Shown: positions 1 to 36,056 of the stretch, piece by piece
How positions within the stretch are numbered: position 1 is the stretch's first letter
How the letters are laid out: each line of letters opens with the position of its first letter
Assembly: GCA_016868915.1 (NCBI GenBank)
Contig: VGFL01000015.1
Location: forward strand, 1-36,056
Direction: 5' to 3'
DNA: 36,056 nucleotides
Origin: Bacteroidota bacterium
GTDB lineage: Bacteria > Bacteroidota > Bacteroidia > Flavobacteriales_D > Crocinitomicaceae
Notes under the pieces: model-generated
The model's database searches: none
What the model saw: only the letters and a program-made list of their open reading frames with translations
Told to the model about the DNA's origin: nothing
Made by a program: the position numbers and the translations under genes

Positions 1-112
<112 letters not shown>

Positions 113-119
113 ATTTTTT

Positions 120-154
120 AAACCCCTAATTGTTCCTGCAGTTAGGGGTTTTTT
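120..154 (+). terminator. Rho-independent terminator of the rRNA operon
   Basis: A perfect 10-bp stem, AAACCCCTAA (120-129) with TTAGGGGTTT (142-151), encloses a 12-nt loop and runs into a T tract. It lies 8 nt after the 5S rRNA and is oriented to stop plus-strand transcription. Confidence 0.9.
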
Positions 155-265
155 GTTGGTATTTGACATTATCCTATAGATAATAGTTCAATTTTATATT
201 AAGTTAAACGATTGCGTTAGATAGTTAATAATTTTAACTAAATTTTGAGTTTTTAAAATTTTAAA

Positions 266-293
266 ATAAAAAAACCACCTCGAAAGGTGGTTC
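266..293 (-). terminator. Rho-independent terminator of the small lipoprotein gene
   Basis: The stem AACCACCT (273-280) with AGGTGGTT (285-292) closes on a CGAA tetraloop. On the minus strand it is followed by an unbroken run of T residues (A run at about 268-274 on the plus strand). It lies about 45 nt downstream of the stop codon of the lipoprotein gene at 339-539. Confidence 0.88.
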
Positions 294-338
294 TTAATTT
301 TAGACTGTTCGAAAAGAGCCGAAATTAAAAAAGGTTAA

Positions 339-539
339 TTACTTTTTCTCTTCCTTTTTACCTTCAGGAGCTTTTTCTTCAGCAGTTGCTTCTTCAGTTG
401 CAGCAGGTGCTTCCTCAACTACTTCTTCAGTAGCTACTACATCTTCAGTTGCATTCTCAGTTGCTTTTTCACCTCCACAAGATACTAAAACGGTACTTGT
501 TGCGAAAACTACAGCCAATGTTAAAAATACTTTTTTCAT
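339..539 (-). CDS. Small Glu/Ala-rich lipoprotein
   Basis: A 66-residue protein of unknown function. It begins with a lysine-containing n-region and a hydrophobic stretch ending in the lipobox LVSC (Cys21) followed by two Gly, so it should be lipidated and membrane anchored. The mature part has almost no hydrophobic residues. It is a low-complexity run of Glu, Ala, Thr and Val that ends in a basic Lys/Glu tail, and is probably disordered. The gene stands alone between its own promoter (about 574-604) and a strong terminator (266-293), a layout that suits an independently and possibly highly expressed small envelope protein. Similar short acidic lipoproteins are frequent in Flavobacteria but have no assigned role. 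Confidence 0.8.
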   Translation of the reverse strand: MKKVFLTLAVVFATSTVLVSCGGEKATENATEDVVATEEVVEEAPAATEEATAEEKAPEGKKEEKK

Positions 540-573
540 TTTGCTTAAATTTAAGGGTTAATGTTATTAAGTG

Positions 574-604
574 TAAAATTATTTCTATAATTCTTTCTGT
601 GCAA
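574..604 (-). promoter_or_regulatory. Bacteroidetes-type promoter for the lipoprotein gene
   Basis: On the minus strand TTG (604-602) is separated by 20 nt from TAATTTTA (581-574), a 7 of 8 match to the TAnnTTTG box. The predicted start of transcription leaves a leader of about 28 nt before the ATG at 539. Confidence 0.55.
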
Positions 605-633
605 GTGTGTTTCAAGAAAAATTGTTAAAAAAG

Positions 634-1212
634 TTAAATTGAATCGTTTTTTTGCAGTTGTGTCTTTCTCTTTTTTACTTGATTATTGATTGTATCAATG
701 AGTGAATTAGTTTCTTGCATAGTAAGTTTGCGCCCAATTTTGAGGGTTTTAATATTTGTCTCTAAATAGATTCTTTCACCACCATTAATCCATGGTGATG
801 ACTCCCAAACAGATTCAAAAGAGTTTTCTTTCGGAAAATGAGAGGTAATTCCCTTGATGTTTTCATAAAAAAGAACATGAGCTTTACCATATTTAAAAAT
901 GGATCTTTTGTAATCAAAACTAAATTCACCCAACTTGATTAATTCATTTCCATAATGAATCCATAAAAAAGTTCGCCCTATTCTGATTAGATAATAGAGC
1001 CAAAATGATAGAAAGACCCAAAGGATTAGTTGTTCTTGATTATTTAGTTTAAAAATGAAAAATGAACTAATTACTAATATTCCGATGATTAACCACATAC
1101 TCAACCACGTTCCAAGAAGCATTGTAGTCCAAAAATTCTTTATTGGTGCAATGACAATCGTAGTAAAGGTTGCATGCTTTTTAACACTAATTCTTTCACT
1201 GATAAATTTCAT
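634..1212 (-). CDS. Two-helix membrane protein of unknown function
   Basis: A 192-residue protein I do not recognise. Two strongly hydrophobic segments at about residues 30-55 and 62-85 should form a transmembrane hairpin near the N-terminus. The remaining 100 residues are soluble and mixed alpha/beta, with a short-strand pattern (GGERIYLETN, then LKIGRKLT) reminiscent of bacterial PH-like membrane proteins; that fold is only an inference. The C-terminus is very basic. The gene is transcribed divergently from the radical SAM gene. Its -7 box lies 4 nt from the ATG, so its mRNA may have almost no leader. Confidence 0.72.
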   Translation of the reverse strand: MKFISERISVKKHATFTTIVIAPIKNFWTTMLLGTWLSMWLIIGILVISSFFIFKLNNQEQLILWVFLSFWLYYLIRIGRTFLWIHYGNELIKLGEFSFDYKRSIFKYGKAHVLFYENIKGITSHFPKENSFESVWESSPWINGGERIYLETNIKTLKIGRKLTMQETNSLIDTINNQVKKRKTQLQKNDSI

Positions 1213-1216
1213 ATAG

Positions 1217-1224
1217 CAAAGATA
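1217..1224 (-). promoter_or_regulatory. -7 box of the membrane-protein gene
   Basis: A perfect minus-strand TATCTTTG, only 4 nt from the ATG (1212-1210). No clear TTG is present at the -33 position. The implied transcription start coincides with the start codon. Confidence 0.5.
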
Positions 1225-1321
1225 CTATATTCTGTAGTTTTTTTTAAGAACCGAAATTTGAATACTAAACGCGCAGTTGCATTTAATCTACAATTAAATA
1301 TTCATTTACTCTAAATATCTG

Positions 1322-1329
1322 TAACTTTG
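1322..1329 (+). promoter_or_regulatory. -7 box overlapping the radical SAM gene start
   Basis: TAACTTTG matches TAnnTTTG exactly. Its last three bases are the TTG that opens the longest reading frame of the radical SAM gene. If the box is used, translation must start further in, for example at the in-frame TTG at 1351. No TTG occurs at the expected -33 distance. Confidence 0.4.
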
Positions 1330-2370
1330 AAATTCAAATCACGAAGAAAATTGCTCCACCTAAATGACACCATACAAATCACTAAAAATTTAACGCTCAA
1401 AAGAATTGTTAATTTATTCGTACTGAAAGTGAGTTACTTTCTCTCACGACTTACAAGAAAAGCGTGGCATGTTGGAAATCCATTTTCTTTGAGTATCGAA
1501 CCCACAACGGCTTGCAATTTGGGTTGTCCTGAATGTCCAAGTGGTTTGAAGCAATTTACTAGACCAACTGGTAAACTTGATTTAGAATTGCATAAAAGGA
1601 TGTTACAGCAAGTTAAAGATCATGTTTTTTATATCAATTATTATTTTCAAGGAGAACCCTTTCTTCACCCGCAATTTTTGGATTTGATTAAAGAAGCGAA
1701 AAAAGTAAAGATTTATACGGCAACTTCGACCAATGCTCACTTTATAACAAAAGAGAGGTCTAAAGAAATTGTAAAGTCAGGATTGGACCGTTTGATTATT
1801 TCAATTGATGGCTTAACTCAGGAAACTTACGAACAATATCGCGTTCATGGTCAATTGGAAAAGGTAATTGAAGGAAGTAAATTATTAGTTGAGGCAAAAA
1901 AAGAATTCAAATCTCAAACTCCTCATTTAATCTTTCAATTTTTGGCGGTTAAACCGAATGAACATGAGATTCCTTTTGTGTTTTCGATGGCCAAGGAACT
2001 TGAAATTGATGAAGTTAGAATAAAAACAACCCAGTTTTATGATTTTGAAAATGGAAATCTATTAATGCCAACTAGCGAAAAATATAGACGTTACAAACGA
2101 ACAAGATCTGGAAATTATAAATTAAAAGGAGATCCTGGAAATCATTGTTGGCGAATGTGGTCTGGCAGCGTTCTCACATGGGATGGAAAGGTTGTTCCGT
2201 GTTGTTTTGATAAAGATGCGCATCATGCAATGGGAACGTTGAATGAAAAATCCTTTCAGGAGATTTGGCGTTCAGCTAGCTATCAAAATTTCCGTCAAGC
2301 CATTTTATCGAATCGAAAAGAAATTGATATTTGTTCTAATTGCTCTGAAGGTACTAAAGTGTGGAATTAA
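1327..2370 (+). CDS. Radical SAM/SPASM domain protein
   Basis: A 347-residue radical SAM enzyme, substrate unknown. The 4Fe-4S cluster that cleaves S-adenosylmethionine is bound by C63, C67 and C70 in the motif CNLGCPEC. The SAM-contact strand and barrel follow to about residue 260. A C-terminal SPASM region has further cysteines (near CC in VVPCCFD, and C336/C339), expected to bind auxiliary clusters. Such proteins modify peptides or small molecules, but no precursor peptide is visible next to it. The reading frame opens with TTG; there is no in-frame ATG before the barrel. The TTG at 1351 is an alternative because a -7 promoter box covers the first one. The stop overlaps that of murB on the other strand by 4 nt. 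Confidence 0.9.
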   Translation: MKFKSRRKLLHLNDTIQITKNLTLKRIVNLFVLKVSYFLSRLTRKAWHVGNPFSLSIEPTTACNLGCPECPSGLKQFTRPTGKLDLELHKRMLQQVKDHVFYINYYFQGEPFLHPQFLDLIKEAKKVKIYTATSTNAHFITKERSKEIVKSGLDRLIISIDGLTQETYEQYRVHGQLEKVIEGSKLLVEAKKEFKSQTPHLIFQFLAVKPNEHEIPFVFSMAKELEIDEVRIKTTQFYDFENGNLLMPTSEKYRRYKRTRSGNYKLKGDPGNHCWRMWSGSVLTWDGKVVPCCFDKDAHHAMGTLNEKSFQEIWRSASYQNFRQAILSNRKEIDICSNCSEGTKVWN

Positions 2371-3374
2371 AGAATATTCACCTCACGCTCAAGTGTAACG
2401 CCAAATTTTTCTTGAATATCTGCAATGATTGCCGATGATAACCCGTAAATCTGATTTCCGGTGGAACCGCCATAATTCACTAAAACTAAAGCTTGTAATT
2501 TGTGAACACCACAGCAACCCACGGTTTTCCCTTTCCAACCTGCTTGTTCAATTAACCAACCTGCCGCCAATTTCTTTTTTCCATTTTCGGCAGGATAAAT
2601 AGGTGCCGTCGGGAATTTTTCAAGAACCGCATCTGCAATGGCAGCATCAACAACGGGATTTTTAAAGAAACTGCCTGCGTTTCCTAGTTCGGAGGGATTG
2701 GGTAATTTCGATTGTCTAATAGCGATAACGGCATTACTCACATCGCGAATGGTTGGAGAGGAAATCCCCATTCTTTGCAATTCTTGTTCGATGGCGCCGT
2801 AAGTAGTATTTACTTTTCGATTTTTTTCTAATTTTAGGCAAACTTCAGTAATGACATATTGATTTCTAAATGAATGTTTAAAAACACTTTCGCGATACCC
2901 AAATTGACATTCCTCTAATGAAAATCGATGCGTTTCACCTGTTTCAATGTGGTAAGCATACAAATGATCAAAAACATCTTTAATTTCTACTCCATAAGCA
3001 CCAATATTTTGCATGGGGCTTGCACCAACACTTCCTGGAATCAAACTCAGGTTTTCAACTCCTCCAAAATTATTTTCAATCGTCCACAAAACGAATTCGT
3101 GCCAGTTTTCGCCGGCGCCAATTTTAACTAATACAGTATCAGCTGTGTCTTCAATGATATTTTTACCTGAAATCTCATTTTTTAGTACAATTCCATCAAA
3201 ATCTTTGGTTAATAATAAATTACTGCCTCCACCGATAATCAAAAAAGGATGGTTTTTGAACTCTTGAAGTAGTGTAGCTAATTCTTTCGAATTTGAAAAC
3301 CGAGAAAAATAGGCAGCCTTGGCATCAATACCAAATGTATTGTACGATTTTAAGCTACTATTTTTCTCAACCAT
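2367..3374 (-). CDS. murB: UDP-N-acetylenolpyruvoylglucosamine reductase
   Basis: A cytoplasmic FAD enzyme that uses NADPH to reduce the enolpyruvyl group of UDP-GlcNAc-enolpyruvate to UDP-N-acetylmuramate, the second committed step of peptidoglycan synthesis. The 335-residue length and layout fit the Escherichia coli-type enzyme. The FAD-binding GGGSN is at 48-52, GSVGASPMQNIGAYG at 114-128, the catalytic-site YRES at 160-163 (R161), the general-acid serine in NAGSFFKNP (S235), and the C-terminal glutamate at E331. It begins 3 nt after the small upstream gene and is probably cotranscribed from the promoter at 3775-3805. It stands apart from any mur/fts division cluster. Confidence 0.97.
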   Translation of the reverse strand: MVEKNSSLKSYNTFGIDAKAAYFSRFSNSKELATLLQEFKNHPFLIIGGGSNLLLTKDFDGIVLKNEISGKNIIEDTADTVLVKIGAGENWHEFVLWTIENNFGGVENLSLIPGSVGASPMQNIGAYGVEIKDVFDHLYAYHIETGETHRFSLEECQFGYRESVFKHSFRNQYVITEVCLKLEKNRKVNTTYGAIEQELQRMGISSPTIRDVSNAVIAIRQSKLPNPSELGNAGSFFKNPVVDAAIADAVLEKFPTAPIYPAENGKKKLAAGWLIEQAGWKGKTVGCCGVHKLQALVLVNYGGSTGNQIYGLSSAIIADIQEKFGVTLEREVNIL

Positions 3375-3377
3375 ATT

Positions 3378-3740
3378 TTAGGATTTGAGTGAAAATTCGA
3401 TTGTAATCCACTGATTCTTAATCTTGGACACCATTTTTTTAAAATACTTTTGTTTTTTATATCTTCTCAAATTAGCAGTATATATTCCAAAAGTAATAAG
3501 GCCTAAAAATTTATCAAAATCTGTCATTGGAGGAGGTCCATCTACATCAATTATTTTAATTTTTTGAACCTGAATTGCAACATCATCTCCAGAAGATAAT
3601 TTTAAAAGTGTTTGTTGCAATCTTAATGATTGATCGTTATAAATGCGAACTGTTTCAGTATCCAAAGATTTTGATTTTAAAAGTTTATTTGCTTTAAAAT
3701 CAAGGTCTTTCAACTCACGAAATAATTCATCCATCGTCAT
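3378..3740 (-). CDS. Hypothetical protein upstream of murB
   Basis: A 120-residue protein I do not recognise. The first half is charged and helical (about 1-60), with regularly spaced leucines that suggest a short coiled coil. A GPPP turn lies near residues 69-71, then a short hydrophobic stretch (FLGLITFGIYTA, about 79-90) too short or too weak to be a confident membrane span, and a Lys-rich end. It has no signal peptide. The stop is 3 nt from the murB start, so the two form an operon. There is a second ATG two codons into the frame (M3), and either could be the start. Confidence 0.65.
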   Translation of the reverse strand: MTMDELFRELKDLDFKANKLLKSKSLDTETVRIYNDQSLRLQQTLLKLSSGDDVAIQVQKIKIIDVDGPPPMTDFDKFLGLITFGIYTANLRRYKKQKYFKKMVSKIKNQWITIEFSLKS

Positions 3741-4114
3741 TTTTTAATCTTTTTTAAAAAGGATTTCAATACTGCAAAGATAAGATTTTGCGCGGCTTTG
3801 CTCAAGCAATAAGTAGTATTAACAAATTTTGCATTTCCGAATTACTTATATTCATGGTATTTAAACATCCTATTTAAGGCTTAGTTCTTCCAATGTTTAT
3901 TTTATTCTTCCCTCACCGATTTAAACACAATTTTATTTTGACAAGTATAATACAATGGAAGCAAATAGTTATGAAATAAATGCTGTCTTGTCTATCTTAC
4001 ATTATTTGTTAGTGATTTAATATCATTTTGGACAGTTGATATTTTTGGGGTTGTAAAAAATATTACACTTGAATTTTTGGTTATCTTCGTTCGTTAATAC
4101 TTCAAATGAAATAA
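3741..4114. other. Divergent intergenic region, 374 bp
   Basis: This AT-rich spacer separates the murB operon from the permease operon. It contains the minus-strand promoter at 3775-3805 and a 7 of 8 match to the -7 box on the plus strand (TATCTTCG, 4082-4089) about 25 nt before the permease ATG. The middle 250 bp show no tRNA, strong hairpin or convincing small gene. Confidence 0.6.
3775..3805 (-). promoter_or_regulatory. Promoter of the hypothetical gene-murB operon
   Basis: On the minus strand TTG (3805-3803), 20 nt, then TATCTTTG (3782-3775): a full match to the Bacteroidetes housekeeping promoter. It lies 34 nt from the ATG at 3740. Confidence 0.7.
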
Positions 4115-5452
4115 ATGGCTAAAGAGCAAGTAATTAAACCCAAATTAGGTGTTTTCGATTTAAGTATCATTGTGATAAGTTTGGTAATCGGAATGGGGAT
4201 TTTTAGAACGCCATCTGAAGTGGCGTCAAAGGCAGGCACTCCGGAAATTTTTTTTGCAGCATGGATAGTTGGTGCGATAATAAGTTTATTCGGGGCATTA
4301 ACGTTTGCTGAAATTGGATCTCGTATTCCAACCGCTGGGGGATTTTACAAACTTTTTTCCATTTGTTACAACCCGGCTTTTGCTTTTATGGTGAATTGGA
4401 TAACGGTAATTTCAAATGCTGCATCAACCGCAGCGGTTGCTATAATGGGATCTGCCTATATTGCTCCGTTACTACTGCCAGGAACTGAAGAATACTTGGC
4501 TACGATGATTGTTACCATTGGTACAGTTTTTATCTTATTGATTATTAATTTATTAGGGATCAAAATCAGCGCCATGGTCCTGAACGGTTTGATGATAATA
4601 AAAATAGGTTTGATTCTCCTTCTTATTAGTTGTATGTTCGTTGTTTTTGGAAATGACATAACTTCGGTAGTATCAAAACCTTTACCGGTTGAAAGTGATC
4701 CTTTAAAAGCATTTATTATGTGCTTTATTCCAGTTTTCTTTACCTACGGCGGCTATCAGCATACAATTAATTTTGGTAGTGATATTGCCAATCCATCTCG
4801 AACGTTACCAAAATCAATTTTTATTGGAATCGCTATTATTCTCATATTATATTTAACTGTAAATTTTAGTTATTTTTCCGTTCTTGGATTTGAACAATTA
4901 GCTTCAACAAAAACCTTGGCTTCAGACATGGTATCGATTTTATTTGGTAAAACTGCATCGGTTTTTTTATCCGTAGTCATGTTTTTTGCCGTGATGGCCT
5001 ACGTGAATGTTTCAATTTTAAGTAATCCGAGAGTCTATTATGCAATGGCTGAGGACAAAGTTCTTCCAAAAGTTTTTATGCAAGTAAATTCAAAAACCCA
5101 AGTTCAACAATTTGGAGTAATTGTTTTTTGTTCATTTATCTTTATTACCCTATTTTACACTCAGTCATTTGAAAAAATTCTTCAATATGTGATGTTTTTT
5201 GATAGTATAAGCTTGATAACTGCCGCCGGAGCAATATTTATTTTGAGATGGCGGGCAAAAAGAAGTAAAGAACCTGAGAGTTCTATTTACAAGATAAAAT
5301 TCTATCCTTTTCTTCCTATTTTTTATATTTTAATTTATACCTTGGTAAATATTAGTGTGTTTATATCAAATAAAGAAGCATTTGGGATTGGGGCAGTTTT
5401 GTTTATTTCAGGTTATCCAATTTTTTATTTGATTCGTAGAATAATTTCCTAA
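4115..5452 (+). CDS. APC-superfamily amino acid permease
   Basis: A 445-residue inner-membrane transporter, expected to move amino acids coupled to protons or by exchange. About twelve hydrophobic segments span the whole chain. The first helix carries the unwound glycine-rich substrate motif GMGIF (26-30), and the AGGFYKLF region follows the second helix (about 79-88), both typical of the APC superfamily. No extra soluble domain is present. The substrate cannot be read from the sequence. It is followed after 7 nt by a PLP enzyme of the class V aminotransferase fold, so transport and chemistry of the same amino acid or derivative is a reasonable inference. Confidence 0.9.
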   Translation: MAKEQVIKPKLGVFDLSIIVISLVIGMGIFRTPSEVASKAGTPEIFFAAWIVGAIISLFGALTFAEIGSRIPTAGGFYKLFSICYNPAFAFMVNWITVISNAASTAAVAIMGSAYIAPLLLPGTEEYLATMIVTIGTVFILLIINLLGIKISAMVLNGLMIIKIGLILLLISCMFVVFGNDITSVVSKPLPVESDPLKAFIMCFIPVFFTYGGYQHTINFGSDIANPSRTLPKSIFIGIAIILILYLTVNFSYFSVLGFEQLASTKTLASDMVSILFGKTASVFLSVVMFFAVMAYVNVSILSNPRVYYAMAEDKVLPKVFMQVNSKTQVQQFGVIVFCSFIFITLFYTQSFEKILQYVMFFDSISLITAAGAIFILRWRAKRSKEPESSIYKIKFYPFLPIFYILIYTLVNISVFISNKEAFGIGAVLFISGYPIFYLIRRIIS

Positions 5453-5459
5453 ATTTTTA

Positions 5460-6632
5460 ATGATAAATTACAGTAATTTATTTTTACTTGATCCTGAAAT
5501 TACTTTTTTAAATTTTGGTTCATTTGGCGCTTGTCCCAAACCCATTTTTGAGAAATACCAAGAATGGCAGCTAAAATTGGAAAGAGAGCCTGTTCAGTTC
5601 ATTGTAAATGAGGCTCTTGTTGAATTGGAAAATGTTCGGAAAGAGCTAGGGTTATTTTTAGGTTGCTGCCATAAGGATTTGGTGATGGTCATGAATCCTT
5701 CTTATGCGATAAATACAATTGCTAAATCATTTTCATTGAAGGAAGATGATGAAATATTGACAACAAATTTGGAATACGGAGCATGTGATCGCACGTGGAC
5801 TTATTACTGTGAAAAAGCAAAGGCGAAATACGTGAGACAACAAATTTCGCTCCCAATTCAGTCAAAGGATGTTTTTTTGGAAGAATTTTGGAAGGGGTAT
5901 TCTGATAAAACGAGAGCTATATTCATCAGCCAAATTACAAGTGCAACGGGATTAATTTTACCTGTAAAAGAAATTTGTGATGAAGCAAAGAAACGTGGGT
6001 TACTAACCATAGTTGATGGTGCTCATGTTCCGGGACATATTGAGTTGAATTTATCGGAACTTCAAGCTGATATTTACACTGGCGCTTGTCACAAGTGGTT
6101 GATGGGGCCAAAAGGATCTTCCTTTTTGTATGTTAATAAAGAAAATCAGCATTGGGTTGATCCGTTATTGATAAGTTGGGGTTTTCAAAGTGATTTTCCA
6201 TCTGATTCAACCTTCATCGATTATCATCAAACGGCAGGAACAAGAGATTATGCCGCTTTTCTTACGGTTACTGAATGTCTGAAATTTCGAGAAAAGTTTC
6301 AATGGAATGAAGTTTCTCAAAATTGTCGTAAAATGGCACTTGAAAATGGACTTAGATTTTGTGAATTAGTCGGGTCAGAACCATTAGCTCCCTTGAACGA
6401 AGATTTTTACGGGCAGTTATTTAGTATTCCGATAATAGTAGAAAATCCACAAGAATTTCAAAAGAAATTATTCAACGACTACAAAATTGAAATTCCAGTT
6501 GCAGTTCAGAATGGCTCGTCCTATTTACGCTATTCCGTTCAAGCTTTTAATACCCAAAATGAACTTGATTATTTGTACGATTCCTTGGTTGATTTAAAGA
6601 AAAAGGGTTACCTATTAAGTTCAGGGAAATAA
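5460..6632 (+). CDS. Class V aminotransferase-fold PLP enzyme (isopenicillin N epimerase-like)
   Basis: A 390-residue cytoplasmic pyridoxal-phosphate enzyme. The Schiff-base lysine is K212 in the motif GACHKWLMGPKG. The cofactor aspartate and histidine are D186 and H189 in VDGAHVPGH. The N-terminal LNFGSFGACPKP (18-28) is the type seen in the isopenicillin N epimerase/CefD-like branch, rather than in IscS-type desulfurases, which carry a mobile cysteine loop not seen here. The reaction could be racemisation, lyase or desulfurase chemistry. It is cotranscribed with the upstream permease. Its 3' end overlaps the convergent DUF4340 gene by 25 nt. Confidence 0.88.
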   Translation: MINYSNLFLLDPEITFLNFGSFGACPKPIFEKYQEWQLKLEREPVQFIVNEALVELENVRKELGLFLGCCHKDLVMVMNPSYAINTIAKSFSLKEDDEILTTNLEYGACDRTWTYYCEKAKAKYVRQQISLPIQSKDVFLEEFWKGYSDKTRAIFISQITSATGLILPVKEICDEAKKRGLLTIVDGAHVPGHIELNLSELQADIYTGACHKWLMGPKGSSFLYVNKENQHWVDPLLISWGFQSDFPSDSTFIDYHQTAGTRDYAAFLTVTECLKFREKFQWNEVSQNCRKMALENGLRFCELVGSEPLAPLNEDFYGQLFSIPIIVENPQEFQKKLFNDYKIEIPVAVQNGSSYLRYSVQAFNTQNELDYLYDSLVDLKKKGYLLSSGK

Positions 6633-7627
6633 GCTTCACCAATCAGAATGGAGTTGAAAACAAAGTATTGGCATTTTACGATGTCTTTTCCATTGATTTC
6701 GCACCAAAAATTATCCATGTCATCGGCAGTTATCACTTCTGCGAATTCATTTTTTTGTGGTTCCTTCGCCTTAATCTTAAACATCCGCAATTTTGTAATT
6801 GTACCGTTTTTCTCTTTCAAAGTGAGAATTGAAAATGGATTAGTTCGTTTTAAGCTATCTACTTGAGTTTTATTTAATTCGTAGTTGGCCAAGTTGTAAT
6901 GAATTTTCTTAAAGTTTTGTAGATACCTGAAAACCATCATGGTGTCAATGCTTGTAAGTGGTTTCCCTTCACTATATACCTTTGGGGTGGAAGTAGAATT
7001 ATCAATTTTAAAGCTCCGTCTTGGTTTATCTAAATTTTGCACCTCCACACTCGCAATCTGACTTTGCTTAAGCTCAAAAATTTTAGTGCAAACCCATTTT
7101 CGCTTATCGGCAAAAAAACGTGGTTCAATAATTCCACGAATATCCTTCAATTTCATGATAACAGGATTTTTAGCCTTGCCCTCATCTGCTGTTTCTAAAA
7201 GCATTATTTGTCCGTAATGATCTTGAGCTGCAGGTCCGATATACCACGTTTTTTCCCAATCGCCATCAACAAAAATCTCAACCTTTATATGTTGAGCAGT
7301 CATAACAGTGGTGAACTTTTTCAAAGATTTTTCAGGTAAATAGCCTTTAAATTCAATATTTTTAAACGCTTGAAGAATCATTTCGATATTACTTTGCGAA
7401 ATACAGCCTCCTTGGGCATCTGTCCAAATTTTTCCGTTTCTTTTTAACGTGATTTTATTCGAGAAAGCATCGGTGATAATAAGTTTATCCACTGTACTCG
7501 TGTCAGCGATACCGAATTCCAGGAGATTTACATCAGATTGTCCGCTTCCCTTTATTGTTTTATAGGTGATAAAACCCAATACACTTAAAACAAGAATTGA
7601 TGCTATTAAAACGATTAATTTCTTCAT
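6608..7627 (-). CDS. DUF4340-like protein of the Gld ABC operon
   Basis: A 339-residue protein with one N-terminal membrane helix (about 4-23) and a long extracytoplasmic part rich in beta strands. The alternating pattern of short strands and the repeated phrase type 'KLIITDAFSNKITLKRNGKIWTDA' class fits DUF4340, a domain often found as the last gene of ABC-2 type exporter operons next to GldG-like proteins. I do not know its activity; an accessory role on the periplasmic side of the GldFG transporter is the best inference. It starts 5 nt after the gldG stop, so translation is probably coupled. Its 3' end overlaps the aminotransferase gene on the other strand by 25 nt. Confidence 0.8.
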   Translation of the reverse strand: MKKLIVLIASILVLSVLGFITYKTIKGSGQSDVNLLEFGIADTSTVDKLIITDAFSNKITLKRNGKIWTDAQGGCISQSNIEMILQAFKNIEFKGYLPEKSLKKFTTVMTAQHIKVEIFVDGDWEKTWYIGPAAQDHYGQIMLLETADEGKAKNPVIMKLKDIRGIIEPRFFADKRKWVCTKIFELKQSQIASVEVQNLDKPRRSFKIDNSTSTPKVYSEGKPLTSIDTMMVFRYLQNFKKIHYNLANYELNKTQVDSLKRTNPFSILTLKEKNGTITKLRMFKIKAKEPQKNEFAEVITADDMDNFWCEINGKDIVKCQYFVFNSILIGEAYFPELNR

Positions 7628-7632
7628 GCTAA

Positions 7633-9411
7633 TTAAGATTGAGCATATTTTCGTTTACGGATGTAATAAAAGACAAATCCAAGTAAAACAATTGAAATTA
7701 CTGGCGCAAGGACATTGATAATTCGTATCATACCAGCTTGTTTTTGCACCTTTTGTTTGTCAATTGGGCGCAAATCGATTTGTTTACTTCGAATGTCAAT
7801 AATTGAATTTTCTCCCATCATATAATCCACCAAGTTTTGCAAGAATTCTTGATTCCCAAAAATGAGTGGGACGTTCATCTCGGCTAATTTAGGATCGTAT
7901 TTCAAATCATTAATTCCGATAGGTCGATACATGAATTTTCCATTTTTTCCTTGTATGGAATCGTATGAATTTTGCAACCAACTTCCATTTCCTATTAGAA
8001 GTACTTTTCCTTCTTTAATTCCCTTGTCCATGTATTTTGAATCTGGATTTTTTGCAAACTCATCAACGATTTTATTTTTGAAATAGGATTTAAATTTCCC
8101 TTCGACAAGGCCGGCTAAACATAATTTATTGTTTTTATCCTCTGGGTTATTCACCAATTTGGGATTGTTTTTCATCAACCTTGGCATTTCCAAACTTATA
8201 ATTGGGGCCATCCCTTGCGAGTTTGAATTTGTTGAACTTGTTAAAACTGCTGAAGGAGCGATACTATCTTGTTTTACAAACTCAATTCTACTGGCGTATT
8301 TCAATAAAACAGGTTCAACATTTCTTGATATTGGATGACTTGTAGGACTTGCCATAATGTAATAATACCAGGGTGCTAATGCATTTTTAGCGTACGGAAA
8401 AAGCATGGGGGCACAGTTTGCATCAAGCACGTAGTCATCGTGCAATTTTAATCCGTAATCATAGAGGATTTTCTCCAAACCAGTATTTAGACGGGTAGAG
8501 TAGGTGACTCCGTTTGCTTTTAGTGAATCTTGACTAAAATCCAAGGCGTCTGCAAAACACATCAATTTTCCTCCTCGCATAACAAATTGATCTATAACAT
8601 ATAAATCCTTCATGCTAAAAGCTTTTTTTGGGCGTGCAATGATAAGACCGTCAAAATCATCGAGGGCAGCAATTGAATCATTTATAGTTATATCTTTTAC
8701 TTTGTAATAGGGTTTTAAAAGAGATCTGGCGCGAATGGTTTGAGCATAAGTCAATTCACCGTGACCTTGAAGGAATCCAATTTTTGGTTTTGTTTTCTGA
8801 ACAGATCTTCGCAGCGCGCTGACAATATTGTATTCTAAATTATTTATCGACTGATCGATAATCTCTGTCATTTCATTCAAATCAACCGGTTTACCACTTT
8901 GCGATCCAGGTAGAAATTGGATAATATTAACGGTAGTTCCGCCATAATCGATTGTAGCTCCCGGCCAGAGTAAAAGTTGATTTTGGGTTCCATCCTTCAT
9001 GTAAGAAACATCCAATGGAATAATTCCTTTGCCTTCATCGTATAAATTTTTAAAAAGTTCTTTTTTTTCGTCTTCTGTTCCTTTGTTTGGATCAATAAAA
9101 ATGTATTCAAGTCGATCACCGACAATTGCTTTAAATTCTTTTAATCGATCTTCTAATGTATTTCTGAAAAGCCTAATTTCAGCGGGTAAATTACCGTCTA
9201 AATAGATTTTAATACTCAACCTATTTTCAAAATTAGATTTGTTTTCGAGGAATTTAACAGTACCTGGGGAAAGTGAATATCGTTGGTCAGAGGTAGTGTC
9301 AACTCGAAAATATAAATAAGAACCTATGACATTAACTAAAATTAATCCAATTGCGAGAATTCCCAAAAATGTCCAATTAAATATTTTATCAGATAATTTC
9401 TTCATTTTCAT
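7633..9411 (-). CDS. gldG: Gliding-motility ABC transporter component GldG
   Basis: A 592-residue membrane protein. It has an N-terminal anchor helix (about 13-35), a large extracytoplasmic domain and a C-terminal helix (about 568-586) followed by a basic tail. The order anchor, GldG/IFT52-like sugar-ABC domain, C-terminal helix is that of GldG, which with GldF and the ATPase GldA forms an ABC transporter needed for gliding in Flavobacterium johnsoniae. The segment KTKPKIGFLQGHGELTY near residue 206-222 is the recognisable core of the domain. The start overlaps the gldF stop by 4 nt (ATGA). No gldA is in the window. Confidence 0.93.
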   Translation of the reverse strand: MKMKKLSDKIFNWTFLGILAIGLILVNVIGSYLYFRVDTTSDQRYSLSPGTVKFLENKSNFENRLSIKIYLDGNLPAEIRLFRNTLEDRLKEFKAIVGDRLEYIFIDPNKGTEDEKKELFKNLYDEGKGIIPLDVSYMKDGTQNQLLLWPGATIDYGGTTVNIIQFLPGSQSGKPVDLNEMTEIIDQSINNLEYNIVSALRRSVQKTKPKIGFLQGHGELTYAQTIRARSLLKPYYKVKDITINDSIAALDDFDGLIIARPKKAFSMKDLYVIDQFVMRGGKLMCFADALDFSQDSLKANGVTYSTRLNTGLEKILYDYGLKLHDDYVLDANCAPMLFPYAKNALAPWYYYIMASPTSHPISRNVEPVLLKYASRIEFVKQDSIAPSAVLTSSTNSNSQGMAPIISLEMPRLMKNNPKLVNNPEDKNNKLCLAGLVEGKFKSYFKNKIVDEFAKNPDSKYMDKGIKEGKVLLIGNGSWLQNSYDSIQGKNGKFMYRPIGINDLKYDPKLAEMNVPLIFGNQEFLQNLVDYMMGENSIIDIRSKQIDLRPIDKQKVQKQAGMIRIINVLAPVISIVLLGFVFYYIRKRKYAQS

Positions 9412-10139
9412 TTTTTAAGGGATTTTAAAACTGTCATTGCTGAAAAAAGAAAGAAACTAATAACGCTGATGAAGTATAATAAATCGCTGGAGTCAATTAC
9501 TCCTTTTTTGATTGAATCATAATGAGTCGTCATTCCAAAGGATCGTACAATGGTATCGAGTTCACCTAAAAGATTATACGAACCGAGTAGATTGAAACCA
9601 TCGTAGAATAACCAGCAAAGAAACATAGAAAGTATAAACGCTACAATTTGGCTGGATGTAATAGATGATGCAAATATTCCTATAGAAATAAATGTTGCAC
9701 CCAGTAAAGTAAGTCCGATATACGATGTCAATGCAGCTCCCGTATCAATAATTCCAATGGGTGAACCTAAGTAATACATCGTGAAATAATAAAATAGGGT
9801 AGGAAGAATTGCAATTAAAAGTAAGCTAACTGCCGCTAAATATTTACCAAACAATAATTGTAGGTCTGAGATAGGTCTTGTAAACAACAATTCAATTGTT
9901 CCTGTTCTACGTTCTTCTGCAATTGATCTCATTGTTATGGCAGGAATTAGTATTAGAAAAATGACAGGTGAAAGATTGAAAAATGGAATTAAATCGGCTT
10001 CAACTCCCTCAAGTAAATTTGTATTATACGAGATAACCCAATGAAACAACCCTGACGAAATCAAGTAAATGAGAATAAAAACATAACCAATGATGGAGCT
10101 TAAAAAACTCTTTATTTCTTTTAGATAAAGTGCCAACAT
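9408..10139 (-). CDS. gldF: Gliding-motility ABC transporter permease GldF
   Basis: A 243-residue ABC-2 type permease with about six transmembrane helices. After the first helix comes the conserved cytoplasmic coupling stretch ITMRSIAEERRTGTIELLFT (about 69-88), in which the E-E-R-R-x-G-T-x-E-x-L pattern is diagnostic for this permease group. It should form the membrane channel with GldG and use the GldA ATPase encoded elsewhere. It is the first gene of a three-gene operon with gldG and a DUF4340 gene, driven by the promoter at 10160-10194. Confidence 0.93.
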   Translation of the reverse strand: MLALYLKEIKSFLSSIIGYVFILIYLISSGLFHWVISYNTNLLEGVEADLIPFFNLSPVIFLILIPAITMRSIAEERRTGTIELLFTRPISDLQLLFGKYLAAVSLLLIAILPTLFYYFTMYYLGSPIGIIDTGAALTSYIGLTLLGATFISIGIFASSITSSQIVAFILSMFLCWLFYDGFNLLGSYNLLGELDTIVRSFGMTTHYDSIKKGVIDSSDLLYFISVISFFLFSAMTVLKSLKK

Positions 10140-10159
10140 AGTGGTTCAAAAATTTACCT

Positions 10160-10194
10160 CAAAGTTAAGATATAGGCTTGAAATAAATTTCAAA
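10160..10194 (-). promoter_or_regulatory. gldF operon promoter with an overlapping inverted repeat
   Basis: On the minus strand TTTG (10194-10191), 23 nt, then TAACTTTG (10167-10160), 20 nt before the ATG. The inverted repeat TTGAAAT-AA-ATTTCAA (10178-10193) covers the -33 element, so a bound repressor would block it. The promoter is well supported; the operator is an inference. Confidence 0.6.
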
Positions 10195-10370
10195 TAAATC
10201 ACAACTTTCTGAGAGTTATAAACGAAGAATTTAACAATTTCTTTCTTAAGTGACTTTTTCATTTGAATATTTAATTTCATACTCTTATCCCGGTTCTAGT
10301 TGAATCTCTTGTGATTTTACTCCGATTTTATTTTTTTTGATCAAAACAACTTAGGTAATTCTTTAATCAT

Positions 10371-10378
10371 TAATTTCG
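10371..10378 (+). promoter_or_regulatory. -7 box of the mannosyltransferase-pyrC operon
   Basis: TAATTTCG matches the -7 box in 7 of 8 positions and lies 15 nt before the TTG start codon at 10394. No TTG occurs at a suitable -33 distance, so the call rests on position and one box. Confidence 0.4.
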
Positions 10379-10393
10379 TTAAAATTCTTTCAC

Positions 10394-11110
10394 TTGAGTG
10401 ATTCACTGGTAATTATTCCTACTTACAATGAAATTGAAAACATCGAACTAATGGTTCGCTCTGTAATGGAATTGGAACATAATTTCAATATTCTTTTTAT
10501 CGATGATAATTCACCTGACGAGACTGCATTAGAAATAGAGAAACAAATAGAATTGCATAAGGGGAGAATATTTTTAGAAAAACGCACCGGAAAATTAGGC
10601 TTGGGAACCGCCTATATTCATGGATTTAGGTGGGCTTTATCGAAAGAGTATGAATTTATTTTTGAGATGGATTGTGATTTTTCTCATAACCCAAATGATT
10701 TAGTGAGATTGTACGAGGTCTGTAAATTGGGTGCCGATCTTAGCATTGGTTCAAGATATGTCAGAGGAGGTAAGGTTAAAAATTGGCCATTAGGAAGAGT
10801 ACTCATGTCTTATTTTGCAAGTGTTTATGTTCGCATGGTTCTTTTAATTAATATAAAAGATACAACAGCAGGTTTTAAATGTTACCGAAGAAAAGTTCTC
10901 GAATCAATAGATTTTGATAAAATTGAATTTAAAGGTTACGCCTTTCAAATCTGTATGAAATATGCGACATTTCAACTTGGATTTAAAATTAAAGAGGTCG
11001 CAATTACTTTTATAGACAGACTTTATGGCGAATCGAAAATGTCTTCTGGAATATTCAAAGAGGCATTTTTTGGTGTTTGGAAAATGAGAAAAACCAGATT
11101 TAAGAAATGA
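10394..11110 (+). CDS. Polyprenol monophosphomannose synthase-like glycosyltransferase
   Basis: A 238-residue family 2 glycosyltransferase without membrane helices, like the catalytic domain of DPM1. It probably transfers mannose (or a related sugar) from a GDP-sugar to a polyprenyl phosphate at the inner face of the membrane. The nucleotide-binding VIIPTYNEIENI starts at residue 6, IDDNSPD is at 36-42, and the metal-binding DCD is at D93/D95 in EMDCDFSHNP. The frame opens with TTG; no other start keeps the IIPTYNE strand. It overlaps dihydroorotase by 4 nt (ATGA). This gene order, followed by DUF4296, is one I know from other Bacteroidetes. Confidence 0.9.
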   Translation: MSDSLVIIPTYNEIENIELMVRSVMELEHNFNILFIDDNSPDETALEIEKQIELHKGRIFLEKRTGKLGLGTAYIHGFRWALSKEYEFIFEMDCDFSHNPNDLVRLYEVCKLGADLSIGSRYVRGGKVKNWPLGRVLMSYFASVYVRMVLLINIKDTTAGFKCYRRKVLESIDFDKIEFKGYAFQICMKYATFQLGFKIKEVAITFIDRLYGESKMSSGIFKEAFFGVWKMRKTRFKK

Positions 11111-12444
11111 AGTTCACGTTAATCAAAAATGCAACAATTGTGAATGAAAATTCAACGTATGAGAGCGATTTATTACTTAAGGACTGTAAAATTGAAAAAA
11201 TTGATAGAGACATATCGGTCGATTCAAATCACGTGCTCATAGATGCGGAAGGTTTGTTACTTATTCCTGGATGTATTGATGATCAAGTTCATTTTCGTGA
11301 ACCCGGATTAACTTACAAGGCAAATATTTTTACGGAGTCGAGAGCGGCAGTGGCAGGAGGCATTACTTCTTTTATGGAAATGCCTAATACAGTTCCAAGT
11401 GCTGTAACAATTGAAAAATTGGAGGAAAAATATGCAATAGCTCAAAAAACTTCTTTGGCTAATTACTCATTCTATTTAGGAACAACTAACTCAAATATTG
11501 AGGAAATAAAACGTATTGATCCCCAGAAAATCTGTGGTCTTAAAATTTTTATGGGTTCTTCAACGGGGGATATGTTAGTTGACGATCCCCAAACATTAGA
11601 GGATGTTTTTCACTATTCGCCAACAATTATTACAACCCATTGTGAGGATGACCCAATGATTCAGAAAAACCTAAGGAAATATGTTTCTGAATTTGGAGAA
11701 ACACTTCCAGCAAAATTTCATCCGTTAATAAGGAGTGATGAGGCTTGTTACAAATCATCTTCCTTTGCGGTTGAGTTGGCAAAAAAATACGATTCTCGTC
11801 TGCATGTATTACATATAAGTACAGAAAAAGAATTGGAGCTTTTCACTAATCAAATTCCGTTGAAAGATAAACGAATAACGGCAGAAGCCTGTATTCACCA
11901 CCTATGGTTCACAGAGGAAGATTATGATCGACTTGGAAATTTTATAAAATGGAATCCTGCAATTAAAAAAGTATCTGACAGAAATGCAATTGTTAAAGCC
12001 ATTAATGAAAATACAATTGACGTAATAGCCACGGACCATGCGCCACATACTTTTGAAGAAAAATCACAGATGTATTTAAAATCACCATCTGGTGGGCCTT
12101 TGGTTCAATACGCCCTTCTTGCTATGTTAGATAAGGTTAAAGAAGGAAAATTTACTATCGAAAAAATAGTTGAAAAGATGTGTCATGCTCCTGCCGAGCT
12201 TTTTCAGGTGTCAAAGCGTGGATTTATTCGAGAGGGATATTTTGCTGATATAGTTTTGGTTGACTCCTCAAAATCGACCACTGTTTCAAAAGAATCAATT
12301 TTATCTAAATGTGGGTGGTCGCCTTTTGAAGGACATACTTTTTCAAATGCAATAGATCGTACTTTTGTAAATGGAAATCTAGTTTATCAGCGGGGTAAAA
12401 TATTTGATAATTTACCTGGAAATAGACTAACTTTTGATCGATGA
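11107..12444 (+). CDS. pyrC: Dihydroorotase
   Basis: A 445-residue amidohydrolase that closes carbamoyl aspartate to dihydroorotate in pyrimidine synthesis. Visible metal-site residues are H62 in QVHFREPG, the lysine to be carboxylated K146 (GLKIFMG), H178 (TTHCEDD), H236 (LHVLHIS) and D310 (ATDHAPH). The usual HxH of the first strand reads QxH here, so one canonical metal ligand is missing. To my knowledge this Q is common in the Bacteroidetes form and may not mean loss of activity. A hydantoinase-like activity is a less likely alternative. It is translationally coupled at both ends: ATGA overlaps with the glycosyltransferase and with the DUF4296 gene. Confidence 0.9.
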   Translation: MKFTLIKNATIVNENSTYESDLLLKDCKIEKIDRDISVDSNHVLIDAEGLLLIPGCIDDQVHFREPGLTYKANIFTESRAAVAGGITSFMEMPNTVPSAVTIEKLEEKYAIAQKTSLANYSFYLGTTNSNIEEIKRIDPQKICGLKIFMGSSTGDMLVDDPQTLEDVFHYSPTIITTHCEDDPMIQKNLRKYVSEFGETLPAKFHPLIRSDEACYKSSSFAVELAKKYDSRLHVLHISTEKELELFTNQIPLKDKRITAEACIHHLWFTEEDYDRLGNFIKWNPAIKKVSDRNAIVKAINENTIDVIATDHAPHTFEEKSQMYLKSPSGGPLVQYALLAMLDKVKEGKFTIEKIVEKMCHAPAELFQVSKRGFIREGYFADIVLVDSSKSTTVSKESILSKCGWSPFEGHTFSNAIDRTFVNGNLVYQRGKIFDNLPGNRLTFDR

Positions 12445-12809
12445 AAACGAGAATATTTTTTATTTTGCTAAGTCTTTTATTTAACTACTCTTGTCAACAG
12501 GGAGAGGCAAATATTGATAAGGAGAAAGATAAAAAGCTTATGTCAAAGGAACTTTTAATCTCTATTTTTGAAGAATTAGTTTTAATCGAATCCCATCTTC
12601 AGTCAAAATATTTTGTTTATTCGAATTACGAGGAAAGTTTAAATCTTTCAAGAGATTCGCTATTAAAATCTAAAGGATGCACAATCCAACAATTTAATGA
12701 CTCATTTGATTATTACTCAAAATCCGACAAGGAGCTACTAAGTCTTTATCAAAAGATTTTAAATGACTTCAACGAGAAGTCGGCTAGAGCAACGGCGAAG
12801 AGTAATTAA
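12441..12809 (+). CDS. DUF4296 lipoprotein
   Basis: A 122-residue predicted lipoprotein. The signal sequence ends in NYSC with the lipidated cysteine at residue 18. The mature part is mostly helical and charged. It contains the pattern of DUF4296: a short helix with LISIFEELVLIESH (about 35-48), then a second helical stretch with the Ser/Asp-rich FNDSFDYYSKSDKELLSLY near residues 86-104. Its function is unknown. It overlaps dihydroorotase by 4 nt and ends exactly against the convergent DUF2452 gene with no spacer. Its repeated occurrence behind the mannosyltransferase and dihydroorotase genes in Bacteroidetes suggests a conserved operon rather than chance. Confidence 0.85.
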   Translation: MKTRIFFILLSLLFNYSCQQGEANIDKEKDKKLMSKELLISIFEELVLIESHLQSKYFVYSNYEESLNLSRDSLLKSKGCTIQQFNDSFDYYSKSDKELLSLYQKILNDFNEKSARATAKSN

Positions 12810-13265
12810 TTAGAATTCCATTTCAGGATTTTTTTCAATAATTTCCCATGTATGGTCTGCCAATAATCGAACGGTTGCGACAAAAATTAAGTTTTGTTTT
12901 GTTCTTCCCCAGTCATTCGGACCGACTAGAGATAACGAATACGTTAAATTTTCTCTTTTATAAAGATGGTAGATATGATTAACAAATGGTTCAAATCGAA
13001 TCTCAGCTGAATAAATAAAATGAGATATTTTTTTTCGATCGTTTAAAATTTTGGCTTGATTAGCTAGTAGTTGCATTTGCTCGTATATCTGATTGAGCTG
13101 CATATCAGTCTGGAATTCCATGGCTGAAACAGAACGGCCCTTAATTTTACCTTGATCCTCTGGTTTAATAACTGCACTACCAATACTGTGAGGAAATGCA
13201 ATTTTCCCGGGGTTATCGGAAATTTTATCTTTATCTATTGGATTAATTATCTCTTTTTTACTCAT
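12810..13265 (-). CDS. DUF2452 domain protein
   Basis: A 151-residue soluble protein of unknown function, without signal peptide. It matches the DUF2452 pattern along its whole length: NPIDKDKISDNPGKIAFPHS near the start, then GSAVIKPEDQGKIKGRSVSA (about 29-48), QTDMQL and a long helix, and the closing VATVRLLADHTWEI (about 129-142). The family occurs in Bacteroidetes and some eukaryotes. The gene abuts the DUF4296 gene tail to tail and is divergent from the LolA-like gene; only a weak 7 of 8 match to the -7 box (near 13278-13285) precedes it. Confidence 0.85.
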   Translation of the reverse strand: MSKKEIINPIDKDKISDNPGKIAFPHSIGSAVIKPEDQGKIKGRSVSAMEFQTDMQLNQIYEQMQLLANQAKILNDRKKISHFIYSAEIRFEPFVNHIYHLYKRENLTYSLSLVGPNDWGRTKQNLIFVATVRLLADHTWEIIEKNPEMEF

Positions 13266-13414
13266 CTAGGCTATTCACAAATTAAACAGTACGATTTGGT
13301 TAATGTTTACTATTGTTGCGTTTAAATTTTTTTTATTTCTCTATAATTTTTAAAAAAAAATAGTATTCAATTTTTTATTTGGTATAATTTTAGATATTTG
13401 TATTGAAATTTTTT

Positions 13415-14053
13415 ATGAAGTTATTGTTAATTATTTTCTGTTTTTCTATTTCATTGAAGCAAGTTTATATTGCTCAATCGAAGTCTCAAACCGTTTTAAA
13501 TTCGGTTTCAACCAAAATTAAAGTACTAAAATCTTTTTATGTTGAATTTAGCGCAAATGCCAAAAATAATAAGTCAGGGTTAAATCAAAATCTGACCGGT
13601 AAGGGATGGGTAAAAGATCAAAAGTTTTATGCATCATATGGGGGAAATACTATAATTTCTAACGGTATTAAAACTTGGACAGTTGTCAAAGATGGTAAAA
13701 CAGTTTACATCGCTGATGCCAATTCCAATGACGATGAAAACATGAATCCGAAGAAATTAATGACTCTTTGGGAGTCTGGATTCAATAATTCTTACACGAA
13801 TGAATCAACGCTAAATGGAAAGGCTGTTCACGTAATTGCTTTGACGCCCAAAAATGCCAGAGCCACGTATAAATCAATTTCTCTTTATATTTCTAAATCA
13901 TCAAACGATTTATCAAAGGCAATTATGACTTCAAAAGATGGAACGGTTACAACTTATACAGTTACTAAATTTACCTCAAATCCGACTATTGAAGAATCTA
14001 AGTTTGTCTACGATCGTAAGAAATATCCTGGTTATAAAGAAGTGAAAGAATAA
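13415..14053 (+). CDS. LolA-like outer-membrane lipoprotein carrier
   Basis: A periplasmic chaperone expected to accept lipoproteins released from the inner membrane and ferry them to the outer membrane. The N-terminus is a signal peptide (MKLLLIIFCFSISL, cleaved near residue 20). The mature 190 residues give the LolA half-barrel pattern: a first helix (SVSTKIKVLKSFYVEFS), then antiparallel strands such as LTGKGWVKDQKFYASYG and TWTVVKDGKTVYIAD. The ATG at 13415 (212 residues) is preferred. The frame also extends to a TTG at 13403, but a -7-like GATATTTG (13393-13400) sits just before it. In many Bacteroidetes lolA follows ftsK; here it is 11 kb away and on the other strand. Confidence 0.85.
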   Translation: MKLLLIIFCFSISLKQVYIAQSKSQTVLNSVSTKIKVLKSFYVEFSANAKNNKSGLNQNLTGKGWVKDQKFYASYGGNTIISNGIKTWTVVKDGKTVYIADANSNDDENMNPKKLMTLWESGFNNSYTNESTLNGKAVHVIALTPKNARATYKSISLYISKSSNDLSKAIMTSKDGTVTTYTVTKFTSNPTIEESKFVYDRKKYPGYKEVKE

Positions 14054-14054
14054 A

Positions 14055-14762
14055 TCACAATTCCTTTAAAATCCCAAGTGAAATACCAAGGCCACTACTC
14101 TTGTGTTTGAAATAGGATGTTTTTCCTAAGCTATTTTGGAGTTGTAGGCGGTATTCTGGATTTATAAAAATTCCATAGCCATTTTTAGAATGTAAACTAA
14201 TTCCTAGGTTGAATATAGCACTTGTTACAAATGTATTAAACCCGTCTTTCGTTTGTATAACATTTGATTCGCGGCTTCCAAGAACCGTTTCCCATTGTTG
14301 CTTTTGCTTATAGTTTAAAAACAGTTTTGGAAGTATTCCTGCTCCTCCAAATATTCGAACTGATTTACCAAAGGTAAAATTAAGCTTTAGAGGCATTGCA
14401 ATATATTTGTAATAGGTTTGATAGGCAAAAGTAGAATCGTTTGTAGCCGACTCAAAGTTATATTGCTCACCATTTTGAATATATGTCATTCCTCCGTCCC
14501 AAATCAAATTTTTCACTACATATCCTTTAAGTCCAATACCGAATGAATATGTATTTAAACTTTTCTCATTAACGCGTTCACCTAAATTTCCGGGTATAAA
14601 ATCTTCATTTGGAACTAACATTCGGAATGTATTTGTTCTATTTATGAAAGCATATATATGATTTCGATATAGCGAATCTTTAATAGGTTTTTTAGTAAAT
14701 GTTATCTGTGAAATAAGGCTCAACGAAACGAATTGAATAAAAATAAGTGCAGGAAGTTTCAT
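14055..14762 (-). CDS. PorT-like outer-membrane beta-barrel protein
   Basis: A 235-residue exported protein. A signal peptide of about 19 residues is followed by alternating strands typical of an eight-stranded barrel: YSFGIGLKGYVVKNLIWDGG, YKYIAMPLKLNFTFG, VRIFGGAGILPKLFLNYK, and a final strand SSGLGISLGILKEL with a C-terminal hydrophobic residue. This is the PorT/outer-membrane beta-barrel domain group common in Bacteroidetes; whether it is a true PorT (type IX secretion) cannot be told. It converges on lolA with a 1-nt gap. A 12-bp palindrome, TTAATCGATTAA (14804-14815), lies 41 nt upstream of the ATG and might bind a regulator. Confidence 0.8.
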   Translation of the reverse strand: MKLPALIFIQFVSLSLISQITFTKKPIKDSLYRNHIYAFINRTNTFRMLVPNEDFIPGNLGERVNEKSLNTYSFGIGLKGYVVKNLIWDGGMTYIQNGEQYNFESATNDSTFAYQTYYKYIAMPLKLNFTFGKSVRIFGGAGILPKLFLNYKQKQQWETVLGSRESNVIQTKDGFNTFVTSAIFNLGISLHSKNGYGIFINPEYRLQLQNSLGKTSYFKHKSSGLGISLGILKEL

Positions 14763-14959
14763 GAAGTTGATTTGTGTTTGTGTGAATCTATGTTATGCTA
14801 GTCTTAATCGATTAAAAATATAAAACTACAGAAACAAAATGGAAAATTACCAATTCCTAAAACTTATAAATATCGCCATGTGCGTATAACTACTTATGAA
14901 CTTGAGTTAAATTGTTTAAAAAATAATCAAAATAAAGATTAAATAGTTGGAATTATTTT

Positions 14960-14967
14960 TATCTTTG
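14960..14967 (+). promoter_or_regulatory. -7 box of the translesion polymerase operon
   Basis: A perfect TATCTTTG, about 85 nt before the ATG at 15053, leaving a leader of roughly 75-80 nt. No TTG lies 17-23 nt upstream. The leader has the direct repeat TCCGAT (14996-15001 and 15009-15014) and a nearby GTCGG in the opposite sense (about 14979-14983), possible operator half-sites. Confidence 0.5.
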
Positions 14968-15052
14968 TGAAGTTAAAGTCGGTAAGCCAAACGAGTCCGA
15001 TTTTCCAATCCGATATGCATTACCAAATAGAATTAACCTTAAAAATCAGGTA

Positions 15053-16270
15053 ATGGAAGGAGTTCGTTCAATTGTACACATGGATTTGGATACTTTTTTT
15101 GTTTCATGTGAGCGAAAAAAAGATAGTAGACTAATTGGAAAGCCAATTCTTATCGGGGGAACTAGCGATCGAGGAGTCGTAGCGTCATGTAGCTATGAAG
15201 CCCGAAAATATGGTATTCATTCTGCGATGCCCATGAAAATTGCTAAAGAGCGTTGTCCAGAAGCAGTCATTATCAAAGGAAATTCCCAAATTTATTCAGA
15301 TGAATCAAGATTAGTTACAGAGATCATTCGCGAATCAGTTCCTGTTTTTGAGAAATCATCCATTGATGAATTTTATTTAGATTTAACGGGAATGGATCGT
15401 TTTTTTGGAACAAAAAAGTACGCATCCGAGCTTCGTCATCGCATTATTCGTGAAACTGGTTTGCCTATTTCATTTGGTCAATCTATCAATAAAACTGTTT
15501 CAAAAATTGCAACAGGAGAGGCTAAGCCTAATAATCAGATTCATATTCACTATGGTAGTGAAAAAGAATTCTTAGCGCCACTTTCCGTTAGAAAGATTCC
15601 GATGGTGGGGTTAAAAACATATCAGATACTTTGTAGCTTGGGTGTTAAGAAAATTCGAACAGTTCAGGAAATGCCACTTGAATTGATGGAAAGTGCATTG
15701 GGTGAAAATGGAATTTCTATTTGGAAAAAAGCACAAGCTTTGGATAAAGCACCCGTTGAACCTTACAATGAACGAAAATCGATTTCAACTGAGCGAACTT
15801 TTGACAGAGATACCATTGATGTAATTAAACTTCATGGAATCTTGGTTGCTATGACGGAAAATTTAGCGTATCAACTGAGACGAGGAGATAAATTAACAGG
15901 CTGTATTACTTTAAAAATTCGCTATTCAGATTTTCAAACTCAGACTTTACAAAAACAAGTTTCATATACTTCTGCTGATCACGATTTATTGCCTATTGTA
16001 GCAGAATTATTTACGCGAATTTACAATCGTCGTTTATTGGTTCGGTTAATTGGTATTCGTTTTAGTGCTTTGGTTTCTGGTCATTATCAGCTGAGTTTAT
16101 TTGGAGATGAAACGGATTATTCTTCCCTGTACAACGCACTCGACCACATTCGAAATCGCTACGGAGATCGGGCGGTTATTCGTGCAATTGGGTTGGAAGC
16201 GAGAACCATTGGAGGGCATAACCCTTTTTCGGGCGAACCACCTGCACTTTTAGCGAATAGAAGAAGTTGA
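15053..16270 (+). CDS. dinB: Y-family DNA polymerase (DinB/ImuB-like)
   Basis: A 405-residue error-prone polymerase that copies past damaged bases. Catalytic carboxylates are D11 in HMDLDTFF (with D13) and D105/E106 in SSIDEFYLD, so it should be active, unlike ImuB proteins that lose these. The palm, fingers and thumb run to about 235, and the little-finger domain from about 245 to 345. QLSLF at 346-350 is a sliding-clamp binding motif; it is followed by a tail with the LDHIRNRYGDRAVIRA stretch. It is the first gene of a pair with the short DnaE 24 nt downstream. The context points to a damage-tolerance cassette, although no ImuA/RecA-like gene is visible beside it. Confidence 0.93.
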   Translation: MEGVRSIVHMDLDTFFVSCERKKDSRLIGKPILIGGTSDRGVVASCSYEARKYGIHSAMPMKIAKERCPEAVIIKGNSQIYSDESRLVTEIIRESVPVFEKSSIDEFYLDLTGMDRFFGTKKYASELRHRIIRETGLPISFGQSINKTVSKIATGEAKPNNQIHIHYGSEKEFLAPLSVRKIPMVGLKTYQILCSLGVKKIRTVQEMPLELMESALGENGISIWKKAQALDKAPVEPYNERKSISTERTFDRDTIDVIKLHGILVAMTENLAYQLRRGDKLTGCITLKIRYSDFQTQTLQKQVSYTSADHDLLPIVAELFTRIYNRRLLVRLIGIRFSALVSGHYQLSLFGDETDYSSLYNALDHIRNRYGDRAVIRAIGLEARTIGGHNPFSGEPPALLANRRS

Positions 16271-16294
16271 ACTATAATTTTACAGTGATTTAAG

Positions 16295-19237
16295 ATGCTG
16301 TTGCATTCGTATTTTAGTATTAAATATGGGGTTCTTTCACCCGAAGACCTTGTAGATTGGACTTTTGCTTCAGGCTATCCGTATGCCGTATCGACTGATA
16401 TTAATCATACCGGATCGGGATTGAGTTTTGTAAAACGAGCTCAGGAGAAAAAAATACAACCTATCCTCGGAGCAGATATTCGGAATGGAATGGATATCCA
16501 ATATATATTACTAGCACAAAGCAAAGTAGGTTTCTTTGAAATTAATAAATTTATTTCATGCCATTTGCAGCAAGAGATACCATTTCCATCTCATCCACCT
16601 GAGCTTCCAAATTGTTATGTGCTTTATCCATTTGAGAAAGTGCCGTTAACTTTACAGGAAAATGAGTTTATTTTTTTTCAGTTGACTCAAAATAAAGATT
16701 TTTTAATCGCAAAATATCCCAGGCTTCGTAAGCGTATTCTTGCTTTACAGCCGATGACTTTTCGTCACAAACGCGACTTTAATGCACATCGTTTATTGCG
16801 TTCTATTGCGAATAATTGTTTGCTTTCTAAGCTTCCAACAAGTGAACAAACAAATGAACAGGAGAGATTGATAAGTTATGAGGCTTGGCAAAAAGAATGG
16901 GAAGACTATCCGGATATTTTTTTTCGTACAGATACAATTTTAAAATCTTGTCATATTCGGTTTTCTTTTGGAGATGATGTTACACCTCAAAATTTAGCAA
17001 CTTATACGAAATCAAAGGAGGAAGATTTGGAGAAACTTCGTATGCTTTGCGAAGAAGGATTAGATTATCGGTATGTAAATCCATCTGATCAGATTCGAGA
17101 CCGTATGCAGAAAGAGATAGAAATCATTACTCAAAAGGATTATTTATCTTATTTTTTGATTACAAGAGATTTTATTTCATACGCTCGTTCCAAAGGGTTT
17201 TTCCATGTCGGGAGAGGAAGTGGCGCAAATAGTTTAGTAGCGTATTTATTAAGAATTACCGATGTTGACCCCATTGAGTTGGATTTGTATTTTGAACGAT
17301 TCATCAATTTATTTCGGAAAAATCCACCTGATTTTGATATTGACTTTTCGTGGCGTGATCGTGATAAGGTGATTGATTATATTTTTGAGAAATATCCTCA
17401 CGCAACCTTGCTTTGTACCTATAATACCTTTCAGTTTAAGGCAACTGTTCGTGAGCTAGGTAAAGTATTTGGTTTACCAAAAGACGAGATTGATAAGCTA
17501 GTTGAAAGAAAATTGGATCCTTCTCATCTGGATGAAATATCTCGATTGGTTTTAAAATACAGCGGCTACATAAAAGGCTTGCCCTCTTATTTGAGTGTTC
17601 ATTCGGGAGGGATAATTATCAGTGAAAGGCCCATTCATTATTATTCAGCAACATTTCTACCACCCAAAGGATATCCGACTACTCAATTTTCTATGCTTGA
17701 AGCAGAAGATGTTGGACTTTTTAAATTTGATGTTTTGAGTCAACGGGGCTTGGGCAAAATTAGTGATTGTCTAAAAGTAATTAAATACAATCAACCTGAA
17801 AGTTTACCACATGACATTCATGATGTGAATTACTTCAAAACAGATGAAAAAATTAAGAAGTTATTGTTGAATGCGCAGGCATTAGGATGTTTTTACGTTG
17901 AGTCTCCAGCTATGCGTATGTTGATGACAAAACTAAAAGTTCAATCTTATCTGGAACTAGTAGCGGCAAGTTCTATCATTCGGCCTGGTGTTTCTCAATC
18001 GGGAATGATGCGAGAGTATATTTTACGACATTTGAATCCCCAACGAAGAAATCATGTAGATCCTATTTTATTGGAGATCATGCCCGAAACCTACGGCGTG
18101 ATGGTGTATCAAGAAGATGTGATTAAAGTAGCACATCATTTTGCGGGTTTATCGCTGGCTGAGGCAGATGTTTTGCGAAGAGGAATGTCAGGAAAATTTC
18201 GTTCGAAAGAGGAATTACAACACGTTCGCACAACTTTTTTTACAAAATGCTTATCACTTGGACATAGTAGTGAATTAACAGCTGATGTCTGGAGACAAAT
18301 TGAAAGCTTTGCTGGATATGCTTTCTCAAAAGGACATTCTGCTTCCTATGCCGTTGAAAGTTATCAGAGTCTTTATTTGAAAGCATATTATCCGTTGGAA
18401 TATATGACTGCAACAATCAATAATTTTGGTGGATATTACCGAACCGAAGTATATGTTCACGAAGCTAGAAAGTGCGGTGCAATTATAGAGCCCCCCTGTA
18501 TCAATGAGGGAAGTTTTGAATGTATCCTGAAAGGAAATCGGTTAATTTTAGGATGTATGCTTATCGATAGTATTGAAGTAAAAGTAATTTCTGTCATTTT
18601 CAAAGAGCGTTCAAAAAACGGACTTTTTAACGATTTTGATGATTTCACAAAACGAGTAGAAATTCCTCTGGAGCAATTGATTTTACTAATTCGGATTGGT
18701 GCTTTACGAACTTTTTCAGAAAAAAAGAAGAATTTGTTATGGAAAGCTCATCAATACCATCAAAAAGATCCAATAAGTAAACAACGATTAACATTATTTG
18801 AGGAAAAGCCGATACAATATTCTTTGCCGTTGTTAGAAGAAGTGGAATTAGAAGCGGCATTTGAAGAGATAGAATTGTTGGGTTTTCCTTTGCGAAATCC
18901 TTTTGATCTCATAGCTGACTCTTTTGAAAAACAAATTTTTTCTGATTCTATACAAGAGTATTTGGGTCAACGAATTGAAGCTTTAGCTTATTTAGTCACA
19001 ATTAAAAGATCTATGACAAGTAGCAGGGAGCCTATGTTTTTTGGAACATTTATGGATGTAAAAGGGAATACACTCGATACGGTTCATTTTCCTGAATCAG
19101 GAAGAAAATATCCATTCCGAGGAAAAGGCATTTATCGTCTAAAGGGAATTGTTACCGAAGAGTTTGGATTTTATACACTTGAAGTAGGGGAGATGTATAA
19201 AGTTTCGTTGATGGAGGATCTAAGATATAGTGATTAG
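16295..19237 (+). CDS. Short DNA polymerase III alpha subunit (DnaE2/ImuC-like)
   Basis: A 980-residue C-family polymerase, clearly shorter than replicative DnaE (about 1160-1500). Polymerase residues are intact: GRGSGANSLVAY (307-318), D348 and D350 in PPDFDIDF, and D479 in VGLFKFDVL. The N-terminal PHP domain is degenerate: the first HxH reads LxH (H4), TDH becomes TDINH, and the Glu of GxE is Asp (GAD, 59-61), so metal-dependent proofreading is unlikely. A helix-hairpin-helix region and an OB fold (about 890-970) close the chain; a tau-binding tail is missing. It is the second gene after the Y-family polymerase. It overlaps the convergent reductase gene by 4 nt (TTAG). Confidence 0.9.
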   Translation: MLLHSYFSIKYGVLSPEDLVDWTFASGYPYAVSTDINHTGSGLSFVKRAQEKKIQPILGADIRNGMDIQYILLAQSKVGFFEINKFISCHLQQEIPFPSHPPELPNCYVLYPFEKVPLTLQENEFIFFQLTQNKDFLIAKYPRLRKRILALQPMTFRHKRDFNAHRLLRSIANNCLLSKLPTSEQTNEQERLISYEAWQKEWEDYPDIFFRTDTILKSCHIRFSFGDDVTPQNLATYTKSKEEDLEKLRMLCEEGLDYRYVNPSDQIRDRMQKEIEIITQKDYLSYFLITRDFISYARSKGFFHVGRGSGANSLVAYLLRITDVDPIELDLYFERFINLFRKNPPDFDIDFSWRDRDKVIDYIFEKYPHATLLCTYNTFQFKATVRELGKVFGLPKDEIDKLVERKLDPSHLDEISRLVLKYSGYIKGLPSYLSVHSGGIIISERPIHYYSATFLPPKGYPTTQFSMLEAEDVGLFKFDVLSQRGLGKISDCLKVIKYNQPESLPHDIHDVNYFKTDEKIKKLLLNAQALGCFYVESPAMRMLMTKLKVQSYLELVAASSIIRPGVSQSGMMREYILRHLNPQRRNHVDPILLEIMPETYGVMVYQEDVIKVAHHFAGLSLAEADVLRRGMSGKFRSKEELQHVRTTFFTKCLSLGHSSELTADVWRQIESFAGYAFSKGHSASYAVESYQSLYLKAYYPLEYMTATINNFGGYYRTEVYVHEARKCGAIIEPPCINEGSFECILKGNRLILGCMLIDSIEVKVISVIFKERSKNGLFNDFDDFTKRVEIPLEQLILLIRIGALRTFSEKKKNLLWKAHQYHQKDPISKQRLTLFEEKPIQYSLPLLEEVELEAAFEEIELLGFPLRNPFDLIADSFEKQIFSDSIQEYLGQRIEALAYLVTIKRSMTSSREPMFFGTFMDVKGNTLDTVHFPESGRKYPFRGKGIYRLKGIVTEEFGFYTLEVGEMYKVSLMEDLRYSD

Positions 19238-20217
19238 TATGGTGGATGATCGGGTTTGTTATTAAGAATCTTTTCAATCTCGGCTGATATTTCTTCAGTG
19301 ATAATGGTTGAATAATCAAGTGACTTTAAATTTTCTTTTAATTGTTCCTCCTTGCTTGCTCCGAGTATTACAGTGCTCACATTTTTGTTTGACAAACACC
19401 ATGCGATACTTATAATCGGAAGAGAAATCCCAATCCGTTCAGAAAGCAGTGCTAATTTTTGCACTTTTTCAAGCCGTTCTAAAGTTGTGTTTTTTTCTTT
19501 TAACCAATCCAATCCTTCCATGCCTAAACGTGTATCAGAAGGGAATTTATCATTGTATTTTCCAGAAAGTACACCACTTGCTAAAGGAGACCAAATTGTC
19601 GTACCCAAACCAATAGTTTCATAGATTTGACTAAATTCAACTTCGACTTTGTGCCGAACAAACATGTTATACTCAGGTTGTTCTACGATTGGTCCAATTA
19701 AATGATTTTGTTTGGCAAACATGTGTGCTTCCATGATTTCTTGTGCGCTCCATTCAGAAGTTCCCCAATACAGTATTTTTCCCTGCATAATGAGTTGATG
19801 CATACTCCATACTGTTTCTTCAATTGGAGTTGTTTTATCAGGTCTATGACAGAAAAATAGGTCTAAATAATCTAATTGAAATCGCTCTAATGCCTGCTCG
19901 CAAGCTTCAACTATGTGTTTTCTATTCAATCCTTTTTGAGTGGGGTATTTACCACCGGAACCAAAGAAAACTTTACTACTTACGATGTATGAATCACGAG
20001 ACCAATTTACTTTTTTAAGAATTTTGCCCATAACTATCTCGCTTTGTCCACGAGCATAAATTTCAGCATTATCGAAAAAGTTAATTCCATTTTCGTATGC
20101 GATTTCCATGAGACGTTGAGACGTTTTATCCTCGATTTGTTTCCCGAATGTTAGCCATGACCCAAGGGAAAGTCGACTTATTTGTAATCCAGATTTTCCC
20201 AAATTATTGTATTCCAT
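19234..20217 (-). CDS. Aldo/keto reductase
   Basis: A 327-residue NADPH-dependent oxidoreductase of the potassium-channel beta-subunit-like (KCNAB/YghZ) branch. The catalytic tetrad is complete: D49 and Y54 in FFDNAEIYARGQSE, K82 in VSSKVFFG, and H124 in LDLFFCHRPD. The beta-subunit-like signature is the N-terminal NNLGKSGLQISRLSLGSW. The physiological substrate is unknown; such enzymes reduce aldehydes and related carbonyls. The ATG directly follows the stop of the persulfide dioxygenase-like gene with no spacer, so they are cotranscribed, which suggests detoxification. The 3' end overlaps the DnaE gene of the other strand by 4 nt. Confidence 0.93.
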   Translation of the reverse strand: MEYNNLGKSGLQISRLSLGSWLTFGKQIEDKTSQRLMEIAYENGINFFDNAEIYARGQSEIVMGKILKKVNWSRDSYIVSSKVFFGSGGKYPTQKGLNRKHIVEACEQALERFQLDYLDLFFCHRPDKTTPIEETVWSMHQLIMQGKILYWGTSEWSAQEIMEAHMFAKQNHLIGPIVEQPEYNMFVRHKVEVEFSQIYETIGLGTTIWSPLASGVLSGKYNDKFPSDTRLGMEGLDWLKEKNTTLERLEKVQKLALLSERIGISLPIISIAWCLSNKNVSTVILGASKEEQLKENLKSLDYSTIITEEISAEIEKILNNKPDHPPY

Positions 20218-21630
20218 TTATTTCTGTGTTGATGAACAAACAATGGTTGTTCTTTTAATGTTCGTTTTGGCTATGGCCGAGAAACCACCAATAACATCCT
20301 TAACTTTGTCGTAACCTCTGGATTTTAGGATAGACGCTGCGATGATACTTCGGTAACCACCAGCGCAATGTAAAATGAATGGATCATTTTTTGGGAATTC
20401 ATTCATTTGTTTATTTATGAAATCAAGCGGAACATTCGGAACACCTTCAATGTGTTCCGCGCCATATTCACCTGGTTTTCTTACATCAATAATCGTCGTA
20501 TTATTATTCATTTCTTTTTTCAGTTCTTCCGCAGAAATTCGTTCAATAGAATCTATTTTTTTTCCTGCGGCAATCCATTTTTCAATACCGCCCTCTAGAT
20601 ACCCCAAAACATTATCGTAGCCGACTCTGGAAAGTCTTCGTATTGTTTCCTCTTCTTTTCCAATCTCCGTTACGACCACAATTTTTTGTTTTACATCCGG
20701 AATGAGTGTTCCTACCCAAGGAGCAAACTGCCCTTCTAGGCCTATACTTATGCATCGTGGAATAAATCCTTTTGCAAAATCTGAAGCATTTCTTGTATCC
20801 AAAACGACAATGTCATCTGAATCATTTAAAATTGTTTCGAAGGTTTGAATTGACAAAGCATTTAATCCTCGTTTTAGAATTGAATCGTATTCGTCATAAC
20901 CTTTTATATTCATTGCGACATTCATTCCGAAGTATCCCGGAGGCGGAAGTAAACCATCTGTTACCTCTGTTATAAACTCTCTCTCCGTCATGTCTTCACG
21001 AAGAGCATAATTTGTTTTTTTCTGATTACCGAGTAAGTCAAATGTTTCCTTTGACATGTTTTTTCCACAGGCACTACCGGCGCCGTGCGCTGGATAGATT
21101 ATTACATCATCGGGTAGCGTGAGTATTTTACTTCTTAATGAATGAAATAGATGCCTTGCTAAATCCTCCTGAGTAAGTGAATTTGCTTTTTGGGCCAAAT
21201 CCGGTCGTCCAACATCACCAATAAATAACGTATCACCCGAGAAAAGAGCAGTTTCTTTTCCAGTTTCATCAAATAAAAGATAACAAGTTGATTCCATGGT
21301 ATGACCGGGAGTATGCAAAACTTTGATTGATAATTTTCCAAATTTTATTATTTCTCCGTCTTTGGCCTTATATACGGGATATAATGGATTTGCAGTCGGA
21401 CCAAAGACAATTGTGGCTCCTGTTTTCTTTGCTAAATCGATATGACCACTTACAAAATCTGCATGGAAATGCGTTTCAAGAATAAATTTTATTCTAACAT
21501 TGTCTTCCTTTGCTCTTCTCATGTAAGGTTCTGACTCTCTCAATGGGTCAATAATTACTGCTTCATTGTCTGAAACTAAATAATAGGCACCCTGAGCCAG
21601 ACATCCTGTGTAAATCTGTTCAATTTTCAT
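20218..21630 (-). CDS. Metallo-beta-lactamase fold protein fused to two rhodanese domains
   Basis: A 470-residue cytoplasmic protein of the persulfide dioxygenase (ETHE1/CstB-like) type. It probably acts in sulfide or low-molecular persulfide oxidation. Domain one (about 1-240) carries iron ligands H54, H56 and D58 in ETHFHADFVSGH, H110, D133 (SGDTLF) and H182; the last residue of the usual DH pair is Phe59. Rhodanese domain A (about 255-350) has no cysteine in its active loop (VVVTEIGKEEET) and is likely structural. Rhodanese domain B (about 362-460) has C421 in the loop HCAGGYRS and should transfer sulfur. It follows the glycosyltransferase gene by 9 nt. Confidence 0.9.
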   Translation of the reverse strand: MKIEQIYTGCLAQGAYYLVSDNEAVIIDPLRESEPYMRRAKEDNVRIKFILETHFHADFVSGHIDLAKKTGATIVFGPTANPLYPVYKAKDGEIIKFGKLSIKVLHTPGHTMESTCYLLFDETGKETALFSGDTLFIGDVGRPDLAQKANSLTQEDLARHLFHSLRSKILTLPDDVIIYPAHGAGSACGKNMSKETFDLLGNQKKTNYALREDMTEREFITEVTDGLLPPPGYFGMNVAMNIKGYDEYDSILKRGLNALSIQTFETILNDSDDIVVLDTRNASDFAKGFIPRCISIGLEGQFAPWVGTLIPDVKQKIVVVTEIGKEEETIRRLSRVGYDNVLGYLEGGIEKWIAAGKKIDSIERISAEELKKEMNNNTTIIDVRKPGEYGAEHIEGVPNVPLDFINKQMNEFPKNDPFILHCAGGYRSIIAASILKSRGYDKVKDVIGGFSAIAKTNIKRTTIVCSSTQK

Positions 21631-21639
21631 GTTACATTG

Positions 21640-22659
21640 TTAAAGTATCCACTTTCTTTGATTAAGTTTATCGTAAGTCTCAGTCCCTTGAATCACCGTT
21701 GCCCAAATAATACTTCCTAAGTAGATTCCTTTTGCTTTCGCTTTGTATTTTTTTAATTCAACTCTTTTTCTGTAGAACTTTGTAAAATTAATGTATATTG
21801 CCATGTGTGCTAAAAAAACGACCAAGCAAAAACGAGGTTTACCTTCGGTTAAAAATTTTATACCAGCAATACCGTCAAGAAGCATTCTAAAAAAAAGTTT
21901 GGGAATTAAATAACCGGGGTGGTTTTTGATTAACATGTACAAGTTATTTCTAAAATTAAGGTACAATTTAGTAGGTGATTCGTACCCTAAAGTCCCACCA
22001 CCGAGATGAAATACTTCGGATTGAGGGACAACCAGAAAGCTCTTACCGCTTTTTTGAATTCTCCAGCAAAGGTCGATTTCCTCCATGTGAGCAAAAAAGT
22101 CGGCATCAAAACCATTCATTTCTTTAAATACCGAATTTCGAATCATAAAAGCGGCACCCGAAACCCAAAAGACATAATCAGTGTTGTCATATTGTCCTGA
22201 GTCCTTTTCACAGTGCTTTAAAATTCTTCCTCGGCAAAACGGAAAATAATCCTTGTCCAAAAAACCTCCGCATGCCCCGGCGTGTTCAAATTTATCTTTC
22301 TCTAAATATGATTTGATTTTTGGTTGACAACCCGCGATATTGCTATCTTCCATACTTTTCAGTAATGGGTTGAGCCAATTGTTTGTTACCTCAACATCAC
22401 TATTCAATAATACAACAAATTCTTCGTGAATGGATTTCATACCCTCATTGTAACCTTGCGCAAATCCGTAGTTAACGAAATTTTTAATAATTTTAATTTG
22501 TGGATAATTCTTTTGAAGAAAAGAAATTGAATCATCTTTAGAGGCATTATCAATTACATAAATGACCGCTTGCTCAGAATGTTTTATTACAGAAGGAAGA
22601 AAGGTTTCAAGATGATTCCTACCATTGTAATTTAATATTGCAATCGCAACGTTTTCCAC
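21640..22659 (-). CDS. Family 2 glycosyltransferase
   Basis: A 339-residue glycosyltransferase with a GT-A fold, probably adding a sugar (rhamnosyl-like transferases look similar) to an envelope glycan. AILNYNGRNHLETFL starts at residue 7, VIDNASKDDS at 35-44, and the metal-binding NSDVE at 86-90. The acceptor-site region contains GFDADFFAHMEEIDLCWR, with the conserved ED/EE-x-x-LCWR pattern. A basic, partly hydrophobic C-terminal 80 residues may dock on the membrane. The start codon is GTG, within TAGTG shared with the stop of the GWxTD gene (1-nt overlap), a sign of translational coupling. Confidence 0.93.
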   Translation of the reverse strand: MENVAIAILNYNGRNHLETFLPSVIKHSEQAVIYVIDNASKDDSISFLQKNYPQIKIIKNFVNYGFAQGYNEGMKSIHEEFVVLLNSDVEVTNNWLNPLLKSMEDSNIAGCQPKIKSYLEKDKFEHAGACGGFLDKDYFPFCRGRILKHCEKDSGQYDNTDYVFWVSGAAFMIRNSVFKEMNGFDADFFAHMEEIDLCWRIQKSGKSFLVVPQSEVFHLGGGTLGYESPTKLYLNFRNNLYMLIKNHPGYLIPKLFFRMLLDGIAGIKFLTEGKPRFCLVVFLAHMAIYINFTKFYRKRVELKKYKAKAKGIYLGSIIWATVIQGTETYDKLNQRKWIL

Positions 22660-24095
22660 TAGTATTGTCTAAATAAATCGTTACTATATCCGCCGAAATG
22701 ATCTTGGTTGAATAAATTTGGATTATCCACAGAACCATTAACCGTATTTCTTTTTGAAAGCACAGCCTGCCATCCTTGGTTTTTCGGTTCGCCAAGCATA
22801 TCTGAGTGTAGTAATCGATAGGCATTATTTGTTAAATCAGGATTATAAAAAATAAAACGTTTATTACTAAAGCGTTCTATTTTATTGTATTGCCAGATTT
22901 CATAAGGATATTCAGATGGTGAGGTTTCTCTTTGGATAATATTGGTTGGAGCACCATATTTTAGGTAGACTCTTCCCCTATCTGTTTCATAACCATCTTG
23001 AAAATTAGTTGAAAACAATTTTTGGACGAAAAGTACCTGTTGTTTGTATGACATCCAACCTTCGTATGGATTTGATGGACTCGTTTTAAGCCAAAATCCT
23101 TGAATGTGTTTTCGCGCGATTTCCTTATTCTTATTTTTTAAGGACGAAATAATATTTAGAATTTCACTTTGTTTTGCAATAGGAATCAAACTTTCGAGAA
23201 AATACTCCAGACTATCATCAGTAATCGAATTTTGAAAAGCGGGATCAAGCACTAAATCGTCTAAATTTAAATTTTGATCGAGCATATTTGTTCTCTCGAA
23301 AAAGTATGATTGCGAGAAATACTCCTTTTTAGATCGATCTAATATCGTATAAACTAGTTCATATTTACCAGTCGGTAAATCAATAATTTCAACTCCTTTA
23401 ATAATTGGAACAATAGGTGCTTTAACATACTTTGAAAAATATTCATAATCAAATAATTCTTCTGAGGTTTCGGTATTTCTTAAAATTTGTTTTACCAAAA
23501 AAATACTATCGGTTAACTCAGTCGAGTTATACACTTCAAAATATACAGGAACTTTAATCAACTCACTTGGGTAATAATTCGATAGTCTTGGTAGGATATA
23601 AAGTCCAGATTTTGTGAAGTTTGAATTATCATTCGATTTTCTTGCAAATTCGACAACTTCTAAATCAGATATTGAGATATTTTTACTAAAATCTTTTACT
23701 ACAAGCTCGCTTTCCGCCTTGAGGGCCTTGGATTTGTCATCCATTACATCAGTTATTTCTATTTTAAAATCATATTTACCAGGATTAATTGCAAAACGGA
23801 CAATATCACAGAAATCTTCAACGATACTATCTCTCATTATCGGCGACTCTAAAACATAAACGTTAGAAAAAACGGATGAATCTTTTTGTGATATATTTAA
23901 TCTAACTGCAATTTTTCCTTGTAAACCTTCGGCTTTTGCTTCATATTTTACGGTAGAAGCGACAAATTGGATGTATAATTCGATATAATTTCCAATTTGA
24001 GGTTCGAAAAATTGTTTTGTATCAAGGTATGCTTTTAATTGGCCAAAATAGTGAAAGGAAAGTAGAAAAAATGTCAATAAAAGGCCTGATTTCAT
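22659..24095 (-). CDS. GWxTD domain protein
   Basis: A 478-residue exported protein with a signal peptide of about 17 residues. The first 300 residues form beta-rich repeats. The C-terminal part (about 350-450) is the GWxTD domain, recognised by GYETDRGRVYLKYGAPTNII, then EIWQYNKI and FIFYNP. The family is widespread in Bacteroidetes and of unknown function; periplasmic or envelope-associated action is inferred from the signal peptide. It lies 18 nt after the helicase gene and is coupled to the glycosyltransferase behind it. Confidence 0.85.
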   Translation of the reverse strand: MKSGLLLTFFLLSFHYFGQLKAYLDTKQFFEPQIGNYIELYIQFVASTVKYEAKAEGLQGKIAVRLNISQKDSSVFSNVYVLESPIMRDSIVEDFCDIVRFAINPGKYDFKIEITDVMDDKSKALKAESELVVKDFSKNISISDLEVVEFARKSNDNSNFTKSGLYILPRLSNYYPSELIKVPVYFEVYNSTELTDSIFLVKQILRNTETSEELFDYEYFSKYVKAPIVPIIKGVEIIDLPTGKYELVYTILDRSKKEYFSQSYFFERTNMLDQNLNLDDLVLDPAFQNSITDDSLEYFLESLIPIAKQSEILNIISSLKNKNKEIARKHIQGFWLKTSPSNPYEGWMSYKQQVLFVQKLFSTNFQDGYETDRGRVYLKYGAPTNIIQRETSPSEYPYEIWQYNKIERFSNKRFIFYNPDLTNNAYRLLHSDMLGEPKNQGWQAVLSKRNTVNGSVDNPNLFNQDHFGGYSNDLFRQY

Positions 24096-24113
24096 AACTT
24101 AAATATAAACAAT

Positions 24114-25628
24114 TTAAAAATCATTATCAATAATAGAACGCAATTTTTGACTCAGTTGTCTATTGTATGTTTCAATGAGATACTTAATATAATTTGGGGT
24201 GCATTTAGAAATGCACTTTGAGTAATGTTTTAATCTGTGTTCAATGTGATCTTGTAATAATTTAATCAGCTTCATTGCCTCATCCATATCTGCGGCTTTT
24301 TCAGCAATTACTTCAGCATGATTTTCCATACTTTGATCAATCGATATTCTTCCTTTACTGCCATTGTCAATTGCGAAGTAATAAGCATCAGCAATGCTAA
24401 AAGACTGAAGTTTTTCTACATTTAGGATATCCTTAAAATGTCGTGGAAATTCATATTCAACTTCAAATTGTAAGTCCTCTAGCTCAGATACACGCGACTC
24501 TAAAAAACGATCAGGAAAGCGAAATGCATCATGCCAGTTGATATAGTCTTGCCAAAAACCAAATCTTCTCACATTATTTCCTAAGTCGATTATTTTAAAA
24601 TCACTTTTTTTAGGCAGGCGTCTTGAACCTCTTCCGATCATTTGATGATAAAGGGTTAATGATCTTGTTGCGCGATTTAAAATAATGGTTTGAACTGAGG
24701 GTTCATCAAAACCAGTAGTTAAGATTCCGACTGAAGTTAAGATTGCATTGGGGGTTTCTTTAAACCATTTTACAATTTCTTTTCGATCTCGATCACTGAA
24801 TGTAGAATCGAGGTGCTTGATATTGTATTTAAGTTTTTTGAATGTCTCTTCAACCTTTCGTGAGGTTTCAATTCCCGCATTAAAAATCAAAATCTTTTCA
24901 TCCTTTGCTATTTCCTCATAGGCAAAAACTAGTTTTTCTTGCATAAAAAAATTGCCGTAAACAGAGTCCATGCTATTTACGGTAAAATCTCCATGAGTAC
25001 CAATCTTAAGACCTTGTAAATTCACGTCATAGGTATATGTTTTTCCATCTGCCAAGTATCCTTTTTCAATAAGTCCTGATATACTTTCTCCAACAACAAG
25101 TTTGTTGTAATTGTCGCGAAGCGGAAGTGCTTTGTTACTGCTTAAAGGAGTTGCTGTTACACCGAGGATATTACAACCATCGAAGAATTGAAATAATTTT
25201 CTAAAACTGTTGTAATGAGCTTCGTCAACAATTACTAAACCGATGTTTTGTAAAAATTGGTTATTTTCATTGAGGCGGTTGTGTAGAGTTTCAACCATGG
25301 CAATAAAGCACAAATATTCGTCTTGATCAGGTAGAGATTTAACTTCTGAGTTGATTATTTTTGATTGAACACCCCGAGTATCTAACTGTTTTGAGGTTTG
25401 AATAGATAATTCAATACGATGAGTTAGGACAAGTACTTTTTTATTCCATTCTTGAATGTATCGTTTTGTTAGCTCAGAAAAAATAACTGTTTTTCCACCA
25501 CCAGTGGGCAATTGATACAATAGATTAAAAGAATTGCCATTTTCACGCAACTCATTTAAAATTGAAATCACAGTTGATTCTTGGAATGGATAAAGCTCCT
25601 TCGCCTCATATAAATCAAAATCTATCAT
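24114..25628 (-). CDS. DEAH-box superfamily 2 helicase
   Basis: A 504-residue ATP-dependent helicase of the SSL2/type III restriction res-like group. Walker A is PTGGGKT (41-47), motif II is DEAH (135-138), motif III is TATPL (158-162), and motif VI is QMIGRGSRR (329-337); motif V-like TTGFDEPSVQTII precedes it. No nuclease or methylase domain is attached and no methylase gene is nearby, so restriction is unlikely. DNA repair or RNA remodelling are both possible. The promoter box TATCTTTG (25660-25653) is 24 nt upstream, and the gene is followed closely by the GWxTD gene. Confidence 0.9.
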   Translation of the reverse strand: MIDFDLYEAKELYPFQESTVISILNELRENGNSFNLLYQLPTGGGKTVIFSELTKRYIQEWNKKVLVLTHRIELSIQTSKQLDTRGVQSKIINSEVKSLPDQDEYLCFIAMVETLHNRLNENNQFLQNIGLVIVDEAHYNSFRKLFQFFDGCNILGVTATPLSSNKALPLRDNYNKLVVGESISGLIEKGYLADGKTYTYDVNLQGLKIGTHGDFTVNSMDSVYGNFFMQEKLVFAYEEIAKDEKILIFNAGIETSRKVEETFKKLKYNIKHLDSTFSDRDRKEIVKWFKETPNAILTSVGILTTGFDEPSVQTIILNRATRSLTLYHQMIGRGSRRLPKKSDFKIIDLGNNVRRFGFWQDYINWHDAFRFPDRFLESRVSELEDLQFEVEYEFPRHFKDILNVEKLQSFSIADAYYFAIDNGSKGRISIDQSMENHAEVIAEKAADMDEAMKLIKLLQDHIEHRLKHYSKCISKCTPNYIKYLIETYNRQLSQKLRSIIDNDF

Positions 25629-25652
25629 TCCTACTTTTCAAAAATTGGACCT

Positions 25653-25660
25653 CAAAGATA
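25653..25660 (-). promoter_or_regulatory. -7 box of the helicase operon
   Basis: A perfect minus-strand TATCTTTG, framed by the 5-bp inverted repeat GACCT (25648-25652) and AGGTC (25661-25665) so that the box fills the loop exactly. No TTG at the -33 distance. The symmetry may be an operator or chance. Confidence 0.5.
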
Positions 25661-25710
25661 AGGTCTTTTCGTGAAATCAGATAAATAATAAAAAAATGAT
25701 TTTTAATTTT

Positions 25711-28239
25711 TTAAAGAAGGCCTTTATTTCTCAAAAATTCATCCAGTGATTCTATGTCAGAAAATAGGACTTCACGCGCTTTACTTCCTTGAAATGAGCC
25801 AATGATGCCCATTGCCTCAAGTTGATCTACAATTCTTCCAGCTCTATTGTATCCGAGTTTTAATTTTCGTTGAAGTAAGCTGGCTGATCCTTGTTGACTA
25901 ATTACCACGATTCGTGCTGAATCTACGAACATGGAATCTATTTCAGAAAGGTCATAATCTCCAACACCTTCGCCTTCTTCGCCGTGATACTCTGGAAGTA
26001 ATAAAGCTTCTGGATAAGCTCTTTGAGATCCAATAAACGCACAAATTTCCTCAACTTCATCCGTATCAACAAACCCGCATTGTAAGCGTAAAATTTCTGA
26101 ACCTGCGGATATCAACATATCTCCACGGCCAATTAACTGATCAGCGCCTGATGCGTCTAAAATGGTACGGGAGTCAATTTTTGAAAGAACTCTAAATGCA
26201 ATTCTTGCCGGAAAATTTGCTTTAATCATTCCTGTGATTACATTAACAGACGGTCGTTGTGTAGCAACAATCAAATGAATACCGATTGCACGGGCAAGTT
26301 GAGCGATACGGGCAATTGGGAGTTCAATTTCTTTTCCAGCTGTCATTATTAAATCTGCAAATTCATCGATTAAAACAACGATATAAGGTAAATATCGATG
26401 ACCATTCTCAGGGTTAAGCCGCCTTTTAATGAATTTCTCATTGTATTCCTTAATTGTTCGAACTCCAGCTTCTTTAAGAAGTTCGTAGCGTTCATCCATT
26501 TCGGTGCATAAGGAATTAAATGTGGGTACTACTTTCGATGTGTCAGTAATTATTGCATCTTCTTCACCAGGTAATTTGGCAAGAAAATGACGTTCAATTT
26601 TATTGTAAAGGGTTAATTCTACTTTTTTCGGATCAACAAGTACAAATTTAATCTGTGCAGGATGTTTTCGGTATAAAATAGAAATTAAAATTGCATTTAA
26701 TCCGACGGATTTTCCTTGTCCTGTCGCACCAGCAACCAATAAATGAGGCATTTTTGTCAAATCAAACACATAGGTTTCATTGGTAATGGTTTTTCCGATG
26801 ACAACAGGTAATTCACCGTCATAATTTTGAAATTTTTCAGAAGCGATAAGTGATCTCATACTTACCATATCAGGCTTTGAGTTGGGAACTTCAATACCAA
26901 TGGTTCCCTTTCCCGGAATAGGTGCAATTATCCGAATTCCTAAAGCACTTAAACTAAGTGCAATATCATCTTCAAGATTTTTGATTTTTGAAATGCGAAC
27001 TCCCGGAGCAGGAACGATTTCGTATAAAGTTACTGTAGGTCCAACGGTTGCTTTAATTTTGGCAATATCAATTTTGTAATGCGAGAGTGTTTGAACTATT
27101 CGATTTTTATTTGTTTCGAGTTCCTCTTTATTAATATTAACTACCCCTCCACCAAAATCTTTCAATAAATCAATTGATGGTAAGGTATAATCAGATAAGT
27201 CCATTTTTGGGTCATACTCACCGTATTCTTTCAGCAATTTTTCGGCGTTTGATAATTCTTCATGAATTTCACTCTCAGTAACTATGTTGTTCGCTGTTGC
27301 ATCGGGCTCATTTTCGGGTATATTTATTTCAAAATCATTATTTGATTCATCCATATCAGAGGAATCGTTGATTTCCATCTCTAGTTCATTTTCATCTTCC
27401 TCAAAATCAATGGTTTCCGAAATGTATTCGTTTTCTATCTCTTCATCTTGAATAGGATTAATTATTTTAAAATCATCATTATCATATTTATTTGAAATAA
27501 TTGTATCATCTGTCTCAGGGGGTTGAACTTTATTTGCCTTTCTATCTTGAAGAAAAGAAAATAGTGCAGAATAATTTGGATTGAAAAGAACAGTAATTAA
27601 AACGAATAAAGAGGAAAGATGTAGGACAATCGTTCCGAAACTTCCGATTGTGAGATTTAGCCACTGATTTGCGTAAAATCCAACACTACCTCCAAGATAA
27701 TTAATAGAGTATGAAAAATATCCTAGAAATAACGAAGTCCAAAAAGTAAGTAATATGGTATTAACCGAGGTTTTGAGAAGAGGAAGTATCGATTTATCAA
27801 AAAGTATTTTAACACTAATAAGAAATAGAATGAAGCAAATAGCAAAAGATGATATACCAAACAAACCGTATATAAAAACATGTGAAATCCAAGCCCCAAA
27901 CTTTCCGAGCCAGTTATCAACAGGAATATTTTCGCTCAAAAAAATGAAATCATAAAATGACTTATTTAAAATTCTATCTTGATCCTTCTGCCAGGTAAAA
28001 AGGTAAGATAGACATGAAACAAATATGAAAAGGGAGGAAATTATTAGGGAAGTACCTAAAACAATTTTTATTTTTTTAAAATCAAACTTCAATTCTGAAG
28101 ACTTTCCTTGACCATGGTTTTTATTTTTTTTGCCAATGGTTTTCTCTTTTTTCTCACTATTCTTAGCTCGTTTTGATACACTTTCAAAGGCATCTTCAAT
28201 TGTCGATTCTTGTTCAGGAATATATTCGTTTTCCGCCAT
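25711..28239 (-). CDS. ftsK: DNA translocase FtsK
   Basis: An 842-residue DNA pump at the division septum that moves chromosome ends apart and activates dimer resolution. The N-terminal domain has four membrane helices (about 58-82, 118-145, 155-178, 200-222). A linker of about 110 residues (240-330) is very acidic. The motor domain has Walker A GATGQGKS (504-511) and Walker B VVLIDEFADL with D625/E626. The winged-helix gamma domain that reads polar DNA motifs occupies the last 65 residues. The length and layout are normal for Bacteroidetes FtsK. It is usually followed by lolA in this phylum, but here by a helicase. Confidence 0.96.
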   Translation of the reverse strand: MAENEYIPEQESTIEDAFESVSKRAKNSEKKEKTIGKKNKNHGQGKSSELKFDFKKIKIVLGTSLIISSLFIFVSCLSYLFTWQKDQDRILNKSFYDFIFLSENIPVDNWLGKFGAWISHVFIYGLFGISSFAICFILFLISVKILFDKSILPLLKTSVNTILLTFWTSLFLGYFSYSINYLGGSVGFYANQWLNLTIGSFGTIVLHLSSLFVLITVLFNPNYSALFSFLQDRKANKVQPPETDDTIISNKYDNDDFKIINPIQDEEIENEYISETIDFEEDENELEMEINDSSDMDESNNDFEINIPENEPDATANNIVTESEIHEELSNAEKLLKEYGEYDPKMDLSDYTLPSIDLLKDFGGGVVNINKEELETNKNRIVQTLSHYKIDIAKIKATVGPTVTLYEIVPAPGVRISKIKNLEDDIALSLSALGIRIIAPIPGKGTIGIEVPNSKPDMVSMRSLIASEKFQNYDGELPVVIGKTITNETYVFDLTKMPHLLVAGATGQGKSVGLNAILISILYRKHPAQIKFVLVDPKKVELTLYNKIERHFLAKLPGEEDAIITDTSKVVPTFNSLCTEMDERYELLKEAGVRTIKEYNEKFIKRRLNPENGHRYLPYIVVLIDEFADLIMTAGKEIELPIARIAQLARAIGIHLIVATQRPSVNVITGMIKANFPARIAFRVLSKIDSRTILDASGADQLIGRGDMLISAGSEILRLQCGFVDTDEVEEICAFIGSQRAYPEALLLPEYHGEEGEGVGDYDLSEIDSMFVDSARIVVISQQGSASLLQRKLKLGYNRAGRIVDQLEAMGIIGSFQGSKAREVLFSDIESLDEFLRNKGLL

Positions 28240-28283
28240 ACATGCAAATTGCCGATTACGAAATTAAAATTTGATTTAAAACT

Positions 28284-28314
28284 AAAACTTACTTAAAACT
28301 TAATGTTTGCACAA
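28284..28314 (-). promoter_or_regulatory. Possible ftsK promoter in a short direct repeat
   Basis: On the minus strand TTG (28314-28312), 20 nt, then TAAGTTTT (28291-28284), 7 of 8 of the -7 box. A second TAAGTTTT copy lies 11 nt away (28302-28295) with TTTG at 28329-28326, so two overlapping promoters are possible. Confidence 0.4.
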
Positions 28315-28349
28315 GGTTTTGTTAGCAAAGTCTAAAAAAAATAGTCAAA

Positions 28350-29081
28350 TTAGCCTTGCTTACTTTGATTTTTGTAATCATTGATTTCATCAAGAAATTC
28401 AATATTTCCTTCAATGTAATTACCGATGACTACGATATTTGCCCCTGCATCATGTAATTTACGAATATTTGAAATTGATTTTACACCACCTCCAACGATT
28501 AAAACGGTATCTAGTTTAGATATTCTTTTTATCACAGATTTTGGGATAATTCTTCTTGCTCCACTTCCTGCTTCTAAATAGGTTACGGTATGCCCCAAGA
28601 GTTTACCGGCAAGAGCCGTTTTGAATATTAGATTTGGATTTTCAATTGGAATAGGTTTTGTTTTACTGACCTTTGAGACACTACTTTGGGATAATCCGTC
28701 AATCAATAGGTAAGAGGTTGCGATACATTCGAGTTTCATTCGATATATTTTTTCAGCGGCCTCAATTTGGCTCTCAATTAAATAATAAGGATTTCTTCCA
28801 GAAATTAGACTCAAAAAAAGTATCGCATCAGCCTTACTAGATACTTGATCTGGTGAGCCAGGAAAAATAATAATGGGTTTTTTGAAATGTTTTTTAAGGA
28901 TTTTAAGTGTACTTTCTATTTGTATATTATTCGATGTGCTTCCTCCTACAAATAAAAAGTCTACTTGGCATTCACTTATTTTTTTTGAAAATTCCTCGAA
29001 GTTTAAGTCCTTTTCAGGGTCTATCAAGATAGCGATAGAATTTTTTGCCTCCTGAATTAGTTTTTGAATTTTAATTTTCAC
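28350..29081 (-). CDS. Geranylgeranylglyceryl (heptaprenylglyceryl) phosphate synthase
   Basis: A 243-residue TIM-barrel prenyltransferase that joins a polyprenyl diphosphate to the sn-3 hydroxyl of sn-glycerol-1-phosphate. The Mg/diphosphate-binding aspartate is D21 in ILIDPEKD; VGGSTSNN at 45-52, the phosphate-binding YLEAGSGA at 168-175, VGGGVKS at 196-202 and VIGNYIEGN at 218-226 complete the signature. In archaea this makes ether lipids; the bacterial group I/II enzymes of Flavobacteria are active, but their lipid is poorly known. The start codon is GTG at 29081, inside the phosphopantetheinyl transferase gene (11-nt overlap). Confidence 0.92.
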   Translation of the reverse strand: MKIKIQKLIQEAKNSIAILIDPEKDLNFEEFSKKISECQVDFLFVGGSTSNNIQIESTLKILKKHFKKPIIIFPGSPDQVSSKADAILFLSLISGRNPYYLIESQIEAAEKIYRMKLECIATSYLLIDGLSQSSVSKVSKTKPIPIENPNLIFKTALAGKLLGHTVTYLEAGSGARRIIPKSVIKRISKLDTVLIVGGGVKSISNIRKLHDAGANIVVIGNYIEGNIEFLDEINDYKNQSKQG

Positions 29082-29658
29082 TTGTGGTATTGAAGACGAT
29101 TATATTATTGTCGAATTCAAAGGTATTAAATTCAATTTTTTTAGTAGGTGTTTTTGTCCGAAAACCGATCCATTTATTAAGTTCTAACTTTTTTACTCTT
29201 AAATCATTTTTTAGGTTGAGAGTTTTATCATCATACAATTTAATAAGTGCCTCCTTGATTCCCCAAATTTTTATTTTATCCGATAAAGAATCGATAAAAC
29301 TCGCCTCCTCTTTATCGTGAATAAATCTTGTTTCAATTCTTGTAATACGGGCGGTAATTTCTTCAATATCTAGGCCAATATTAAAATTAAAATTCCAGGC
29401 AATGCCAATTAAGCTTTTACTGTGACTAATTGAAATGTAGGCTCCTTTATCAAGACGTGGTTTGCCATTATTATTATACTTAAGAGTGTAATTGGGTAAG
29501 AAATTGGAAATCAAAAATTTCACACCTTGTATTTCAATAAATCGATCTGATACTTCTCGAATTTTTAGATCTTTTTCACGCACAAAGAAATCTTTGCATT
29601 CATCTTTTCTGATAAAGGCAAAATTTACATTATCAACTGAAAAGTGCGTTGTATTCAT
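29071..29658 (-). CDS. 4'-phosphopantetheinyl transferase superfamily protein
   Basis: A 195-residue enzyme expected to transfer the phosphopantetheine arm of coenzyme A to a serine of a carrier protein. The core motifs are SISHS (76-80), the magnesium-binding GLDIEE (95-100, D97 and E99) and WGIKEALIKL (132-141, with E136). The size is that of a Sfp/EntD-like or single pseudo-dimer protein. It is the first gene of the block and overlaps the GGGP synthase by 11 nt. This pairing occurs in other Bacteroidetes. The promoter box lies 4 nt from its ATG. Confidence 0.9.
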   Translation of the reverse strand: MNTTHFSVDNVNFAFIRKDECKDFFVREKDLKIREVSDRFIEIQGVKFLISNFLPNYTLKYNNNGKPRLDKGAYISISHSKSLIGIAWNFNFNIGLDIEEITARITRIETRFIHDKEEASFIDSLSDKIKIWGIKEALIKLYDDKTLNLKNDLRVKKLELNKWIGFRTKTPTKKIEFNTFEFDNNIIVFNTTSEN

Positions 29659-29662
29659 TTTT

Positions 29663-29693
29663 CAAAACTAATACATCACAGTTTGTTTGCCAA
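29663..29693 (-). promoter_or_regulatory. Promoter of the phosphopantetheinyl transferase operon
   Basis: On the minus strand TTG (29693-29691), 20 nt, then TAGTTTTG (29670-29663): a full match. The box ends 4 nt before the ATG (29658), so the transcript would begin at or next to the start codon. Confidence 0.65.
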
Positions 29694-29803
29694 CAATTTT
29701 ATTAAAAACATATCTTTTTTTACTTTTATTTTAAGGTAGGATATATTTTTTTTATATTTACCCTCTGAATTTGTGCTATTTTGTCAAATCCAAAAATGCT
29801 TTT

Positions 29804-32800
29804 ATGATTAAAAAAATTATTCTTTCTGTTGTAATTGTTTTACTGACAATTACTTATTCATTTTCTCAAACAGGTCTTGGAATTGTAAAAGGTTCTGTAA
29901 TTGATGAAAAGACAAAAACCGGACTTGAGTTTTGTAAAGTTTTATTAATCTTAAACGGATCAACAAAGGCTGGTGCAACGACAGATGAAAAAGGTGAGTT
30001 TCAAATAAACAGCGTTAACCCTGGAACATATGATGTTGAAGTCAGGAGTAGTGATGGATATCAACCATTCAAACTGACTGGTTTCAAGGTAATTGGGGAT
30101 AAAATCTCTTTTTTAGATAAAATTGAGATGAGCAAACCAAAAGATGTCAAGGAGCTCGAGGAATTTAAAATTGTAATCTATAAAGTACCGCTAATTGATA
30201 AGGACGGGGGATCATCAGGAGGTACGGTGACGAGGGAGGATATAGGAAGGCTACCGGTACGTTCGGCTGCCGGTGTTGCGCAAACTGTTGGTGGTGTGAA
30301 CTCCAATGAAGGAAGTGGTGAAATTTCTGTTCGTGGAGCTCGTCCAGATGGCACTTACTTTTACATTGATGGTATAAAGGTTCGTGGTTCATCAAACTTA
30401 CCAAAGTCGGCCTTAGAAGAAGTTTCTGTCATTACGGGAGGAGTTCCGGCAAGTTATGGTGATGTTACTGGAGGTATTATTGCGGTAACAACTCGAGGTC
30501 CATCAGCAAAATATTTTGGAAGTATTGAAGCGGTAAGTTCGGGTGTTTATTTTAAAGGCTCCGACCCGAATGGTTATGATGGGAAAGTTTTCGGTTTGGA
30601 TAAATTTGGTTATAACCTTTTTGAAGGTATGTTATCAGGTCCAATATTGATGCAAAAAGATTCAACCGGAAAGAAAACCAAAGCTTTATTGGGTTTCTTG
30701 GCCTCTGTCAATTACACGAATGAGTTGGACAATCGTCCGTTAGCGGGTGGTAGCTACAGAGTTAAAAAAGAGGTTCGAGATGATTTGTTAGCTAATCCAT
30801 TGAGACCAACCTCAACTGGTTTTGGTACATTTCATAACGCTTTATTTCTGCGCCAGTCTGATTTTGAAAAAACTCCTTGGAGAATGAATTCGGGTACGAG
30901 TGTTTTATCCGGTCAGTTTAAGATTGATGTTAATACCGGGCCAACGGTGAATCTTACCTTTGGTGGTTCATTGAATTATGGCCAGGGAAGAAATTACAGC
31001 TATGGAAGTTCGTTACTAAATTTTTCGAATTATGGTTTTTATAAATCGTTAGATTGGAGAGTTTTTGGGCGCTTAACACAACGTTTTGTCAACAATTCTC
31101 AAGGATCTGCCTCTAAAATTAAGTCTGCAAATTACAATCTCATGGTTGACTATTCTCGTTCGACCGATGATTTTTATGATGCCAATCACAAATATAATAT
31201 TTTTAATTACGGTCATGTTGGAAAATTTACAACAACTAGAAGACCTTCCTACGAATTTGATCCTGTTACTCAGACTTATATACACAATGGTTTTAGGGAT
31301 GTAGAAGTTGCTTTTACTCCTTCGGAAACAAATCAAGCGTTAGCCGCTATTACTACACAATACTACGATATTTACGCGGGTAATCCAGAAGGAAGGTTTG
31401 AAAATTTATTCCAAATACAACAAGGAAATGCTTTGAGAAATGGTGATTCACCGTCTTCGGTTTATGGAATTTGGAGCAATATAGGTTCGCCTTATAATGG
31501 ATTTGGTAAGTCTGAAAATAATCAGTTTCGTGTGACTGGTTCTGGTGCTGTTTCTATTGGAGATCATAATATCTCATTGGGTTTTGAATTTGAGCAGCGT
31601 GAGGATAGGGGTTGGACAAGTGGTGATTTTGGGCCAGTTGGTATTTGGTCCATTGCCCGTCAACTTGCCAACTTTCACATTCGGGAATTGGATTTAAATA
31701 GTGGTGTTTTATCAGATTCAGGTTCATTTAAGGCAATCACCTACCAAAGACTTAATTCAGGAAATGCATTCGCGTCAGGAATAAACGAGTATGGAGGTCA
31801 ACAATTTAATGATAATCAATCCTTTTTTGATTACAATTTACGTCAGTACCTTTATGAACAGGGACTAATCTCTCAAAATGGAAGCGGCTATGATTTTATA
31901 GATATTGATAAATATGACCCAAACATATTTAAACTAAGTATGTTTTCTCCGGATGAATTGTTGAATCAAGGCCAATCATTTGTCTCATACTGGGGTTATG
32001 ACCATACTGGAAAAAGAGTGAAAGGAAACACCGATATAAATAAGTATTTTAACGAATTTGATGAGAATGGCAATTACAAGCGTTTTGTTGGTGCATTTCA
32101 ACCGGTTTACATGGCTGGCTACTTAATGGATAAATTTGCCTTTAGAGATATCGTGTTTAATGTTGGTGTTCGCGTTGATATTTTTGACGCCAATCAGCCA
32201 GTTTTGAAGGACCCGTATTTATTTTTTAATGCTCTTAGTGTCAAGGAAGCTAGAGCCTTGAAAGAGTCTGATCCAAATACCTACTCTTGGGTAAACTTAC
32301 CCGAAGGGATGGGAGATGATTACATTGTCTATGTTAACGATGTTAATAACCCAACTGCTATTAATGGATTTCGTACGGGAATGAATTGGTTCAATTCAGT
32401 TGGTACGCCTGTTGAGGATCCAAAAGTGATAAGAGGATCAGCCGGAATTTCGCCATGGCTTGTTGATCCATCTCAAGAAAATCCAAACGAGACTGCTTTT
32501 GAGGATTATAAACCTCAAGTGAATGTTATGCCTCGTATAGCTTTTTCGTTTCCAATATCTGATAATGCATCCTTTTTTGCACATTACGATATCTTAACGA
32601 AAAGACCTACAACCGGTTTTAGATTTAATCCTTATGAATATCAATTTATTCAATCAAGAAATGCAATTATAAATAACGCGAACCTCAAGCCTGAAACAAC
32701 GGTTGATTATGCACTCGGTTTCCAGCAGGTTCTATCAAAAACGTCTTCTCTGAAAATTGAGGCTTTTTACCGCGAACAGAGAAATAATGTACAATTAATA

Positions 32801-33574
32801 AATATGTTTGAGGCTTACCCTGCAACATATAGAACCTTTGGAAATCGTGACTTTGGAACTGTGAAAGGGTTGACCGTTTCTTATGATCTCCGTCAGACAG
32901 GAAATGTTCGATTGACCGCTGCTTACACTCTTCAATTTGCTGATGGAACTGGTTCAAATGCAACTACTGCGGCTGGTCTTGTTAATGCCGGTTTACCAAA
33001 TTTGAGAAGTATTTTTCCATATGACTTTGACCAAAGACACGCCTTTAATATTTCTTTAGACTATAGATATGGAGAAGAAGATTATAATGGTCCAATTATA
33101 GGAGATTTCAAGGTTTTAAAAAATACGGGCTTAAATATTTTTACAAATATTAATTCTGGATCACCGTATTCAGCACAAACCTTTATCACAGATGAAGGAA
33201 TAGGAAATTTAAATGCTGGATTAAATGGAACTTTAAATGGTTCGCGTTTACCATGGACATATCGCTTAGATGTACAATTAGACAGAACGTTCAACATTGA
33301 ATTTGGGAAGGATAAAAATAAAGCGAAAGTTACTTATTTGAATGTTTATGTTCGTGTTACTAATTTATTTAATCAATTTAATGTGTTAGGCGTATACAGA
33401 GCAACAGGAAATTGGGATGATGATGGTTATTTGGCTGCGGCGGCAAGTCAGACATCAATTCAAAACCAAATAGATGAAGAAGCTTTCAGAGATTACTACG
33501 CAATGAAAGTACAGAACCCATTTAATATCAGTATCCCAAGAACCATTCGTCTAGGGATTAAATTTGATTTTTAA
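29804..33574 (+). CDS. TonB-dependent receptor with carboxypeptidase-regulatory-like domain
   Basis: A 1256-residue outer-membrane transporter, longer than typical siderophore receptors. The signal peptide (MIKKIILSVVIVLLTITYSFS) is followed by a carboxypeptidase-regulatory-like domain (about 25-105: GIVKGSVIDEKTKTGLEFC), then the plug (about 130-245, with SVRGARPDGTYFYIDGIK and ASYGDVTGGIIAVTTRG) and a large barrel ending in an aromatic residue (IKFDF). The frame can be extended upstream to a TTG at 29771, but the ATG at 29804 gives a proper signal peptide. The gene 20 nt downstream encodes a secreted protein and is probably its partner. The ligand is unknown; no SusD-like lipoprotein is visible. 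Confidence 0.9.
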   Translation: MIKKIILSVVIVLLTITYSFSQTGLGIVKGSVIDEKTKTGLEFCKVLLILNGSTKAGATTDEKGEFQINSVNPGTYDVEVRSSDGYQPFKLTGFKVIGDKISFLDKIEMSKPKDVKELEEFKIVIYKVPLIDKDGGSSGGTVTREDIGRLPVRSAAGVAQTVGGVNSNEGSGEISVRGARPDGTYFYIDGIKVRGSSNLPKSALEEVSVITGGVPASYGDVTGGIIAVTTRGPSAKYFGSIEAVSSGVYFKGSDPNGYDGKVFGLDKFGYNLFEGMLSGPILMQKDSTGKKTKALLGFLASVNYTNELDNRPLAGGSYRVKKEVRDDLLANPLRPTSTGFGTFHNALFLRQSDFEKTPWRMNSGTSVLSGQFKIDVNTGPTVNLTFGGSLNYGQGRNYSYGSSLLNFSNYGFYKSLDWRVFGRLTQRFVNNSQGSASKIKSANYNLMVDYSRSTDDFYDANHKYNIFNYGHVGKFTTTRRPSYEFDPVTQTYIHNGFRDVEVAFTPSETNQALAAITTQYYDIYAGNPEGRFENLFQIQQGNALRNGDSPSSVYGIWSNIGSPYNGFGKSENNQFRVTGSGAVSIGDHNISLGFEFEQREDRGWTSGDFGPVGIWSIARQLANFHIRELDLNSGVLSDSGSFKAITYQRLNSGNAFASGINEYGGQQFNDNQSFFDYNLRQYLYEQGLISQNGSGYDFIDIDKYDPNIFKLSMFSPDELLNQGQSFVSYWGYDHTGKRVKGNTDINKYFNEFDENGNYKRFVGAFQPVYMAGYLMDKFAFRDIVFNVGVRVDIFDANQPVLKDPYLFFNALSVKEARALKESDPNTYSWVNLPEGMGDDYIVYVNDVNNPTAINGFRTGMNWFNSVGTPVEDPKVIRGSAGISPWLVDPSQENPNETAFEDYKPQVNVMPRIAFSFPISDNASFFAHYDILTKRPTTGFRFNPYEYQFIQSRNAIINNANLKPETTVDYALGFQQVLSKTSSLKIEAFYREQRNNVQLINMFEAYPATYRTFGNRDFGTVKGLTVSYDLRQTGNVRLTAAYTLQFADGTGSNATTAAGLVNAGLPNLRSIFPYDFDQRHAFNISLDYRYGEEDYNGPIIGDFKVLKNTGLNIFTNINSGSPYSAQTFITDEGIGNLNAGLNGTLNGSRLPWTYRLDVQLDRTFNIEFGKDKNKAKVTYLNVYVRVTNLFNQFNVLGVYRATGNWDDDGYLAAAASQTSIQNQIDEEAFRDYYAMKVQNPFNISIPRTIRLGIKFDF

Positions 33575-33594
33575 TACGTAGAAAAAAGAAAAAT

Positions 33595-36056
33595 ATGAAA
33601 AAGCATTTAATTGCACTTTTAATTGGCATCACTTTCATTTCATCAGATGCTTTGGCCTATCTCGGGCCGAATGATAAAAGTAACAAACCTCAAAATAAGC
33701 CTAAGGGTGCAAATTGTAGTCCGGCAACGGCTAAATTATTCATGGAGTTTAACGACGTAAAGGCATTAATTGAACAGGGTGGTAGTATGTTTCAAAATAG
33801 ACAAGCGGGAGTTGCGTCATATGAGATTCCAAAAAATAGTGGTCTTCACGTAATCTTTGCTGGGGCCCTTTGGATGGGGGGAACGGACGTTAATGGTCAG
33901 TTAAAACTTGCGGCTTTAAGGTATCGTCAGGGAAATGATTTTTGGCCTGGTCCACTTACTGTAAACCCTGGTTCAGGGACCTTTGATCCAGGTGCTCCTG
34001 TTGGTGATGATGCCACAAGAGATTTTGGTGAGGCCAATATAGATCCTGATCAATGTCTAGCTTATGATAAATTTTACACCATCAGGAAAGCTGAAGTTAT
34101 TCGATTTAATATTTGGTGGGAATGCAATAACGGAATAGTCACTGAAGGATGCTCGGATATCACTCCTCCCACTAATGACGAATTAAATCGTATTTATGGA
34201 TGGCCTGCGCATGGTGATGTGTCTCGAGGACAAGATTATTTTTTAGCGCCGTTTTATGATAGAGATGCGGATGGAAATTACAATCCCGATCAAGGTGATC
34301 ATCCATGGTATGATGATATTCTAGGAAGGGATGATATTGAATGTGGTATTGATCGCCGGATTTCTTTGTTCGGTGATGAGACTCATTGGTGGGTATTTAA
34401 TGATAAAGGAAATATTCATACTGAAACAAATGGAGATCCGATAGGTATGGAGATTCGCGCACAAGCCTTTTCATTTGCTACGAATGACGAAATCAATAGA
34501 ATGACTTTTTATAATTATGAATTGATTAACCGCGGTACTCAAACACTTTATGATACCTATTTTTCGCAATATTTGGATGCGGATGTTGGTAACTACGCTG
34601 ACGATTACACGGGTTGTGATGTTTCTAGAGGTCTGGGATATATGTACAATGGAGATTTAAATGATGAAAGTGACGGTGGTCGTCCAGGTTATGGTGAGAA
34701 CCCCCCAGCTGTTGGATGTGATTTCTTTGAAGGACCTTATCAGGATGCCGATGGTGTTGACAATGTTGGGCCATACATTGATAATGCAACTCAAACTCTG
34801 ATAACACCTACTGTGACTGATGCGCTTGCCAACGGCGGAATCGTATACAGGGGAATTGGTATTGGGTACAGTGATGGTATTATTGATAACGAACGTTTCG
34901 GTATGCGTCGCTTTACTTACTATACATCGACCTCTGCTTATCCATACAATGACCCAGGTCCTGCGGCTGAATATTACAACTTTATGAAGGGTAATTGGGC
35001 AAATGGTTCGCAAATGTTCTACGGAGGTTTGGGTTACACGGGGTCCAACGGAGTTTCATCAACAGAGTCAAGTTATATGTTTCCAGGATCATCTGATCCA
35101 CTTCAATGGTCAACCAGTGGTCAGGATATGACGGGCGATTTTCCGGATGGATGGGATGAGTCAACAAATAATAACCCTCCCGGCGATAGACGTTTTGTGC
35201 AGTCTGCTGGTCCTTTTACTTTGAAGCCTGGAGCAATAAATAACATTACTGTTGGGATTGTTTATGGTAGAAGTACAGACGGTGGTTTAATGTCATCAGT
35301 AGAGGCTATGAAACGTGCCGATACAAAGGCGCAAGCGTTGTTTGATGCATGTTTTAAAATTTTATCTCCGCCAGATGCCCCTAAAGTGACAATACAAGAA
35401 TTAGAAAATGAGTTAATTCTAATGTTGGAAAATCCTTCATCCTCCAATAACTATCAAGAAAATTACAAGGAATTGGATGAAATTAATATTCCTGATCCAA
35501 CTGTTGACAGGTATTATCGTTTTGAGGGATACCAGATTTTTCAATTAAAAGATGATAAAGTGTCAGTAGCAGATATTTCCGATCCTACAAAGGCAAGACT
35601 CGTGGCACAATGTGATCTTAAAAATGACATTTCGCGACTAATTAATTTTGAATTTGATGAGGCTTTAGGATTTTCAGTTCCTGTTGAAAAAGTTGACGGT
35701 GAAAATAAGGGAATCCGTCATTCATTTAGGATAACGGATGATGCCTTCGCTCAAGGTCAGAGAACCTTAGTTAATCATAAAACATACTATTATGTCGCGA
35801 TTGCATACGCTCACAATGAGTACGGTAAATATGATCCAAACGACCCGGAATTTTTAAATGGGCAAAAAATACCTTATATTTCATCGAGATTAAATTTTGA
35901 TGGAACTGCAATTAGTGCATACGCTGCCGTTCCTCACAATCCAATTCCTGAGGCCGATGGTACAATGCAAATGATTGAATATGGGTCTTCTCCGCAAATC
36001 ACTCGATTGGATGGATACGGCAATGGAAATCGATCTTTAGATTTTACTCCTTCCAC
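33595..36056 (+). CDS. Large secreted protein (partial, C-terminus outside window)
   Basis: An open frame of about 820 codons that runs through the end of the window. The signal peptide MKKHLIALLIGITFISSDALA is cleaved near residue 21. The body is rich in Asp, Gly, Asn and Tyr. A calcium-loop-like stretch DRDADGNYNPDQGD starts at D222, followed by a segment of the type DDYTGCDVSRGLGYMYNGD and YGENPPAVGC. I recall this pattern from large type IX secretion substrates of Bacteroidetes, which end in a sorting domain; that end is not in the window, so secretion by type IX is an inference. It starts 20 nt after the TonB receptor and is likely in the same operon. Function unknown. Confidence 0.85.
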   Translation, partial: MKKHLIALLIGITFISSDALAYLGPNDKSNKPQNKPKGANCSPATAKLFMEFNDVKALIEQGGSMFQNRQAGVASYEIPKNSGLHVIFAGALWMGGTDVNGQLKLAALRYRQGNDFWPGPLTVNPGSGTFDPGAPVGDDATRDFGEANIDPDQCLAYDKFYTIRKAEVIRFNIWWECNNGIVTEGCSDITPPTNDELNRIYGWPAHGDVSRGQDYFLAPFYDRDADGNYNPDQGDHPWYDDILGRDDIECGIDRRISLFGDETHWWVFNDKGNIHTETNGDPIGMEIRAQAFSFATNDEINRMTFYNYELINRGTQTLYDTYFSQYLDADVGNYADDYTGCDVSRGLGYMYNGDLNDESDGGRPGYGENPPAVGCDFFEGPYQDADGVDNVGPYIDNATQTLITPTVTDALANGGIVYRGIGIGYSDGIIDNERFGMRRFTYYTSTSAYPYNDPGPAAEYYNFMKGNWANGSQMFYGGLGYTGSNGVSSTESSYMFPGSSDPLQWSTSGQDMTGDFPDGWDESTNNNPPGDRRFVQSAGPFTLKPGAINNITVGIVYGRSTDGGLMSSVEAMKRADTKAQALFDACFKILSPPDAPKVTIQELENELILMLENPSSSNNYQENYKELDEINIPDPTVDRYYRFEGYQIFQLKDDKVSVADISDPTKARLVAQCDLKNDISRLINFEFDEALGFSVPVEKVDGENKGIRHSFRITDDAFAQGQRTLVNHKTYYYVAIAYAHNEYGKYDPNDPEFLNGQKIPYISSRLNFDGTAISAYAAVPHNPIPEADGTMQMIEYGSSPQITRLDGYGNGNRSLDFTPS

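Follow-up and report, generated by a model that had tools for sequence, protein, structure and literature searches.

TonB-dependent receptors of the Bacteroidota are understood mainly through lipid-anchored partners. In SusC-SusD (RagAB) and BtuB-BtuG, a surface lipoprotein and the receptor make up a receptor-lid pair. Surface lipoprotein-receptor complexes are mentioned in PMC12578637. The locus described here resembles these systems in that a TonB-dependent receptor bearing a CarboxypepD_reg domain is encoded together with a large candidate surface partner. Unlike them, the partner is marked by its C-terminal domain (CTD) as a cargo of the type IX secretion system (T9SS) rather than a lipoprotein, and the unit has a PorV-family barrel as well.

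Within the T9SS attachment complex, retention of PorZ through its CTD on the cognate barrel PorQ has been suggested (PMC10202324). Our cargo likewise has a type-A-like CTD nearest to that of PorZ, and the barrel is of the PorV/PorQ family; unlike PorZ-PorQ, neither gene reaches the PorZ or PorQ equivalog cut-off, just the CTD of the cargo matches PorZ, and the unit includes a TonB receptor. For cargos with type B CTDs, PMC12618676 describes a PorP/SprF-like shuttle encoded directly downstream. A shuttle-type barrel gene also lies immediately 3′ of our cargo gene, although here the CTD is type-A-like and the barrel is not of the PorP/SprF family. The gingipain genes of Porphyromonas gingivalis (RgpA, Kgp and HagA) hold identical sequence within and between genes after the N-terminal part, and automated assembly was defeated there (PMC5266723). 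The genes treated here similarly encode T9SS cargos with identical stretches downstream of the N part. However, the gingipain repeats are adhesin modules behind protease domains, whereas here one segment of ~530 aa is shared with an unlinked paralogue and has an edge common to several families. Lastly, long-lasting concerted evolution in prokaryotes, with paralogues more alike within than between genomes, has been described gene by gene, the passages at hand holding no segment-limited case (PMC6053082). Our paralogues, A and B, are also more alike within than between genomes, but only in an internal segment with diverging flanks. No title or abstract opening in the literature searched, which left most subscription journals and all preprints outside, described the three-gene unit, and within the same scope no paper joined type IX secretion, a TonB-dependent receptor and gene conversion.

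The receptor, the cargo and the downstream barrel

The window analysed is one whole contig (G000:C15) of 36,056 nucleotides, and all features given below lie on its forward strand. An ATG-to-stop ORF at 29804..33574 encodes a protein of 1256 aa with an N-terminal carboxypeptidase-regulatory-like domain, as the initial annotation had described. Pfam places CarboxypepD_reg at residues 28-97 (29885..30094; 43.2 bits, cut-off 32.3) and Plug at residues 141-224 (30224..30475; PF07715, 40.1 bits, cut-off 23.9), the latter assigning the protein to the TonB-dependent receptor family. Pfam listed no barrel-domain model, the NCBIfam rows up to E=1 included no SusC/RagA-family model, and a profile search of solved-structure sequences gave nothing up to E=0.1.

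An A-rich gap of 20 nt (33575..33594) leads to the ATG of cargo gene A at 33595, which agrees with the earlier claim of a secreted-type protein at this distance. As to the separating signals that the initial annotation had set against its pairing, no terminator-like site lies in the gap, the only one between 29600 and 33800 being at 31440 within the receptor gene, and promoter-like sites are at shuffle level (14 vs a shuffle mean of 14.3).

Cargo gene A is present as a 5′ part of 820 codons (33595..36056), its ORF open up to the contig end. The first 21 residues (33595..33657) form a Sec-type signal peptide, judged by eye. Both motifs reported initially, a DxDxDGxYxxxxGD-type loop and a DDYTGCD block, are there: the loop, DRDADGNYNPDQGD, at residue 222 (34258..34299) is a possible Ca site, and the block at residue 336 (34600..34620) has columns D336, D337, G340, C341 and D342 invariant in 37 homologues. 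The description of the protein as Asp-rich is fair but mild, because Asp makes up 9.4% of the 820 aa vs 6.3% of the receptor. In the HMM searches of both proteins that had been proposed, the receptor gave the matches above, whereas neither Pfam nor NCBIfam had a match to the 820 aa of the cargo with E up to 1.

The cargo gene is cut at 36056, where the assembly breaks inside a repeat. The last 127 nt of the window (35930..36056), from codon ~779 of the cargo (change-point at residue 778.3), are the same as the end of contig C105; they are the first part of a segment common to paralogue B, which runs on beyond the contig end. Full-length cargo A is ~1,390 aa in relatives. Its own missing C-terminal tail is most likely, by synteny, the one encoded off the window at G000:C117:3-413. 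A type IX sorting domain, which had been suggested as something to seek past 36056, is present in the tails of relatives. The two tails of this genome score 25.8 bits (C117, taken as that of A by synteny) and 23.6 bits (C37) on TIGR04183, over the cut-off of 23, as expected of tails of T9SS type A cargos. Three full-length relatives fall below this cut-off (16.8-21.0), and PF18962, the Pfam sorting domain, gives 18.7 and 17.3 on the two tails, under its cut-off of 27.

The best structural match of the cargo CTD is the CTD of PorZ (5m11; Z 11.5, rmsd 2.3 over 87 residues), and sequence and modelled fold together suggest a type-A-like CTD closest to that of PorZ. The PorZ equivalog NF052228 matched just the CTD region of the three full-length relatives, at 30.1-39.1 bits vs a cut-off of 260. 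When the cargo was compared in two profile searches with sequences of solved structures, the top row, again 5m11, reached just E=0.2. The modelled N part had a mean pLDDT of 34.9, too low to lend structural support to ligand binding. A relative modelled over residues 590-1391 gave a mediocre structure (59.4) whose VIA matches, as listed, fall on the CTD (model residues 677-802), and hence we draw no conclusion on how the middle segment folds or on whether the PDB lacks such a fold.

A third gene follows the cargo gene off the window and belongs to the PorV/PorQ family (NF033709, 145.8 bits, cut-off 90). It is not PorV, PorQ or PorV2 proper by the equivalog cut-offs (83.2/250, 87.2/220 and 53.3/325 bits), and contig C8 of this genome has a separate, better PorV match (PF19572, 181.6 bits). 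T9SS machinery is present in the genome by the two components covered, SprA at 2329 bits and this PorV-family match. Among close relatives, 34 intact A loci have room for the barrel gene, and in 29 of them it follows the cargo gene at a distance of 3-32 nt. The remaining five have B-type tails, followed by genes found after B elsewhere; either barrel linkage is dispensable or these loci are misassemblies. Tail type tracks the barrel gene at every locus with room, A-type tails having it and B-type tails lacking it.

The receptor sequence lies directly upstream of the cargo, on the same strand, at all 80 close loci, the distance between its last aligned codon and the start of the cargo being 22-44 nt. 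At order level there are 17 receptor-linked loci, with the barrel downstream in 15/15 with room, and at class or phylum level the three-gene order holds in 7/7 loci taken. Since the order is kept at close, order, class and phylum level, the receptor-cargo pair is part of a deep three-gene unit. The neighbour conservation by which the pairing was to be judged is thus found, and the unit does differ from SusCD in its T9SS tail; the two-gene description was nevertheless incomplete, because the PorV/PorQ-family barrel gene comes next. Phylum-level cargos, at ~1,100 aa, are shorter; their matches fall mainly on the N core and the CTD and so do not carry the middle segment back to that level.

The segment shared with paralogue B

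Elsewhere in the genome lies a dispersed paralogue, B, with a diverged N part of its own and a CTD similar to that of A. The two share a segment of ~1.5 kb (codons ~778-1307), with flanks diverging on both sides. In this genus, none of the 23 B loci whose upstream sequence is available has a receptor there, and 7 of 8 loci with an intact end have no linked barrel. Counting against the account proposed below, the cargo family does not always need these two neighbours, given that B does without them.

Within genomes, median A-B DNA identity is 59.9% in the N part (23 pairs) and 85.2% in the segment (12 pairs, range 71.4-99.9); A copies of different genomes are 75.3% identical in the N part and 67.0% in the segment. 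Short-overlap segment pairs come from assemblies broken at the repeat and are biased to high identity. At four-fold sites the A-B medians within genomes are 33.8% for the N part (24 pairs) and 74.7% for the segment (17 pairs), and the A-A medians between genomes are 39.7% and 33.9% (171 pairs for the segment). By silent sites, concerted evolution is therefore seen in the segment and not in the N part. The N-part tree separates A from B with support 100/100, whereas in the segment tree the labels are scrambled (10 label changes vs a shuffled mean of 10.5). Of 24 pairs, 18 have their edge between residues 776 and 782; G003 has a weak step (segment 71.4%, change-point 837). These sequence comparisons show that the segment has been homogenised between A and B by repeated gene conversion, the edge of which is mostly fixed.

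Three families (f1, f6 and f9) show the step, its position agreeing at the resolution of 60-aa bins, with just ~120 aa of segment comparable in f9. Three order-level pairs (G037, G038 and G046) have no step and count against generality; by these comparisons conversion is absent or weak in some lineages. The order-level N tree splits A and B uncleanly (5 label changes, with G041A among the B rows). Several duplications look lineage-specific, because the A and B copies are sisters in the three genomes without a step. Of the 80 A loci, 44 are on contigs that end inside the segment, and the converted segment probably explains why many assemblies break in the cargo gene. Five loci join an A N part to a B tail (L046, L069, L073, L078 and L107) and L154 is the reverse; these are either crossovers or misassemblies. 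At L077 a B-type tail is followed by only 48 nt of sequence.

Most records are metagenome assemblies, and with contigs so often ending in the segment and chimeric joins occurring, the identical stretches might be thought artefacts of assembly or binning. We consider this very improbable. Collapse cannot give the intermediate identities (71-86%) of complete-segment pairs, and in G017 both copies stand on one 2.2-Mb contig, 214 kb apart, their N parts differing by ~38% and their segments matching at 99.9% over 1392 nt. A more serious contender, falling only a little short of an even chance, is that the likeness is a neutral by-product of conversion between two long homologous copies, with the edge set where homology becomes too low for recombination and with no functional need for sameness. 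The clustering of edges fits such a self-reinforcing divergence edge, the spread of segment identity from 71% to 100% fits intermittent conversion, and the three pairs without a step agree with it too. Against it stand the shared position of the step in three families and the segment of G004, where 24% of synonymous sites differ between A and B at a nonsynonymous difference of 0.00, dN/dS values resting partly on saturated dS.

Possible workings of the unit

We propose that the three genes likely supply a receptor together with a T9SS-exported partner, which a barrel of its own would hold in place. Cargo A would be exported by Sec, its type-A-like CTD would be recognised and the protein would cross the SprA translocon. 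The PorV-family barrel encoded next to it would most likely be a dedicated shuttle or anchor, as PorQ is for PorZ. The large N part would then stand on the outside of the cell, next to the receptor or covering it, and capture ligand, doing the job of SusD or BtuG, which use a lipid anchor. We infer from sequence, as the initial annotation did, that the secreted protein may be the ligand-binding partner of the receptor. In the simplest functional reading, A and B would have to offer one and the same middle domain, either to a partner that they share or to one another. We give roughly an even chance to the overall account, in which a T9SS cargo with a dedicated barrel is the surface partner of the receptor and the A/B segment is homogenised.

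It is also conceivable, though rather unlikely, that the genes are just a co-regulated operon of surface proteins, the cargo relying on canonical PorV and being cleaved and attached as usual, the additional barrel being a transport channel, and receptor and cargo forming no complex. According to PMC12618676, PorV recognises every type A CTD; this genome has a separate PorV match, and B has a similar CTD mostly without a linked barrel. Such an operon sits less well with the conservation of gene order in the phylum-level loci taken and with the coupling of tail type to barrel presence, as for a cognate pair. An uptake system of the SusCD type, its SusD having escaped recognition, would account for the adjacency of receptor and partner and is hardly credible. 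As first claimed, the receptor has no SusD beside it: Pfam and NCBIfam, at E up to 1, found no SusD model on the 820 aa and no SusC/RagA-family model, and SusCD (RagAB) identity was rejected. Moreover, the relatives of the partner carry a T9SS tail, and the lipobox Cys is missing at the end of the cargo signal peptide.

A deeply conserved set of receptor, T9SS cargo and PorV-family barrel would link two big outer-membrane systems of the Bacteroidota, and would be an exception to the rule of one PorV for type A cargos as given in PMC12618676. If the lid reading is true, there is another way, besides lipid anchors, to give a receptor a surface partner. Conversion limited to one segment, its edge common to several families, provides a natural test of the need for a middle domain to match between two exported proteins.

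In G004 and G025 the A and B copies are inverted repeats about 16-17 kb apart. A doubtful conjecture, and one we would bet against, is that a type A cargo with its own PorV-family shuttle serves as a stable lid on the TonB receptor, that the middle domain is an identity module kept the same across the cell by conversion, and that crossover between such inverted repeats can also swap tails and flanks like a slow switch. Paralogue B and the converted segment, which lay outside the view of the initial annotation, are the more unusual feature of this locus.

The receptor, its cargo and a third gene

Both ORFs of the initial annotation were seen: a TonB-dependent receptor (29804-33574, 1256 aa) and, after the 20-nt spacing it had reported, a signal-peptide protein whose 820 codons run from 33595 to the contig end, the window being one complete contig (G000:C15). 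It had named a terminator dividing the two genes as evidence that would speak against the pair; we found no terminator-like site in the 20-nt gap. The receptor contains CarboxypepD_reg and Plug domains (Pfam). The 820 codons of the second gene, cargo A, matched zero Pfam or NCBIfam families at E up to 1. Its Asp-rich loop and DDYTGCD block, also described at the outset, were both found and hold invariant columns among 37 homologues. Upstream of the receptor lie two divergent genes on the minus strand, one of the PcrB family (28350-29081) and one 4'-phosphopantetheinyl-transferase-like (29071-29658); by eye, genes of similar look occupy the same place in two related loci (L094 and L103).

The intact cargo is ~1,390 aa in relatives (1,382-1,415 aa in 33 of 34 translated loci, 1,424 aa in the other). 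It ends in a T9SS type-A-like domain (CTD). TIGR04183 scored 16.8-21.0 bits on three full-length relatives, below the cut-off of 23; both cargo tails of this genome pass it (25.8 and 23.6). A type IX sorting domain was what the initial annotation had proposed to look for past 36056. The PorZ CTD region was the top NCBIfam match for the three relatives, and the predicted CTD structure matched PorZ (5m11) with a Foldseek E of 4.0e-05 (Z 11.5, rmsd 2.3, 87 residues). CTD proteins are moved by the T9SS through SprA, which this genome encodes; a PorV match (181.6 bits) lies on a different contig.

In relatives the cargo is followed by a ~350-aa PorV/PorQ-family barrel gene, found here at C117:435-1499, directly 3′ of a cargo tail. 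It exceeds the PorV/PorQ family cut-off and reaches none of the PorV, PorQ and PorV2 equivalog cut-offs. Of the 80 close A loci 36 are intact, 34 of these with room downstream; the barrel gene lies 3-32 nt 3′ of the cargo in 29 and is absent in 5.

Depth of the gene order

Conserved adjacency of receptor and cargo, proposed as a check, was found in the close set: receptor sequence lies directly upstream on the same strand in 80/80 close loci, 22-44 nt separating its last aligned codon (stop included) from the cargo start. At order level 17 of 23 full copies examined are receptor-linked and 6 are not, and the barrel gene follows in all 15 receptor-linked loci with room. At class and phylum level receptor, cargo and barrel gene occur together in 7/7 loci, which were chosen among stronger N-part profile matches rather than drawn at random. 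Phylum-level cargos, at ~1,100 aa, show their similarity in the N core and CTD rather than the middle segment.

A single-sequence search matched 59 of 60 genomes, own genome included, some matches being fragments. Of 296 genomes sampled from across the phylum, 85 have a relative by the N-part profile and 211 gave no match; a second profile, covering residue 590 onwards, matched 104 of 198, mostly via the CTD. Many relatives carry shorter versions (about 500-650 aa, often 36-43% identical) matching the N part only, such as G003:C9:95396-96274 and L132:2410-4203 (genome G046); one immediately adjoins a full copy. A further copy, G054:C1:2983090-2985383, is matched as two separate stretches, of which the second contains internal TGA and TAA, and is probably a decayed gene. 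The titles of contigs with the same gene (L042, L080, L102 and others) name the unrelated Chryseobacterium gleum, Polynucleobacter and Sphingomonadales; MAG names look unreliable for these contigs.

Gene conversion between cargo A and its paralogue

A paralogue, B (C105:2545-4866), shares 58% protein identity with A. By eye it is preceded by AAA-ATPase-like and acyltransferase-like genes; no receptor lies beside it on C105. Contigs C15 and C105 end in an identical 127 nt, and C117 and C37, bearing two different tails, both start with another common 127 nt. This likely reflects a k=127 assembly graph with one collapsed node between the contig ends; we searched the bin for the node sequence and did not find it. 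On this reading the A and B segments of this genome probably have one and the same sequence, running from codon ~779 almost up to the CTD. In 44/80 close loci the contig breaks off in the 1,464 nt that follow residue 820, against 5/80 in which it starts in the 1,464 nt preceding the gene.

Twenty-three genomes of the genus supplied 24 A/B pairs, which we compared over the N part (residues 60-760) and segment (790-1255). Within genomes, median DNA identity of A and B is 59.9% in the N part (58.4-62.6; 23 pairs >900 nt) and 85.2% in the segment (71.4-99.9; 12 pairs >450 nt), the remaining 12 pairs showing 83-100% over 15-330 nt of segment. Across genomes, the N parts of two A copies are 75.3% identical (378 pairs) and their segments 67.0% (136 pairs); A and B segments are 66.8% identical (243 pairs). 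Four-fold sites show the same pattern. In the N tree (30 rows) a single change divides A from B, supported at 100/100; the segment tree (31 rows) needs 10, no better than shuffled labels (244/500 shuffles as low), and makes A and B sisters in 5 of 11 two-copy genomes (G002, G004, G016, G017, G020). In G017 both copies lie on a single 2.2 Mb contig. For 18 of 24 pairs the start of the identity step falls at residue 776-782, for the rest at 796-837; its end lies at 1306-1308 for 5 of 7, and at 1012 and 1268 for the others. In 60-aa bins it recurs in G041 (family f6) and G044 (family f9, only ~120 aa of segment comparable); it was not seen in the G037, G038 and G046 pairs. These data show homogenisation of the segment by gene conversion.

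Median dN/dS values of 0.023 (N part) and 0.050 (segment) indicate strong purifying selection on both, and protein change in the segment is ~2x that in the N part (median dN ratio 2.1, 29 close pairs). Concerted evolution on short time scales is described for outer-membrane protein genes (PMC6053082), and gingipains, as presented in PMC5266723, offer a precedent for identical segments in different T9SS cargos and for assembly failure. One genome, G013, has two distinct B-type copies (C14 and C33); at the segment start one is 98.5% identical to A (264 nt), the other 83.1% (189 nt).

A possible role for the unit, and possibly exchanged tails

Type A CTDs are described as directed to PorV (PMC12618676) and the PorZ CTD as staying bound to PorQ; cognate PorV-like barrels handling a CTD are proposed to protect it (PMC10202324). 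We hypothesise that the barrel protein would serve the cargo as a shuttle and anchor of its own, and that the cargo would be the receptor's surface partner. Since A and B have the same segment but differ in the final stretch of the CTD, the segment should face a partner common to both; the shuttles that meet the CTD ends may differ. The unit may function in the manner of SusCD or BtuBG receptor-lid pairs but is not one of them, in keeping with the non-SusCD design first suggested. It also resembles PorZ/PorQ and type B cargo/SprF pairs, yet is neither.

Where there is room, an A-type tail is followed by the barrel gene in all loci, a B-type tail never. The five intact A loci ending in a B-type tail continue, by eye, into superoxide-dismutase-like and MgtE-like genes. 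The former also lies 3′ of B in 4 of the 8 listed B loci with tail and flank (L120, L122, L126, L156), the latter again second in L120 and L156; the remaining B loci have other neighbours. Locus L154 (G014:C2) is the reciprocal of these five, joining a B-type N part to an A-type tail and PorV-family gene. The swapped tails are either real exchange or misassembly. In G004 and G025, A and B point away from one another with 16-17 kb between, so crossing over would invert the intervening stretch.
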